The notes beneath the pieces are model-generated. The model searched no databases and was not told where the DNA came from. It was given only the letters and a program-made list of their open reading frames with translations. A DNA stretch of 64,000 nt. Origin: an uncultured Clostridia bacterium (GTDB taxonomy: Bacteria > Bacillota > Clostridia > Oscillospirales > Oscillospiraceae). Position numbers and translations under genes: made by a program. Shown piece by piece: positions 1 to 64,000 of the stretch. The first letter of the stretch is position 1; every line of letters starts with the position of its first letter. The stretch covers positions 1-64,000 of the forward strand of contig CAMCRV010000006.1 of NCBI GenBank assembly GCA_945877365.1, read 5' to 3'.

Positions 1-88
1 CACCGGTTTCGCTTACCTCGATCTTGTTTTCGTAGTTCTTGATCTGACTACGAATAATTTTCGTTATTTCTTCGGGTCTAAGTTCCAT
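1..88 (-). CDS. atpA: F-type ATP synthase alpha subunit, N-terminal fragment (runs off window)
   Basis: Reverse strand encodes MELRPEEITKIIRSQIKNYENKIEVSETG, typical AtpA N-terminus, directly downstream of atpH. Confidence 0.9.
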   Translation of the reverse strand, partial: MELRPEEITKIIRSQIKNYENKIEVSETG

Positions 89-106
89 ACAGTCCCTGCT
101 TTCTCA

Positions 107-646
107 TCAGAGTACGGTGTTTTTCAGCAGATCCCGGATGGTATCCATGCGGTGAGAAACCGTATCATCCAGGCGCTGTCCGTCGTAGTCCAGGCGAACG
201 CCGCCCAAACAAGAAGGGTCAATACGATTGACCAGTTCAATGTGCTTACCGGTGATTCTGGCCAGCTTTTCGGTAAGCTTTTCTGCCTGCTGGGCAGACA
301 AGGCAACTGCCGTAACGGCAGTCACGGGCAGGATGCCGTTATCCTCGTTGAAGAGGATGGCGTAGGCATCACAGCAGTCGCTGAAGTGCCGGACATAGTT
401 TTTCTCTGTCAGGATCTTCAGGAAGTTCAGCAAATAGGGGTGGATGCTGCCCCGGAAGCTGTCGTCCAGAATCTGGCAGCGTTCCGCTTTGGACAGGCTG
501 GGGGAGGAGAGCAGGCGGATGAAATCCGGATCCTGCCGGAAGCACTGCTGCAGAACCTTCAGCTGTGCTCCGATCTCCTGACTCAGGTTCTCATCCTTGG
601 CCAGTGTGTACAGGGATTCGCCGTAAACATTTCCAATCTGGGTCAT
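107..646 (-). CDS. atpH: F-type ATP synthase delta subunit
   Basis: OSCP/delta-like sequence; position between atpF and atpA. Confidence 0.93.
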   Translation of the reverse strand: MTQIGNVYGESLYTLAKDENLSQEIGAQLKVLQQCFRQDPDFIRLLSSPSLSKAERCQILDDSFRGSIHPYLLNFLKILTEKNYVRHFSDCCDAYAILFNEDNGILPVTAVTAVALSAQQAEKLTEKLARITGKHIELVNRIDPSCLGGVRLDYDGQRLDDTVSHRMDTIRDLLKNTVL

Positions 647-1152
647 ACCGAATCACCCAATTCGTTGATGAAGCGGTCGATCAGCTGTTCCTGATCGGCG
701 GCGCTGAGTTCACGCTCCACGACCTTACCGGCGATGGCCATAGCCAGACCGGAAATTTCGTTCTTTGCGTCGTTGATAGCCTTCTTCTTCTCCATCTCGA
801 TGTCGGAAGACGCCTTCAGCTTGATCTGGGCAGCAGTCTGCTGAGCCTGATTGATGATCTCTTCACTGCGGCTGTTGGCGGTGCGCTGGGCAGTCAGCAG
901 CAGATCATCAGCCTTGGCACGGGCTTCCTTCATGTTCTGCTCGTAGGTCTCCTTAATGGTCATGGCCTCGGCACGGGCAGCCTGGGCATCGGTGATTTCC
1001 TTATCGGCAGCGGTGCGCCGCTGGTCGAGGATGGCTTTCACCTTGTCCAGGAAGAAGATCTTTGCGATGAGCAGCTGGATAAACAGGTTGCAAATCTGGG
1101 CAATCAGCGTAACAGGGTTTACCGTCACTAAGGACTGGTAAAGGGTCTCCAT
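643..1152 (-). CDS. atpF: F-type ATP synthase b subunit
   Basis: N-terminal TM helix plus long charged coil; 4-bp overlap with atpH. Confidence 0.94.
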   Translation of the reverse strand: METLYQSLVTVNPVTLIAQICNLFIQLLIAKIFFLDKVKAILDQRRTAADKEITDAQAARAEAMTIKETYEQNMKEARAKADDLLLTAQRTANSRSEEIINQAQQTAAQIKLKASSDIEMEKKKAINDAKNEISGLAMAIAGKVVERELSAADQEQLIDRFINELGDSV

Positions 1153-1206
1153 TGCGTTGCCTCCTTCCGGCTAAAATTTTACTTTTGGATTACTTTCGGC
1201 CGGAAC

Positions 1207-1521
<315 letters not shown>

Positions 1522-1539
1522 TTATTCAAATGGCTGGGC

Positions 1540-2418
1540 TTAGTCGCCGGCAGCCTGTTTGATGAAGAGAGTGGTGAGGGTGCAGAAGATAAATGCCTGA
1601 ATGCAGCCGCCGAACCAGTCGAAGTACAGGCTGGGGATGGCGGGGATACCCACGGTCAGCCAGGGGTAATGCACACCCAGATTGGTGATCACGGCCAGAA
1701 CACCCAGAACGGCAACGATGATGCCCAGAATGAAGAACAGCTTTTTATTGGCCTTTTTGCCGAAGAGAATCAGCAAAGCGCCCAGTGCGGCAACGCAGAC
1801 GGCAGCCACCAGGCTGGAGCCCAGCAGACCGAACAGAGCGTTGTTGGCGGCAGCCAGAGCGGCATAGATCAGGGCGCTGATAACCGTGCCGGAGAGGATG
1901 TTGCCGAAGTGACGGCAGGCCATGGACACGGGGGTAAAGCACTCGGACATGATGTTGATGGGCAGCAGCACGGCGATGGGATCCAGGAAGCTCTTCATGT
2001 ATGCCACAATGCCGGAGGATTTGATCTTGTGGTAGGTAATCAGCACGAAAACCACAAGAGCCCAGGCCAGCTCCGTCATCAGATCAGCCGTGGGGCTCCA
2101 GATGCCCAGCAAACTGATGAGATTGGAGATGACGCTGGTGATGAAAATGGTTCCCACCAGGGGGATGTAGTGGTCAAATCCGGTGCCCATGTTGCCACGG
2201 ACGAAGTTGACCAGAGATGTGTAGGCCATTTCGGCAACAGCCTGCTTGCGGGAAATTCCGGAGACCTTCAGCCCGGAGCCCAGCCAGATCAGCAGACCCG
2301 AAATGATCAGCATGACCAGCCAGCTGGCCGTCAGCGTCTGGGTGATCTGCACAGATCCGAACAGGGGAACATTCTCAATCGTAGCCAGAATTCTCGCACC
2401 GTTGATAGATACATCCAT
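1540..2418 (-). CDS. atpB: F-type ATP synthase a subunit
   Basis: Polytopic AtpB-like sequence in operon order. Confidence 0.93.
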   Translation of the reverse strand: MDVSINGARILATIENVPLFGSVQITQTLTASWLVMLIISGLLIWLGSGLKVSGISRKQAVAEMAYTSLVNFVRGNMGTGFDHYIPLVGTIFITSVISNLISLLGIWSPTADLMTELAWALVVFVLITYHKIKSSGIVAYMKSFLDPIAVLLPINIMSECFTPVSMACRHFGNILSGTVISALIYAALAAANNALFGLLGSSLVAAVCVAALGALLILFGKKANKKLFFILGIIVAVLGVLAVITNLGVHYPWLTVGIPAIPSLYFDWFGGCIQAFIFCTLTTLFIKQAAGD

Positions 2419-2453
2419 AAGTTTACTTCACCTCGCAGATTATATAAAAAACT

Positions 2454-2942
2454 TTAAATTTCAAAGGGACCCAGATGATCCTCCTCTTCCTCGGCAGCTT
2501 CTTCGGCGGCTTCGGCAGGAGCTTCGGTTCTGGGGGGATCCGGGGGCAGCAGCTTGCCCTTGGCCTGTAAATAATAGATGATGATGGGCGGATACAGCAG
2601 AGGAACCGCACCGGCCACCAGATGAATCTGAGGAACCAGGAAACAGACAATCACCCAAACTGCCTGAAGCATCAGGCGGCCGTTGTAGCTGGCCTGAAAG
2701 AAGGCCTTCATCTGCTTTTGATCCTCAAAATCCACCGCCTTCTGAACTGTCAGGCACATGATGGTAAAATTCAGAATGGTGATGATGGAGCCGCCAAGAG
2801 CGCCCACAAAAATGCGGTAGCTGAAGGTGCCGATGCCAAACTGGCTCAGCAGGAAGAGGCCTGCCACCAGCAGGACATCGCAGACAAGGGTTCCCTTGGC
2901 GATGCGTGCGATTTCCTTACGGGATGCGCTTTGCAGTTTCAT
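2454..2942 (-). CDS. ATP synthase I-like membrane protein
   Basis: Four-TM small protein upstream of atpB; AtpI-like by position and topology. Confidence 0.65.
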   Translation of the reverse strand: MKLQSASRKEIARIAKGTLVCDVLLVAGLFLLSQFGIGTFSYRIFVGALGGSIITILNFTIMCLTVQKAVDFEDQKQMKAFFQASYNGRLMLQAVWVIVCFLVPQIHLVAGAVPLLYPPIIIYYLQAKGKLLPPDPPRTEAPAEAAEEAAEEEEDHLGPFEI

Positions 2943-2958
2943 AGAGTCAAGTCCTTTG

Positions 2959-3216
2959 CTATTTGTGGTCGTTGAAGGCCAGAGGGGCTTCTTTGGTGGG
3001 GGAGGCCTCCTCAGCGGCCTTGCGCAGGGCGTGCAGGCAGGAGCGGACGGTGCTGATACTGGTCAGCAGTCCGAGGATGCCGCAAACGGCAAAAATCCAC
3101 ATCCCGAGGCTGAATTTTGCCTGCAGCCAACTGGCCAGTATCAGGAAGAAGCAGAGCGGAAACAGAATGGAAAAGCCGAACTGCCCAACCCAAAGCAGCA
3201 AACTCAATATTTTCAT
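2959..3216 (-). CDS. AtpZ/AtpI-like small membrane protein
   Basis: Two-TM protein MKILSLLLWVGQFGFSILFPLCFFLILASWL..., first gene of ATP synthase operon. Confidence 0.6.
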   Translation of the reverse strand: MKILSLLLWVGQFGFSILFPLCFFLILASWLQAKFSLGMWIFAVCGILGLLTSISTVRSCLHALRKAAEEASPTKEAPLAFNDHK

Positions 3217-3265
3217 ACAGCCCTCCGAGCGTGGATCTATTGAAGTGCGCAAATTATTCGGTATA

Positions 3266-3294
3266 ATTATAACTGATTCCATCTCAACTTGCAA
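3266..3294 (-). promoter_or_regulatory. Sigma-A type promoter for ATP synthase operon
   Basis: Minus strand TTGCAA-17 bp-TATAAT. Confidence 0.6.
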
Positions 3295-3458
3295 TTATGA
3301 CAATTGCCCTAATTATGCTTTCGGAATTTATTAATTTTCTACAAAAAATTTGTTGAAAAATCGAATATAAATCCAAAATAAACAGAAAAGAAGCCCTTTA
3401 AAAACAGGTACGCCTATTGTATAATAAGGAAAAGAAAACAATACGATGGAGAAAAACT

Positions 3459-5669
3459 ATGGAACAGGACATGGAAATCCTGCAGGGTGTCATCAGCTCT
3501 GTGGTGTTTGAGAACTACGACAACGGCTATACCGTGCTGCGGCTGAGTCTTGGAGGCGGCCAGACCGTCACAGTGGTGGGTACCATCCCTCTGCCGGTGG
3601 TGGGGGAGCAGCTGATGGTCACCGGCAAATGGGGCAATCACCCCAGCTATGGCAAACAGTTTGAAGCGGAATTTCTGGAACGAATGATGCCCCAGACCAC
3701 CTCGGGAATCCTCAGCTTCCTCAGCAGCCGCACCATCCGGGGCATCGGCCCCAAAATGGCCGCCCGGATTGTGGATCACTTTGGAGAGCAGACCCTGCAG
3801 GTGATGGAGCGGGAGCCTGTCCGTCTGGCGGAGGTCACCGGCATCAGTCCGCAGAAGGCGGCGGAGATCGGAGAAGCCTTCCGGCTTCAGATGGGTGTGC
3901 GCCAGCTGATGGAGTTTTTTGCCCTCCATCAGCTTCCCGCGGAGCTGGCAGTGCGAACCTATAAAATTTACGGGGATGCCGCTGTGGAGCTGCTCTACGA
4001 TGACCCTTACCTGCTGATGGATGAGGGACTGGATGCCCCATTCGGGGCAGTGGATCGGTTTGCCATAGAGCTGGGTGTTGCGGGAGATGATCCCAGACGA
4101 CTGGAAGCCGGCGTCCTGTTTGAGCTGAACTATAACCTTTCCGCCGGTCACAGCTTCCTGCCCCAGGACAAGCTGATTGCTGCCACGGCTCAGCTGCTGT
4201 TCGTGGAGGCTGAGCTTGTGCAGCAGGCGGTGGAGAGACTTTTGCAGGCTGAGCGGCTGGTGCGGTGTACGCTGGCGGGAATCGTGGTGGTGTACCTGCC
4301 CCAGCTTTATGAAGCGGAAACCTATTGCACCCGTCGCCTGCTGGAATTTGCTTCCCTGGAATTTCCGGAACCGCGGGGATTGGATAAAAAAGTGGGTCAG
4401 GTGGCACAGGAAAGCGGAATTGACTACTCTGCGGAACAGGAGCAGGCCATCCGCCGGGCGGCCACCTCCGGCCTTCTGATGATCACCGGCGGCCCCGGCA
4501 CCGGTAAGACTACTATATTAAATGGTATTCTCTCCCTGCTGGGGCAGATGCAGCTTCGCTGCGTTCTGGCTGCTCCCACCGGTCGTGCGGCGAAACGGCT
4601 GACGGAGGTCACCGGCGAAGAGGCATCCACCATTCACAGGCTTCTGGAGGCCTCGGTGGATCCGCATACGGGGAAAATGGTATTTGTCCGGGATGCAGGA
4701 AATCCCATCCAGGCGGATGCTGTGATTGTGGACGAGATGTCCATGGTGGATGTGCAGCTTTTGTACAGTCTTTTGCAGGCCATTCCCCAGGGGAAGCGGC
4801 TGATTCTGGTGGGGGATCCCGACCAGCTGCCCCCGGTGGGGCCTGGCTTTCCCTTCAGCGATATGCTCCGGGCAGGGGTCTTGCCCGGGGTCAGGCTGGT
4901 GGAGATTTTCCGTCAGGCGCAGAAGAGCCTGATTGTTATGAATGCCCACCGGGTGAATCAGGGGCAGATGCCGGAGCTGAAGGTCACCAGCAGTGATTTC
5001 TTCTTCCTGCGTCGGCAGACGGAGGAACAGCTGGCATCCACCATCCGGGATCTGTGTACCACCCGTCTGCCCAAGAATATGGGCATTCCACCGGAGCAGA
5101 TTCAGGTGCTCTGCCCCACCCGAAAGGGCGGCGTGGGAACCATCGCTTTGAATCAGCTTTTGCAGCAGGCCTTGAATCCGGCCTCCCCGGAGAAAAAGGA
5201 GCATCAGAGTGGTCAGTTCCTCTTCCGGGAGGGAGATCGGGTGATGCAGATCCGAAATAACTACGATATTCTATGGAAAAAGCTGGACGGCTCCGCGGTA
5301 GGCACCGGGATTTTCAATGGAGATATGGGTGTCATCACATCCATCGACAGTAATCAGGAGACGATGACCATTGTCTTTGACGACCGTCAGGCGCAGTACG
5401 ACTTTACCCAGCTGAATGAGCTGGAGCCCAGCTATGCGGTGACGGTACATAAGAGCCAGGGCAGCGAATACCGGGCGGTGATTCTCACAGCCTGGAACGC
5501 CTCTGCCTATCTGCTCAGCCGCAGTATTCTCTACACCGCCATCACCCGGGCCAGAGAGCTGCTGATTCTGGTGGGACGGGAGGATATTGTGGCCGCCATG
5601 ACGGAAAATGCCAAACGCAGCCGCCGGTACTCCGGCCTGAAGCTGAGGCTGCAGGGGAAAGTGGAATGA
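3459..5669 (+). CDS. recD2: RecD2-type SF1B DNA helicase
   Basis: Tandem HhH region, Walker A GGPGTGKTT, DEMSMVD, YAVTVHKSQGSEY motifs. Confidence 0.93.
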   Translation: MEQDMEILQGVISSVVFENYDNGYTVLRLSLGGGQTVTVVGTIPLPVVGEQLMVTGKWGNHPSYGKQFEAEFLERMMPQTTSGILSFLSSRTIRGIGPKMAARIVDHFGEQTLQVMEREPVRLAEVTGISPQKAAEIGEAFRLQMGVRQLMEFFALHQLPAELAVRTYKIYGDAAVELLYDDPYLLMDEGLDAPFGAVDRFAIELGVAGDDPRRLEAGVLFELNYNLSAGHSFLPQDKLIAATAQLLFVEAELVQQAVERLLQAERLVRCTLAGIVVVYLPQLYEAETYCTRRLLEFASLEFPEPRGLDKKVGQVAQESGIDYSAEQEQAIRRAATSGLLMITGGPGTGKTTILNGILSLLGQMQLRCVLAAPTGRAAKRLTEVTGEEASTIHRLLEASVDPHTGKMVFVRDAGNPIQADAVIVDEMSMVDVQLLYSLLQAIPQGKRLILVGDPDQLPPVGPGFPFSDMLRAGVLPGVRLVEIFRQAQKSLIVMNAHRVNQGQMPELKVTSSDFFFLRRQTEEQLASTIRDLCTTRLPKNMGIPPEQIQVLCPTRKGGVGTIALNQLLQQALNPASPEKKEHQSGQFLFREGDRVMQIRNNYDILWKKLDGSAVGTGIFNGDMGVITSIDSNQETMTIVFDDRQAQYDFTQLNELEPSYAVTVHKSQGSEYRAVILTAWNASAYLLSRSILYTAITRARELLILVGREDIVAAMTENAKRSRRYSGLKLRLQGKVE

Positions 5670-6322
5670 AAATCTACCATTGGCTTATGGGTCTCCTGTT
5701 TCCGCCCAGATGCATTCTGTGCAGAAGGGTGCTGAAAAAAGAGGAGCTGGATCTGTGCCGGAGCTGCCGCAGCGATACTCCGGACTACTGCGGCGGAAAA
5801 AGGAAACTTCAGTTTCTTGACAGCTTCTGCGCAATCTGGTACTATAGAGGGAATGTAAGGAGCAGTCTTTTGCGGTATAAGTTCGGTTATGCTCGCTCCT
5901 ATGCCCACGGCTACGGCAGATTGCTGGCCGGAAAGCTCCTTCAGGAATATCCGGACGGCTTCGATGTGCTGACCTGGGTTCCCATCAGCTCCCTGCGGGA
6001 ATTCTCCCGGGGCTATGACCAGAGCCGGCTGATTGCGCAGGCTGTGGGACGGGAGCTGGGAATGACCCCGGTTCGCACCCTGAAAAAGACCCGGAACAAC
6101 CCCCGGCAGTCCCGGATCAAGGGCGCAGCGCAGCGCCGGGCCAATGTTCTGGGTGTCTATCAGATTCAGAACAGTGAGGCCATCGCCGGGAAGCGGATCC
6201 TTCTGCTGGACGATATTCTCACTACCGGCGCCACTGCCGGTGAGTGTGCCCGGATGCTGCTGACAGCAGGGGCAAAGGAAGTGCACTGCGCCGTGGTTGC
6301 CGCGGCGCGAAAGGAAGAATAG
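5666..6322 (+). CDS. comF: ComF family phosphoribosyltransferase-like protein
   Basis: N-terminal CxxC zinc finger, PRTase motif LLDDILTTGAT; ATGA overlap with recD2. Confidence 0.9.
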   Translation: MKIYHWLMGLLFPPRCILCRRVLKKEELDLCRSCRSDTPDYCGGKRKLQFLDSFCAIWYYRGNVRSSLLRYKFGYARSYAHGYGRLLAGKLLQEYPDGFDVLTWVPISSLREFSRGYDQSRLIAQAVGRELGMTPVRTLKKTRNNPRQSRIKGAAQRRANVLGVYQIQNSEAIAGKRILLLDDILTTGATAGECARMLLTAGAKEVHCAVVAAARKEE

Positions 6323-6330
6323 GTGTAATT

Positions 6331-7368
6331 ATGTTTTTGTTTTCCAACGACCTGGGCGTTGACCTGGGCAACTCCAATGTTTTGATTTATGCGGACGGCA
6401 AGGGTCTGGTGGTTCGGGAGCCCTCCGTGGTGGCGGTGGATAAGAACACCGGCAAGATCCTTCAGGTGGGCGCTGCCGCCCGGAATATGCTGGGCAGAAC
6501 CCCCGGCAATGTGGTGGCTATGAAGCCCCTGCGGGATGGAATTATCTCCGACCATGAGATGACGGTGCGGATGCTTCAGGAGATGTTCAAAACTGCCACC
6601 AAGGCATCCTGGCTCACCCCCAAGCCCCGTGTGGTCATCAGTGTCCCCAGCGGCGTGACGGAGGTGGAGGAGCGCAGCGTTATCAACGCCGCCATCGAAG
6701 CCGGCGCCCGCCGTGTGTTCCTGATTGAGGAGCCTCTGGCTGCCGGATTGGGAGCCGGACTGGATATCAAGGGCGCCACCGGTCATCTGGTGGTGGATAT
6801 CGGCGGCGGCACCACGGATATTGCCGTGCTGAGTATGAACGGCGTGGCGGTTTCCTCTTCCCTGAAAATTGCCGGAGATTATTTTGACGAGTGCATTGCC
6901 CGGTATGTCCGCCGCCAGCACGGCGTGATCATCGGCCAGGTCACCGCAGAGTCCGTCAAGATCCGCATCGGTCAGGTATTCCCCCGGGAGGAGGAGCTGA
7001 CCATGAATGTCAAGGGCAGAGATGCCAAAACCGGTATGCCCAGAGAGGTGACCCTGACCTCCACGGAGATTTACGAGGTTCTGCGCCGTCCGGCCAGAAT
7101 GATCGTGGACGAGATTGTGGCGGTGCTGGAGCAGACTAGCCCGGAGCTGGTGTCCGATATCTCGGAAACAGGCATCACCCTCACCGGCGGATGCGCCCAG
7201 CTGTGGGGCATGGTGGAGCTGATTCTGGAGCGTACCGGCATCCCCACGGTGCTGGCGGACGATCCCGATTCCTGTACCGCCTACGGCTGCGGCAAGAGCC
7301 TTGCCTGGATCAATCATATGCAGGAAGGCCCCATCAATATTGCCAGAAAACGCATGATGCGCGGTTAA
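6331..7368 (+). CDS. mreB: MreB/Mbl family rod-shape actin-like protein
   Basis: MFLFSNDLGVDLGNSNVLIYADGKGLVVREPSVVAV...; actin-like phosphate motifs. Confidence 0.92.
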   Translation: MFLFSNDLGVDLGNSNVLIYADGKGLVVREPSVVAVDKNTGKILQVGAAARNMLGRTPGNVVAMKPLRDGIISDHEMTVRMLQEMFKTATKASWLTPKPRVVISVPSGVTEVEERSVINAAIEAGARRVFLIEEPLAAGLGAGLDIKGATGHLVVDIGGGTTDIAVLSMNGVAVSSSLKIAGDYFDECIARYVRRQHGVIIGQVTAESVKIRIGQVFPREEELTMNVKGRDAKTGMPREVTLTSTEIYEVLRRPARMIVDEIVAVLEQTSPELVSDISETGITLTGGCAQLWGMVELILERTGIPTVLADDPDSCTAYGCGKSLAWINHMQEGPINIARKRMMRG

Positions 7369-7375
7369 AAGAAAT

Positions 7376-7402
7376 GCCCCCGGATTTCCGGGGGCGTTTT
7401 TC
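7376..7402. terminator. Bidirectional intrinsic terminator
   Basis: GCCCCCGGATTTCCGGGGGC followed by T-run. Confidence 0.8.
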
Positions 7403-7790
7403 AGGCATTACCGGAGGTCTGATAGCCCTCGCAGGGGCCTTCCCGGTCGCAGTTTCTGGGGGAGAACTGTTCCTCGGGGAAGGGGATCCGGCTGAACAGC
7501 TCGCAGGGATCTTCGGAACAGCCGGGGCTGTCGCAGCACTCCTTGCAGGGGATGCTGTATTCCAGCACGGGAACCACCAGCTGGGCATCCCGTTCCAGCC
7601 GGATGATGGAGAACTGTCCCAGGGTGACAAACAGCCGGTGTTTGTCGCCGGAGAGCACCAGCTCCTCGTCGAACTGTCCCCGGATGGCTCCGGGAATCTG
7701 GCAGACGGTGTCGGAGCAGGAGCACTCGCACACCTCCCGCACCCGGGAGGAAAGCACCATGGGATCCAGCACCTCCACTGCCGGCACCAA
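7401..7790 (-). pseudogene. C-terminal half of a conserved clostridial protein, apparently interrupted by the 7772-15522 element
   Basis: VLDPMVLSSRVREVCECSCSDTVCQIPG...RLFVTLGQFSIIRLERDAQLVVPVLEYSIPCKECC...DPCELFSRIPFPEEQF; no ATG/GTG start, only TTG at 7790. Confidence 0.7.
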
Positions 7791-7833
7791 AGTGCCATGC
7801 CGGATCAGAAAAGCCGCGGCCTGAAAAAAACAG

Positions 7834-7862
7834 TTGCCAAATTCAGGAGAAAGTGGTACAAT
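7834..7862 (+). promoter_or_regulatory. Sigma-A type promoter for VOC-family gene
   Basis: TTGCCA-17 bp-TACAAT upstream of 7897. Confidence 0.6.
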
Positions 7863-7896
7863 AAAAATTGAAATTTGAACACAAAGAGGTGAGGGT

Positions 7897-8277
7897 ATGA
7901 ATCTGAAAAGCGTCCATCACATTGCCATCATTGTTTCTGACCATGACAGGGCGTTGGACTTCTATGTGAACAAGCTGGGCTTTTCCGTGATTCGGGACTG
8001 CTTCCGGCAGGAGCGCAGCGACTGGAAGACGGATCTGGCTCTGGATGGACTGGAGCTGGAGCTTTTCTCCCAGTCCAATCCCCCCAAGCGCCCCAGCTAT
8101 CCCGAGGCCTGCGGCCTGCGGCATCTGGCCTTCCGGGTGGCAGATATTGAGGCTGCCGTGGCAGAGCTGGCGGAAAAGGGGATTGTATGTGAACCTATCC
8201 GCATGGATCCCTATACAAAGACGCGGATGACCTTTTTTTCAGACCCTGATGGTCTGCCGCTGGAGCTTCACGAATAA
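7897..8277 (+). CDS. VOC family protein (glyoxalase/lactoylglutathione lyase-like, YaeR/GloA2 type)
   Basis: HHIAIIVSDHDRALDFYVNKLGF...; RHLAFRVADIEAAVAEL; FFSDPDGLPLELHE. Confidence 0.88.
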   Translation: MNLKSVHHIAIIVSDHDRALDFYVNKLGFSVIRDCFRQERSDWKTDLALDGLELELFSQSNPPKRPSYPEACGLRHLAFRVADIEAAVAELAEKGIVCEPIRMDPYTKTRMTFFSDPDGLPLELHE

Positions 8278-8305
8278 AAGTTAACCGTTCTGAACAGAGG
8301 GGAGC

Positions 8306-8334
8306 TTGTCTTCCCTCTGAAAGATTGTTAAAAT
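8306..8334 (+). promoter_or_regulatory. Promoter for glmS-ribozyme transcript
   Basis: TTGTCT-17 bp-TAAAAT, ~37 nt upstream of predicted ribozyme cleavage site. Confidence 0.5.
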
Positions 8335-8370
8335 GACCACAGCAGGGGAGGGAGGAACCCTGAGGTTATT

Positions 8371-8502
8371 AGCGCCGGGCCCGTAATCGGGTGACGAGGA
8401 TTGGCAGTTGTCGAAAGACTCGGCGGATGCTGCCACGGTTGGGTGAGCCGTCAGAGAGAAAGGAAAAAGCGGAATCAACACTGTAACAGAGGTTCTCTCA
8501 CC
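8371..8502 (+). ncRNA. glmS ribozyme: glmS ribozyme (glucosamine-6-phosphate activated)
   Basis: AGCGCC-[CCCG taat CGGG]-TGACGAGG-...TCGA...TCGGCGGATG-CTGCC... core matches glmS ribozyme consensus; pairings GGCAG/CTGCC, ACGGTT/AGCCGT, GAGAGAA/TTCTCTC; predicted cleavage 8371|8372. Confidence 0.93.
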
Positions 8503-8530
8503 ATCCAAATCTAAAAATCTAGGAGTATTT

Positions 8531-9199
8531 ATGTATACAATTACCGATCTTTATGATCTTGACCACACCATTGCCGCAGATTATCTGCGCCAGTTCACCT
8601 ATCCCTGGGAGGCGCTGAAGGGTATCAAGGAGCTGATCCTGACCCTTGGCCCCAACCTGAATCCGGAGGAGTATGAGGAGCGGGAGCCCAATGTCTGGGT
8701 TCACAAAACCGCCAAGATTTTCCCCTCCGCCTATCTGGGCGCCCCCTGCATCATCGGCCCTAACACCGAGGTTCGCCACTGCGCCTTCATCCGGGGCAGT
8801 GCTCTGGTGGGTGCCGACTGCGTGGTGGGCAACTCCGTGGAGCTGAAAAATGTCATTCTCTTTGACCATGTTCAGACCCCCCATTACAACTATGTGGGCG
8901 ACTCTATTCTGGGCTACTACAGCCACATGGGCGCCGGTTCCATCACCTCCAATGTCAAGAGCGACAAGCAGCTGGTGGTGGTACATAACGGAGACGAGCA
9001 CATGGAAACCGGCATCAAGAAATTCGGCGCCATGCTGGGGGACTTCGTGGAAGTGGGCTGCAATGCCGTCTGCAATCCCGGAACGGTGATCGGCAGACAC
9101 AGCAATGTCTATCCCACCTCCTGCGTCCGGGGCGTCGTCCCGGCCAACAGCATCTGGAAGAACAATGGCACGATCGTCTGCAAGGCAGAAAAGGAGTAA
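8531..9199 (+). CDS. Left-handed beta-helix (hexapeptide repeat) nucleotidyltransferase/acetyltransferase-like protein, GlmU C-domain-like
   Basis: Hexapeptide repeats (VWVHKTAKIFPSAYLGAPCIIGPNTEVRHCAFIRGSALVGADCVVGNSVELKN...). Confidence 0.82.
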   Translation: MYTITDLYDLDHTIAADYLRQFTYPWEALKGIKELILTLGPNLNPEEYEEREPNVWVHKTAKIFPSAYLGAPCIIGPNTEVRHCAFIRGSALVGADCVVGNSVELKNVILFDHVQTPHYNYVGDSILGYYSHMGAGSITSNVKSDKQLVVVHNGDEHMETGIKKFGAMLGDFVEVGCNAVCNPGTVIGRHSNVYPTSCVRGVVPANSIWKNNGTIVCKAEKE

Positions 9200-9204
9200 T
9201 GCAT

Positions 9205-10551
9205 ATGGGCAAGTATTTTGGAACCGACGGCTTCCGGGGAGAGGCCAACAAGAATCTGACTTTTGAGCACGCTGTGAAAATCGGCCGTTTTCTGGGCTGG
9301 TACTACGGCGCGAGACTGGATAAAAAGGCAAAGGTGGTCATCGGCAAGGATACCAGAAGATCCTCCTATATGTTTGAGTACGCCCTGTGTACCGGCCTGA
9401 TGGCCAGCGGTGCAGATGCCTACATCATGCATGTCACCACCACCCCCTCCGTGGCCTACATCACCCGGGTGGATGACTTTGACTGCGGTATTATGATCTC
9501 CGCCTCCCACAACCCCTTCTACGACAACGGCATCAAGCTGCTCAACGGCAACGGCGAGAAGATGGATGAGGAGACCATCCTGAAGGTGGAGGAGTATATC
9601 GACGGTCTGGTGGAGATTCCCATTGCCCATCGGGACGGCATCGGCAGAACCGTGGACTATGTGGCCGGACGGAACCGCTATATCGGCTACCTGATCTCCA
9701 TGAGCAAGTACAGCTTCAAGAATGTGAAGGTGGGTCTGGATGTGGCCAACGGCGCCGCATGGCAGATCGCCAAGGGCGTGTTCGATGCCCTGGGCGCCAA
9801 GACCTATGTCATCAACGATGCCCCCAACGGCTACAACATCAACACCGACTGCGGCAGCACCCATGTGGAGCATCTGCAGAAGTTCGTGGTGGACAACGGC
9901 CTGGACATCGGCTTTGCCTATGACGGCGATGCCGACCGCTGCTTCTGCGTGGATGAAAAGGGCAATGTCATCACCGGCGACCACATCCTGTACATCTACG
10001 GCCTGTACATGAAGGAGCGTGGCAAGCTGATGAACAACAAGGTGGTCACCACGGTGATGAGTAACTTCGGCCTCTACAAGGCTCTGGACAAGGTGGGCAT
10101 CGAGTACGAAAAGACCAAGGTGGGCGACAAGTATGTCTATGAGAACATGGTCACCAACGGCCACCGCATCGGCGGCGAGCAGTCCGGCCATATCATCTTC
10201 ACCAAGTACGCCACCACCGGCGACGGTATCCTCACCTCCCTGAAGCTGATGGAGGTGATGCTGGCCAAGGAGAAGCCCATGAGCGAGCTGGCGGCTCCCG
10301 TGGTGTTCTATCCCCAGGTGCTGAAAAATGTCCGGGTCAAGTCCAAGCCCGAGGCACAGCAGGATCCCGATGTGCAGAAGGCCGTGGCAGATGTTGCCGA
10401 GGTTCTGGGAGACACCGGTCGGATTCTTGTCCGGGAATCCGGCACCGAGCCTGTGATCCGGGTCATGGTGGAGGCGGACACCGAGGAAATCTGCGAAAAA
10501 TATGTGGATCAGGTGATTTCTGTCATCGCGGCCAAGGGTCATCTGGCATAA
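9205..10551 (+). CDS. glmM: Phosphoglucosamine mutase
   Basis: MGKYFGTDGFRGEAN; SASHNPFYDNGIKLLN; DGDADRC; RESGTEPVIRVMVE. Confidence 0.92.
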   Translation: MGKYFGTDGFRGEANKNLTFEHAVKIGRFLGWYYGARLDKKAKVVIGKDTRRSSYMFEYALCTGLMASGADAYIMHVTTTPSVAYITRVDDFDCGIMISASHNPFYDNGIKLLNGNGEKMDEETILKVEEYIDGLVEIPIAHRDGIGRTVDYVAGRNRYIGYLISMSKYSFKNVKVGLDVANGAAWQIAKGVFDALGAKTYVINDAPNGYNINTDCGSTHVEHLQKFVVDNGLDIGFAYDGDADRCFCVDEKGNVITGDHILYIYGLYMKERGKLMNNKVVTTVMSNFGLYKALDKVGIEYEKTKVGDKYVYENMVTNGHRIGGEQSGHIIFTKYATTGDGILTSLKLMEVMLAKEKPMSELAAPVVFYPQVLKNVRVKSKPEAQQDPDVQKAVADVAEVLGDTGRILVRESGTEPVIRVMVEADTEEICEKYVDQVISVIAAKGHLA

Positions 10552-10590
10552 CCCCTTCGGAATCATTTTTAGCCGAGAGGGGGAGAAACT

Positions 10591-11082
10591 ATGTGTGGAA
10601 TTGTAGGCTTTACAGGCGCTCAGCAGGCAGCACCGATTCTGCTGGAGAGCCTTTCCAAGCTGGAATACCGGGGCATCGACTATGCGGTGGGTCTGGAGGG
10701 AAGCCTGAAGCTGAAGGAAATCAGCTACATCCACAGCGAGGCCTATGCCGCAGGGGAGCTGAAGCACGGCACCATCAGCCTCATCGAGGATGGAACGCTG
10801 GTGATTGGCATTCTGACCCAGAGCGAGCTGTATGAGAAAACCATCAGCAACATGGTGGAATGCAAGAGCCGCGGTGCGTATCTCATGGGTCTGACCACCT
10901 TTGGCAAATACGAGACGGAAGACCACGCGGATTTCACGGTGTATGTGCCTAAGGTGGATGAGCACTTTGTGGGCAGCCTTGCGGTGATCCCGCTGCAGCT
11001 GCTGGGCTACTATGTGAGCGTGGCAAAGGGACTGGATGTGGATAAGCCCCGGAATCTGGCCAAGAGTGTGACGGTGGAGTAA
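10591..11082 (+). pseudogene. glmS: Internally deleted glutamine--fructose-6-phosphate aminotransferase: N-terminal ~30 aa fused in-frame to the last ~130 aa
   Basis: MCGIVGFTGAQQAAPILLESLSKLEYRGID joined directly to YAVGLEGSLKLKEISYIHSEAYAAGELKHGTISLIEDGT...LAKSVTVE; 163 aa versus ~600 aa normally. Confidence 0.88.
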
Positions 11083-11129
11083 AGCTCCGGTGTTTTCCAT
11101 TCGGGGCTGCAGATCCGACAGAAAGTGCA

Positions 11130-11170
11130 AATATCCCCCTTCCGAAGTTTTCGGAAGGGGGATATTTTAC
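11130..11170 (+). terminator. Intrinsic terminator after delta-glmS
   Basis: AAATATCCCCCTTCCGAAGTTTTCGGAAGGGGGATATTTT. Confidence 0.85.
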
Positions 11171-11201
11171 GCAAAATGTGGTTGCTTTGGTGAATCCTGT
11201 T

Positions 11202-11309
11202 ATGAAACATTTTTTGGTGTTTATCGACTATCCCACCGGAAAGCGCATCCCCAAGGACTCCCTGCAATGGTACGGACAGGTGGTTCGCGGCGGCGGTATT
11301 CCTGACTAA
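11202..11309 (+). CDS. Small ORF (35 aa) of unknown function
   Basis: MKHFLVFIDYPTGKRIPKDSLQWYGQVVRGGGIPD, bracketed by two strong terminators; no clear RBS. Confidence 0.3.
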   Translation: MKHFLVFIDYPTGKRIPKDSLQWYGQVVRGGGIPD

Positions 11310-11313
11310 ATAG

Positions 11314-11360
11314 CAAAGCCCCTTCCCTGCCTGAATCCGGGCAGGGAAGGGGCTTTGTTT
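11314..11360 (+). terminator. Intrinsic terminator
   Basis: AAGCCCCTTCCCTGCCTGAATCCGGGCAGGGAAGGGGCTTTGTTT. Confidence 0.85.
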
Positions 11361-11539
11361 GTGGCGGCAGATGGCCGTGAAGCAGCATTGCCGAATCTGT
11401 GAGTTTCGGGATAGAAAATCGCATATTCCCGTCTTATCAGGAAATCCGTATGAGAAATTCCTTGCCAATTTGGAAAATGCGTTATAAAATAGGAATAGCT
11501 CTTTTGGATAATCCAGAAAACGCGTTAAGGAGGAACCAT

Positions 11540-12406
11540 ATGAAAGCAAAGGTTTATTTTTCCCGCACCATTACCCCGGAAAAGGTTCTGGAGCTGTACA
11601 GGCTGGTGGGGAAGGAGCTGCCCGGAAAAGTGGCAGTGAAGGTACATTCCGGAGAAAAGGGAAACCAGAATTTCCTCCGGCCGGACTTCTGGAAAAATAT
11701 CATCGAGTCTGTGGGCGGCACGGTGGTGGAGTGCAACACCGCCTATGACGGCGCCCGGAATACCACATCGAAGCATTTGAAACTTCTCGACGAGCACGGC
11801 TGGAACCGGTATTTCCCGGTTGACCTTCTGGATGCGGAAGGCCCGGATCTGGAGCTTCCGATCCCCAACGGCAAGGTGATCCGGAAAAACTATGTGGGCA
11901 AGGATATTGTCCATTACGACTCCATGCTGGTGCTGTCTCACTTCAAGGGACATCCCATGGGCGGCTACGGCGGAGCCCTGAAGCAGCTGTCCATCGGCGT
12001 AGGTTCTTCCTACGGAAAGGCCTACATCCACGGTGCAGGCGACCCAAAACAGATCTGGACGGCGGATCATGATTCCTTTCTGGAAGCCATGGCGGATGCG
12101 GCAGGCTCTGTGGTGGACTTTTTCCACGGCAATCTGGTGTACATCAATGTTATGAAGAACATGAGTGTGGACTGCGACTGCTGCGCCGTTGCGGAAGATC
12201 CCTGCATTGCAGATATCGGCATTCTGGCTTCCACCGATCCCATTGCCATCGATCAGGCCTGCATCGATCTGGTATATGCCTGCACCGATCCCGGCAAGCC
12301 CCATCTGCTGGAACGGATTGAAAGCCGAAACGGTGTCCATACCATTGAGGCTGCCGCCGCTCTGGGCTATGGAACCAGAGAGTATGAGCTGGTGGAAGTG
12401 GAATAA
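11540..12406 (+). CDS. DUF362 domain-containing protein
   Basis: MKAKVYFSRTITPEKVLELYRLVGKELPGKVAVKVHSGEKGNQNFLRP...; AGGAGG RBS. Confidence 0.82.
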   Translation: MKAKVYFSRTITPEKVLELYRLVGKELPGKVAVKVHSGEKGNQNFLRPDFWKNIIESVGGTVVECNTAYDGARNTTSKHLKLLDEHGWNRYFPVDLLDAEGPDLELPIPNGKVIRKNYVGKDIVHYDSMLVLSHFKGHPMGGYGGALKQLSIGVGSSYGKAYIHGAGDPKQIWTADHDSFLEAMADAAGSVVDFFHGNLVYINVMKNMSVDCDCCAVAEDPCIADIGILASTDPIAIDQACIDLVYACTDPGKPHLLERIESRNGVHTIEAAAALGYGTREYELVEVE

Positions 12407-12473
12407 GCATCCGAAAAACAGGGAACGGGGAAGGCATCCCTGTGAACCCTGCTGCCTTCATGGATTTGCAGAA

Positions 12474-12508
12474 AAAGGGCTTACTGTCATACGACGGTAA
12501 GCCCTTTC
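12474..12508. terminator. Intrinsic terminator between convergent genes
   Basis: AAAAAGGGCTTACTGTCATACGACGGTAAGCCCTTT. Confidence 0.75.
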
Positions 12509-12525
12509 GGCGGTTTGGGTATGGA

Positions 12526-13263
12526 CTACTTAACGGTCTTTTCGTGCCATTTCTGCTTGGCGGTGGCGGTAAACTGGTTGCGCAGGGTAATAGAGCCGTC
12601 GTCATTGAGGACAAACCAGAGCATATCGTTGTCCACAGGACGCAGATCACCGTTGGCCTGGATCTCCAGTACCTGCTTTGCAATGGCATAGGTGCTGTCG
12701 AAATAGGGGGTATTCTCATCGTAGCCCTGCCACTGGTTCGGCCGGGCAATTTCGTCCAGCAGGCTCTGGCCATAGCCGTTGGCCTGATCCTCAGAGCGGT
12801 TGATGGCTACCCACATAATGACGGTTTTTACATTGTCGGACCGTCCTGCACCTACGCTGTCAGCCAGCTTGGCAAGGGCCACAGCCTCCGGGATCAGTGC
12901 TTCCGGTATGGGAGTGGTTTCCTCCTCCGGCAGAGTTTCTGCGGCGATAACCTCCGGCGTGGTTTCCACAGGGGGTTCTGTCTTCTGCTTTCCGGGAAGA
13001 AGCGCCAGAATGAAAAGCAGGATGAGCAGCGGCGACCATAGCCGGATGTCATAATACCAGCGCACATCTTTTCCAAGGCTGCGCAGGAAGGCAAAAATGG
13101 GGTTTTGCTTTTGCGGCTTTCTTCTTCTGCGCTCAATTCTGGGTTCCGGTCTGGGCTCCGTCTTCGGTTCTGCCTCAAGTTCTGCTTGGGGCTGTGTCTG
13201 AGGCTCTGCCTGAGACTGTGCCTGGGGTTCGGTTCTGGATTCTTCGTTCAGTGTCGGATCCAT
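12526..13263 (-). CDS. Membrane protein with Q/P/E-rich N-terminal repeats, one TM helix, and an uncharacterised C-terminal domain
   Basis: QAQSQAEPQTQPQAELEAEPKTEPRPEPR low complexity, TM LWSPLLILLFILALL; weak SleB-like resemblance only. Confidence 0.6.
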   Translation of the reverse strand: MDPTLNEESRTEPQAQSQAEPQTQPQAELEAEPKTEPRPEPRIERRRRKPQKQNPIFAFLRSLGKDVRWYYDIRLWSPLLILLFILALLPGKQKTEPPVETTPEVIAAETLPEEETTPIPEALIPEAVALAKLADSVGAGRSDNVKTVIMWVAINRSEDQANGYGQSLLDEIARPNQWQGYDENTPYFDSTYAIAKQVLEIQANGDLRPVDNDMLWFVLNDDGSITLRNQFTATAKQKWHEKTVK

Positions 13264-13539
13264 AATATCATCTCCTTCTGTTTTCGCCGTGAGATTCTAA
13301 ATATCGGCGAGTTCCTCCGGGTTTCATAATAATATGATTCCGGTGAATAACGAGTCGAAATCTGTGAGGAAAAGAAAAACTTCCTCTTCGGGAAATAGAA
13401 TAACATATTACAGCAAAAAAGTCAAATTTTATTCGTTTTTCAGACATAACTGAAACTTTTTATGAAATTATGTAAACAAAAGAATCTCCCAAAGCCTTTT
13501 TGAGACAGCCATCCGCGCAGTTCTGAAAGAGATAAATTG

Positions 13540-13790
13540 TCATTTGTGGGGATGCCCCCACGGGCAATGCGAGCCTTCGCCCGGGTGATGATCTTTCCAT
13601 CCTTTGGGCACGCCCGGTTCGTTTTTGCGGTGGTGGTCTATTCTATATAACCTACGCAGTTCCGGTCGAGGGGCCCAAAGGATGTGGATTGTCTACCTGC
13701 AGTTCGTAACGAATTGTCAGCGGCGACTCGCCGCCAAATTCCAGTTTATCAACCGGCTGCGCAAAGCCGATAAGCAGATAAGATTTTAAT
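13540..13790. repeat. Structured intergenic repeat sharing its end with the repeat at 32755
   Basis: CGCCAAATTCCAGTTTATCAACCGGCTGCGCAAAGCCGATAAGCAGATAAGA is near the reverse complement of 32752-32800; internal inverted repeat CATCCTTTGGGC/GCCCAAAGGATG. Confidence 0.65.
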
Positions 13791-13798
13791 CGACAGTA

Positions 13799-15307
13799 TT
13801 ACTTTGCAGGATTCTGCAGCTTTTTTAGAACAATCCCAACCACCCCGTTTTTGTTCACGCGGATATGATCCACAATCCGGCGAAGCTCGGTGTTGGTCAC
13901 AGTCTCCAGATCCAGAAACCGCCGGATCTCCTGGGTGTATGCATCAGAAATGAACTGTCCATTGCATTTCAGCCGATGGGGCTGTTTCCGGCGTGCCAAT
14001 TCGATATCCAGTCCGGCAAGCTGCTTTTCGATTGCCTGAACCTTTTCCTTCAGTGCGTCCAGAGAAATCAGGTCATTGGCATACATCTCCCGAAATCTGT
14101 CTCGCCGGCGGATCAGATGGGTGCGCTGCTGTTCCAGCATCTGCCGGCCTGACGCAGAGGCATCCCCCTGAGGAAGGGAGGCTTCCAGATAGGACAGAAT
14201 CCCGGCGACAAAGGCATCCGGATCCCGTATCTGGGAGAAAAGATAGGTTCTCAGCTGTTCCAGCAGCTCCGGCTCATCCAGAGAAACGGTGTTATCGCAC
14301 CGTTGGGCGGTATAGTGGTCGTTGGTGGCGCAGTGCCAGTAGACCCGGGTGTTGGCGTAAGTATAGGTTTTCCGGCAAAAGGATCTGCCGCAGTGCTCAC
14401 ACTTGATGAGGGTGGAAAACAGGTGCTTGCCGCTGTATCTTCCCTGACGGAAGGGCTCCCCGGAGTCGTATTGGACACGCCGGGATTCCAGGATTTCCTG
14501 AGTCCGCCGAAAAACTGCCGCACTTACAATGGCCCAGGAGGGACGCTCATGAAAAAAATGCTCATCTTCCGGCAGGCTGACCTGTTTTCCGGTGAGATAA
14601 TCCTGGATTTCATACTTATGGTTAATCAGAACGCCGCTGTAGATGGGGTTTGTGAGAACCCGCCGGACAGCCCGGGCATTCCAGTCGCTTCCCAGTTTGG
14701 TCTTGGCCTGCTCCCGATTCAGAGTCAGGCTGATGCTGCGGCACCCCAGCCCCTGTTCTGTATACAGGTAAAAGATCCTGCGAACAATCCGGGCCTCCTC
14801 CGGATTGATGGACAGGGTAAAATTGTCAATCCGGTCATAGCCGAAGATCCTCTGGGGAACCCGCCCCTTTTCCGCATTGATCCGTTTTCCGAACTTGGTT
14901 CGCTTGGAAATATTGGCGGATTCTTCCTGCGCCATGGCACCAAAGATGGTCAGCACAAATTCGCTGTCCCCCAGGGAATCCATGTTGGCATTGAGGAAGA
15001 GAACGGTTATGCCCAGGGCTTTGAGCTGACGGATGCTCACCAGAAAATCCACGGTGTTCCGGGCCAGACGGCTGATATCCTTGACGACTACCATGGAGAA
15101 CAGATTTTTCTGGGCATCGTGCATCATGCGGTTGAATGCATCCCGATTTTTCAGGGATGTTCCGGAAATGCCCTCATCGGCGTACAGCCGAACCAGGTCA
15201 TAGCCGTTGCGGCTGGCGTAGGCAGTAAAAAAAGCCTTCTGGTTTTCCAGACTGTCCAGCTGTTCTTCTTTGCTGGTACTTACCCGGCAGTAGGCGGCAA
15301 TTTTCAT
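13799..15307 (-). CDS. Large serine recombinase (resolvase N-domain + recombinase domain + zinc beta-ribbon + coiled coil)
   Basis: AAYCRVSTSKEEQLDSLENQ (catalytic Ser), DISRLARN, IFGYDRI, CEHCGRSFCRK...WHCATN; full length 502 aa. Confidence 0.95.
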   Translation of the reverse strand: MKIAAYCRVSTSKEEQLDSLENQKAFFTAYASRNGYDLVRLYADEGISGTSLKNRDAFNRMMHDAQKNLFSMVVVKDISRLARNTVDFLVSIRQLKALGITVLFLNANMDSLGDSEFVLTIFGAMAQEESANISKRTKFGKRINAEKGRVPQRIFGYDRIDNFTLSINPEEARIVRRIFYLYTEQGLGCRSISLTLNREQAKTKLGSDWNARAVRRVLTNPIYSGVLINHKYEIQDYLTGKQVSLPEDEHFFHERPSWAIVSAAVFRRTQEILESRRVQYDSGEPFRQGRYSGKHLFSTLIKCEHCGRSFCRKTYTYANTRVYWHCATNDHYTAQRCDNTVSLDEPELLEQLRTYLFSQIRDPDAFVAGILSYLEASLPQGDASASGRQMLEQQRTHLIRRRDRFREMYANDLISLDALKEKVQAIEKQLAGLDIELARRKQPHRLKCNGQFISDAYTQEIRRFLDLETVTNTELRRIVDHIRVNKNGVVGIVLKKLQNPAK

Positions 15308-15411
15308 GTATCTGCCCTCAGCAGCTTCTCCAGCAGAATAGCCTTCAGCGCCGCCTCAACAGCCTGAGGGAGATTGGGGTTTTCAAAGGTATAGGTAACG
15401 GGTTTTGACAC
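15304..15411 (-). CDS. Small leader ORF (35 aa), translationally coupled to the serine recombinase
   Basis: GTG start with AAAGGAGG upstream: MSKPVTYTFENPNLPQAVEAALKAILLEKLLRADT*, stop overlaps recombinase ATG (ATGA). Confidence 0.65.
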   Translation of the reverse strand: MSKPVTYTFENPNLPQAVEAALKAILLEKLLRADT

Positions 15412-15498
15412 AGGTCAAACCTCCTTTCACTTGCCAGTTTATGGCCCGGGAGGGCGATCATGACACGGCTGGCGAGCGTTTCCGGCAACAGAACATAT

Positions 15499-15975
15499 CT
15501 ATTTGGTGCGATCAGCCTCCACCACTGCCGTGGGCAGGTTAGCGTGGAGGGTGGTCATCCCGTCGCTCTGGCCAAGCCGGGTGTCGCTGCGGAAGATATG
15601 CGCCTTGCTCTCCTCGCCGCACAGGACGGCCCGCTTGGAGAAAACGGCCAGTCCATAGAGTGTGGCAGGGCGGACGCTTCCCACAACCGCATCCGCCAGA
15701 ATCCGGTAGTAGAAGGTTACATCGATGCAGTAGTGATTCCGGTCGAAAGCCACAGGCTCCACTTCAATATTGGTGTAGATCAGCTCAGCGCAGCGAACCC
15801 GGGCGTTGGCCGCATTATCCAGCAGTGCCTGAGATCCGGTGGTTAAGTATACCCGCAGATCCTCCACACAGTCCTTATCCCGGCAGGAATCTGTGATTTT
15901 TCGGGTGTCGATGGACATGGCCTGCCGCAGGTCGCTGGGATTGCACCGCATGGCAGGCGTGGTCTGTTCGGACAT
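15499..15975 (-). pseudogene. N-terminal half of the conserved clostridial protein interrupted by the element; stop codon supplied by the element end
   Basis: SIDTRKITDSCRDKDCVEDLRVYLTTGSQALLDNA...ELIYTNIEVEPVAFDRNHYCIDVTFYYRI...LPTAVVE then ADRTK*; AGGAGG RBS before ATG. Confidence 0.72.
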
Positions 15976-16113
15976 GAAACTACCTCCTATAGGAAAGTAT
16001 AAGCGTTTTTTCGCCTATAGGACAGTTTATGCACCGACCCGGAGGAGGTGCAGGACTATAAAAAGCAACTGCCCAAACCTTCCTCTGCCCTTCACAGATG
16101 AACAAAGCAAACA

Positions 16114-16153
16114 GCGCCCATAAGAAATAGTTTACACCATTTCTTATGGGCGC
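16114..16153. terminator. Perfect 15-bp stem hairpin downstream of acyltransferase
   Basis: GCGCCCATAAGAAATagtttacaccATTTCTTATGGGCGC. Confidence 0.5.
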
Positions 16154-16247
16154 AACATTCTTGCTGACACCGGCAACCTATGAATGACTGCGATCATCAG
16201 AACTGTCAAAATACAGAACTGCTATCCCGGTGGAGGAGAATGCCGGA

Positions 16248-17171
16248 TTAAAACAGGAGTTTGACCAGTTTTGTGTTTTTAAAGGAAAGGTAAAAAATCG
16301 CCGGAAAGGTCCATACGCAAAGTAGGGTAACCCAGTTTATCCACATCCCCTGAATGTGAAGGATCCAGGCAATCTTCATTACAACCGCGATAATTCCGTA
16401 TTGCATCAGATATATTGCGGAACTGATTCCCCTGAAATATCTGGTATCGATATTTGGGTTCCAGCTGCGGAATGCAAGAACCAGATAATAGGTGAACAAT
16501 GGAAGAAAAAGATACATACTACGATCATCACTAGGTGACACATGGGCACCAACGAAACTGATTTCTGCCCATAATATCCCCCCGAATAGGAACAAAAGCG
16601 GCATGGAAGCTGTTTCCTGCTTTCGGGTTGCTTCCCCAATGCACATGAGAGGCAGGGCAAAAAAGATGCCATTACGGGTTGTAAGGAATATGGATTCATA
16701 CAACGGACAGCCACCAATCAGCCATTGATATGCCCCCCCAAAAATGGTTCCCCAAATGTACAGCAGGACAGCAGCGTATTGCAGTGCCTTCCGATTTCGG
16801 ACAAGACAGAAAGGAATGGCAGCAATAAGCAACGAAGTGAGGAACCAGAGGTAAGCTGGTGTTTGAAACAGAAACTCTCGTAAGGGAATCCCACCCGATT
16901 GAAAAACAAATAACGGCATATAAATGATGAGCCATACAAGCAGCAGCCTGCCTGTATTCCATACATACCGCCTGAATGCTTCCCTGTGCCCTCTTTTGTT
17001 TATGGACTCGGCCAGAAACATTCCCGACACCGCAAAGAAAAATGGCACACCCAGCCGTGACAGGTACTGCCTTATGAAATCCACAACAGTCCCGGAAAGC
17101 CCAATATGCAACATTGGGATCAGGCAGGCAAAGAAAACTCTGCCAACATCTATTCCTCTGTAATTTCTCAT
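16248..17171 (-). CDS. Acyltransferase family 3 membrane protein
   Basis: MRNYRGIDVGRVFFACLIPMLHIG...; ~10 TM segments; FFAVSGMFLA. Confidence 0.8.
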   Translation of the reverse strand: MRNYRGIDVGRVFFACLIPMLHIGLSGTVVDFIRQYLSRLGVPFFFAVSGMFLAESINKRGHREAFRRYVWNTGRLLLVWLIIYMPLFVFQSGGIPLREFLFQTPAYLWFLTSLLIAAIPFCLVRNRKALQYAAVLLYIWGTIFGGAYQWLIGGCPLYESIFLTTRNGIFFALPLMCIGEATRKQETASMPLLFLFGGILWAEISFVGAHVSPSDDRSMYLFLPLFTYYLVLAFRSWNPNIDTRYFRGISSAIYLMQYGIIAVVMKIAWILHIQGMWINWVTLLCVWTFPAIFYLSFKNTKLVKLLF

Positions 17172-17257
17172 CCGGATGTCTCCTTTTCAATGATCCTTCC
17201 TCCTCAAATTTTGAGAGGGGAGGATTCCTTTGCAAACAGGTATCGTCTGGATTCAGA

Positions 17258-18274
17258 TTACCAGTTGAAACGATATACCGTTTCGCTGTGGTATTTTTCT
17301 CCTGTCCTGGTGATGGGCTGAGGCCAGTCGCTGTGGTGCAGGGCATCGGGGTAGAACTGGGTTTCCAGCGCAATGCCGCTGCGCTTGCCGTAGACTGTGC
17401 CGCCCTTGCCGATTTCCTGCAGAAAGTTGCCGGAATAGAACTGAATACCGGGACAATCGGTGTATACGGACATGGATCTGCCGGAGTCGGGGTCCAGCAG
17501 GGTGGCGCAGGGATTGCAGAAGACCTCCCAGTTATGGTCGTATCCGCCCTGAAGGTGCAGCGGCTCATAATCGGCATCGATATCCTGACAGATGGCCTTG
17601 GGGCGGCGGAAGTCCATGGGGGTGCCCTCCACGCTTCGGAGCTCTCCCGTGGGGATGTTGGCGGCATCGTCCGGGTTGAAGAACCGGCCGGGAAGGGTCA
17701 GCACCTGACGGATGGCTTTTTCGGTGTTCTGATGGCCGGAGAGGTTAAAGTAGCTGTGGTTGGTGAAATTGAAAACCGTGTCGGCATCCGAAACGGCATC
17801 ATACACGATGTGCAGCCCACCGGAATTGTCCAGAGAATATGTCACCTGAATCTGGGCATTGCCCGGAAAGCCCTGATCCAGATGGGGGCTGTCAAGGGAC
17901 AATGTGACGGCATTTTCCTGATGGCTGACCAGTGTCCACAGCCGCTGATGGTAGAAATCAGGGCCGGAATGCAGGTTGTTTCCACCCTCGTTGGGAGTCA
18001 TGGGATAGACCCTGCCCCCCAGGGAAAAGGATGCGCCCTGAATCCGGTTGGCGTTGCGACCCACGGTGGCACCCAGACAGGCATTGCCGGTTCGGTAGCC
18101 ATCGCAGCTTTCATAGCCCAGAACCACATCCGCCAGCTTACCGGCACGGTCGGGAACCAGCAGCCGCACCAGAGCGGCACCGTAATTTGTGATGGCAGCG
18201 GTGATTGAGCCACAGGATATTGTGTACAGAGATGCTTCTTCGCCATTGGGAAGAATGCCGAAAGATTGTATCAT
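17258..18274 (-). CDS. galM: Aldose 1-epimerase (galactose mutarotase)
   Basis: GATVGRNANRI; TNHSYFNLSGH; PGIQFYSGNFL. Confidence 0.93.
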   Translation of the reverse strand: MIQSFGILPNGEEASLYTISCGSITAAITNYGAALVRLLVPDRAGKLADVVLGYESCDGYRTGNACLGATVGRNANRIQGASFSLGGRVYPMTPNEGGNNLHSGPDFYHQRLWTLVSHQENAVTLSLDSPHLDQGFPGNAQIQVTYSLDNSGGLHIVYDAVSDADTVFNFTNHSYFNLSGHQNTEKAIRQVLTLPGRFFNPDDAANIPTGELRSVEGTPMDFRRPKAICQDIDADYEPLHLQGGYDHNWEVFCNPCATLLDPDSGRSMSVYTDCPGIQFYSGNFLQEIGKGGTVYGKRSGIALETQFYPDALHHSDWPQPITRTGEKYHSETVYRFNW

Positions 18275-18469
18275 GGTCAGAACTCCTTCTATTTTTCTCG
18301 GGGGAAAGACGGAAATTATGTTAATACAGCGCGGGCTGATTATACTATATTCCCGTCAGAATTTCAATTCTTTCTTTCCCGCGGCTCCGGAAAGGGATAA
18401 CTTTTGCCGGGAAATGAGAGAGACGGGAGGCTCCCGAAAAATGGCATTTTTTGCGGTTGAAAAATGAAA

Positions 18470-18517
18470 AAACTATATTTTGTGCTTTACGCTTGACAAA
18501 ACCACAATATATAGTAT
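18470..18517 (+). promoter_or_regulatory. Two NrdR boxes (18470-18485, 18502-18517) at the nrdD promoter
   Basis: aaaCTATATTTTGtgc and ccaCAATATATAGtat, 32 bp apart, fit acaCwAtATaTwGtgt. Confidence 0.8.
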
Positions 18518-18522
18518 ATAAT
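18493..18522 (+). promoter_or_regulatory. nrdD promoter
   Basis: TTGACA-18 bp-TATAAT; second NrdR box lies in spacer/-10. Confidence 0.8.
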
Positions 18523-18576
18523 GTGTCTTGCACGGGCAGCAGACCCGTAGCCCGCGCATAAGGAGGAATCCCCAAT

Positions 18577-20754
18577 ATGAAGATTATCAAGCGCAATGGT
18601 GCAGAGGCTGTTTTTGACATTCAGAAGATTGTCAACGCCGTGACCAAGGCCAATGAGGCCGTAGATGAAAAGGTTCGCATGACACCCCTGCAGATCCAGC
18701 GTATCTCCCAGAGCGTCCAGATTTCCTGTGAGGAGATGGGGCGCAGCCCTTCTGTGGAAGAGATCCAGGATCTGGTGGAGAAGGCCATCATGGCACATGG
18801 CGCCTTTGAGGTGGCCAAGGTTTACATCACCTACCGCTATGTCCGCAGCCTGCTGCGGCAGTCCAACACCACCGATGATCGCATTCTCAGCCTGATCGAG
18901 TGCAACAACGAGGAGGTCAAGCAGGAGAACGCCAACAAGAACCCCACCATCAATGCAGTCCAGCGTGACTACATGGCAGGTGAGGTCTCCAAGGATATCA
19001 CCCGCCGGATTCTGCTGCCCAAGGATATTGTGGATGCCCACGAGGCCGGCATTATCCACTTCCACGATTCCGACTACTATGCCCAGCATATGCACAACTG
19101 TGACCTGGTGAATCTGGAGGATATGCTCCAGAACGGCACCGTCATTTCCGGTACCCTCATTGAAAAGCCCCATTCCTTCTCCACCGCCTGCAACATCGCC
19201 ACTCAGATCATTGCACAGGTGGCCTCCAACCAGTACGGCGGTCAGTCCATCAGCCTGACCCACCTGGCTCCCTTCGTTCAGATCAGCAGGGAGAAGATCC
19301 GCAAGACCGTGGAGCGGGAGATGGAGGTCTTCGGCATTCAGGCCACGGAGGAATCCATCAACGAGGTGGTGGAAGCCCGCCTGCGGGAGGAAGTCCGCCG
19401 GGGCGTTCAGACCATCCAGTATCAGGTAGTGACCCTGATGACCACCAACGGACAGGCTCCTTTCATTACCGTGTTCATGTATCTGAATGAAGCTCGGAGT
19501 GAGCAGGAGAAAAAAGATCTGGCCATGATCATTGAGGAGACTCTGCGCCAGCGCTATGAGGGCGTGAAGAATGAGAAGGGCGTGTGGATTACCCCGGCCT
19601 TCCCCAAGCTGATCTATGTGCTGGAGGAGGACAATGTCCGGGAGGGAACCCCCTACTGGTATCTCACCAGACTGGCTGCCCAGTGCACCGCCAAGCGGAT
19701 GGTGCCTGACTATATCAGCGAGAAGAAGATGCTGGAGCTGAAGGTGGACAAGAACGGCGAAGGCCATTGCTATACCTGCATGGGCTGCCGCTCCTTCCTG
19801 ACCCCCTATGTGGATCCCGAAACGAATCAGCCCAAGTACTACGGCCGGTTCAATCAGGGCGTGGTCACCATCAATCTGGTGGATGTGGCGCTGTCCTCCG
19901 GCAGAGATATGGACAAGTTCTGGCAGATCTTCGACGAGCGTCTGGACCTGTGCTACCGGGCTCTGCTGTGCCGCCATGAGCGGCTGAAGGGCACCCTGTC
20001 CGATGCTGCCCCCATTCTGTGGCAGTACGGCGCACTGGCCAGACTGCCCAAGGGAGAGCCGATTGACAAGCTCCTCTACGGCGGCTATTCCACCATTTCT
20101 CTGGGCTACGCCGGCCTCTATGAGTGCGTGAAGTACATGACCGGCAAGTCCCACACCGATGACGAAGCCAAGCCCTTTGCTCTGGGGGTTATGCAGCACA
20201 TGAACGATGCCTGCAAGACCTGGAAGGCAAAGCACAACATTGACTTCTCCCTCTACGGAACGCCCTTGGAATCCACCACCTATAAGTTTGCCAAGTGCCT
20301 GCAGAAGCGCTTCGGCATCATCCCCGGCATCACCGATAAGAACTACATTACCAATTCCTACCATGTCCATGTGTCGGAGCCCATCGATGCCTTCACCAAG
20401 CTCAGCTTCGAGGCAGAGTTCCAGCAGCTGTCTCCCGGCGGCGCCATCAGCTATGTGGAGGTGCCCAATATGCAGCAGAATCTGGACGCGGTGCTGGAGC
20501 TGATGCAGTTTATCTACGAAAACATCATGTACGCCGAGCTGAACACCAAGTCTGACTACTGCCAGTGCTGCGGCTATGACGGTGAGATTCAGATTCAGGA
20601 GGACGACGGCAAGCTGGTGTGGAAGTGCCCCCAGTGCGGCAACACCGACCAGAACAAGATGAATGTGGCCCGCCGTACCTGCGGCTACATCGGCACCCAG
20701 TACTGGAACCAGGGCAGAACCCAGGAAATCAAGGACAGAGTGCTGCATCTGTAA
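18577..20754 (+). CDS. nrdD: Anaerobic (class III) ribonucleoside-triphosphate reductase
   Basis: ATP-cone N-terminus, YTCMGCR, C-terminal CxxC...CPQCGN, glycyl-radical motif RRTCGYIG. Confidence 0.95.
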   Translation: MKIIKRNGAEAVFDIQKIVNAVTKANEAVDEKVRMTPLQIQRISQSVQISCEEMGRSPSVEEIQDLVEKAIMAHGAFEVAKVYITYRYVRSLLRQSNTTDDRILSLIECNNEEVKQENANKNPTINAVQRDYMAGEVSKDITRRILLPKDIVDAHEAGIIHFHDSDYYAQHMHNCDLVNLEDMLQNGTVISGTLIEKPHSFSTACNIATQIIAQVASNQYGGQSISLTHLAPFVQISREKIRKTVEREMEVFGIQATEESINEVVEARLREEVRRGVQTIQYQVVTLMTTNGQAPFITVFMYLNEARSEQEKKDLAMIIEETLRQRYEGVKNEKGVWITPAFPKLIYVLEEDNVREGTPYWYLTRLAAQCTAKRMVPDYISEKKMLELKVDKNGEGHCYTCMGCRSFLTPYVDPETNQPKYYGRFNQGVVTINLVDVALSSGRDMDKFWQIFDERLDLCYRALLCRHERLKGTLSDAAPILWQYGALARLPKGEPIDKLLYGGYSTISLGYAGLYECVKYMTGKSHTDDEAKPFALGVMQHMNDACKTWKAKHNIDFSLYGTPLESTTYKFAKCLQKRFGIIPGITDKNYITNSYHVHVSEPIDAFTKLSFEAEFQQLSPGGAISYVEVPNMQQNLDAVLELMQFIYENIMYAELNTKSDYCQCCGYDGEIQIQEDDGKLVWKCPQCGNTDQNKMNVARRTCGYIGTQYWNQGRTQEIKDRVLHL

Positions 20755-20756
20755 AA

Positions 20757-21073
20757 TGAGAAATGAGGTCATTTTCCCAAAGGGAAGATGACCTCATTTC
20801 AGACTGTCAAAAAAAGCCTCGCAGAGTTCGCTGCGCCAGCAGCGAATAGAGCCTGAATCATTTTCTGTCAGGACATGCGCCTGACAGAAAATACATCTCA
20901 GGCTGCAAGTGCGGTGCGTCGCGCAGCGAATCAAAATTAACAATTGCCAGTGGCAATTGCTCAATAATTTAGCGCGCAGCAGACTGCAAAAAACTGGCGG
21001 AAAAGCCCGAAGGGGTTTTTCGACAAGCTAAAACGAGGTCATTTTCCCAAAAGGAAGATGACCTCGTTTTTTA
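20757..21073. repeat. Convergent intergenic region: two near-identical hairpins flanking a hairpin-rich ~230-bp insert
   Basis: GAGGTCATTTTCCC-AAA-GGGAAGATGACCTC near 20763-20797 and near 21033-21069; internal palindromes TTTTCTGTCAGG...CCTGACAGAAAA and CAATTGCCAGTGGCAATTG. Confidence 0.75.
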
Positions 21074-21625
21074 TATGCTGTATGCAATCACACCGGCAAC
21101 GGCGGCAATCAGAATCAGCTGAATGGGGGACAGCTTTTTGCCGAACCACTTTTTAGAGCCATACAGGATGGCTCCCAGGACAATTGTCAGAATCACGGGA
21201 CGAAGCTGGATGCCGCCGGGGGCGATGCAGTGATCCAGAATCATGTAGGCACCGGTGGCAAGGATAATACCGATGATGGCCGGGTTCAGTCCGGCAAGAA
21301 CTGCCTTCACATACCTGTTGCCACAGGCGTTTTTCAGAATGGCGGTGATCAGCAGAATCAGCAGAAAGGCAGGCAGGGCAACGGCGAAGGTGGCCAGAAA
21401 GCTGCCCAGAACACCGCCCTGGGTGCTGCCTACATAGGTGGCCAGATTGATCATGATGGGACCCGGGGTGGACTCGGACACTGCGATCATGTAGGTCAGG
21501 CTGTCGTCTGTGAGCCAGCCGTAGTCCAGTACCACCTCCCGAATCAGGGGAATGGCGGCATAGGCGCCGCCAAAGGCGAAGCAGCCCACCTTCAGAAAGC
21601 CGAGAAACAGGTCAAGATAGATCAT
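21071..21625 (-). CDS. Chromate transporter family protein
   Basis: FAFGGAYAAIPLIREVVLDYGWLTD...ESTPGPIMINLATYVG. Confidence 0.9.
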   Translation of the reverse strand: MIYLDLFLGFLKVGCFAFGGAYAAIPLIREVVLDYGWLTDDSLTYMIAVSESTPGPIMINLATYVGSTQGGVLGSFLATFAVALPAFLLILLITAILKNACGNRYVKAVLAGLNPAIIGIILATGAYMILDHCIAPGGIQLRPVILTIVLGAILYGSKKWFGKKLSPIQLILIAAVAGVIAYSI

Positions 21626-22182
21626 TCCGCTTTCCCTCCCTTCACAAGCACAGCTGCCAGGGATGCGATACCCACAAAGAGAATCAGAGTGATGGAGGAG
21701 AAGTCGATGCTGAACAGGTCGGTCAGCAGCATGATGGCCATGCTTCCCAGCATCAGCACCTTAACCTTTGCGGTTTTGGGAAGCTTTCCGGACATCCGGA
21801 TTCCTGCATCCAGAATCAGCAGCCCCACTGCAATTTTGATGCCCTTAAAGGCGTTGGCGATGAGGGTCAGCTCCAGAAAGTTGTCCAGAAACAGGGAGAT
21901 GGAGTAGATGATCACAAAGGAGGGAAGAACCACGCCGAAGGTGGCGGCGATGGCGCCCAGCATCCCTGCGGTGTGATAGCCCACATAGGTAGCGGCGTTA
22001 ATGGCGATGGGGCCGGGGGTGGATTCGGCAATCACGGTGATCTGGAGCATCTGCTCATGGGTGATCCACTTTTTGTTCTGAACACAGCTGTCCTCGATTA
22101 CGGGAATCATGGCATAGCCTCCGCCGAAGGTAAACAGCCCGATTTTTGCGAAGGTCAAAAACAGTTCCAGAATGGGGTTCAT
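21622..22182 (-). CDS. Chromate transporter family protein
   Basis: FTFGGGYAMIPVIEDSCVQNKKWITHEQ...ESTPGPIAINAATYVGY; paired half-size ChrA. Confidence 0.9.
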   Translation of the reverse strand: MNPILELFLTFAKIGLFTFGGGYAMIPVIEDSCVQNKKWITHEQMLQITVIAESTPGPIAINAATYVGYHTAGMLGAIAATFGVVLPSFVIIYSISLFLDNFLELTLIANAFKGIKIAVGLLILDAGIRMSGKLPKTAKVKVLMLGSMAIMLLTDLFSIDFSSITLILFVGIASLAAVLVKGGKAE

Positions 22183-22802
22183 GGCAGTTCCTCCTGTCTT
22201 GGGTCGGGAAGTTTTTGAATCCAGCCGATGATCTGCCCGGAGAGGATGACGGTGAGCAGGGAATAGCCGATTCTGCGCAGGGGGATATAGCTCAGAGAGA
22301 GAGCCAGGACAATCAGGTCACTGGCAAGATAAATCCGCTGGATGGGAAGGTGAAGAATTTGGGAAAGGCTCATGGCCAGCGCATCGTCGCCGCTGGTGGC
22401 GCCCCCCACCCGGACGCAGATCCCGGCGCCGATACCGATGAACAGCGCCCCCAGAATGGAGGCCAGAAGGGGCCATTCGGCGATGCCGGGCCACAGGGGT
22501 GGGAACTGCTGGCACAGGGCGTAGGTGACGGAATATCCAAAAGCAGCCACAAGGGAGTAGCCGACAAAGGACTTGCCCAGAGTTTTCCAGCCCAGCAGGT
22601 AGCAGCTGCTGTTCAGCACAAAGCTGGTGATGGCAGGGGAGAGGCCGAACCAGTGATCCAGCAGCAGAATCAGACCGAAAATGCCGCCCTCCGTCACCCC
22701 GGACAGGGCGTGAATGTTGTACATTCCAAAGGCCTGCAGCCCGGAGGCCAGAAAGGCAAAGATACAGGAAATCGGATTGAGATTGGAAAAGAAACGGGGC
22801 AT
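22179..22802 (-). CDS. YitT family membrane protein
   Basis: GLQAFGMYNIHALSGVTEGGIFGLILLLDHWFGLSPAI...GATSGDDALAMSLSQ. Confidence 0.8.
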   Translation of the reverse strand: MPRFFSNLNPISCIFAFLASGLQAFGMYNIHALSGVTEGGIFGLILLLDHWFGLSPAITSFVLNSSCYLLGWKTLGKSFVGYSLVAAFGYSVTYALCQQFPPLWPGIAEWPLLASILGALFIGIGAGICVRVGGATSGDDALAMSLSQILHLPIQRIYLASDLIVLALSLSYIPLRRIGYSLLTVILSGQIIGWIQKLPDPRQEELP

Positions 22803-22863
22803 TTGCTGGTTTTCTCCTTGTTTTTCACATTTTTGAAAAGTATATCATGGAAAGGAGAATTCG

Positions 22864-24015
22864 TCAAGGCGTGCCATGCCGGTAGCAGATTCTGCGCCGT
22901 TCCTCCGCCCCCGGGGCCTCGGGAGCTTCCGTGCAGAACAGACCATAAAGATCGCCGCAGCGTTTTTCCAGCTCCCAATAGGGGTGGGAATCTGCCTGCC
23001 CGGGATTCCGGAAAACCCGGCTCTTTTTTGCCGTGTTTAACAGCTGCCGCCCTCTGTCGGAAAAACCCAGAATCCGGCTGTAGGGAATCTCCACGGACAG
23101 GGTTTCCCGGGTAATGCCCAGAAAGGCGCACATCACCATCCGATCCAGACGGCTTCTGGTGTAGCGCTTGGATTTAACGGCGGTGAGAATCTCCTCCAGA
23201 TTGGCCTTTTCCCGGCTGGCGTGCATCAGCTTCCGCCAGAGCCCCTCGCTGCCGTAGGGAAGGGCTTCAAATTCCCCCTCCGTCATGGTGCGCAGCCGGG
23301 TCAGGATTGCCCGCTGCCCTGCGTGAAGGCTGTGGAGCGGTGCGGAGGCGAACAGCTCCCCAATCTCCGGCGGTACATAGTCCAGCCAGCCGTTCCCCGC
23401 AAGCATCCGCTGCCGAAGGGCGGTGGCGGAGGGATTCTCCCTGTCCGGTTCGGTGGCGTGATAGCTGCCGGGACGGTGGATGGGGAAAATATCCATGGGG
23501 GAGGGCTGCTGAAAAATGGCTTTGCAGTATTCCACACCCAGAATATCGTTGGGGTTGACGAGGGCTGGAAGCCCCATAGCCTCCAGCGCCTGCTGCCGAG
23601 CGGCAGGGAAGGACAGACCCGTATCCAGCGCCTGCCGGAGCAGGGGCGGAAACGCCGGGTCGAGAAGGCACCGGGCGGTATTCACAAAAAGCTCAGGTTC
23701 CGGTGTTTCCGCGCCGAAGCACAGCACATCGCATAGCCCCTGCAGCTGCCTGACAGCCCCGGCGGCAAATCCCTCGGCGGAGGACAGAGCGCAGGTTACC
23801 GGCAGCTCCAGCACCAGATCGGCACCGCACATCAGGGCGGCCTCAGCCCGGATGGATTTGTCAAGGATCGCCGGGGCGCCCCGCTGAACAAAATTGCCGC
23901 TCATGGTGCAGACGATGGTGCAGTCCGACCCAAAAGCTTTCCGAACCAGCCGAAGCTGCCGGCAATGCCCTTTGTGGAGGGGATTGTATTCGCAGACGAT
24001 TCCTACGGTTTTCAA
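22864..24015 (-). CDS. tmcAL: tRNA(Met) cytidine acetate ligase / YlbM family nucleotidyltransferase
   Basis: MKTVGIVCEYNPLHKGH...SGNFVQRGAPAILDK...GADLVLELP. Confidence 0.9.
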   Translation of the reverse strand: MKTVGIVCEYNPLHKGHCRQLRLVRKAFGSDCTIVCTMSGNFVQRGAPAILDKSIRAEAALMCGADLVLELPVTCALSSAEGFAAGAVRQLQGLCDVLCFGAETPEPELFVNTARCLLDPAFPPLLRQALDTGLSFPAARQQALEAMGLPALVNPNDILGVEYCKAIFQQPSPMDIFPIHRPGSYHATEPDRENPSATALRQRMLAGNGWLDYVPPEIGELFASAPLHSLHAGQRAILTRLRTMTEGEFEALPYGSEGLWRKLMHASREKANLEEILTAVKSKRYTRSRLDRMVMCAFLGITRETLSVEIPYSRILGFSDRGRQLLNTAKKSRVFRNPGQADSHPYWELEKRCGDLYGLFCTEAPEAPGAEERRRICYRHGTP

Positions 24016-24155
24016 ACCTGCTCTGCCTCCTTTGCATAAAAATTTTTAATATAGGGGTTGTGAAATTGAGAAATATGATATATAATGGCAATAGCTATGG
24101 CAATCATACCATAAAATAACAAAAAAGAAAATATTTATTTAGGAGGCTTCCCCCA

Positions 24156-25346
24156 ATGAATGTTCTGATTATCAACGCCGGCTCCTCCAGCCTGAAGTAT
24201 CAGCTGATGAACCCCGAGACCGGCGAAGTATCCGCCAAGGGCCTGTGCGAGCGCATCTACATTGATGGCCGCCTGAACCACAATGCCAACGGCAAGAAGG
24301 TGGTTAAGGACATCCCCATGCCCACTCACTCCGAGGCTATCGAGGCTGTTCTGGATATTCTGGTTGACCCCGTGGATGGCGTCATCAAGTCCACCGATGA
24401 GATCGATGCTGTCGGTCACCGCGTCCTGCACGGCGGCATGGAGTTCTTCGACTCCTGCATCATCAACGATGATGTCATCGCTGCCATCGAGAAGTGCATC
24501 CCCCTGGGCCCCCTGCACAACCCTGCCAACCTGATGGGCATCCGCGCCTGCCAGGCTGTCATGCCCAAGACTCCCCAGGTTGCCGTGTTCGACACCGCTT
24601 TCCACATGACCATGCCTCCTGTTGCTTACCGCTACGCCATTCCCACCGAGTACTATGAGAATGACTCCATCCGCCGCTATGGCTTCCATGGCACTTCCCA
24701 CAAGTATGTCACCAAGCGCGCCATCGAGCTGATGGGCACCAAGGACATCAAGCTGGTGAACTGCCATCTGGGCAACGGCTCCTCCATGTCCGCCGTGAAG
24801 GACGGCAAGTGCCAGGATACCTCCATGGGTCTGACCCCGTTGGCCGGTGTTCCCATGGGCACCCGTTCCGGTGATCTGGACGCCGCCGTGGTTCAGTTCA
24901 TCATGAACAAGTACAACATGACCGCTGACGAGTGCCTGAATATGCTGAACAAGAAGTCCGGTGTGCTGGCTCTGTCCGGCGTTTCCTCCGACTTCCGCGA
25001 CATCGAGCAGGAGGCCGATGCAGGCAACGAGAACTGCGCTCTGGCTCTGGACAAGTTCGCCTACGAGATCCGCAAGTACATCGGCGCTTACTCCGCTGCT
25101 CTGGGCGGTCTGGACTGCCTGGTGTTCACCGCCGGTGTGGGTGAGAACTCCGCTTCCATGCGCGCCCGTATCTGCCAGGGCCTGGAGTATCTGGGTGTCA
25201 AGCTGGATCCCGAGAAGAACAACACCCGTGGCAAGGAGGCTATCATCTCCGCCGATGACTCCAAGGTCACCGTTTGGGTCATCCCCACCAACGAAGAGCT
25301 GATGATCGCTCAGGATACCGCTGAGCTGGTCAACGCTGCCAAGTAA
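24156..25346 (+). CDS. ackA: Acetate kinase
   Basis: MNVLIINAGSSSLKYQL; VAVFDTAFHMTMP; CHLGNGSS; FTAGVGENS. Confidence 0.97.
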   Translation: MNVLIINAGSSSLKYQLMNPETGEVSAKGLCERIYIDGRLNHNANGKKVVKDIPMPTHSEAIEAVLDILVDPVDGVIKSTDEIDAVGHRVLHGGMEFFDSCIINDDVIAAIEKCIPLGPLHNPANLMGIRACQAVMPKTPQVAVFDTAFHMTMPPVAYRYAIPTEYYENDSIRRYGFHGTSHKYVTKRAIELMGTKDIKLVNCHLGNGSSMSAVKDGKCQDTSMGLTPLAGVPMGTRSGDLDAAVVQFIMNKYNMTADECLNMLNKKSGVLALSGVSSDFRDIEQEADAGNENCALALDKFAYEIRKYIGAYSAALGGLDCLVFTAGVGENSASMRARICQGLEYLGVKLDPEKNNTRGKEAIISADDSKVTVWVIPTNEELMIAQDTAELVNAAK

Positions 25347-25353
25347 GATCATT

Positions 25354-25388
25354 TGCAAAAGGGCGGAGAGAAATCTTCGCCCTTTTTC
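25354..25388 (+). terminator. Intrinsic terminator
   Basis: AAAAGGGCGGAGAGAAATCTTCGCCCTTTTTCTTT. Confidence 0.75.
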
Positions 25389-25413
25389 TTTGCCTGTTCA
25401 GGAGGAATGAAAA

Positions 25414-26622
25414 ATGGAATCTGTTTCTCAGCGCTTTTTGCGCTATGTTGGCTTCGATACCCAGTCGGATGAAACCTCCACTACCTGTCCCACCACGTCC
25501 AAGCAGAAGCTGCTGGGTGCGGCACTGGTGGCAGAAATGAAGGCCATGGGAATCTCTGATGCCTTTATGGATGACTTTGGCTATGTCTACGGTACGGTTC
25601 CCGGCGACCCCAGTCTGCCGGTGATCGGCCTTATTGCCCATATGGACACCTCCCCCGATGCTCCTGGCAACGACATCAAAGCCCGGATTGTGGAGTACAC
25701 CGGAGAGGATATCTGCCTGAATGGGGAAAAGGGCATTTTCCTTCGGGAGACTGACTATGAGAGCCTGGCAAACCACCACGGCAAGCATTTGATTGTCACC
25801 GACGGAACCACTCTGCTGGGGGCGGACGACAAGGCAGGCGTTGCCGAAATCCTTACCGCTGCGGAGTATCTGCTGACCAGCGGCACCCGGCACGCCACAC
25901 TGAAAATCGGCTTTACCCCGGATGAGGAGGTGGGCAGCGGCGCGGACCACTTCGATGTGGCCGCCTTCGGCGCGGATTACGCCTACACCGTGGACGGCGG
26001 CACAGTGGGGGAAATTGAGTATGAGAACTTCAATGCTGCCGGTGCCAGGGCAGTGTTCCACGGTCTGAACATCCACCCCGGCTCTGCCAAGAATAAGATG
26101 GTGAATTCCCAGCTCATTGCCATGGAATTTCAGAGTATGCTCCCGGCAAGCCAGCGGCCGGAGCACACCTGCGGCTATGAGGGCTTTTTCCACCTGACGG
26201 AGATGAAGGGCGAGGTGGAGGAAAGCCAGCTGAGCTGGATCATCCGGGATCACGATATGGAGATGTTCAACCGGAAGAAGGAATTGATGGTTTCTGTGGC
26301 GGACTTCATCAACAAAAAATACGGCGAAGGCACCGTAGAGCTGACCATCCGGGACAGCTACTTCAACATGAAGCAGTGCATTGAGCCGGTGATGTATGTG
26401 GTGGAGCGGGCTAAGCAGGCCATGGAGGCTGTGGGAATGACTGCCCGGGAGGTTCCCATCCGGGGCGGCACCGACGGCGCCCGGCTCAGCTATATGGGTC
26501 TGCCCTGTCCCAATCTGTGTACCGGCGGCGAGAACTACCACGGCCGCTTTGAGTATATCCCTGTGGAGGATATGGAGCAGTGTGTCAAAATGCTGATTCA
26601 GATTTTGACGCAGGCAGAATAA
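25414..26622 (+). CDS. pepT: Peptidase T
   Basis: RFLRYVGFDTQSDE; LIAHMDTSPDA; TLLGADDKAGVAEI; GGTDGARLSYMGLPCPN. Confidence 0.95.
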   Translation: MESVSQRFLRYVGFDTQSDETSTTCPTTSKQKLLGAALVAEMKAMGISDAFMDDFGYVYGTVPGDPSLPVIGLIAHMDTSPDAPGNDIKARIVEYTGEDICLNGEKGIFLRETDYESLANHHGKHLIVTDGTTLLGADDKAGVAEILTAAEYLLTSGTRHATLKIGFTPDEEVGSGADHFDVAAFGADYAYTVDGGTVGEIEYENFNAAGARAVFHGLNIHPGSAKNKMVNSQLIAMEFQSMLPASQRPEHTCGYEGFFHLTEMKGEVEESQLSWIIRDHDMEMFNRKKELMVSVADFINKKYGEGTVELTIRDSYFNMKQCIEPVMYVVERAKQAMEAVGMTAREVPIRGGTDGARLSYMGLPCPNLCTGGENYHGRFEYIPVEDMEQCVKMLIQILTQAE

Positions 26623-26628
26623 AAGAGA

Positions 26629-26660
26629 AGCCCCATCGCCGAAAAAAGCGATGGGGCTTG
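26629..26660. terminator. Bidirectional terminator
   Basis: AAGCCCCATCGCCGAAAAAAGCGATGGGGCTT. Confidence 0.75.
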
Positions 26661-26670
26661 AAAATTGATA

Positions 26671-27018
26671 TTAGGCCTCGAAATCGGCTTCTTCTGCCAC
26701 GGGATCGGTCTCGCCTGCGGCGGGAGCTTCCTCGGCAGCCTCTTCGGCAGGAGCTTCCTCGGCAACAGCGGCCTCAGCAGTAACAACCTGCTCTGCAACA
26801 GGAGCTTCTTCTGCGGCAGGAGCTTCCTCGGCGGCAGGGGCTTCCTCAGGAGTCTCCTCGGCGAAGTCCTTTTCGCAGCAGGGGCACTTGGGCATGGAGG
26901 CCAGAGTCTTCTTTGCCCATGCGACGATCTGGTCGCCGTAGGTAGCAATGACATAAACAGCGCCGGCAGCAGCGGCAAGAGCGGTTACGATTTTCGCGAT
27001 CAGATTGAATGTTTTCAT
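26671..27018 (-). CDS. Small membrane-anchored protein with Cys motif (KCPCCEKDF) and EAPAAEE-rich tail
   Basis: N-terminal hydrophobic helix, low-complexity acidic C-terminus; RBS present. Confidence 0.7.
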   Translation of the reverse strand: MKTFNLIAKIVTALAAAAGAVYVIATYGDQIVAWAKKTLASMPKCPCCEKDFAEETPEEAPAAEEAPAAEEAPVAEQVVTAEAAVAEEAPAEEAAEEAPAAGETDPVAEEADFEA

Positions 27019-27144
27019 GAGAACTACCTCCAGTTTTTTTCTAGCTGCTTACATTATAACCAATTCCCCGGGAAAAAGCAATCCCATTTGGGAAAATCCT
27101 ACCAGAAGTTTATCCGGATTTTCATCGGGCTGGATCGGATTGCG

Positions 27145-27936
27145 TCATACATATCCATACATACCCCGGACGCTGACCTCTCCGGAGCTGACGGTTTCCA
27201 GATGACCGCCGAAATCCACCACAAGAGCGCCGTCTGCATCCACATCTACCGCGGTTCCGTGACGGAGCTCATTCCCCCGAACCAGAGAGATCTGCTGCCC
27301 CAGAGTGATGCAGCGGCTTCGATAGCTGTCCATCAGCTGCTGCTTTTGGGAAAACAGACCGTCGGACATGGCGTGAAGCTGCACCAGCATGGAGGCTGCC
27401 ACAGCTTCGGCGGCAACAGGTTCGTCCGTAAGCATGGACAGGGAAGTGGCAGTACCTTGCAGCTCCGGGGGAAAGTCAGGCAGCTGCTGGAAACAGTTGA
27501 TGCCGATTCCGGTGATGGCATAGTCCACCCGATGGTCAGAAGTCAATCCCAGGGTGGTGAGAATGCCCCCCAGCTTCCGTTTTCCATACACCAGATCGTT
27601 GGTCCATTTGATTCCGGGCCGCAGGCCGGTGCTTTCTTCCAGAGCGCGGCACATGGCGACACCGACAGCGCAGGTCAGGTGCAGAAGCTGGTTGGGGTCG
27701 CAGTCCGGCCGGAGCAGCAGGCTGAGGTAAACGCCTTTTCCGGCAGGGGAATGAAAGCTGCGTCCCATGCGGCCATGGCCGTTGGTCTGCCGGGCGGCAA
27801 GAACAGCGGTGCCCTCCGGGGCACCGTTCAGTGCCAGCTGCTTTAACACATCGTTGGTGGAGCCCACGCTGTCATACCAGTGAAGATACTCTGCCCAGGG
27901 ATAGTCCGGGGGCAGGCAGGCAAGAATCTTTTCTTT
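27145..27936 (-). CDS. birA: Biotin--[acetyl-CoA-carboxylase] ligase
   Basis: GSTNDVLKQLA; ARQTNGHGRMGRSFHSPAGKGVYLSLLLRP; KWTNDLVYGKRKLGGIL. Confidence 0.92.
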   Translation of the reverse strand, partial: KEKILACLPPDYPWAEYLHWYDSVGSTNDVLKQLALNGAPEGTAVLAARQTNGHGRMGRSFHSPAGKGVYLSLLLRPDCDPNQLLHLTCAVGVAMCRALEESTGLRPGIKWTNDLVYGKRKLGGILTTLGLTSDHRVDYAITGIGINCFQQLPDFPPELQGTATSLSMLTDEPVAAEAVAASMLVQLHAMSDGLFSQKQQLMDSYRSRCITLGQQISLVRGNELRHGTAVDVDADGALVVDFGGHLETVSSGEVSVRGMYGYV

Positions 27937-28100
27937 CACGGTGCAATCATCTCCGGCTTTTTTCTGCCAGTATACCAAAGGCAGAACCCCTGTGCAACAA
28001 TTTTTTCAGAAAAGCCTCCTGCCGCGGCAGCAGACATTGACCTTTTGGGTATAATCTGTTACCATAGGGGAAATCCCAAAAAGCAAAGGAGCCTGTTATT

Positions 28101-29324
28101 GTGAAAAAAACCATACTGCGTGAATATGCCCGCCTGATTATTCGCCGGGGTGTCAATGTCCAGAAGGGGCAGGAGGTCATGATCTATGCCGAGCTGGATC
28201 AGCCTGAATTTGTGAAGCTGCTGGTGGAGGAGGCCTATAAGGCCAAGGCCAAAAAGGTGGTGGTTCAGTGGAGCTACCAGCCTCTGGAGAAGCTCCATGT
28301 CCGGGGGCAGTCCGTCAAGACCCTGGGCACCGTGGAGGAGTGGCAGAAGGCCCGCCAGGAGCATTTCTGTCAGGAGCTGCCTGCCCGGATTCATCTGATT
28401 TCCGAAGATCCCGACGGTCTGAAAGGTATGAACACAGAAAAGCTGGCAAAGGCCAGACAGCTGTCCTTCCCCATCCTCAAGCCCTACCGGGATCGCCGGG
28501 AGGGAAAAGACCAGTGGTGCATCGCCGCCGTCCCCGGTGTCGCATGGGCAAAGAAGGTGTTCCCCGGCCTGCCCAAGGGCAAGGCTATGGAGAAGCTGTG
28601 GGAGGCCATTCTGTTCACCTCCCGGGTGGACTCCGATCCCATCGCCGCCTGGCAGGCACACAATGCCGAGCTGAAGCAGCGCTGCAATTATCTGAACGGC
28701 CTGAACATCCGTTCTCTGCACTACACCGCTGCCAATGGCACGGATCTGACCGTAGGCATGATTCCCGAGGCTCAGTTCTGCGGTGGAGAAGAGATCAGCC
28801 TTCAGGGTATCTCCTTTAACCCCAACATTCCCTCTGAGGAGTGCTTCATCTCTCCCAAACGGGGTGAGGCTGAGGGCATCGTCTATTCCACCAAGCCCCT
28901 GAGCTATGAGGGACAGCTGATTGAGAATTTCTGGATTCGCTTTGAAGGCGGAAAGGCGGTGGAGTCCGGCGCCGAGAAGGGTGCGGAGCTGCTGAACACC
29001 ATGCTGCATATGGATGAGGGCGCTGCCTATCTGGGTGAGTGTGCACTGGTTCCCCAGCACAGCCCCATTGCAGAGAGCGGAATTCTGTTCTATAACACTT
29101 TGTTTGACGAGAATGCCTCCTGCCATCTGGCCATGGGCATGGGCTTCCCGGATACCATCCGGGATTATCACAGCAAGACGCTGGAGGAGTGCCGCGATCT
29201 GGGCATCAACGACTCCATGATCCATGAGGACTTTATGATCGGCTGCGATACCATGAATATCGATGCCGTCTGCGCCGACGGCAAGGTGGTGCCGGTGTTC
29301 CGGAACGGCAACTGGGCTTTCTGA
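28101..29324 (+). CDS. Aminopeptidase, M29 family
   Basis: RRGVNVQKGQEVMIYAELDQPEFVKLL...; NIPSEECFISPKR; HEDFMIGCDTMNIDAV. Confidence 0.92.
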   Translation: MKKTILREYARLIIRRGVNVQKGQEVMIYAELDQPEFVKLLVEEAYKAKAKKVVVQWSYQPLEKLHVRGQSVKTLGTVEEWQKARQEHFCQELPARIHLISEDPDGLKGMNTEKLAKARQLSFPILKPYRDRREGKDQWCIAAVPGVAWAKKVFPGLPKGKAMEKLWEAILFTSRVDSDPIAAWQAHNAELKQRCNYLNGLNIRSLHYTAANGTDLTVGMIPEAQFCGGEEISLQGISFNPNIPSEECFISPKRGEAEGIVYSTKPLSYEGQLIENFWIRFEGGKAVESGAEKGAELLNTMLHMDEGAAYLGECALVPQHSPIAESGILFYNTLFDENASCHLAMGMGFPDTIRDYHSKTLEECRDLGINDSMIHEDFMIGCDTMNIDAVCADGKVVPVFRNGNWAF

Positions 29325-29446
29325 TAATTTTTCATTTTTCCAGAAAAAACACTTGCATTTTCGCCTGCCCTGTGGTATGATATCCGGGCGATTAAAGATT
29401 GCTGGGGCAAGTATGCCCTTTACCTGATACGAAAGAGGTGAAACAA

Positions 29447-29647
29447 ATGAAGGAAGGTATCCATCCCAAGTACGAGCAGACTACGATCCGTTGCGCCTGT
29501 GGCAACACCTTTACCACCGGCTCCACCAAGAGCGACATCCGTGTGGAAATCTGCTCCAAGTGCCACCCTTTCTATACCGGCAAGCAGAAGCTGGTTGACA
29601 CCGGTGGACGCGTTGACCGCTTCAACAAGCGCTTCGGCCTGAAGTAA
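29447..29647 (+). CDS. rpmE: 50S ribosomal protein L31
   Basis: [64 protein letters not shown]. Confidence 0.97.
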
Positions 29648-29656
29648 GAAACGACA

Positions 29657-29695
29657 AAATCCGCATCACGGCTCTGTGATGCGGATTTTTTGTTT
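29657..29695 (+). terminator. Intrinsic terminator of rpmE
   Basis: AAAATCCGCATCACGGCTCTGTGATGCGGATTTTTT. Confidence 0.85.
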
Positions 29696-29789
29696 TTCCA
29701 CAAGAAAACAGTTGTCCGCCGGGGTGCTTGTGTGGTATACTATACAATACGGGTAAATGTATCTGCCCCAAGGGGGCACAGGAGGAACC

Positions 29790-31058
29790 ATGGAAGCAAC
29801 AATGGAGAAACACATTCAGGAGCGCGCCGTACTGGTGGGTCTGAATGCAGACTGCTTTACCAAAGAGCAGACCGCCACAGAGGAAACCCTGGAGGAGCTG
29901 GATGCCCTTCTGGAAACTGCCGGGGGCTTCTGCACCGGCAAGGTGCTGCAAAACCGCCATACCCCCGATTCCCACAGCTTTATCGGTGAAGGGAAGGCGC
30001 TGGAAGTAAAAATGCTGGTGGAGGCTACGGCGTCCACCATGGTGATATTTGACAATGAGCTGTCCCCGGGAAATATCCGGGCGCTGGAGGAGATCATCGG
30101 TGTCACGGTGCTGGATCGCAGCGCCCTGATTCTGGACATTTTCGCCCAGCGAGCCAAGACCCGGGAAGGCCGGCTTCAGGTGGAGCTGGCGCAGTATAAA
30201 TATCTGCTGCCCCGGCTGTCCGGAATGGGCGCCAGCCTGTCCCGGCAGGGCGGCGGCATCGGCACCCGGGGACCCGGCGAAACCAAGCTGGAATCTGACC
30301 GCCGCCACATCCGGGAGCGGATCAACCGTCTGGAAGGGGAGCTGGAACAGGTTCGCAAGGTCCGGGGTGTCCAGCGTGAGCGGAGAATGAAAAATTCCGT
30401 GCCGGTGGTGGCCATTGTGGGCTATACCAATGCCGGAAAATCCACCCTGCTGAATCAGCTCACCGGGGCGGGCATTCCTGCCAACAACCGGCTTTTCGAC
30501 ACCCTGGATACCACCTCCCGGCAGCTGACAGTTTCCGACAATCTGGATGTGATTCTGTCGGATACCGTAGGCTTCATCGCCAAGCTGCCCCATCATCTGG
30601 TGAACGCCTTCCACGCTACTCTGGAGGAGCTGGAGTACGCCGACCTGCTGCTTCATGTCATCGATGCTTCCGACCCCAACCGGGAGGAGCACATCGCCGT
30701 GGTGGAGCGCCTGATTCACAAGCTCAGTAAGCCGGGAACTCCTGTCCTCAGCTGCTATAACAAGGCAGATCTGGTTTCCCCGGAGGATATCCCGGTGGGG
30801 GAGGATGTGGTGGCCATTTCCGCCCGGCAGGGCATGGGCATGGAGAACCTCCTGAAAAGCATCGAGAAGGCCCTGGGGCACGCCCGACATCGGGTGGAGC
30901 TGCTTTTGCCCTATTCCATGGGCGGCCTGCTGGAGACCCTCCACAACAACGCCCAGGTGAATTCCACGGAGTATACCGGGGAGGGAATTCAGATAGTGGC
31001 TGTGCTGGATGACATTCTCTACGGAAGGCTCCGGGAGTATATCGTGAAGGAGCTGTAG
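29790..31058 (+). CDS. hflX: GTPase HflX
   Basis: GGGIGTRGPGETKLE; VGYTNAGKSTLLN; DTVGFIAKLPHHLVNAF. Confidence 0.95.
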   Translation: MEATMEKHIQERAVLVGLNADCFTKEQTATEETLEELDALLETAGGFCTGKVLQNRHTPDSHSFIGEGKALEVKMLVEATASTMVIFDNELSPGNIRALEEIIGVTVLDRSALILDIFAQRAKTREGRLQVELAQYKYLLPRLSGMGASLSRQGGGIGTRGPGETKLESDRRHIRERINRLEGELEQVRKVRGVQRERRMKNSVPVVAIVGYTNAGKSTLLNQLTGAGIPANNRLFDTLDTTSRQLTVSDNLDVILSDTVGFIAKLPHHLVNAFHATLEELEYADLLLHVIDASDPNREEHIAVVERLIHKLSKPGTPVLSCYNKADLVSPEDIPVGEDVVAISARQGMGMENLLKSIEKALGHARHRVELLLPYSMGGLLETLHNNAQVNSTEYTGEGIQIVAVLDDILYGRLREYIVKEL

Positions 31059-31061
31059 CCT

Positions 31062-31694
31062 TTGGACGAATATCTGGTTCCCACCCGGTTTGGGGAGGAT
31101 GAATTTTACGAAAAGAAGTCCCACTTCATCGGCCGGGTCTGGCCGGTGGAAAGTGAGGAAGAGGCTCTGGAAAAGATCCAGCAGATGAAGAAGCAGCATT
31201 ACGATGCTACACACAACTGCTGGGCGTACATTATCCGGGACGGTGCGGTGCGGTTCTCCGACGACGGAGAACCCGGCGGCACTGCCGGAATGCCCATGCT
31301 GCAGGTGCTGCAGCGGGAGGGGCTGTATAACATCGTCTGCGTGGTCACCCGGTATTTCGGCGGTATCCTTCTGGGAGCCGGGGGACTGGTGCGTGCCTAT
31401 ACAAAGGGTGCGAAAATTGCGGTGGATGCCGCAGGCAAATCCATGAAACGGGTGTGGACGGTGCTGTATGTGCCCTGCCCCTACCCATTTTACGAGCGTG
31501 TGAAGCTGGAGGTTGCCTCCTTCGGGGGGATTATCCGCCAGTGCGATTTCGGGGCGGAGGTGGAGCTGGAGCTGCTCTTCCCGGAGCAGCAGGCGCAGCC
31601 CTTTCTGGATCGCCTGACGGACATGACCTCCGGCACGGTGGAGGGCATGGAAACCGGGCAGGAATACCGTGCCTTTCCCGTTGACAATCCATAA
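31062..31694 (+). CDS. YigZ/IMPACT family protein
   Basis: KKSHFIGRVWPV; DATHNCWAYI; FSDDGEPGGTAGMPML; VVTRYFGGILLGAGGLVRAYTKG. Confidence 0.93.
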   Translation: MDEYLVPTRFGEDEFYEKKSHFIGRVWPVESEEEALEKIQQMKKQHYDATHNCWAYIIRDGAVRFSDDGEPGGTAGMPMLQVLQREGLYNIVCVVTRYFGGILLGAGGLVRAYTKGAKIAVDAAGKSMKRVWTVLYVPCPYPFYERVKLEVASFGGIIRQCDFGAEVELELLFPEQQAQPFLDRLTDMTSGTVEGMETGQEYRAFPVDNP

Positions 31695-31719
31695 ATCTAC
31701 ATAGTTGGGGGGAAACACC

Positions 31720-32733
31720 ATGACCGTTCGGGAAGAATTGGAACGCGAGGAGCATAAGCGTCTGAATCCGCTGGCGGCCTTTGCCGACCGGAGTGCCGGT
31801 CGTCTGCATCCGGAACCGGAGCGGACGGAGGATGTCCGCACCTGCTATCAACGGGATACGGATCGCATCATCCACAGCAAATCCTTCCGCCGCCTGATGC
31901 ATAAAACCCAGGTGTTTCTCCAGCCGGAGGGAGACCACTACCGCACCCGGCTGACCCATACCCTGGAGGTTTCCCGAATCGCCGGAACCATAACCCGGGC
32001 TCTGGGGCTGAACGAAGATCTGGCGGAGGCCATCGCCATGGGTCACGATCTGGGACATACGCCCTTCGGCCACGCCGGAGAGGCAGCTCTGAGCCAGTGC
32101 TGGGGAAAGCCCTTCCGGCACAACGAGCAGAGCCTCCGGGTGGTGGATTATCTGGAACGGGATGGGCAGGGTTTGAACCTGACCCATGAGGTTCGGGATG
32201 GGATTCTCTGCCACACCGGGGAGAACTGGGCAAAGACGCTGGAGGGGCAGATTGTCCGCCGCTCCGACCAGATTGCCTATGTGAACCACGATATCGACGA
32301 TGCCATTCGGGCAGGCATTCTTACCAATGAGGATATCCCCAAGTCCATTTCCGATGTTCTGGGGCATACCCATTCCGCCCGAATCAACGCGCTGGTGACG
32401 GATGTGATCCGCACCTCCCGGGAGGCAGGGGCCATCTGCCTGACCCCTCAGGTGGAAAAGGCATTGAAGGATCTGCGCGCGTTCATGTTTGAGCGGGTCT
32501 ACCGGAATCCCGTGGCAAAGGGGCAGGAGAGCAAGGCAAAGGCCATGCTGGCGCAGCTGTTTGAATACTATGTCACCCACCCGGAGGCGCTGCCGGAGGA
32601 CTTCCTGCCCCAGCTGACCTTCGACGGCATGGAGCGTACCGTCTGCGACTACATCGCCGGTATGACCGACAACTATGCCGTGGACAAGTATACGGAGATT
32701 TTCATTCCCTCCGGCTGGCAGGTCAAGGGGTAG
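31720..32733 (+). CDS. dgt: Deoxyguanosinetriphosphate triphosphohydrolase-like protein
   Basis: RTCYQRDTDRIIHSKSFRRLMHKTQVF; TRLTHTLEVS; MGHDLGHTPFGHAGE. Confidence 0.94.
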   Translation: MTVREELEREEHKRLNPLAAFADRSAGRLHPEPERTEDVRTCYQRDTDRIIHSKSFRRLMHKTQVFLQPEGDHYRTRLTHTLEVSRIAGTITRALGLNEDLAEAIAMGHDLGHTPFGHAGEAALSQCWGKPFRHNEQSLRVVDYLERDGQGLNLTHEVRDGILCHTGENWAKTLEGQIVRRSDQIAYVNHDIDDAIRAGILTNEDIPKSISDVLGHTHSARINALVTDVIRTSREAGAICLTPQVEKALKDLRAFMFERVYRNPVAKGQESKAKAMLAQLFEYYVTHPEALPEDFLPQLTFDGMERTVCDYIAGMTDNYAVDKYTEIFIPSGWQVKG

Positions 32734-32754
32734 GCAGGAAAAAAGATTCTTTTA

Positions 32755-32972
32755 TCTGCTTATCGGCTTTGCGCAGACGCTTGATAAATTGGAATTTGGC
32801 GGGTTCAAAGGCCCCCTTGTGTAAAGGGGGCTGTCAGCGAAGCTGACTGGGGGATTGACAACCCCTCCGGCAAAAATCAATAGATTTTTGCCACCTCCCC
32901 TTACACAGGGGAGGCTTTGGGCACCCCCGCAAATTCCAATTTGCCGGTTTGCTGACTGAAACCGATAGGCAC
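32755..32972. mobile_element. MITE-like intergenic repeat with imperfect ~45-bp terminal inverted repeats
   Basis: Left AAATTGGAATTTGGCGGG versus right (rc) AAATTGGAATTTGCGGG; internal CCCCCTTGTGTAAAGGGGG and related hairpins. Confidence 0.75.
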
Positions 32973-33001
32973 AAACGATTTACGGGAAAGGAGGGGATAC
33001 T

Positions 33002-34753
33002 ATGGCGTTTCCCCCGGCATTTTTGGATGAACTGGTGGCGAGAAACCCCATCGAAGATGTGGTGGGGCAGTATGTCACCCTGCGCCGCAGCGGCAGCAAC
33101 CTGTTCGGCCTGTGTCCCTTCCACGGTGAGAAAACCGCCTCCTTTTCCGTGGCCCCCGACAAGGGAATTTTCTATTGCTTCGGCTGCCATAAGGGGGGCA
33201 GTGTCATCAATTTCCAGATGGAGATTGAGGGGATGAGCTATCCCGATGCCGTCCGGGCGCTGGCGAAGCGAGCCGGAATGGAGGTTCCGGGGGATGAACA
33301 GTATCAGAGCCGGTATCACCAGCAGGAGCGGCTCTGGGCGCTGCACAAGGAGGCTGCCCGGTTCTTCCACAGTCAGCTGTACGCGCCCGTGGGAGAGCAG
33401 GCATTGAAGTATGCCATGGATCGTGGGATGCCCAAATCCATTCTGACCAAGTTCGGCATTGGTTACGCCCCGGACAGCTGGGATGCTCTGGTGAAGGCCA
33501 TGCGGCAGAAGGGGTACACGGACGAGGAGCTGCAGCAGTCCGGACTGGTGACGGTCTCCCGGAAGAACGGCAATCTGTTTGACCGGTTCCGGGATCGGCT
33601 GATGTTCCCGATTATTGATGTCCGTGGCTATGTCATCGGCTTCGGCGGCCGGATTATGAAGAAGGATGACAGTGCTGCCAAGTACCTGAACTCCCCGGAA
33701 ACCCTGATTTTTAACAAGAGAAAGAACCTGTTTGCCCTGAATTTCGCGAAGAAAAGCAAGCTGGGCTATCTGATTCTGGTGGAGGGCTACATGGATGCCA
33801 TCGCCCTGCACCAATACGGCTTTGACTGCGCTGTGGCATCCCTGGGCACCGCCCTGACGGAGGACGGCGCGGCATTGCTGAGCCGGTATACCGATCAGGT
33901 GGTGCTGATTTACGACAGCGACACCGCCGGACAGAACGCCACCAAACGGGCCATTCCCATTCTGGAAAAGGCAGGCCTTCAGGTGAAGGTGCTTCAGGTT
34001 CGGGATGCCAAGGATCCGGATGAATACCTCAAGAAGTTCGGCGCGGATAAATTCAAAAATCTGCTGGAGGAATCCGCCAACCGGGTGGAGTATCAGCTGA
34101 ATGCCATCCGAAAGAAATATGACATCCGGGAGGATGACCAGAAGGTCAAATATTTACAGGAGTGCGCAGAGCTGATTGCCACCCTTCCCAGCGCTGTCCG
34201 CCGGGAGGTGTACGGCGGCCGGGTGGCGGAGGATGCCAAAATCAGCATGGATGCCATGCAGATGGAGATTTCCCGAGCCTATAAGCGAAGAACGCAGCGG
34301 GAAAAGAAGCAGCAGGAGAAGCAGAGCCTTGCCCCTGCCCGGAACCACCAGCCCCACAGCAGAAGCATCCGATATGACAATGTGAAGTCCGCCATGGCAG
34401 AGGAGCAGCTGCTGGGGCAGCTTTTCCGGGAACCGGTATTGCTGGATCAGATTCCGGAACTGAAGCCTGACCAGTTTTCTGTGCCCCTGTTCGGAAGGGT
34501 CTTTGAACAGCTGACCCGCCGGTTCCGGGAGGGAATGGAAATCTCTCTGGGGGGACTGACGGATGTGACCTCTGAGGAGATGTCCCATCTTGCAGGAATC
34601 CTCCACAGCCAGACCGGCCCCATCAGCGAACAGGCGCTGAAGGACTGTGTCAGAACCATCCAATCGGAGTATGAGGCCGGGCAGGTGGTTTCGGAAAACG
34701 ATCTGCTGGCTGTACAGAAACGAATGAAAGAAAGAAAAGGAATGAAAGCATGA
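33002..34753 (+). CDS. dnaG: DNA primase
   Basis: CHC2 zinc finger CPFHGEKTASFSVAPDKGIFYCFGCHKGG; Toprim EGYMDAI. Confidence 0.96.
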   Translation: MAFPPAFLDELVARNPIEDVVGQYVTLRRSGSNLFGLCPFHGEKTASFSVAPDKGIFYCFGCHKGGSVINFQMEIEGMSYPDAVRALAKRAGMEVPGDEQYQSRYHQQERLWALHKEAARFFHSQLYAPVGEQALKYAMDRGMPKSILTKFGIGYAPDSWDALVKAMRQKGYTDEELQQSGLVTVSRKNGNLFDRFRDRLMFPIIDVRGYVIGFGGRIMKKDDSAAKYLNSPETLIFNKRKNLFALNFAKKSKLGYLILVEGYMDAIALHQYGFDCAVASLGTALTEDGAALLSRYTDQVVLIYDSDTAGQNATKRAIPILEKAGLQVKVLQVRDAKDPDEYLKKFGADKFKNLLEESANRVEYQLNAIRKKYDIREDDQKVKYLQECAELIATLPSAVRREVYGGRVAEDAKISMDAMQMEISRAYKRRTQREKKQQEKQSLAPARNHQPHSRSIRYDNVKSAMAEEQLLGQLFREPVLLDQIPELKPDQFSVPLFGRVFEQLTRRFREGMEISLGGLTDVTSEEMSHLAGILHSQTGPISEQALKDCVRTIQSEYEAGQVVSENDLLAVQKRMKERKGMKA

Positions 34754-35610
34754 CGCTGGAACAGATGCAGCAAACGCCGGTGAGCACCGGCGATGATGAT
34801 ATGCGCCAATACCTCCATGAGATTCGCACCTTCCCCCGGCTGACAGCGGAGGAGGAGCGCGACCTTGCCCGGCGGTGCGCCCAGGGGGAGGAGGATGCCA
34901 TCTGCAGGATGGTCAATGCCAATCTGCGGCTGGTGGTGTCCATTGCCCGGGAGTACACCGGACGGGGTGTGCCCCTGCTGGATTTAATTCAGGAGGGCAG
35001 CATTGGCCTGTTGGCGGCAGCCCGGAAGTTTGATTATACCCGGGAGGTTCGCTTCTCTACATACGCCACCAAGTGGATCCGGCAGGGCATCACCCGGTGC
35101 CTGATGAACCATGCCGGGCTGATCCGGGTGCCTCTGCACACCTTGGAGCGGATGCGGAAGATTCAGTCTGTCCGTAACCAGCTGCTGCAGGAGTCCGGTC
35201 AGGAGCCGGATCGGAAGGAGATTGCCCGCATCTGTGATCTCAGTGAGGAAAAAGTGGCAAAAATCCTTGCCCTGACCCCGGATATCTGCTCGCTGGAGCT
35301 GCCTGTGGGGCAGGATGACAGCACCCTCGGGGATCTTCTGGAGGATCTGGATGCCCCGGAACCTCAGGAAATGCTGGTGCGCCGGGAGCTGGAGACGATG
35401 CTGCACCAGATGCTGGGGAATCTGAATCCCCGGCAGCAGCAGATTCTGAAGCTGCACTATGGGCTGGATAACGGCGTTTGTTACTCGCTGGAGGAAATCG
35501 GCAGGCAGCTGGGAATCTCCAAGGAGCGCGCTCGTCAGATTGAGCATCAGGCAATGGAGAAGCTGAAGACCATGGGCACAAGTATGGGACTGGAGGATTT
35601 TCTGGAATGA
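34750..35610 (+). CDS. rpoD: RNA polymerase sigma-70 factor, RpoD/SigA-like
   Basis: Regions 1.2-4: DDMRQYLHEIRTFPRLTAEEE; DLIQEGSIGLLAAARKFDYTREVRFSTYATKWIRQGITR; GISKERARQIEHQAMEKLK. Confidence 0.9.
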   Translation: MTLEQMQQTPVSTGDDDMRQYLHEIRTFPRLTAEEERDLARRCAQGEEDAICRMVNANLRLVVSIAREYTGRGVPLLDLIQEGSIGLLAAARKFDYTREVRFSTYATKWIRQGITRCLMNHAGLIRVPLHTLERMRKIQSVRNQLLQESGQEPDRKEIARICDLSEEKVAKILALTPDICSLELPVGQDDSTLGDLLEDLDAPEPQEMLVRRELETMLHQMLGNLNPRQQQILKLHYGLDNGVCYSLEEIGRQLGISKERARQIEHQAMEKLKTMGTSMGLEDFLE

Positions 35611-36641
35611 ACAAGTTGGAGTTTTCCTTTGAACCTGCCCCCTGGGAGCAGTGGCTGGGCAATTTTCCCCAGGGAGCCAGCGTCCCTGCCGGCGGCCTGC
35701 TGACCCTGCTGGAGGGGGAGGAGGAGCAGGAGCTTGAGGATGCCCTGCAGGCTATGGAAGAGGCCGGTATGGAGCTGGATATCCGGGATCTGCCCAAATC
35801 CTTCGGCAGCGGTGAAACAGCCCTCCGCCTGCGGCAGGAGCAGCAGCTGGCGGAACAGGGAATTTCCCCGGATGCCCTGGAAGAAAACGATCCTCTGCGG
35901 CTGTATCTGGAGGAGATTGCCGCCATTCCTGTCTGCGGCGATGAAGATCTTCTGGCGCAGGATGCGGCTGCCGGGAAAGAGAGCGCTGCCAATGCCCTTA
36001 CCAATCTGGGGCTTTCCAGGGTGGTGGAGATGGCAGGAGCGTTTACCGGCTACGGTGTTCTGCTGACGGATCTGATTCAGGAGGGCAGCCTTGGCCTTTG
36101 GAAGGCAGTGGGGAGCTACCGGGAAGGGGAGTACAGCGCCTTTCGGGATCGCTGGATTCGCTTCTATCTGGCTCGGGCTGTGGCTCTGCAGGCCCGCAGC
36201 AGCGGCGTAGGAGAGCGGCTGCGGCAGGCTATGGAGGACTACCGTCAGGTGGATCAGCGGCTGCTGTCCGATCTGGGCAGAAATGCCACTGTGGAGGAAA
36301 TCGCTCAGGAATTGCATCTGAGCGTGGAGCAGGCGGAATCTGTTCGCGCTATGCTGGAAAACGCCCGGCTGCTGCAGCAGGCTCACCCCTCTGCGGAGGA
36401 TGAGGAAACCCCGGAGGAAGCGGAGCAGGCGGTGGAGAATACGGCTGCGTTCCAGATGCATCAGCGGATTGCCGATTTGCTGTCCTCGTTGGAACCGGAG
36501 GAGGCTCGCCTTTTGACCCTCCGCTTCGGTCTGGAGGGTGGAAAGCCCATGACCCCCCAGGAGACAGGAAGAATTCTGGGTCTGACTCCTGATGAGGTGG
36601 TGGCGAGGGAAGCCGCCACACTGGCTAAGCTGCGCAAATGA
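35607..36641 (+). CDS. Divergent second sigma-70 family protein
   Basis: DPLRLYLEEIAAIPVCGDEDLL...LLTDLIQEGSLGLWKAVGSYREGEYSAFRDRWIRFYLARAV...; region 4.2 shortened. Confidence 0.8.
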   Translation: MNKLEFSFEPAPWEQWLGNFPQGASVPAGGLLTLLEGEEEQELEDALQAMEEAGMELDIRDLPKSFGSGETALRLRQEQQLAEQGISPDALEENDPLRLYLEEIAAIPVCGDEDLLAQDAAAGKESAANALTNLGLSRVVEMAGAFTGYGVLLTDLIQEGSLGLWKAVGSYREGEYSAFRDRWIRFYLARAVALQARSSGVGERLRQAMEDYRQVDQRLLSDLGRNATVEEIAQELHLSVEQAESVRAMLENARLLQQAHPSAEDEETPEEAEQAVENTAAFQMHQRIADLLSSLEPEEARLLTLRFGLEGGKPMTPQETGRILGLTPDEVVAREAATLAKLRK

Positions 36642-36679
36642 ACAAACCGGGGATTTCCCCGTGAAAAGGAGAATCAATT

Positions 36680-37360
36680 ATGCCGAAAACGGTTTCAATC
36701 GCCATCGACGGCCCTGCCGGTGCCGGAAAGAGCACCATTGCCCGGCGCCTTGCCAAAGAGCTGGGCTATGTCTATGTGGATACCGGCGCCATTTACCGAA
36801 CGGTGGCTTACTTTTTTGACACCTGGGGAATCTCCCCCAAGGACATTGACGGAATCACCCGATACATCGACGAGCTGAACATCGACATCTGGTATGATGA
36901 AGATGGCCTTCAGCATATGTACATGAATAATATCGATGTAACCGATGATATCCGCACCCCTGAGATTTCCCAGAAGGCCTCCCTGATCAGCGCCCACGCC
37001 ATTGTCCGGGATATGCTGCTGGATATGCAGCGGGAAGTGGCGGAGCAGTTCAATGTGGTGATGGACGGCCGGGACATTGGCACCGTGGTGCTGCCCAATG
37101 CCACGGTGAAAATCTTCCTGACAGCCTCCGCGGAGGTTCGTGCCCGTCGGCGCACCAACGAGCTGCTGGCCAAGGGAAAAAAGGTTTCCTATGAGCAGGT
37201 GCTGAAGGATATCCAGCAGAGGGACTATCAGGATACCCACCGGGAGGTCGCTCCTCTGAAAATGTGCCGGGATTCCGTCAAGCTGGACACCTCTGACATG
37301 GATATTGAGCAGGTTTTGCAGGAAATGAAGAACATCATCGCAAGGAAGGTGACCCCATGA
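36680..37360 (+). CDS. cmk: Cytidylate kinase
   Basis: IAIDGPAGAGKSTIARRLAKELGYVYVDTGAIYRTVAYF; MDGRDIGTVVLPNA. Confidence 0.95.
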   Translation: MPKTVSIAIDGPAGAGKSTIARRLAKELGYVYVDTGAIYRTVAYFFDTWGISPKDIDGITRYIDELNIDIWYDEDGLQHMYMNNIDVTDDIRTPEISQKASLISAHAIVRDMLLDMQREVAEQFNVVMDGRDIGTVVLPNATVKIFLTASAEVRARRRTNELLAKGKKVSYEQVLKDIQQRDYQDTHREVAPLKMCRDSVKLDTSDMDIEQVLQEMKNIIARKVTP

Positions 37361-39309
37361 TCACCGTGGCCAAAAGCGCCGGCTTCTGTTTTGGTGTCAG
37401 CCGGGCGGTAGAGCTGGTGGAGCAGGCAGCGGCGAAGGGGAAGAAGGTTGCAACCCTTGGTCCCATCATCCACAATCGCCATGTGGTGGAGCACTTTCAT
37501 TCTCTGGGTGTCCGGGTGATTGAGCAGCCGGAAGATGCGCAGCCGGGTGAAACGGTGATCATCCGCTCCCATGGTGTGTCCCGGGATGTTTACAGCCGTC
37601 TGGAGCAACAGGGTGTGGATATCATTGATGCAACCTGTCCTTTCGTAAAGCGGATCCACGGAATTGTCAGCCGGGCTGAGGAGGAGGGGCGTCTTCCGGT
37701 GATCATCGGCACCCCCACACACCCGGAGGTGGAGGGAATCGCAGGCTGGTGCAGCGACTGCAGGGTATTTGCCACCCCGGAGGAGCTGGAGAACTGGGCC
37801 AAAAGCCTTCCCAACCGGGAGGACATGGCGATTTGTATGGTTTGCCAAACCACCTCCACAGAAAATTTGTGGAAATTATGCGGAAATTTTGCAAAAAAAG
37901 AGTTTACTAACTTGAAAATTTTTGATACAATATGCAAAGCAACGGAATGTAGGCAAAACGAAGCAGCACAGTTGAGTAAAAAGTGTCAGGCGATGGTCGT
38001 TGTAGGAGATCTCAAAAGTTCCAACACAGGCCGACTAGCTGTCATTTGCCGGGAGCACTGCGACAAGGTTTTTCTGGTGGACAATGCCACCGAGCTGAAA
38101 GCTGAAGATTTTCGTGGTGTCACAGATGTTGGAATCACGGCCGGGGCATCCACTCCGGCGTGGATTATAAAGGAGGTCAACAAGACTATGAGCGAAATTA
38201 CCAATGTTGAGGCTGTACAGGAGGAGAACTTTGCCGAGCTTCTCGAGCAGTCCATCAAGACTTTAAATACAGGAGACAAGGTTCTGGGAACCGTTACCGC
38301 CATCGGAAACACCGAAGTCCAGATCGATCTGGGCACCAAGCATGCCGGTTACATTCCTTATGATGAAGTCAGCGCTGATCCTGCCGTTAAGCCCGAGGAT
38401 ATTCTCCATGTGGGCGATGAGATTGAGGTCTTTGTGGTTCGTGTCAACGACCAGGAGGGCACTGTTCAGCTGTCCAAGAAGAAGCTGGACGGCCTGAAGA
38501 TCTGGGACGACATGGCTGCCTTTGCCGAGGACAAGACCACCATTGAAGCTACCATCACCGAAGAGAACAAGGGCGGCCTGGTTGCCACCTACAAGGGCAT
38601 CCGGGTGTTCATCCCCGCCTCCCAGTCCGGCGTTGCCAAGGGCGGCGACATGGCTGGCATGGTGGGCAAGACCGTCAGCATGAAGATCACCGAGGTCAAC
38701 CGCGCCCGTCGTCGTGTCATCGGTTCCATCCGCGCTGTCACCTCCGAGGCTCGCAAGGCCAATCAGGAGAAGATCTGGGCCGAGATCGAGAACGGCAAGA
38801 AGTACCACGGCGTTGTCAAGTCCCTGACTTCCTACGGCGCCTTTGTGGATATCGGCGGCGTGGACGGCATGGTTCATGTTTCCGAGCTGAGCTGGAACCG
38901 CATCAAGAATCCTGCTGAGGTTGTCAAGGTGGGCGACGAGATCGATGTCTATGTCATCTCCTTCGATCCCGAGAAGCATAAGATCTCTCTGGGCTACAAG
39001 ACCGCTGAGATGAACCCCTGGAACCAGTTCATGACCAAGTACAATGTGGGCGATGTTGTGGATGCCAAGATTGTCAAGCTGATGACCTTCGGCGCCTTCG
39101 CTGAGATTCTGCCCGGCGTTGACGGCCTGATCCACATTTCTCAGATTGCTGATCGCCGTATTGGCAAGCCCGAGGATGTTCTGTCCGAGGGTCAGGATGT
39201 CAAGGTTAAGATCACCGACATCGACGCTGAGAACAAGCGTATCTCCCTGTCCATCCGCGCTCTGCTGGAGGATTCCGCAGAGAATGCCGAGGCAGCCGAC
39301 GCTGAGTAA
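37357..39309 (+). CDS. ispH-rpsA: Fusion of 4-hydroxy-3-methylbut-2-enyl diphosphate reductase (IspH) and S1-domain protein (RpsA-like)
   Basis: IspH motifs (AKSAGFCFGVSRAV, IIRSHGVSRDVY, DATCPFV, GASTP) then S1 repeats. Confidence 0.94.
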   Translation: MITVAKSAGFCFGVSRAVELVEQAAAKGKKVATLGPIIHNRHVVEHFHSLGVRVIEQPEDAQPGETVIIRSHGVSRDVYSRLEQQGVDIIDATCPFVKRIHGIVSRAEEEGRLPVIIGTPTHPEVEGIAGWCSDCRVFATPEELENWAKSLPNREDMAICMVCQTTSTENLWKLCGNFAKKEFTNLKIFDTICKATECRQNEAAQLSKKCQAMVVVGDLKSSNTGRLAVICREHCDKVFLVDNATELKAEDFRGVTDVGITAGASTPAWIIKEVNKTMSEITNVEAVQEENFAELLEQSIKTLNTGDKVLGTVTAIGNTEVQIDLGTKHAGYIPYDEVSADPAVKPEDILHVGDEIEVFVVRVNDQEGTVQLSKKKLDGLKIWDDMAAFAEDKTTIEATITEENKGGLVATYKGIRVFIPASQSGVAKGGDMAGMVGKTVSMKITEVNRARRRVIGSIRAVTSEARKANQEKIWAEIENGKKYHGVVKSLTSYGAFVDIGGVDGMVHVSELSWNRIKNPAEVVKVGDEIDVYVISFDPEKHKISLGYKTAEMNPWNQFMTKYNVGDVVDAKIVKLMTFGAFAEILPGVDGLIHISQIADRRIGKPEDVLSEGQDVKVKITDIDAENKRISLSIRALLEDSAENAEAADAE

Positions 39310-39317
39310 TTGGATTC

Positions 39318-39353
39318 AAAAATACCGGGACTGCCTTAGTCCCGGTATTTTTT
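39318..39353 (+). terminator. Intrinsic terminator
   Basis: AAATACCGGGACTGCCTTAGTCCCGGTATTTTTTA. Confidence 0.8.
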
Positions 39354-39366
39354 ACAGGAGGATTTT

Positions 39367-39648
39367 ATGGTTAAGCATATTGTGCTGTACACCCTGAAAG
39401 AGGGCGTGGACAAAGACGAAGCTGTGAAGCTGATTGCCTCCGTTCTGGAGCCGCTGGTGGGCAAAATCCCCGGCCTGCTGGAACTGGAGGTACGCCGGGC
39501 TTTCAACGGCATGGATTACGCCCTGTATTCTGTGTTTGAAAGCCGGGAGGCTCTGGAAACCTATGCGGTGCATCCGCTCCATCAGGAGGCAAAGACCCAT
39601 TTCTTTCACCTGCTGGACAGCCGCGTGGCAGCTGACTACGAGGTATAA
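39367..39648 (+). CDS. Dabb family (stress-responsive A/B barrel) protein
   Basis: MVKHIVLYTLKEGVDKDEAVKLIA...; HPLHQEAKTHFFHLLDSRVAADYEV. Confidence 0.88.
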   Translation: MVKHIVLYTLKEGVDKDEAVKLIASVLEPLVGKIPGLLELEVRRAFNGMDYALYSVFESREALETYAVHPLHQEAKTHFFHLLDSRVAADYEV

Positions 39649-39670
39649 AAAGAAGGATCCCATGTCAACA

Positions 39671-39845
39671 ATTGGGGTAAGTGATCTTTAGCTGAGTTAG
39701 GAATGATGAGTGCCCCCTTGCCTCTCCCTTTGGGAGAGGTGCCCCCGCAGGGGGCGGAGAGGGCCCTCTCAGTCACGGCCAAGGCCGTGACAGCTCCCCC
39801 AAAGGGGAGAGCCAAGAAATCGCTAAATACTGCTTTCCCCAACTA
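39671..39845. mobile_element. MITE-like intergenic repeat with imperfect terminal inverted repeats
   Basis: ATTGGGGTAAGTGATCTTTAGC versus rc of right end AGTTGGGGAAAGCAGTATTTAGC; internal CTCTCCCTTTGGGAGAG, TCACGGCCAAGGCCGTGA hairpins. Confidence 0.7.
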
Positions 39846-39857
39846 TGGAAGCATAGC

Positions 39858-39898
39858 CAAAAAAACCGCAGCTCCGATGCTGGAGCTGCGTTTTTTTT
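39858..39898. terminator. Intrinsic terminator
   Basis: AAAAAAACCGCAGCTCCGATGCTGGAGCTGCGTTTTTTTT. Confidence 0.8.
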
Positions 39899-41114
39899 AC
39901 TTCGCGGACAGATCCACGCTTCTGCGGAGCATGGACAGGGGAGGTACCTGCCGGGGTAAGCGGATGTAAAATTTCATCTGGGGTGTTTTGGGCTCGGAAA
40001 TAGGTGTGCCTTCAGAATCGGTCATGTCCTCGGCAACAATGGGGAAGGGGCGCAGGTCGGGGCCGACAACCTCCAATTCGCTGCCCTCCGGGAACTTGTT
40101 GTTCAGGCTGCACAGGGCAAGACCGGTTTCATCGCACTGCTCCACCTTGGCGCAGATCTGCCAATCCCGGATGTACCGGGAAGTTTCCGTGTACTGCCCC
40201 GGCTGACCAAAGTAAAAGCCGGTGGAGTAATTCCGATGAGAGATATGCTCCACTTCGTCACGCCAGACAGGATCCACAGGCCGTCCCGCAGCCACATCGT
40301 CAATGCAGTGCCGGTACGCCCCGGTGACGATGGCGGCATAGTAGGCGGATTTGGCGCGGCCTTCAATTTTGATGCAGTCGATACCGGCATCCATCAGCTC
40401 CTTCAGATGGTCGATGGTGCACATATCCCGGGAATTCATAATATAGGTGCCCTTTTCATCCTCGTACACCGGGAAATACTCCCCGGGGCGTTTTTCTTCC
40501 ATCAGGGCGTATTGATACCGGCAGGGCTGGGCGCAGGCACCCCGGTTGGAGTCCCGCCCTGTCATATAGTTGCTCAGCAAACATCGGCCGGAATAGCTGA
40601 CGCACATGGCGCCGTGACCGAAGGTTTCAATTTCCAGCTGTGGGTCTACCTTTTGGCGAATTTCAGCGATTTCCTTCAGACTCAGCTCCCGAGCCAGTAC
40701 CACACGCTTGGCTCCCAGATCAAACCATGCCTGGGCGCAGGCGTAGTTGGCGATGGACTGCTGGGTGGAGATGTGCCGCTGGCAGTGGGGGGCATATTTC
40801 CCGGCCAGGGTGAAGGCACCCAGATCGGCAACAATCAGGGCATCCACCCCGGCGTCGTCCAGCTGCTCCAGATAGGGGGGCAGCTGGGCGATTTCCTCAT
40901 TTCTGGGCATGGTGTTTACCGTCACATGACAGGCTACACCATGTTCATGGGCGAATTTTACGGCGGCAGGGAGTTCCTCCGGGGTGAAATTTCCGGCAAA
41001 GGAGCGCATACCGAAATCTGTGCCTGCCAGATAGACAGCATCCGCGCCATAGAGAACGGACATTTTCAGCCGTTCCATATCCCCCGCAGGGGAGAGAAGC
41101 TCCAGTTTTCCCAT
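39897..41114 (-). CDS. Peptidase U32 family protein
   Basis: ELLSPAGDMERLKMSVLYGADAVYLAG; ETFGHGAMCVSYSGRCLLSNYMTGRDSNRGACAQPCRYQY. Confidence 0.94.
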   Translation of the reverse strand: MGKLELLSPAGDMERLKMSVLYGADAVYLAGTDFGMRSFAGNFTPEELPAAVKFAHEHGVACHVTVNTMPRNEEIAQLPPYLEQLDDAGVDALIVADLGAFTLAGKYAPHCQRHISTQQSIANYACAQAWFDLGAKRVVLARELSLKEIAEIRQKVDPQLEIETFGHGAMCVSYSGRCLLSNYMTGRDSNRGACAQPCRYQYALMEEKRPGEYFPVYEDEKGTYIMNSRDMCTIDHLKELMDAGIDCIKIEGRAKSAYYAAIVTGAYRHCIDDVAAGRPVDPVWRDEVEHISHRNYSTGFYFGQPGQYTETSRYIRDWQICAKVEQCDETGLALCSLNNKFPEGSELEVVGPDLRPFPIVAEDMTDSEGTPISEPKTPQMKFYIRLPRQVPPLSMLRRSVDLSAK

Positions 41115-41119
41115 CCTCC

Positions 41120-42646
41120 TTACCTCAAAGCCGCAATGAAGGCATTGTGCTCGTCCAGAGTGACGGAGAACTTATGGCTTCCGGTGGAAGGATCCAAAAC
41201 ATAGTAGAAGTAATTGGTATCTGCCGGGTTCAGGGCAGCCTTCAGGCTGGCAAGACCGGGGTTGGAGATGGCGCCGGGGGTCAGACCGGTGTGCAGATAG
41301 GTGTTGTAGGGGCTGTCCACCCGGAGATCCTCAGCCGTGAGATCGGTTTTGCCCTCAAGAGCGTAGACAATGGCGGCATCGATGTTCAGGTAGGCAGGGT
41401 TGCCGCCCCACCGGAACAGACGGTTGAAGATGACAGAGGAGATCATGGGGCTTTCGTCATCGCCGGAGGTCTCCTTTTCGATGAGAGAGGCGGTGATCAC
41501 CACATCCCGAACGGTAAAGAGACTCCGGGCAATCTGATCCTCCGATTTTCCCTCAGCACGCATGGCCTCGCTGATGCGATAGTTCAGGCTGTCAATCTGG
41601 CTCCTGAGATCGTCGTTGAACCGGTTGCTGAAGTTGTCCAGCATCTTTTCCAGAACATCTCTGGGATCGGAGTTCTTGTAAAAATCATAGGTGTCCGGGA
41701 AGAGGAAGCCTTCCAGACAGTACTTGTCTCCCCGTTCCACGCCCTCCAGGAACCAGTAGTCATCCAGCTCGCCGCTGGCGGCATACTCGGCCAGATCCTT
41801 GGCGGTGCAGACCCGCTTTTCCTCCAGCAGGGCGAAAATCTGACGGCAGGTGAAGCCCTCGGGAATCAGAACATTCTCCACAACCTCCCGGTTGGAGCTG
41901 GGGGACATCATGTTTACCAGAGCGTGATAGTCATACAGGGTGTTCAGATCCCAGATGCCGGGCTTAATCTCCCCTTCGTCCACGGCAAGGTCGGCATAGA
42001 GCTTAAACAGCCCCGGGTAGCGGATCAGGCCGTTTTTGTGGAGCTTCTCGATGATATCATCCATGGTGTCGGATTCATAGATGGTGATGGTGACGGGCTT
42101 GTCCTCCCGGCCAAAGGCCAGCACATCCGCCGCGCAGACCCAGAGCATCCGCCCCAGAGTGGAACCGGCTACCAGAATAATGGCCAGCCAGACACAGGTC
42201 ACGGCGATCTGAGGCAGACCGAAGAGAAACTCACCGCCTTTGCGCTTGGGTCGACCCTTCCGCACCGGCCGTTCCCGGTGTTCCGGTTCGGCAGCGGAGG
42301 GTGTATTCAGAATCTGATCGAGCTCCGTTCCGTCGCCAAGGATATCCTGCAATTCCGGATCCCGGATAAGCTCCTCAGATGGCTGCTCTGTCTGTTCCGG
42401 AATAGCTTCAGTTGGGGGAACCGGGGACTCCTCCGGCATTTCCGGTTGAGGCGCATCCGACTCCTGACCATCCGGAATGCTCAGATCAAAGGGAGCTTCC
42501 GGAGCAGCAGGCTCCTCAGCAGCATAATCCTGCTGCCAATCGTGATAGGTAGGCTCGGGGAAATCCGCCTGGAAATCCACAGAATCGGGTTCCTGAGGTG
42601 GAATTTCAGAGAATTCATCCCGTTCGGGGTAATCGTTTCGTTCCAT
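41120..42646 (-). CDS. mltG: Endolytic transglycosylase MltG
   Basis: YceG/MltG signature: LEGFLFPDTYDF, ITASLIEKET, YNTYLHTGLTPGAISNPGLASLKAALNP. Confidence 0.93.
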   Translation of the reverse strand: MERNDYPERDEFSEIPPQEPDSVDFQADFPEPTYHDWQQDYAAEEPAAPEAPFDLSIPDGQESDAPQPEMPEESPVPPTEAIPEQTEQPSEELIRDPELQDILGDGTELDQILNTPSAAEPEHRERPVRKGRPKRKGGEFLFGLPQIAVTCVWLAIILVAGSTLGRMLWVCAADVLAFGREDKPVTITIYESDTMDDIIEKLHKNGLIRYPGLFKLYADLAVDEGEIKPGIWDLNTLYDYHALVNMMSPSSNREVVENVLIPEGFTCRQIFALLEEKRVCTAKDLAEYAASGELDDYWFLEGVERGDKYCLEGFLFPDTYDFYKNSDPRDVLEKMLDNFSNRFNDDLRSQIDSLNYRISEAMRAEGKSEDQIARSLFTVRDVVITASLIEKETSGDDESPMISSVIFNRLFRWGGNPAYLNIDAAIVYALEGKTDLTAEDLRVDSPYNTYLHTGLTPGAISNPGLASLKAALNPADTNYFYYVLDPSTGSHKFSVTLDEHNAFIAALR

Positions 42647-42659
42647 GTAATTCCTCCTG

Positions 42660-43202
42660 TTATCGGATCACAATTTGCCGACGGACGGTTTCGGCGGCTT
42701 CGGGTCCCTTCAGGGCTTCAATCAGCTTCAGTCCAAAGGGAATGGCGCAGCCGGCGGAGGTGCCGGTGATCAGTCTGCCGTCCTGAACGGCAGAAGCATT
42801 TGCAGCCATATTGGCACCGCCCATGCCGTCCTCACAGCCGGGGTAGCAGGTGCAGGTCTTTCCGTCGGTGATTCCCAGATCGGCAAGCACCGTGGGGCCT
42901 GCGCAGATGGCGGCTACATACTTTCCATCTTGCCATGCCCGAGCCAGAGCATCCATAGCCCCCTTGCTTGCCCGGCAGGAGGCCACGCCTCCCAGTCCGC
43001 CGGGGAGAACGATCATTTCCAGATCGGAAAAATCGGCTTCCGCAAGGGTGATGTCGGCCTCCACACCGATTCCGTGGCTGCCTTTGACAATTTTTCCGTT
43101 GATACCAACGGTGGTCACTTTCACGCCGGCTCTGCGGAGCAGATCCACAGGAGCGATGGCTTCGGTTTCTTCAAATCCGGTTCCCAACAGAACATATACC
43201 AT
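42660..43202 (-). CDS. DJ-1/PfpI (ThiJ) family protein
   Basis: VYVLLGTGFEETEAIAPVDLLRRAGV...; AAICAGPTVL; CYPGCE. Confidence 0.92.
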   Translation of the reverse strand: MVYVLLGTGFEETEAIAPVDLLRRAGVKVTTVGINGKIVKGSHGIGVEADITLAEADFSDLEMIVLPGGLGGVASCRASKGAMDALARAWQDGKYVAAICAGPTVLADLGITDGKTCTCYPGCEDGMGGANMAANASAVQDGRLITGTSAGCAIPFGLKLIEALKGPEAAETVRRQIVIR

Positions 43203-43204
43203 GG

Positions 43205-43873
43205 TTAATCCTCCAAACAATTCCTGACAAGGCGGTAGATTTCTTCGTGAATATCCTCAATGGCGCGCATTTTGCCGTCGGCGACACACTGGATGACCTT
43301 CCAGCCGTAGAATTCTGCGGCGGCTTTTCCGCAGCGGCGGCAGGCGGCCAGATAAGCAAGATCCTGCTCGTGAATGTCGGCGTGGGTATGCGTATCCTGT
43401 TCCCGACGGCGCATCATGGTTTCCGTAAAGTCTGTGGGCACATCCAGATACAGGATCAGATCCGGCCGGGGCAGCCCCAGCTTGCCGTACTCCAGGTCAT
43501 ACAGCCAGGATAAGAATGCCTTCCGGCCTTCCTCCGGCTCCTTGGAGGCCTGATGCACGGCGTTGGAGGTGGTGTAGCGGTCGGAAACCACCAGCCCTCC
43601 GTTTTCATACCACTCCCCCCAGTCCATTTTGTAGGAAGCGTAGCGGTCAACGGCATAGAAGGTGGAGGCGGCATAGGCGTTGACACTGTTGGGACTGGTG
43701 CCGAACTCTCCTCCCAGATACATTCGGATCAAGGCGGAGCTGGGCTCAGAATACCGGGGAAACACCAGCTTCTGAAAGGCAATCTGCTCCTGCTCCAGAC
43801 GGGAGGTGAGAAGCCGGAACTGCGTGGATTTGCCGGAGCCGTCAGTGCCTTCGATAACAATTAGTTTACCCAT
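43205..43873 (-). CDS. tmk: Thymidylate kinase
   Basis: MGKLIVIEGTDGSGKSTQFRLL; DRYTTSNAVHQ; LILYLDVP. Confidence 0.93.
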   Translation of the reverse strand: MGKLIVIEGTDGSGKSTQFRLLTSRLEQEQIAFQKLVFPRYSEPSSALIRMYLGGEFGTSPNSVNAYAASTFYAVDRYASYKMDWGEWYENGGLVVSDRYTTSNAVHQASKEPEEGRKAFLSWLYDLEYGKLGLPRPDLILYLDVPTDFTETMMRRREQDTHTHADIHEQDLAYLAACRRCGKAAAEFYGWKVIQCVADGKMRAIEDIHEEIYRLVRNCLED

Positions 43874-44099
43874 TTTGACGATGTCCTCCTTATACTGCGG
43901 ACATAATATCATAAGATACAATATATCATATTTCCCGGCGCTTGTCCACAGATGTTCCGCCGGCGGAAAGTGAATTTTCTGAAAACATCTGCCGCAGCAA
44001 AACGGCGCCTGTCGGGAAAACAGTTGCAAAGAGCAGCTTTATTTGCTATACTGTATCCCGAGATTTTATAGGAAAATACACAGATAAAGGATAAGACTT

Positions 44100-45284
44100 A
44101 TGACAGAAGTAACATTTGCACAGCTGGGTCTCAGCGACGCCATGCTGAAGGCATTGGAGAAGAAAGGTTACGGCTACCCCACCACCATTCAGGCGGAGGC
44201 CATTCCCCATTTCCTGCAGTGGAAGGATGTGATTGCCAAGGCGCCCACCGGCACCGGTAAGACCTTCGCTTTCGGAATCCCCATGATTGAGCATATTGAC
44301 CCGGAAAGCGACAGCGTTCAGGGGCTGATTCTGGCTCCCACCCGGGAGCTTGCTATCCAGATTGGTGACGAGCTTCGGGGATTGCTGACTTTTTATCAGG
44401 GAATCCGTGTGGCGGTGCTCTATGGCGGCACCGGAATCGGCGGACAGATCAAGCAGCTGGAGCGCAAGCCCCAGATTGTGGTGGCAACACCGGGTCGCCT
44501 GATGGATCACTACAACCGGAAAACCATCCGTCTGGATAAGGTTCAGACGGTGGTGCTGGACGAAGCCGACCGGATGCTGGATATGGGCTTTTTCAAGGAT
44601 GTCACCAGAATCATTGAGAAGGCAAAGAATCGGAAAAATCTGGGGCTGTTTTCCGCCACAATTTCTCAGGAGGTTATGACGGTCTCCTGGATGTATCAGC
44701 GTGATGAGGTGGAGATCACTGTGGAGGCACAGCAGCAGGATCGCCCGGATATCGACCAGTTCAGCCTGACCTGTACGCCTCTGGAAAAGGCAGAGCGCAC
44801 CCATCGGCTGATTCAGACCCAGGGCTTTGAGCGGGTGATCATTTTCTGCAATACCAAGCATATGTGCCAGCGGCTCTGCGATGATTTCCAGCGTGTTGGG
44901 CTGGACTGCGACTGCATCCACGGGGATGTCCGCCAGAACCAGCGGGAAAAGACCATGCAGCGCTTCCGGGATGGAAAGCTGCCTATCCTCATTGCCACGG
45001 ATGTGGCCTCCCGGGGGATCGATGTGGACGATGTGGACTGCGTCATCAACTATGATATCCCGGAGGAAAACGAATATTATGTCCACCGCATCGGCAGAAC
45101 CGGCCGAGCCAGACGCAAGGGCGTGGCTTGGAGCCTTGTGAGCAACTTCCCGGAAAAGGCAAAGCTGGATGAAATCTGCAAATTCTGCAATTTTACCGTT
45201 CAGCCCATGGTGATGGATGCTGAGGGTAACCTCTCTGTGGAGGAAGTCAAGACTCCGGCTCCTCCCAAAAGGAGATTCCGTTGA
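44100..45284 (+). CDS. DEAD/DEAH-box RNA helicase
   Basis: APTGTGKT, PTRELA, DEAD-like VLDEADRMLDMGF, SAT, HRIGRTGRA. Confidence 0.96.
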   Translation: MTEVTFAQLGLSDAMLKALEKKGYGYPTTIQAEAIPHFLQWKDVIAKAPTGTGKTFAFGIPMIEHIDPESDSVQGLILAPTRELAIQIGDELRGLLTFYQGIRVAVLYGGTGIGGQIKQLERKPQIVVATPGRLMDHYNRKTIRLDKVQTVVLDEADRMLDMGFFKDVTRIIEKAKNRKNLGLFSATISQEVMTVSWMYQRDEVEITVEAQQQDRPDIDQFSLTCTPLEKAERTHRLIQTQGFERVIIFCNTKHMCQRLCDDFQRVGLDCDCIHGDVRQNQREKTMQRFRDGKLPILIATDVASRGIDVDDVDCVINYDIPEENEYYVHRIGRTGRARRKGVAWSLVSNFPEKAKLDEICKFCNFTVQPMVMDAEGNLSVEEVKTPAPPKRRFR

Positions 45285-46171
45285 TCCCCCGGGAGCGTGG
45301 GTTTCTTCTGCTGACCAGCCATCTGGGAGATCCGGAGCGGAGGGTACTGAGCTACCCGCAGCTTCGGGATTTGGCGGCAAGGGTTGCCGCTTTTCCCCAT
45401 GGGGATGGGGAAGGGGAGCTGAGGGAATTCCACCTGCGGCAGATGGGCTGTTCGCAGGAGATGAGCAGCCGTGTTTTGCATCTGCTGGGGCAGGAGGCGG
45501 AGCTGGACTGGTATCTGTCCCGGGGGAAGCGGCAGGGCTGCATTCCGGTTTCCCGAATCAGTGCCGACTATCCGAGGCTGCTTCGATTCCGCTTGGGAGG
45601 GGAGACGCCCGGCTGCCTGTGGTGCCGGGGGGATTTGCAGCTGCTGAATACCCCCGCAGTGTCGCTGGTGGGATGCCGGGAGCTGAGGGAGGAAAACCGC
45701 CTGTTTGCGGAAGAAGTTGGGCGTCAGGCTGCATTGCAGGGGCTGACACTGGTCTCCGGGAATGCCCGGGGAGCGGATCGGGCCGCTCAGGAGAGCTGTC
45801 TGAAAGCTGGTGGCAGGGTCATCAGCATGGTTGCCGACGAGCTGATAAAGTGGAGACCCCGGGAGAATGCTCTCTATCTCAGTGAGGAGGACTTTGATGC
45901 CCCCTTTACCACCCAGAGAGCCATCAGCCGCAACCGCTGCATTCATGCCATGGGCGCCATGGTGTTTGTGGCGCAGGCCAATCTGGAAAAGGGCGGCAGC
46001 TGGTATGGGAGCGTGCAGAATCTGCGCCATGGCTGGAGCCATGTTGCTGTCTTTCGGGATGGAAGCGAGGCTGCCGAAAGGCTGATACAAATGGGTGCCA
46101 TCCTGGTTTCTCTGGAAGACCTGAAGGATTTTGCCCTCCTGGCGCAGCCGGAGCAGAACTTTCTGATCTAG
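45281..46171 (+). CDS. DprA/Smf-like Rossmann-fold DNA-processing protein (divergent)
   Basis: SLVGCRELREENRLFAEEVGRQAALQGLTLVSGNARGADRAAQESCLKAGG. Confidence 0.75.
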   Translation: MIPRERGFLLLTSHLGDPERRVLSYPQLRDLAARVAAFPHGDGEGELREFHLRQMGCSQEMSSRVLHLLGQEAELDWYLSRGKRQGCIPVSRISADYPRLLRFRLGGETPGCLWCRGDLQLLNTPAVSLVGCRELREENRLFAEEVGRQAALQGLTLVSGNARGADRAAQESCLKAGGRVISMVADELIKWRPRENALYLSEEDFDAPFTTQRAISRNRCIHAMGAMVFVAQANLEKGGSWYGSVQNLRHGWSHVAVFRDGSEAAERLIQMGAILVSLEDLKDFALLAQPEQNFLI

Positions 46172-46232
46172 GTCACAGGTCCTGTCTGCATTGGCAGACA
46201 GGACTTTTTTATGCGTCATAAGTAAAATATAG

Positions 46233-46261
46233 TTGACAAAGTAAAAATATAGATGTATAAT
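46233..46261 (+). promoter_or_regulatory. Consensus sigma-A promoter
   Basis: TTGACA-17 bp-TATAAT upstream of HTH gene. Confidence 0.85.
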
Positions 46262-46283
46262 ACGGGCAGAAAGGAGGCAGGCA

Positions 46284-46502
46284 ATGCGAAATCTGAAAAT
46301 GAAATTCCGCCGGATTGAGCTGGGTATGTCTCAGGCGGATCTGGCAAAACAAGCCGGAGTGACCCGGCAAACCATCAGCATGATCGAAGCCGGGGAATTT
46401 AACCCGTCCTTAAAGCTGTGTCTGGCAATCTGCCGGGCGCTGAAAACCACACTGAATGACCTGTTCTGGGAGGAGGAAGAACATGAAAATGAAGAAAACT
46501 AA
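46284..46502 (+). CDS. XRE-family HTH transcriptional regulator
   Basis: MRNLKMKFRRIELGMSQADLAKQAGVTRQTISMIEAGEFNPSLKLCLAICRALKTTLNDLFW. Confidence 0.93.
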   Translation: MRNLKMKFRRIELGMSQADLAKQAGVTRQTISMIEAGEFNPSLKLCLAICRALKTTLNDLFWEEEEHENEEN

Positions 46503-46944
46503 TCTGGACGAACGGCAGGAGGAGCAGCTCCTGCATATTGAGGAGAAGGGCTGCTGGTTTGCCTTCTGGGCACTGCTGGTGTCCATGTTTGTGCAGATGG
46601 CAGTGTTTGGCATGGGGAAATTTCAATATATCGCCGGAGAATGGGTGGTGTTTATGTGCCTTGCCCTGTATCTGGCAGTTTCCTGTATGCGTGCCGGGAT
46701 CTGGGACAGACATCTGAAGCCCAATGGAAAAACCAACTTTCTTGTCAGCCTTGGGGCGGCAGTGGTGTTTGGCGCAGTGCTTGCTGTTGTGAGTTACTTC
46801 AACTTCCATGAGTGGCAGGCTGCCCTGATCACCTTCTTTTTGATAGCGATAACTCTCTTTATCACGATTTTTGCAGCCCTTTCCCTGAGTGTATTTCTCT
46901 ACAAAAAACAGGTCAAGGCGCTGGAAGAAGCAGCGGAAGAATAA
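46483..46944 (+). CDS. DUF6773-like four-TM membrane protein
   Basis: KKTNLDERQEEQLLHIEEKGCWFAFWALLVSMFVQ...; overlaps HTH gene. Confidence 0.7.
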   Translation: MKMKKTNLDERQEEQLLHIEEKGCWFAFWALLVSMFVQMAVFGMGKFQYIAGEWVVFMCLALYLAVSCMRAGIWDRHLKPNGKTNFLVSLGAAVVFGAVLAVVSYFNFHEWQAALITFFLIAITLFITIFAALSLSVFLYKKQVKALEEAAEE

Positions 46945-46986
46945 GGAAAAGTCCCTTTAACGGCAGTTAAAGGGACTTTTTGCAGC

Positions 46987-47142
46987 TTATACCGGGAAAA
47001 ATTCGTAGTTTTCAAATTTCAGCCGATCCCCCACATCCACCCCGAAGGGCAGCAGGGCGATGGCGACTTCAGAAACTACCCCGGTGTCGTCATACCGGAC
47101 ATAGGCGTAGTCGCCACGGATATCGGTAACCGTGCAGAGCAT
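46987..47142 (-). CDS. Small conserved-looking protein (51 aa)
   Basis: MLCTVTDIRGDYAYVRYDDTGVVSEVAIALLPFGVDVGDRLKFENYEFFPV with RBS GGAGG; beta-barrel-like. Confidence 0.6.
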   Translation of the reverse strand: MLCTVTDIRGDYAYVRYDDTGVVSEVAIALLPFGVDVGDRLKFENYEFFPV

Positions 47143-47169
47143 ATTAACCTCCAAAGGAAATTGTGAAAT

Positions 47170-47195
47170 TCGCCCCCGGGAATCCCGGGGGCGAA
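47170..47195 (-). terminator. Terminator of nifJ
   Basis: CGCCCCCGGGAATCCCGGGGGCG. Confidence 0.75.
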
Positions 47196-47226
47196 CCTTG
47201 TTACTTAACAGGGCGTGTACGCGGAA

Positions 47227-50200
47227 TTAGTCCTTGTACATCTCAACCAGCTTCAGCAGATGCTCGTAACGCTCCTTGGCAGCGGCCTCGTTCTGAGCGA
47301 ACAGAACGGTAGCGCGGTCGGGGAACTCACGGGTCAGACGGCTGTAACGGGCCTCATTCATCAGGAACTCCTGATAACCGCCCTTGGGCTCCTTGCTGTC
47401 CAGCTGGAACTTGCCGGTCTGCTTGGAGGGATCGAAGCGGAACAGGTTCCAGTAGCCGCATTCCACAGCCTTCTTCATCTCGGCCTGGCAGTTGACCATG
47501 CCGCCCTTGATGGAGTGCATCTCACAGGGAGCGTAGCCGATGATCAGGGAAGGACCGTTGTAGGCCTCAGCCTCGCAAATAGCCTTGATGGTCTGAGCCT
47601 GGTTAGCGCCCATAGCCACCTGAGCCACATAGACATAGCCGTAGCTCATGGCGATCTCAGCCAGGGACTTCTTCTTGGTCTCCTTACCGGAGGCTGCGAA
47701 CTGGGCAACCTGACCGATGTTGGAAGCCTTGGAGGCCTGTCCGCCGGTGTTGGAGTAAACCTCGGTATCGAAGACGAATACGTTGACGTCCTTGTTGGAA
47801 GCCAGAACATGGTCAACACCGCCGAAGCCGATGTCGTATGCCCAGCCGTCGCCGCCGAAGATCCACACGGACTTCTTGGACAGGTACTCCTTCTTGGAGA
47901 GGATGTCCTTCACGGTGTCGCAGCAGACATTGGCTTCCAGAGCCTCGATCAGAGCCTTGGTAGCAGCCTTGTTGGCCTCGCCGTCGTTGAAGGTATCCAG
48001 CCAGTTCTGGCAGGCGGCCTTCCGGTCGGCGCAGCAGGTGTCCTCCATGACGGCTCTGACCTTGTTAGCCAGGGACTCACGGATCACAGCCTGAGCGGTG
48101 TACATACCCAGACCATGCTCAGCGTTGTCCTCGAACAGGGAGTTAGCCCAGGCGGGGCCGTGGCCGTTCTCGTTGACGCAGTAGGGAGCAGTGGCTGCGG
48201 GGCCGCCCCAGATGGAGGAACAGCCGGTGGCGTTGGAGATGTACATCCGGTCGCCGAACAGCTGGGTTACCAGACGGGCGTAGCTGGTCTCAGCACAGCC
48301 GGCGCAGGAGCCGGAGAACTCCAGCAGAGGCTTGCGGAACTGAGAACCCTTGACGGTGTTGTCCTGCATATCGGGCTTCTGGGCAACCTTGGAAACCATG
48401 TAGCCCCAGACATTCTGCTCGGCCAGCTCCTGCTCCTGAGGAACCATGGAAATGGCCTTGGTGGGGCAGACGCCAACACAGACGCCGCAGCCCATGCAGT
48501 CCAGAGGAGACACAGCCATGGTGTACTTGTAGACACCCTTGCCCTTGCCGGCCTTCACATCCACCAGACGGGCGTTTGCAGGAGCTGCAGCGGCCTCAGC
48601 CTCGGTCAGGGCGAAGGGACGGATGGTAGCATGGGGGCAGACATAGGCACAGTTGTTGCACTGGATACACTTGGTCTCGTCCCAGTGGGGAACGGTAACG
48701 GCAACACCGCGCTTCTCGTAAGCGGATGCGCCCAGGGGGAACTGACCGTCGGCCAGACCCTCGAAGGCGGAGACGGGCAGGCTGTAGCCGTCCATCTTGC
48801 CGATGGGGTTGAGGATGGTCTTGACAACCTTGACGGTGTCGGCGGGGCCTTCCAGAGCGGTCTCGGTGCAGCAGCACTCGGCATTTGCCCAGGAAGCGGG
48901 AACCTCCAGCTTCACATAGGCGGTGGCGCCGGCGTCGATGGCATCCCAGTTCTTCTCAACCACATCGCGGCCCTTCTTCAGGTAGGACTTCTCAGCGGCA
49001 TCCTTCATGTAGCCGATGGCCTCCTCGCCGGGCATGACATTGGCCAGGGAGAAGAAGGCGGACTGCAGGATGGTGTTGGTACGCTTGCCCATACCTACCT
49101 TGATAGCCAGATCGATGGCGTTGATGGTGTACAGCTGGATGTTGTTCTGGGCGATGTAGCGCTTGGAGGCGGCATCCAGATGATGCTCCAGCTCCTCGGG
49201 GGTCCACTGGCAGTTGATCAGGAACACGCCGCCGGGCTTGACATCCTGAACAATCTTGAAGCCCTTGGTGATGTAGGAGGGGTTGTGGCAGGCCACGAAG
49301 TCAGCCTTGCTGACATAGTAAGGAGACTTGATGGGCTTGTCGCCGAAGCGCAGGTGAGAGACGGTGACACCGCCGGTCTTCTTGGAGTCATACTGGAAGT
49401 ATGCCTGAACATACTTGTCGGTGTGGTCGCCGATGATCTTGATGGAGTTCTTATTTGCGCCCACGGTGCCGTCGCCGCCCAGACCCCAGAACTTGCACTC
49501 GATGGTGCCTTCTGCGGCGGTGTTGGGGGCAACCTTCTCCTCCAGGGACAGGTGGGTGACATCGTCAACGATGCCGATGGTGAACTCGTGCTTGGGAGCA
49601 TCCTTGCTCAGCTCCTCATACACGGCGAAGATGGAAGCAGGGGTGGTGTCCTTGGAGCCCAGACCGTAACGGCCGCCGATGACGGTAACATCGTTCTTGC
49701 CGGCCTTTGCCAGAGCCATGACCACATCCTGATACAGAGGCTCGCCCTGGGAGCCGGGCTCCTTGGTGCGGTCCAGAACAGCGATCTTCTTGGCGGTGGC
49801 GGGGATAGCGGCAATCAGCTTCTCGGGGCAGAAGGGACGGAACAGGCGAACCTTCACCAGACCAACCTTCTCGCCGTGGGCGTTCAGGTAGTCGATGACT
49901 TCCTCAACGACATCATTGACGGAGCCCATGGCTACGATGACGCGCTCGGCGTCGGGAGCACCGTAGTAGTTGAACAGCTGGTAGTTGGTGCCCAGCTTCT
50001 CGTTGACCTTGGCCATGTACTTCTCCACCACTGCGGGCAGGGCGTTGTAGTACTTGTTGCAGGCCTCACGATGCTGGAAGAAGATGTCGTCGTTCTCGTG
50101 GGAGCCGCGCATTGCGGGACGCTCGGGGTTCAGGGAGTGCTTGCGGAACTCAGCCACAGCCTCCATATTGGTCATTTCCTTCAGATCCTCATAGTCCCAG

Positions 50201-50754
50201 ATGGCGATCTTCTGGATTTCATGGGAGGTACGGAAGCCGTCAAAGAAGTTGATGAAGGGAACGCGGCCTTCGATGGCAGCCAGATGGGCAACGGCACCCA
50301 GATCCATAACTTCCTGCACATTGGTCTCAGCCAGCATGGCGAAACCGGTCTGACGGCAGGCATAGACATCGGAGTGGTCACCGAAGATGTTCAGAGCCTG
50401 GGTTGCAACGGTACGGGCGGAAACATGGAAAACGCAGGGCAGCAGCTCGCCGGCGATCTTGTACATATTGGGGATCATCAGCAGCAGACCCTGGGATGCG
50501 GTGTAGGTGGTGGTCAGAGCACCGGCGGCCAGAGAGCCGTGGACAGTACCGGCAGCACCTGCCTCAGACTGCATCTCAACAACCTTGACAGCGTCGCCAA
50601 AGATGTTCTTCCGACCGGCAGCGGACCACTGATCCACATAGTCGGCCATGGGGCTGGAGGGGGTAATGGGGTAGATGCCAGCAACCTCAGTAAAGGCATA
50701 GCTGACGTGAGCGGCAGCAGTATTGCCGTCCATGGTCTTAAATTTTCTTGCCAA
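47227..50754 (-). CDS. nifJ: Pyruvate:ferredoxin (flavodoxin) oxidoreductase
   Basis: ARKFKTMDGNTAAAHVSYAFTEVAGIYPITPSSPMAD; two 4Fe-4S motifs; GDGWAYDIGFGG TPP motif; TTG start with AGGAGG, 1175 aa. Confidence 0.96.
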   Translation of the reverse strand: MARKFKTMDGNTAAAHVSYAFTEVAGIYPITPSSPMADYVDQWSAAGRKNIFGDAVKVVEMQSEAGAAGTVHGSLAAGALTTTYTASQGLLLMIPNMYKIAGELLPCVFHVSARTVATQALNIFGDHSDVYACRQTGFAMLAETNVQEVMDLGAVAHLAAIEGRVPFINFFDGFRTSHEIQKIAIWDYEDLKEMTNMEAVAEFRKHSLNPERPAMRGSHENDDIFFQHREACNKYYNALPAVVEKYMAKVNEKLGTNYQLFNYYGAPDAERVIVAMGSVNDVVEEVIDYLNAHGEKVGLVKVRLFRPFCPEKLIAAIPATAKKIAVLDRTKEPGSQGEPLYQDVVMALAKAGKNDVTVIGGRYGLGSKDTTPASIFAVYEELSKDAPKHEFTIGIVDDVTHLSLEEKVAPNTAAEGTIECKFWGLGGDGTVGANKNSIKIIGDHTDKYVQAYFQYDSKKTGGVTVSHLRFGDKPIKSPYYVSKADFVACHNPSYITKGFKIVQDVKPGGVFLINCQWTPEELEHHLDAASKRYIAQNNIQLYTINAIDLAIKVGMGKRTNTILQSAFFSLANVMPGEEAIGYMKDAAEKSYLKKGRDVVEKNWDAIDAGATAYVKLEVPASWANAECCCTETALEGPADTVKVVKTILNPIGKMDGYSLPVSAFEGLADGQFPLGASAYEKRGVAVTVPHWDETKCIQCNNCAYVCPHATIRPFALTEAEAAAAPANARLVDVKAGKGKGVYKYTMAVSPLDCMGCGVCVGVCPTKAISMVPQEQELAEQNVWGYMVSKVAQKPDMQDNTVKGSQFRKPLLEFSGSCAGCAETSYARLVTQLFGDRMYISNATGCSSIWGGPAATAPYCVNENGHGPAWANSLFEDNAEHGLGMYTAQAVIRESLANKVRAVMEDTCCADRKAACQNWLDTFNDGEANKAATKALIEALEANVCCDTVKDILSKKEYLSKKSVWIFGGDGWAYDIGFGGVDHVLASNKDVNVFVFDTEVYSNTGGQASKASNIGQVAQFAASGKETKKKSLAEIAMSYGYVYVAQVAMGANQAQTIKAICEAEAYNGPSLIIGYAPCEMHSIKGGMVNCQAEMKKAVECGYWNLFRFDPSKQTGKFQLDSKEPKGGYQEFLMNEARYSRLTREFPDRATVLFAQNEAAAKERYEHLLKLVEMYKD

Positions 50755-50989
50755 AATGAAATACCTCCTAAAGTATTCAAATTTCGTCGCAAATATCATA
50801 CCACTTTCGCCAAGGTTTGTAAAGGCGTTAAATCTTTCCGCCGGTAGAAAATCCTCCGATAATTTCTCTATTTCTATGAAAAATGACGATAGGAAACCCA
50901 TGGCTTTTTCCGCCGCCGGAAAAAGGAATTGCGTTTTTGAAGCGGATGGGATATGATAATATGGATTCAAAAAGAGAGGGTGTGGGAGT

Positions 50990-52501
50990 ATGATCTGCAG
51001 CGTCCGTACTCTGGGGATAAACGGAATCCATGGAGCCGAGGTAACGGCGGAGTGCTTTATCTCCAACGGCCTGCCGGGGTTTGACATCGTGGGGCTTCCC
51101 GATGCTGCCGTCAAGGAAGCCCGGGAACGGGTTCGTGCCGCGGCGAAAAGCAGCGGGCTGGGCTTTCCCGTCAGCAGGATCACGGTGAATCTGGCTCCTG
51201 CCAGTGTGAAAAAAACAGGCAGCCATTATGATCTGCCTATCTTGCTGAGCATTCTTTCCGCCTGCGGCAGTATCCGCCGCCCCAGGTTCAACTGTGCCTT
51301 TCTGGGGGAACTCAGTCTGGATGGCAGGGTTCGGGGTGTGTCCGGCGTGCTGCCCATGGCGCTGGCAGCCCGGGAGCAGGGGATGGAAGCTCTCTTCGTC
51401 CCGGCGGAAAACGCGGCGGAGGCAACCCTTGCCAGAGGGCCGAAGGTTTTTCCGGTACACACACTTCGGGAGCTGGCAGAGCACCTGAACGGGGAACGGG
51501 AACTGACGGAGGAGCCGCTTTGGGAACCATCGGTTCAGGAAGGCACCGTCCTGGATTTCAAGGATGTTCTGGGGCAGGAGAATGTGAAGCGGGCGCTGGA
51601 GGTGGCAGCGGCAGGCAGCCATAATGTGCTGCTCATCGGTCCTCCGGGCTCCGGAAAAAGCATGCTCAGCAAGCGGCTTCCCTCCATTCTGCCGGATATG
51701 ACCTGGGAGGAATCTCTGGAGGTCAGCCGGATCTATTCGGTGATGGGTATGCTGACGGCGAAGCAGCCTCTGATTCAGCAAAGACCCTTTCGCTCACCCC
51801 ATCACACCGTATCCAATGTGGGTCTGGCCGGAGGCGGCACCAATCCCCATCCGGGAGAGATCTCCATGGCCCACAAGGGCGTGCTGTTTCTGGACGAGCT
51901 GCCGGAATTCCGCAGGGATACGCTGGACATGATGCGCCAGCCGCTGGAGGATGGGAGCGTTACCATCTCCCGGGTATCGGGGACGGTGACCTACCCGGCG
52001 GAGTTTATGCTGGTGTGCGCCATGAATCCCTGCAAATGCGGCTGGTACGGCGACCCCAGCGGCCGGTGCCATTGCTCCGAAAACGCGGTGGCCAATTACC
52101 GGGGGCGGATCTCCGGCCCGCTGCTGGATCGCATCGACATTGTGGTGGAGGTTCCGGCGGTGCACTTTGAGGATCTGCGCACCCGGGCGGAGGCGGAGCC
52201 ATCCGCCGGCATCAAGGAGCGGGTGGATGCTGCCAGACGGATCCAGAATCGCCGGTTCGGCGGCAGTATGTGCAACGCCCGGATGGGTCCGGAGGAAATG
52301 CGGAAGTTCTGCGCCCTGGACGAAGAGGCCGCTGAGCTGATGAAAGAGGCCTTTGATGCTCTGGGTCTTACGGCGCGAAGCTATGACCGGATTCTGAAGG
52401 TGGCCCGAACGGTTGCCGATTTGGAAGGCAGCGAACAAATCCAACCCCAGCACATTGCCGAGGCCATTCAGTACCGGGCGGTGAATCTGGGAAATCCATA
52501 A
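50990..52501 (+). CDS. comM: YifB/ComM family Mg chelatase-like AAA+ ATPase
   Basis: GLPGFDIVGLPDAAVKEARERVRAA; GPPGSGKSMLSKRLPSILP; FRSPHHTVSNVGLAGGG. Confidence 0.94.
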   Translation: MICSVRTLGINGIHGAEVTAECFISNGLPGFDIVGLPDAAVKEARERVRAAAKSSGLGFPVSRITVNLAPASVKKTGSHYDLPILLSILSACGSIRRPRFNCAFLGELSLDGRVRGVSGVLPMALAAREQGMEALFVPAENAAEATLARGPKVFPVHTLRELAEHLNGERELTEEPLWEPSVQEGTVLDFKDVLGQENVKRALEVAAAGSHNVLLIGPPGSGKSMLSKRLPSILPDMTWEESLEVSRIYSVMGMLTAKQPLIQQRPFRSPHHTVSNVGLAGGGTNPHPGEISMAHKGVLFLDELPEFRRDTLDMMRQPLEDGSVTISRVSGTVTYPAEFMLVCAMNPCKCGWYGDPSGRCHCSENAVANYRGRISGPLLDRIDIVVEVPAVHFEDLRTRAEAEPSAGIKERVDAARRIQNRRFGGSMCNARMGPEEMRKFCALDEEAAELMKEAFDALGLTARSYDRILKVARTVADLEGSEQIQPQHIAEAIQYRAVNLGNP

Positions 52502-52517
52502 GAAAACGAGGTATCAT

Positions 52518-53708
52518 ATGAAAGAAATATTCCTGCTGAAGCTGGGAGAAATCGTCCTGAAGGGCGCCAATAAACGCCAGTTTGAAAGCCGCCTGCGGCA
52601 GAATGTCCGCCGCAGAATGAAGCAGTACGGCAATTTTGATGTATATATCATGCAGTCCACCGTCTATGTGGAGCCCATGGATGAAATGTGTGATGTGGAC
52701 GGAGCCTGGGAGGCCTGCGGCAGTATTTTCGGTGTGGTCAGCCTGTGCCGCTGCCGCCCCTGTGAGAAAAATCTGGACGCCATTTTTGAGGCTGTGGAGA
52801 ATTATCTGGGGGACGAGCTGGACTGCGCAAAGTCCTTTAAAGTGGAATCCAAACGTTCCGATAAGAATTTCCCCATGACCTCCATTGCCATCTCTCAGGA
52901 AATCGGTGGCCGTCTGGCGGAGGCTCATCCCACGGTGGAGGTAGATGTCCACCACCCGGAGTATACCGTCTATGTGGAGGTTCGGGATCTGTCGGCCTAT
53001 GTCCACGGCCCTGCGGTGCCCGGTGCCGGCGGCCTGCCCACGGGCGTGGGGGGACGGGCCATGTGCCTGCTCAGTGGCGGCATCGACTCTCCCGTGGCGG
53101 CTTATATGATCGCCAAGCGCGGCGTGGAGATTGAGGCGGTGCACTTCTTTTCCTACCCCTACACCTCCCAGCTGGCCAAGGACAAAGTTATTGAGCTGGC
53201 TCGTCTGGTGACCCGTTACTCCGGGAAAATGACGGTGAATGTGGTGTCCTTTACGGAGATTCAGGAGGCCATCCGGGACAACTGCCCGGAGGAATACTTC
53301 ACGCTGATCATGCGCCGGTTTATGATGGAGATCAGTATGCGCATCGCCAAGCAGGACGGCTGCGGCGCGCTGATTACCGGCGAAAATCTGGGTCAGGTGG
53401 CCTCTCAGACCATGGAAGCCATGGCAGTTACCGGAGCCGTGGTGGATATTCCCATCTTCATGCCGCTGGTGGGCATGGACAAGGAGGAGATTGTTACCAT
53501 CGCCCGAAAGATCGGCACCATGGAGACCTCCATTCTGCCTTATGAGGATTGCTGCACCGTGTTTACCCCCAGGCACCCCAAAACCAAGCCCACTCTGGGG
53601 CAGCTGATTCATGCGGAAAAGAAGCTGGACAGAGAAGCCCTGATAGAACGGGCTCTGGCAGATGTGGAAAAGATCCGGGTGAGCTACCATGATGACGCTG
53701 TGCTGTAA
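52518..53708 (+). CDS. thiI: tRNA 4-thiouridine sulfurtransferase ThiI
   Basis: LKLGEIVLKGANKRQFE; LLSGGIDSPVAAYMIAKRG; ITGENLGQVASQTMEAM. Confidence 0.95.
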   Translation: MKEIFLLKLGEIVLKGANKRQFESRLRQNVRRRMKQYGNFDVYIMQSTVYVEPMDEMCDVDGAWEACGSIFGVVSLCRCRPCEKNLDAIFEAVENYLGDELDCAKSFKVESKRSDKNFPMTSIAISQEIGGRLAEAHPTVEVDVHHPEYTVYVEVRDLSAYVHGPAVPGAGGLPTGVGGRAMCLLSGGIDSPVAAYMIAKRGVEIEAVHFFSYPYTSQLAKDKVIELARLVTRYSGKMTVNVVSFTEIQEAIRDNCPEEYFTLIMRRFMMEISMRIAKQDGCGALITGENLGQVASQTMEAMAVTGAVVDIPIFMPLVGMDKEEIVTIARKIGTMETSILPYEDCCTVFTPRHPKTKPTLGQLIHAEKKLDREALIERALADVEKIRVSYHDDAVL

Positions 53709-54168
53709 GGTTCTGGAAGCCCTCCGGGGCAAAACCCTGGTAAGTGCGGAGAGCCTCACCGGCGGCGGCATCGGCACAGCCCTGACAGCCGTTCCCGGCA
53801 GCAGCGAGGTCTACAAGGGCGGCATTATCAGCTACACCAACGCCGTCAAGGAAACCGTTTTAGGTGTTCCCAGGGAAATCCTGGAGCAATACGGTGCTGT
53901 CTCCCAGTGGACGGCAGAGTGTATGGCCTCCGGTGTCCGGAAAAAGCTGGACGCCGATGTGGCGGTTTCCGTCACCGGGCTGGCAGGCCCCGGGGCAGAT
54001 GAATATGGAAATCCTGTGGGGACGGTTTTCATCGGCTATGAGGATGCAAGACACAGCGTTGTAGAGCATTTCGTGTTCTCCGGGAGCCGGGAGGAGGTTC
54101 GCAGCCAGACTGTCCGGGCAGCCTTGGAGCTGATTCTGAAGCAGAGCGGAAATGGCAGCCACCGTTGA
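53689..54168 (+). CDS. CinA C-terminal domain protein (nicotinamide-nucleotide amidase-like)
   Basis: KTLVSAESLTGGGIGTALTAVPGSSEVYKGGIISYTN; SVTGLAGPG. Confidence 0.93.
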   Translation: MMTLCCKVLEALRGKTLVSAESLTGGGIGTALTAVPGSSEVYKGGIISYTNAVKETVLGVPREILEQYGAVSQWTAECMASGVRKKLDADVAVSVTGLAGPGADEYGNPVGTVFIGYEDARHSVVEHFVFSGSREEVRSQTVRAALELILKQSGNGSHR

Positions 54169-54249
54169 CAAATTGCAACCCTCCGTTGGTGGTATTCCGG
54201 CGGCCTGCGTGGTAGGATATTCCCATCACAGAGACATGGAGGTGCCTGT

Positions 54250-54891
54250 ATGAACATTGCAGACCGGATTCAGAATTTACGAAAGCTCCGGGGAATCTCT
54301 CAGGAGCAGCTGGCAGACCGGCTGGGGGTGTCCCGGCAGACCATTTCCAAGTGGGAGAGTGAGCAGTCCGCCCCGGATATGGAAAAGATTATTCTCCTCA
54401 GCGACTACTTTGAAGTCACCACGGACTATCTTCTGAAGGGAATTGAAAAGCAGGAGGAGGGCTCCCCAAAACCGGATGCCAGAATCTTCTCCCTGACGGG
54501 AACCACCCTGGGCTTTCTGGGCATTGTGATTTCCGTGGCCATCTGGATGGAGCGAAAAACCGTGGCGGCAGTGGCAATCGGATTGATTCTGACCGCCATG
54601 AGCGTGATGATTCATCAGATCGGTCAGATCCTGGGCGGTTCCAACGCCGCCCAGGCTCGCAAACAGTACTGGCTTCTGGCGCCCTGGTATCTGGTGCTGA
54701 TTCCCTATTCCTGCGTAATCAATTTTGCGCAGGCTATTGTGCAGGGCTTCTTTCCACTGATCGCACCGATTCCCGAACTGACCAATTCGCTGATTGCCTT
54801 TGCGGCAGGCTGGCTGGGCTATTTTCTCATCTGCCTGCTGACGGATGCTTTCCTGGTGACGAAAAACAAAATAGTACACTTTTTGGAGTGA
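54250..54891 (+). CDS. XRE-family HTH regulator with C-terminal membrane domain
   Basis: NIADRIQNLRKLRGISQEQLADRLGVSRQTISKWESEQSAPDMEKIILLSDYFEVTTDYLL plus TM helices. Confidence 0.92.
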   Translation: MNIADRIQNLRKLRGISQEQLADRLGVSRQTISKWESEQSAPDMEKIILLSDYFEVTTDYLLKGIEKQEEGSPKPDARIFSLTGTTLGFLGIVISVAIWMERKTVAAVAIGLILTAMSVMIHQIGQILGGSNAAQARKQYWLLAPWYLVLIPYSCVINFAQAIVQGFFPLIAPIPELTNSLIAFAAGWLGYFLICLLTDAFLVTKNKIVHFLE

Positions 54892-54897
54892 TACATA

Positions 54898-56622
54898 ATG
54901 ACATTTTTAAAAATAGGGATGTTTGGACTATCTACCTTGGGGTCATTTCAGCTTATTCGTGGAATAACGAAGGATAAGATTGATCTTTTTTTCTTACCAA
55001 GTTTGACGATTGCTATTCAGGTAACGATTCTATTTTTTGCTGGAATCTTAAATCTTTTACCAGAAGTATCAGGGCTGATATATCTCGTAGGATTGATTGC
55101 ATTAATAATGAGTTTGTGGAAGAGCAAAGGTCTAAATTTTGTGAAAGATTATGTTAATGATGGCTATATCATATCCGTTTTAATAATGATTATTATGGGA
55201 ATGAGCGTTAGAGGAAAACTGTTTTGGCATTATGATAATTTTTCACACTGGGCAATGGTTGTACGCCATATGCTGGAAGTGAACCATTATCCAAACTTTG
55301 AAAGCGTTCTCATTTCTTTTCAAGAGTATCCTCTTGGAAGTGCAACATATATATACTATTTTGCAAAAATGATTGGCAACGGTGAATCAATACAAATGTT
55401 GGCACAAATTTATATGATTGTTGCAGCTGTTTTACCGTTATTTTCATTTGTAAATAAAAGAAGCTTTAAGATTGACTTTGTATTTCTTACTTTCGTTAAC
55501 TTTGTGTTTGTATACAATATCCATGCAGGGGATTTGTTAGTAGATACACTATTGCCTGTGGTAGGCATATGTGGATTGTTATTTGCAAAAAAGCATTGCG
55601 TTCATAATAGTTGTAAATTAAATTTTTGGCTATTGTCATGCTATTTGGTACAGATTATCCAGATAAAGAATTCGGGTGTCTTTTTTGTTGTGGCAATATT
55701 AATTGTATGCAGCAAGTATTATTGGAACAAACAGAGTAGATTTAATAATCTGGGTTCTGCAGCCCTTCCTTTTTTGTCATTAGCGATATGGCAAAAGCAT
55801 TGTAAGTATGTTTTTGCTTCAGCTACTACCTCTAAACATGCAATGACAGTTGAAAATTATCGATTGGTCATGGGGGATAAAACTTTAGAAGATATAAAAA
55901 CAATCTGCAAAGAGATGTTCCGATTATCTATAACATCTAAGGATGTGGTAGCACTATTAGGAATTGTGTTATTGATTGGATGTTGCGTATTGTTCTTTAA
56001 GAAGAGTGATTGGAAAGATTATAAGAGTTGTTTTCTTTTTACATTGATTTTTTATGTATGTTATCAAATTGGCATGCTTGGAATGTATCTATTTTCCATG
56101 CCAGGTGGAGAGGCAACAAGTCTTGCCGGAAGTGGAAGATATTTAAAAACAATTTTAATAGCTATCTTAATGATATATATGGCGTTTGCAATAAAGTCGT
56201 TTTCAGATGTCATTGTAAATGGAAAAATCAAAGCCTTGTCTGCGGGAATTTTGATAATTTGTATTTTTTCTTTTTTGTATATCTCACAGGGGAAAATATA
56301 TTTTGCCCCTACCACCGTACACAATGGCGAGAAACGCATGTGGATAGAGAATAAAAGAGAAATATATGCATTACCTATGTATGATTCATACTGTATGCTC
56401 ATTCCAAGTAACGATTCCGGATATTCATATTATTTGCTCAAATATATATTCCAAAGTAATGATGTATCGTCAAAAATTGTTGATAGTATTGATGATTTGA
56501 ATAGTGTTTCATCCAAATATATTTTAGTTTATGACAAAGAAAATGAAATTATTAATACATGGATAAGAGAGATGTATCCAGAGCAAGAGGGAAATGATGT
56601 AATAATACGAGAGGATATGTAA
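54898..56622 (+). CDS. Low-GC polytopic membrane protein (surface-glycan type polymerase/transferase-like)
   Basis: 574 aa with ~12 hydrophobic segments; base composition strikingly A/T-rich compared with flanks. Confidence 0.65.
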   Translation: MTFLKIGMFGLSTLGSFQLIRGITKDKIDLFFLPSLTIAIQVTILFFAGILNLLPEVSGLIYLVGLIALIMSLWKSKGLNFVKDYVNDGYIISVLIMIIMGMSVRGKLFWHYDNFSHWAMVVRHMLEVNHYPNFESVLISFQEYPLGSATYIYYFAKMIGNGESIQMLAQIYMIVAAVLPLFSFVNKRSFKIDFVFLTFVNFVFVYNIHAGDLLVDTLLPVVGICGLLFAKKHCVHNSCKLNFWLLSCYLVQIIQIKNSGVFFVVAILIVCSKYYWNKQSRFNNLGSAALPFLSLAIWQKHCKYVFASATTSKHAMTVENYRLVMGDKTLEDIKTICKEMFRLSITSKDVVALLGIVLLIGCCVLFFKKSDWKDYKSCFLFTLIFYVCYQIGMLGMYLFSMPGGEATSLAGSGRYLKTILIAILMIYMAFAIKSFSDVIVNGKIKALSAGILIICIFSFLYISQGKIYFAPTTVHNGEKRMWIENKREIYALPMYDSYCMLIPSNDSGYSYYLLKYIFQSNDVSSKIVDSIDDLNSVSSKYILVYDKENEIINTWIREMYPEQEGNDVIIREDM

Positions 56623-56737
56623 ATGAGTAAAATAGCAATAGTAATACTTTTCGATGGCTTTGCTTTCCTTTCACGCTTACGACCTGCCTGCTGATGGATT
56701 TCTTCCTGCTGTCCAGAAACAAAGCATAATAAAATTC

Positions 56738-56775
56738 CGCCGGATTCGCTGGAATCCGGCGGAGATTTTTTCAAC
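56738..56775. terminator. Intrinsic terminator
   Basis: AAATTCCGCCGGATTCGCTGGAATCCGGCGGAGATTTTTTC. Confidence 0.75.
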
Positions 56776-58490
56776 TAGGTGGGATTGTAGTTGACAATGA
56801 TGTCGTGTTCTGTCAGAGCGGAAACGCTTTCGATGCTGTTGCCGTACACATTGACCTGCACCAGCAGATAGCAGCTTGCCAGAGCATCCACATTGGTGAT
56901 CTGGTTGTAGTCCATGTAGACATAGGCAATCTGGCTCAGCTTGTTCAGATTGTCAATGCTGGTAAGGGTGTTGTGGGAACCGTCGATGTTTCGCAGAGCG
57001 CAGCCATCCTGCCAGTCCGGCAGCTGGGAGACAGTGTTGTAGGAGAAATCCAGCACATTCAGCTTGATCAGGGCAGACAGACTGGAGATGTCGGAAACCT
57101 GATTGTTGTTGAAGCGAAGTTCTGTCAGCTCTGCACACTGGGCGGCAGGGGAGATGTCCGTCAGGACATTGTGATTGACAGCCAGATAGGACAGCAGAGG
57201 CAGTTTATTCACACCATCAAGGCTGGTAATCTGATTGTTGCTGGCATCCAGCCATTCCAGCCGCTGGCAGGAGGAAACTGGCTCCAGAGAAGTCAGAGCG
57301 TTGTAGGAGACATCCAGCTTTTCCAGATTGTTGAGGCCGGACAGCTGGCTCAGATCCGTTACGGCGTTGTGCTGCAGATTCAGCTCCCGCAGGGTAGTGA
57401 TGCCGCTGAGGGCTTCCAGATTCCGCACCGTGTTGTTGCTGAGATCCAGAGAGGTGAGGCTGGGGGCACCTGCCAGGGCGGCGATGGAGCTGAGACTGCA
57501 ATCGTCCAGACTCAGGCTGGTGAGTACCGGCAGCTGGGCAACGGTGGACAGGGAATCGGCGGGCAGAATGCATCCCAGAAGCTCCAGGCTCTGGAGTTTA
57601 TTCAGATCGGACAGACATTCCAGATCCGACAGCTTCTGATTGGTGACTGTCAGAACCTGCAGATAGGGCATCAGTGCCAGATCCTCCAGATTGGTGGCAG
57701 CCTCCGGCACGGAGAATTCCGTGATATCCCACAGGGAGTTGGTGTAGATAATCTCGCCGCTGCTGGCGTTGATGGCAGAGCGCATGGCCTCCTCCATAGC
57801 CTTGTCCTTGAATTCCACAGCCTCAATGACACCGCCGATGGTGTAGGTGCCGATGGTCAGGGGGCTGATCAGACCATTGTCGCCGACGCTGATGGCGTAG
57901 ACGGTGGTCTCACCGGCGGGCAGGGAGACGGGCTGGGAGTAGGGCTCGTTGGCAATGGAGGGGTAATCACCGTCCGTGGTGTAGTACAGGGTTCCGGTGG
58001 AGGAGCTCAGCTCCAGATCCAGATACTGGGAATAGAAGCCGGGCTCATAGTTGGCGGTGGGGGCAGTGGGGCGGAGCTGATCCAGAGCATTTCGGATGGT
58101 GGGGTCGGAGATGTTGGACAGGAAGTTGACGGCGTCCAGCAGCTTGTCCTGCTCCACATAGGTCTTGCACAGGGCAGCGTAAAGGTCAACGCCGCCGCCG
58201 CTTTTGATGGCGTTGGACAGAGTAACCTCGGCCTTGGTGTAGTTGCCGGCATTCTTGTACTGGTTTGCCAGCTCGATGGCCACATTTTCGTCCCGGCCGG
58301 AGTATTCGTAGGCCATGTTGTAGAACATGGCGGACAGGCGGGAATTGCCGTACATATCCTGATAGCGGGCCTGGCTCAGCAGGAAGTCCCGGGTGAAGTC
58401 CCGGTCGTAAACAAACAGGTACCAGCCAATACTGGCAATAATCACCAGAATCATCAGCAAAGGCACCAGAAACCTCATGAATTTTTTCAT
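56775..58490 (-). CDS. Membrane-anchored leucine-rich-repeat protein with TPR-like and chitobiase-C-like (CHB_HEX) regions
   Basis: Repeated LxxLxxLxxLxxLxLxxN; SSSTGTLYYTTDGDYPSIANEPYSQPVSLPAGETTVYAISV; N-terminal TM. Confidence 0.88.
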   Translation of the reverse strand: MKKFMRFLVPLLMILVIIASIGWYLFVYDRDFTRDFLLSQARYQDMYGNSRLSAMFYNMAYEYSGRDENVAIELANQYKNAGNYTKAEVTLSNAIKSGGGVDLYAALCKTYVEQDKLLDAVNFLSNISDPTIRNALDQLRPTAPTANYEPGFYSQYLDLELSSSTGTLYYTTDGDYPSIANEPYSQPVSLPAGETTVYAISVGDNGLISPLTIGTYTIGGVIEAVEFKDKAMEEAMRSAINASSGEIIYTNSLWDITEFSVPEAATNLEDLALMPYLQVLTVTNQKLSDLECLSDLNKLQSLELLGCILPADSLSTVAQLPVLTSLSLDDCSLSSIAALAGAPSLTSLDLSNNTVRNLEALSGITTLRELNLQHNAVTDLSQLSGLNNLEKLDVSYNALTSLEPVSSCQRLEWLDASNNQITSLDGVNKLPLLSYLAVNHNVLTDISPAAQCAELTELRFNNNQVSDISSLSALIKLNVLDFSYNTVSQLPDWQDGCALRNIDGSHNTLTSIDNLNKLSQIAYVYMDYNQITNVDALASCYLLVQVNVYGNSIESVSALTEHDIIVNYNPT

Positions 58491-58598
58491 AAAAAGTGCT
58501 CCATTCCAAGGATTATCCCCCAAATTATACGGCATTTTTGAAAAAATGTCAAGTGGCAGCGGAAAACAGAGGGAAAACGGAAAGGAAGCTGAAAAAAC

Positions 58599-58636
58599 TG
58601 CCGCAGAGGAATCCCACGGAATCCTCTGCGGCAGAG
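58599..58636 (-). terminator. Intrinsic terminator of tex
   Basis: CTGCCGCAGAGGAATCCCACGGAATCCTCTGCGGCAG. Confidence 0.75.
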
Positions 58637-58639
58637 ACC

Positions 58640-60781
58640 TTACCGTTTTGCCTGCTTCATGGACAGACTGATGCGGTGGCGCTGTTCATCCACACCCAGA
58701 ACCACGACCTTTACCACATCTCCCACCTTGACCACCTCGCTGGGGTGGCGCAGGCGGCGGCTGCATACCTCGCTGATGTGGACAAGACCATCCTGATGAA
58801 CACCGATATCCACAAAGACACCGAAGTCGATGACATTGCGCACGGTGCCGGTGAGCTCCATGCCCGGCTTCAGATCCTTCATCTCCAGCACATCCTTGCG
58901 CAGAATGGGGGCAGGCAGCTCATCCCGGGGGTCCCGTCCGGGCTTACTCAGCTCCTTGGCGATATCCAGAAGGGTGGGCTCGCCAACGCCGCATTCGGCA
59001 GCTGCTTTGGCGCTGCCGTAGCCTTCCAGCTTTTGGGTCAGCTGAGACAGGTCGTCCTTTTTCCGGCAGTCCAGCAGAGTCAGCAGCGCTTTTGCGGCGT
59101 CATAGGATTCCGGATGCACGCCGGTGTTGTCCAGAATCTCCCGGCTTTCCGGAATTCTCAGGAAACCGGCGCACTGCTGGAAGGCCTTGGGTCCCAGCTT
59201 GGGCACCTTTTTCAGCTGGGCGCGGCTGGTGAAGGGACCGTTTTCCTCCCGGTAGGCCACGATATTTTTGGCGGTGGCTGCCGTCAGGCCGGAAACCTGC
59301 TGCAAAAGGCTCTGGGACGCGGTGTTGGCATCCACGCCCACGGCGTTGACGCAGTCCTCCACAACGGCGCCCAATGCGGCGTCCAGCTCCTTCTGGGGAC
59401 AGTCATGCTGATACTGACCGACGCCGATGGCCTTGGGGTCAATCTTCACCAGCTCCGCCAGCGGGTCCTGCAGCCGCCGGGCAATGGAGACGGCAGAGCG
59501 CAGGTTTACATCATACTCCGGGAATTCCTCCGCCGCCAGAGGGGATGCGGAGTAGACAGAAGCCCCGGCCTCGTTGACAATCATATAGCTGGCCTCGGGG
59601 AAGCCGCGGAGCAGCTCGATGGTCATGGCCTCGGTCTCCCGGGAGGCGGTGCCGTTTCCGATGGCGATGTGCCTGACAGCGTGCTTGCGCATCAGCGCAG
59701 AAAGGGTGGCAATGGCCTCCTGCTTTTTCTTTTCGCTGAAGGTGGGATAGACCACGGAGGTTGCCAGCACCTTTCCGGTGGGGTCAACCACCGCCACCTT
59801 GCAGCCGTTGCGGTATCCGGGATCCAGTCCCATGGTGACAAAGCCCTTTACGGGAGGCTGCATCAGCAGAGGCTTCAGATTCAGGGCAAAGTTTCGGATA
59901 GCCCCGGCGTAAGCCCGTTCCGACAGCTCATTGCGAACCTCACGCTGAATGGAGGGGAAGATCAGACGCTCATAGGCATCCTCGGCAGCGGAGCGCACAA
60001 AGGCACTGACCTGTGCAGTGGGCTTCAGGGCGCGGCGGCAGACCAGGGCGGCGCCGTCGCTGCCCGGAAGGGTCACATTGGGCTTCAGAATCTCTTCCTT
60101 TTCTCCCCGATTCATGGCCAGAATCTGATGATCCAGCAGGCGGCTGATGGGCTGGGAGAAATCGTAGTACAGGCGGTAAACGCCGTTTTCCTCTGCATCC
60201 GGGGCGGCTTTGCAGGTGAACACACCCTTGCGCAGCACCAGCTGCCGCAGCGCCTTGCGGATGTCGGCATCGTCGGAAAGATCCTCGGCGATGATGTCGT
60301 TGGCCCCCTGCAGGGCATCCTCCAGAGTTTCCACGCCCTTCTCCGCATCCACATAGTCCTTTGCCAGAGCGGCAGGGTCGGAGCCGTCCTGAGCAAAGAT
60401 TGCCTCGGCAAGGGGAGCCAACCCCTTTTCCCGGGCAATGGAGCCCCGGGTGCGGCGCTTCTGCTTGTAGGGGCGGTACAGATCCTCCACCTCTGTCATG
60501 GTGGCGGCGGCATCGATGGCATCGGAAAGCTCCGCTGTCAGCTTCCCCTGATTCTCGATGGACTTCTTTACCTCATCCCGGCGGGTCTGAAGATTGCGCA
60601 GATAGGTCAGCCGCGTCTCCAGATTCCGCAGGGTGGTGTCATCCATGGCCCCGTGCATCTCCTTGCGGTAACGGGCGATAAAGGGAATGGTGTTGCCCTC
60701 GTCGATGAGCCCGATGATGTTTTCCACATATTCCTGTTTCTGTCCCAGCTCCTGAGACAGGATCTGTGCAATGGTAAGCAT
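58640..60781 (-). CDS. tex: Tex family RNA-binding transcription accessory protein
   Basis: EGNTIPFIARYRKEMHGAMDD; GLDPGYRNGCKVAVVD; C-terminal S1 domain. Confidence 0.96.
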   Translation of the reverse strand: MLTIAQILSQELGQKQEYVENIIGLIDEGNTIPFIARYRKEMHGAMDDTTLRNLETRLTYLRNLQTRRDEVKKSIENQGKLTAELSDAIDAAATMTEVEDLYRPYKQKRRTRGSIAREKGLAPLAEAIFAQDGSDPAALAKDYVDAEKGVETLEDALQGANDIIAEDLSDDADIRKALRQLVLRKGVFTCKAAPDAEENGVYRLYYDFSQPISRLLDHQILAMNRGEKEEILKPNVTLPGSDGAALVCRRALKPTAQVSAFVRSAAEDAYERLIFPSIQREVRNELSERAYAGAIRNFALNLKPLLMQPPVKGFVTMGLDPGYRNGCKVAVVDPTGKVLATSVVYPTFSEKKKQEAIATLSALMRKHAVRHIAIGNGTASRETEAMTIELLRGFPEASYMIVNEAGASVYSASPLAAEEFPEYDVNLRSAVSIARRLQDPLAELVKIDPKAIGVGQYQHDCPQKELDAALGAVVEDCVNAVGVDANTASQSLLQQVSGLTAATAKNIVAYREENGPFTSRAQLKKVPKLGPKAFQQCAGFLRIPESREILDNTGVHPESYDAAKALLTLLDCRKKDDLSQLTQKLEGYGSAKAAAECGVGEPTLLDIAKELSKPGRDPRDELPAPILRKDVLEMKDLKPGMELTGTVRNVIDFGVFVDIGVHQDGLVHISEVCSRRLRHPSEVVKVGDVVKVVVLGVDEQRHRISLSMKQAKR

Positions 60782-60926
60782 AACTTTCTCCTTGATTGTG
60801 AAATTCGCTCCCTATCATACCACACTTTTCCCGGAATGGCAAAGAGAAAAATCCGCAAGGGAAGGGGAGTGCAATTCCGGGTCGCATTTTGAAATTCCTG
60901 TGGGATAATATTCAAAAATATGAAAA

Positions 60927-61097
60927 ATGAGGATCGATTATCGGAAGTATTACCGGCATACCATCTATGAGCTGATTGAAATGTATGATATAGACGATGT
61001 GATTTTCCTGCCGTATATGACGGCAACCCAGTCCGGCATGGGCAATGACTTCTTTGAAGGCCTCTGCAAGCTGCCCAAGAGCTTTACGCTGGAATAG
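60927..61097 (+). CDS. Small ORF (56 aa) of unknown function
   Basis: MRIDYRKYYRHTIYELIEMYDIDDVIFLPYMTATQSGMGNDFFEGLCKLPKSFTLE followed by a hairpin terminator. Confidence 0.5.
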   Translation: MRIDYRKYYRHTIYELIEMYDIDDVIFLPYMTATQSGMGNDFFEGLCKLPKSFTLE

Positions 61098-61100
61098 AAA

Positions 61101-61134
61101 TAACGGCTGCAAACCGATGGTTTGCAGCCGCATG
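61101..61134 (+). terminator. Hairpin terminator
   Basis: CGGCTGCAAACCGATGGTTTGCAGCCG. Confidence 0.65.
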
Positions 61135-61135
61135 T

Positions 61136-62698
61136 TTAATTCTGAACAGTGTGCCGTATGGCAGGACTGTCGGGAGACAGCGGAAGGAAGGTATAGCCGT
61201 TGTCCAGACCCCACAGGATGATATCCTCCACGGCATCCACGCTGAAGTCGTGAATATCATGCTGCAGCACTACGGACACACGCTGCTTCAGAACGCCTCC
61301 CAGAACATTGCCCACCACGGTCTGAGCCCGCAGGGCACCACCGGCATCGTTGCTGTCCACATTCCAGTCAAAGTACTGGAAGCCGGCATCCAGAACAGCT
61401 TCGGAAAGGGTGGTCATGATGCCCTTGTTAAAGCTGCTTACCAGATTGGAACTGCCCCCGGGGAACCGCATCAGGGTGGTTTTCACACCGGAGATGTCAT
61501 AGATTTTCTGCTGCATTTTCAGAAGATCCTGAAAGTAGGCCTCCGGGCTGGCGTAGATGGAGGAGTAGTTGTGGCTGGCGGTGTGAATGGCAACGGAGTG
61601 GCCTTCCTCAGCCATCCGTTTGATTAGATAGCTGTAGTCGCTGTCCACCACGAAAAAGGTGGCCTTGACATTGTACTTCGCCAGAATATCCAGAAGGCGG
61701 CTGGTGTATGGGCCGGGGCCATCGTCAAAGGTCAGATAAATGACCTTTCCGCTGGGCCAGCTCTCCAGAGGGCGGGGCAGGGCAGTGACCTCCACCTGAC
61801 GGGTCACCACGGTTTCGTTCCCGAAGGTGTCGCTGACGGTATAGGTGACGGGATAGACTCCGGGCTGATACCAGATGACCTCTCCTTCCACAGTCACCTG
61901 CTCGGTCAGATCCCCGTCGGCATTATCCGTGGCCAGAAAGCCCGGTTCTTCATAAAAGGTACCGGTTGGGATGGCGTATTGCGCTCCGCCGGTGAGAAGG
62001 ATTTCCGGGGGGAGGGGATCGTAATAGGGGATGATTCGCTCCACGGAGGCCGGATTGCCGGAGGAATCCATGACGGTATAGGTGATTTTTTCGTACTCCT
62101 CTACGCATTTGACCTTCGCCGTGATGTCCCCGTCATGGTTGTCAACCGCAGTAAAGCCCTCTTCCTGATACTTCTGCCCCGGCAGAACCGTTGTGCCGGC
62201 GGATTCTTTCAGGGTGATCACCGGGGGCTGGGAATCCACCACCCGCACTTCCCGGAGGGCAAAGCCTGTCCAGCGGCGGTATTGCGCCCGGTATTGCAGG
62301 GTGTATTTTCCGAGGGTGCCGGTATCCACCTGGCCGGTGCAGGTGATGACAGCATCCTCCAGAGGAATCCCGTCCTTCCAGAACAGACTGCCATAGAGCA
62401 CTGCCGCCGCGCCGGGATCGGTAAAGGGTTCTCCGTACTCCTGAATCAGTTCCGGCTCCCCCTGAAGCTGAAGGCTCAGGGTAAATTGGTTGACAGTGAG
62501 CAGGATCAGGAGACCGCCCGAAATCATCAGCACCGAAATCAGAAGAATACCGAGAATAATTCCCATGAAAGAGCGGTTTTTTCTGGGCTTTTCCGGGGAA
62601 TCGGGCTTTATGGGTGCAATTCTTTCCGGTGCCTTCGGCTTTCCCTGAGCTGGGTCTTCTTCCTGAAATGGAAGGTCGGGGTTCAGCTGTTCATTCAT
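61136..62698 (-). CDS. Polysaccharide deacetylase with Ig-like DUF5011-type repeats, membrane anchored
   Basis: VIYLTFDDGPGPYTSRLLDILAKYNVKATFFVV; repeats YxEPGFxAxDNxDGDLT; GGAGG before ATG at 62698. Confidence 0.9.
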   Translation of the reverse strand: MNEQLNPDLPFQEEDPAQGKPKAPERIAPIKPDSPEKPRKNRSFMGIILGILLISVLMISGGLLILLTVNQFTLSLQLQGEPELIQEYGEPFTDPGAAAVLYGSLFWKDGIPLEDAVITCTGQVDTGTLGKYTLQYRAQYRRWTGFALREVRVVDSQPPVITLKESAGTTVLPGQKYQEEGFTAVDNHDGDITAKVKCVEEYEKITYTVMDSSGNPASVERIIPYYDPLPPEILLTGGAQYAIPTGTFYEEPGFLATDNADGDLTEQVTVEGEVIWYQPGVYPVTYTVSDTFGNETVVTRQVEVTALPRPLESWPSGKVIYLTFDDGPGPYTSRLLDILAKYNVKATFFVVDSDYSYLIKRMAEEGHSVAIHTASHNYSSIYASPEAYFQDLLKMQQKIYDISGVKTTLMRFPGGSSNLVSSFNKGIMTTLSEAVLDAGFQYFDWNVDSNDAGGALRAQTVVGNVLGGVLKQRVSVVLQHDIHDFSVDAVEDIILWGLDNGYTFLPLSPDSPAIRHTVQN

Positions 62699-62812
62699 GA
62701 TTTCCATTTCCTCCATGAGTTGACATAATACATATACTATACTCATTTTTTGTCGAAAATGGAAGTCCTCTTTCAAAAATTTTTCAGAAAAATTTTACCA
62801 ATCTATAAATGG

Positions 62813-63040
62813 GAAAAGCCCGGTGTTTTCACCGGACTTTGAGACTGTGGATAAACCTGTCATTGTGAGCCATTCTTCAGAATGGCGTGGCAATCCGTTT
62901 TCCAAAATGTCATGATTCTGTTTCGTTTTACGGAAAATCAGATCTTCCGTAGGGAACGGATTCCCACGGCCGCTTCGCGTCCTCGGAATGACATACCTTT
63001 GTGACACGCGGAAGCCCGGTGTTTTCACCGGGCCTTTATG
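62813..63040. repeat. TGTCATT...AATGACA palindromic repeat flanked by two copies of AAGCCCGGTGTTTTCACCGG
   Basis: Inverted ends at ~62858 and ~62992; direct copies of hairpin at ~62817-62836 and ~63011-63030. Confidence 0.7.
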
Positions 63041-63860
63041 CCTGCAAAAGCCGGATCAGCTCCGGCAGAGCCGCTTCAAATTTGACACCATACCAGTGCG
63101 CTGGTTTTTCCAGCGTCTGCCGGATACATTCACAGGTGAACCGCCCTGCAATCTGGGCAGCCTTTTCCGGCGTGCGCTCCTGCATCAGAGCGCCCACAAA
63201 GGCCGAGGCAAAAATGTCACCGGTGCCATGATAGCTACCGCTCAGTCTGGGATGGGAGGCGAAGGTAAGGCACCCACCCCGCCAGACGGCGGCTCCGGTT
63301 TCTTCCGGGGAAGTGCCGACTCCCGTGAGCACCACACACCTGTGATCCAGTTTTTTCAAGAGCTGAGGGACATCGGTTTTCTCTGCGGATTCGGGGCAGG
63401 GAAGGGAGGCCATCATGGCAGCCTCTGTCAGATTGGGCAGGATTACATCCGCCCGACGGCAGAAGGCTTCCATGGCTTTGGCATAGGATTCATCCAGCCC
63501 GGAATACAATTTCCCGTGATCTGCCATGGCCGGATCTGCAATGAGAACCCCACCGGGAGCCAGCAGGGATTTGCAAATTCTGTCTGCGGCTTCAATGGCA
63601 GGAATGCTCCCCAGATACCCGGTGTATATGGCATCAAAGGTGATCCCGGCTCTCTTCCAGTGATCCGCCATGGCATCGGCGGTATCGGTCAGATGGGTCA
63701 CCACCGGCCTTCCAAAGCCGCCGGTGTGGGTGGACAGCAGGGCGGTGGGAAGGATGCAGCATTCATGGCCGCAGGCGCTGAGAATGGGCAGCGCCACCGT
63801 CATGGAGCATTGCCCCACACAGGAGATGTCCTGTATGGTGAGAATTCGCTTGTAAGCCAT
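63036..63860 (-). CDS. pdxK: Pyridoxal/pyridoxine kinase-like (PfkB superfamily) protein
   Basis: KRILTIQDISCVGQCSMTVALPILSACGHECCILPTALLSTHTGGF; GTGDIFASAFVGAL. Confidence 0.9.
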   Translation of the reverse strand: MAYKRILTIQDISCVGQCSMTVALPILSACGHECCILPTALLSTHTGGFGRPVVTHLTDTADAMADHWKRAGITFDAIYTGYLGSIPAIEAADRICKSLLAPGGVLIADPAMADHGKLYSGLDESYAKAMEAFCRRADVILPNLTEAAMMASLPCPESAEKTDVPQLLKKLDHRCVVLTGVGTSPEETGAAVWRGGCLTFASHPRLSGSYHGTGDIFASAFVGALMQERTPEKAAQIAGRFTCECIRQTLEKPAHWYGVKFEAALPELIRLLQA

Positions 63861-63861
63861 T

Positions 63862-64000
63862 TCAGTCCTCCACATCCATATCCAGACCCAGCTCCCGGGG
63901 CTGGAACCGGGGGCACACATTCTCCGAGGTGACAATGACGGAGGCTGCCAGCTTGGTGCCGATCTGGCAGGCCTCGTGCAGGCTCTTTCCATAGGTCAGG
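63862..64000 (-). CDS. C-terminal fragment of a PfkB-family sugar kinase-like protein (runs off window)
   Basis: Reverse strand LTYGKSLHEACQIGTKLAASVIVTSENVCPRFQPRELGLDMDVED*. Confidence 0.6.
   Translation of the reverse strand, partial: LTYGKSLHEACQIGTKLAASVIVTSENVCPRFQPRELGLDMDVED

Follow-up and report, generated by a model that had tools for sequence, protein, structure and literature searches.

What does a protein of only 35 residues do when it is encoded directly ahead of a large serine recombinase (LSR), and what does the recombinase do for its host? The question is raised by a stretch of 64,000 nucleotides (contig CAMCRV010000006.1 of assembly GCA_945877365.1, hereafter the window) from an uncultured Clostridia bacterium of the Oscillospiraceae. 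The preliminary description of this locus considered three roles for the small product, which might act as a directionality factor, act as a translational regulator, or be no more than a leader.

The recombinase gene and the small protein ahead of it

The LSR gene is located on the reverse strand at 13799–15307 and encodes 502 aa. The reading frame and its Pfam matches (Resolvase, 1.7e-35; Recombinase, 3.6e-17; Zn_ribbon_recom, 1.1e-9) confirm the intact recombinase first described, with RVS at residues 8–10, the recombinase domain, and the Zn ribbon. The small ORF lies on the same strand at 15304–15411. It starts with the GTG at 15411, which is preceded at a distance of 8 nt by a strong ribosome-binding site (AGGAGG, 15420–15425), and ends with a TGA at 15304 that overlaps the LSR ATG as an exact ATGA, again as first described. 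We will use the term "leader" for this 35-aa candidate recombination directionality factor (RDF). An att site had also been placed at the 3′ end of the LSR. Such a site is indeed close by, with its core 106 bp from the leader start, but it is found on the 5′ side of the leader-LSR pair. The 3′ end of the LSR faces a repeat of ~250 bp (13531–13784) that stops 15 bp from the stop codon and has ~40 copies in the genome, most of them 90–97% identical. This repeat was considered as an att site and rejected because its ~40 copies are dispersed. In a draft contig, it could hide sequence; nevertheless, both halves of the interrupted gene described below are in their ancestral flanks. No Rfam family was found in the region.

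A tblastn search with the leader found a homologue upstream of the LSR in 23 of the 24 relatives read (at least 44% identity). Since leader homologues precede nearly all close LSR homologues, the pairing is beyond chance, and the earlier caveat that the peptide might lack conservation in relatives does not hold. The aligned leaders share the motif Y-x-F-x-[ND]-P-N and, after it, a helix whose last residues are EKL; outside this motif they are poorly conserved. AlphaFold predicts 14 extended residues and then a 20-residue helix for the leader alone (mean pLDDT 85); no family for it was found in Pfam or NCBIfam.

The ATGA overlap is present in 6 of the 24 leader-LSR pairs (the window, L016, L022, L111, L112, and L114), and the remaining pairs have gaps of 13–228 nt. 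Because the spacing varies and the amino-acid motif is kept, it is the product that is conserved, not the coupling. A coupled leader or translational attenuator would have a fixed position and an unimportant product; here the spacing runs from −4 to +228 nt around a conserved motif. In relatives with a gap of ~100 nt, the leader is often followed by a terminator-like hairpin plus T-tract, and an extended −10 element (TGnTAnnAT) lies ahead of the LSR in 10 of 15 cases, compared with 0.70 expected. With the hairpin and a separate LSR promoter between them, leader and LSR are therefore separate units in such relatives. The predicted promoters suggest that in most relatives the LSR is a vegetative (sigma-A-type) unit and the leader a mother-cell-type unit. 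In the window, neither the intervening terminator nor the LSR promoter is left, and the two genes form a single overlapping operon that lies shortly after the 5′ half of the interrupted gene.

Two further features of such gaps and leaders were observed. In L007–L017, a second inverted repeat, GTTGGTTG...CAACCAAC, is found in the leader-LSR gap, with the LSR ribosome-binding site in its loop. Other small ORFs, of 55–75 aa, often precede more distant LSRs of the same group (29–39% identity; L031–L053).

By inspection of the ORF lists, leader and LSR are the only genes common to elements whose listed cargo otherwise differs. The leader thus has one of the properties expected of an RDF, being a small protein of the same element that is conserved with its cognate LSR. 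Since GirX (42 aa) gives a precedent, we regard RDF of the LSR as the most likely role of the leader.

The interrupted gene, its att sites, and the cargo

Beyond the element end, a 158-aa ORF on the reverse strand (15499–15975) is the N-terminal half of a gene of ~275 aa, which we call the target. It runs for 153 codons to a GTGGAG core, followed by five element codons and a TAG, and the target frame is broken after PTAVVE. The C-terminal half (123 codons, 7401–7772, reverse strand) is next to mreB, as in intact relatives. With the missing part in the stretch 7401–7790 beside mreB, the element splits the target, an interruption that the preliminary description does not mention. The element comprises 7,744 bp between two GTGGAG cores and separates target codons 153 and 154; a crossover at the core yields an uninterrupted frame of 276 codons with no stop. 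In two genomes with an intact target (G018 and G013), the flanks are as in the window, with recD2-mreB on one side and o761 on the other, and G013 also keeps the epimerase gene. Therefore, the region at 7.78–15.52 kb is a clean insertion. The target is present in 60 of the 61 genomes of the genus, intact in most of them and split in about 6. No family for it was found in Pfam or NCBIfam, and the fold predicted for the C-terminal half alone is of low confidence (pLDDT 44). The possibility that the target is homologous to C. difficile CotA was considered and dropped, as one paper limits CotA to Clostridioides/Paeniclostridium.

The attL site (15494–15522, reverse strand) has its core at 15517–15522 and an element arm with CACCAAATAG, which contains the TAG stop of the N-terminal half; this stop is often inside the element arm. 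The attR site (7773–7805, reverse strand) has its core at 7773–7778 and an element arm with TTTGGTGCC. The two sites have in common the core, with GA at its centre, and their arms are inverted. The element arms are inverted repeats with one centre of symmetry in 17 of 17 genomes, with 13.4 of 18 positions matching compared with 8.0 in shuffles (shuffled maximum 9.2); the arms of G065, GGACACCAAATAGGCAGG / CCTGCCTATTTGGTGTCC, are an example. Two arm subtypes, CACCAAATAGG and TCCCTTAATAGG, have been identified, and both sides change together. An uncut attP is found on viral contig L217, directly after an LSR of 58% identity with a leader upstream; it has 15/15 inverted arms and a 14-nt spacer.

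The cargo of the window element does not include phage genes. On the forward strand, it encodes a glyoxalase/YaeR-family protein (7897–8277), a hexapeptide acyltransferase-like protein (8531–9199), the phosphoglucosamine mutase GlmM (9199–10551), a SIS-domain protein that resembles the C-terminal part of GlmS (10591–11082), and a DUF362 protein (11399–12406); a 245-aa protein of no family is encoded on the reverse strand (12526–13263). The 97%-complete draft has no other close copy of GlmM. Most genus relatives checked have a single close GlmM, on a different contig from the target, and a close match is absent in 2 of 10, which leaves the essentiality of the GlmM cargo uncertain. Elsewhere in the window, an island of low G+C content (54250–56800; 0.35 vs. 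0.56) encodes a 574-aa protein with no confident family assignment as well as an HTH regulator, and has probably been acquired.

Recurrence, selection, and predicted promoters

LSR relatives (54–66% identity) are found beside or between the halves of the same target gene in Flavonifractor, Pseudoflavonifractor, Lawsonibacter, Oscillibacter, and unnamed genera. The other half is elsewhere in the same genomes, 12–32 kb apart where both are on one contig; the G081 element is about 5.6 kb, and shorter ones of 1.8–3.8 kb also occur. In the 17 genomes in which both halves were read, the gene is broken at the same codon and the halves join in frame, without stops, at the short common core GTGGAG. A split host gene that joins in this way, together with a serine recombinase, is among the features of sporulation gene-intervening elements. 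The joined target is 271–281 aa in most of the 17 genomes and longer in G095; in G020 and G025, contig ends truncate it. The leader-LSR pair takes four arrangements of position and direction relative to the target halves, but leader and LSR remain together. The LSRs of the window genus form one clade (support 99/96) that broadly resembles the target-gene tree, although most species of the genus are without the element.

Some copies of the element are themselves altered. The LSR reading frame is broken in G185 (L192) and appears broken in G227 (L193); both elements are in the same target, which should therefore be non-rejoinable there. In G096 (L187/L188), a nested insertion of ~21.8 kb with a second serine recombinase interrupts the LSR at residue ~43, the two LSR parts being at 9664–9899 and 31657–33003 of the joined region, and this is an intervening element inside an intervening element. 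The 20-kb element in the target of G092 (L185) carries apparent type IV pilus genes (PilB/PilT/PilC/pilin-like ORFs).

A gene fragment severed from its promoter would be expected to decay if the gene were never rebuilt. In pairs of genomes in which the target is split in both, the dN/dS of the C-terminal half is 0.03 (G020/G081), 0.13, 0.15, 0.17, 0.23, 0.24, 0.28, and 0.28, i.e. 0.03–0.28 in 8 of the 10 pairs; two distant pairs have values of 0.55 and 0.73. The split gene is thus still under selection.

A sister LSR clade (44–47% identity; G044, G049, G052, G098, and G101) has homologous leaders and interrupts a gene of sporulation, spoIIID. The break in SpoIIID falls between SKSTVH and KD. 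Its C-terminal part comes directly after the LSR where the flank is readable, and the N-terminal part is ~6.7 kb (G044), 19.5 kb (G049), or 52.5 kb (G098) away; the loci of these leader-LSR elements are L022, L028, L029, L030, and L197–L205. An uncut attP for the spoIIID site is present on a 62-kb viral contig (L219). In the openly accessible literature, we found no published elements in spoIIID or in the target gene.

The promoters predicted for the target and the leader point to the mother cell. The target is preceded by GCAC-N16-CATAAACTG (16023–16051, reverse strand), predicted to be of the sigma-K type. Among the target genes examined, almost every one has a CATAnnnT box ~45–90 nt ahead of its start, usually with GCAC ~16 nt upstream of the box in the window genus, and GCAC-N15..18-CATANNNTG has one match in the window against 0.26 expected. 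From the Bacillus/Clostridium consensus, we take GCAC with a CATA-type −10 to be a sigma-K signature. The leader is preceded by GTCATGAT-N13-CATAAACT (15436–15464, reverse strand), a predicted sigma-E-like promoter whose resemblance to sigma-E sites we assume from the sigma consensus of Bacillus/Clostridium. The motif [CA]ATANACT is present within 60 nt upstream of 15 of the 24 leaders (0.19 expected from shuffles) and of 0 of 37 window genes.

The window genome encodes SpoIVA and an intact SpoIIID. Across 197 genomes of the order, the presence of the target is associated with that of SpoIVA (156/29/5/7; Fisher p = 0.0016, kinship ignored); in the 5 genomes with the target in which SpoIVA was not detected, its absence may in some cases be an assembly gap. 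Based on the promoter type, the co-occurrence with SpoIVA, and the analogy with the spoIIID clade, the target is probably a late mother-cell sporulation gene.

Proposed function and known systems

We consider it likely that the LSR together with the 35-aa protein forms the recombination module of a sporulation gene-intervening element in a probable late mother-cell gene. Gut bacteria probably have a little-known family of such developmental gene switches, to which this element would belong. During sporulation, the sigma-E-type promoter would drive the leader-LSR pair in the mother cell, and the leader would bind the LSR as an RDF and switch on recombination between attL and attR. Excision would take place from the mother-cell chromosome only, after which the rebuilt target would be transcribed from the sigma-K-type promoter that belongs to it. 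In the forespore and the vegetative lineage, the element and its cargo would be retained.

The locus could also be read as a decayed prophage, or as an integrative element of the usual kind, that happens to use a conserved gene as attB, in which case the gene is inactivated, developmental excision does not occur, and the leader is a phage RDF for induction only. The related LSRs on viral contigs with intact attP, the LSR broken in G185 and probably in G227, and the sporadic occurrence of the element, with about 6 split genomes among the 61 of the genus, are all in keeping with this reading. Nevertheless, we judge it unlikely, since a C-terminal half severed from its promoter and start is under purifying selection (dN/dS 0.03, G020/G081), target and leader have mother-cell-type predicted promoters, the sister clade targets spoIIID, and the window element holds the only GlmM of the draft and not phage genes.

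The small protein itself may be read differently. That it binds the LSR as an inhibitor or stabiliser, silencing it or favouring integration, is slightly less probable again: the protein does travel with the LSR wherever the pair sits in the element, and its predicted, mainly helical structure could bind a coiled coil, but a mother-cell-type promoter would act at the time when excision is needed, and in skinCd and SPbeta, taken as analogues, the small protein under regulation is the RDF (PMC5025042, PMC4191935). Less credible still is a mere leader that sets LSR translation through ATGA coupling and whose product is irrelevant. The perfect overlap and strong ribosome-binding site of the window, and the overlap in L016, L022, L111, L112, and L114, suggest such a role; the amino-acid motif, however, is conserved at leader-LSR distances of 13–228 nt, and several of those gaps contain a terminator-like hairpin and a separate promoter. 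Of the three roles first considered, RDF is therefore the best supported, and both coupling and "only a leader" are weakened by the restriction of ATGA to 6 of 24 pairs and by the hairpin and/or LSR promoter in the ~100-nt gaps.

The ancestral, phage-like state of the pair would have had separate units, the LSR with a vegetative promoter and the leader with a mother-cell promoter, and in the window and some relatives the two would have been fused into one overlapping operon. Such a fusion under one promoter would give an excision-only module. We give about even chances to the broader proposal that a phage-derived leader-LSR lineage in Oscillospirales, specialised to split mother-cell sporulation genes (the target and spoIIID), repeatedly merged two genes with promoters of their own into a single overlapping RDF-recombinase operon under a mother-cell promoter, a domesticated excision-only switch that can carry ordinary genes of the host, for example glmM or a type IV pilus locus.

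In spore formers, DNA excision as part of development has been described for a handful of Bacillus and Clostridium genes. The present elements would add two further split targets, an uncharacterised, widely conserved gene and spoIIID, in mostly uncultured gut bacteria from several genera. They come with an LSR family to match and with a candidate RDF of about 35–50 residues encoded directly upstream of the LSR. These LSR/RDF/att sets are directly testable. They also point to a spore function for a conserved unannotated gene and suggest a route by which a phage excision system may be domesticated into one operon.

The yin element in yabG of Clostridium botulinum, which is prophage-like and known from a single strain (PMC10747680), also lies in a sporulation gene with its LSR downstream of the 5′ half in a similar orientation; it differs from the window element in its gene and in being confined to that strain. 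In the skin element of Clostridioides difficile, the LSR CD1231 is under sigma-A control and the 72-aa RDF CD1234 is under the control of sigma-E and SpoIIID (PMC5025042). The SPbeta prophage of Bacillus subtilis rebuilds the spore-surface gene spsM by means of SprA and the 58-aa RDF SprB, which has a mother-cell promoter (PMC4191935; PDB 9dxd). The predicted vegetative LSR unit and mother-cell leader unit of most relatives would follow the same logic, as this is the published arrangement of both CD1231/CD1234 and SprA/SprB (PMC5025042, PMC4191935). On the other hand, skin interrupts sigK and its RDF and LSR genes are apart. SPbeta shares with the present system an LSR with a small (here candidate) RDF and, in the relatives, phage-like contigs, but it is an active prophage, whereas phage genes are absent from the window element, and the two LSRs are only distant relatives (E-values of about 5e-8 to 7e-8 with 9dxd/9dxh). 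The gin element in gerE of Bacillus cereus ATCC10987 has three LSR genes and uses the LSR GirC with the 42-aa RDF GirX (PMC5595907). Like the window element, it combines non-phage cargo, an LSR, a tiny RDF-sized protein, and a target, here of probable sporulation type, whose halves join in frame at a short core; the window element differs in its target gene and host group, and in having the small ORF directly upstream of the LSR and overlapping it.
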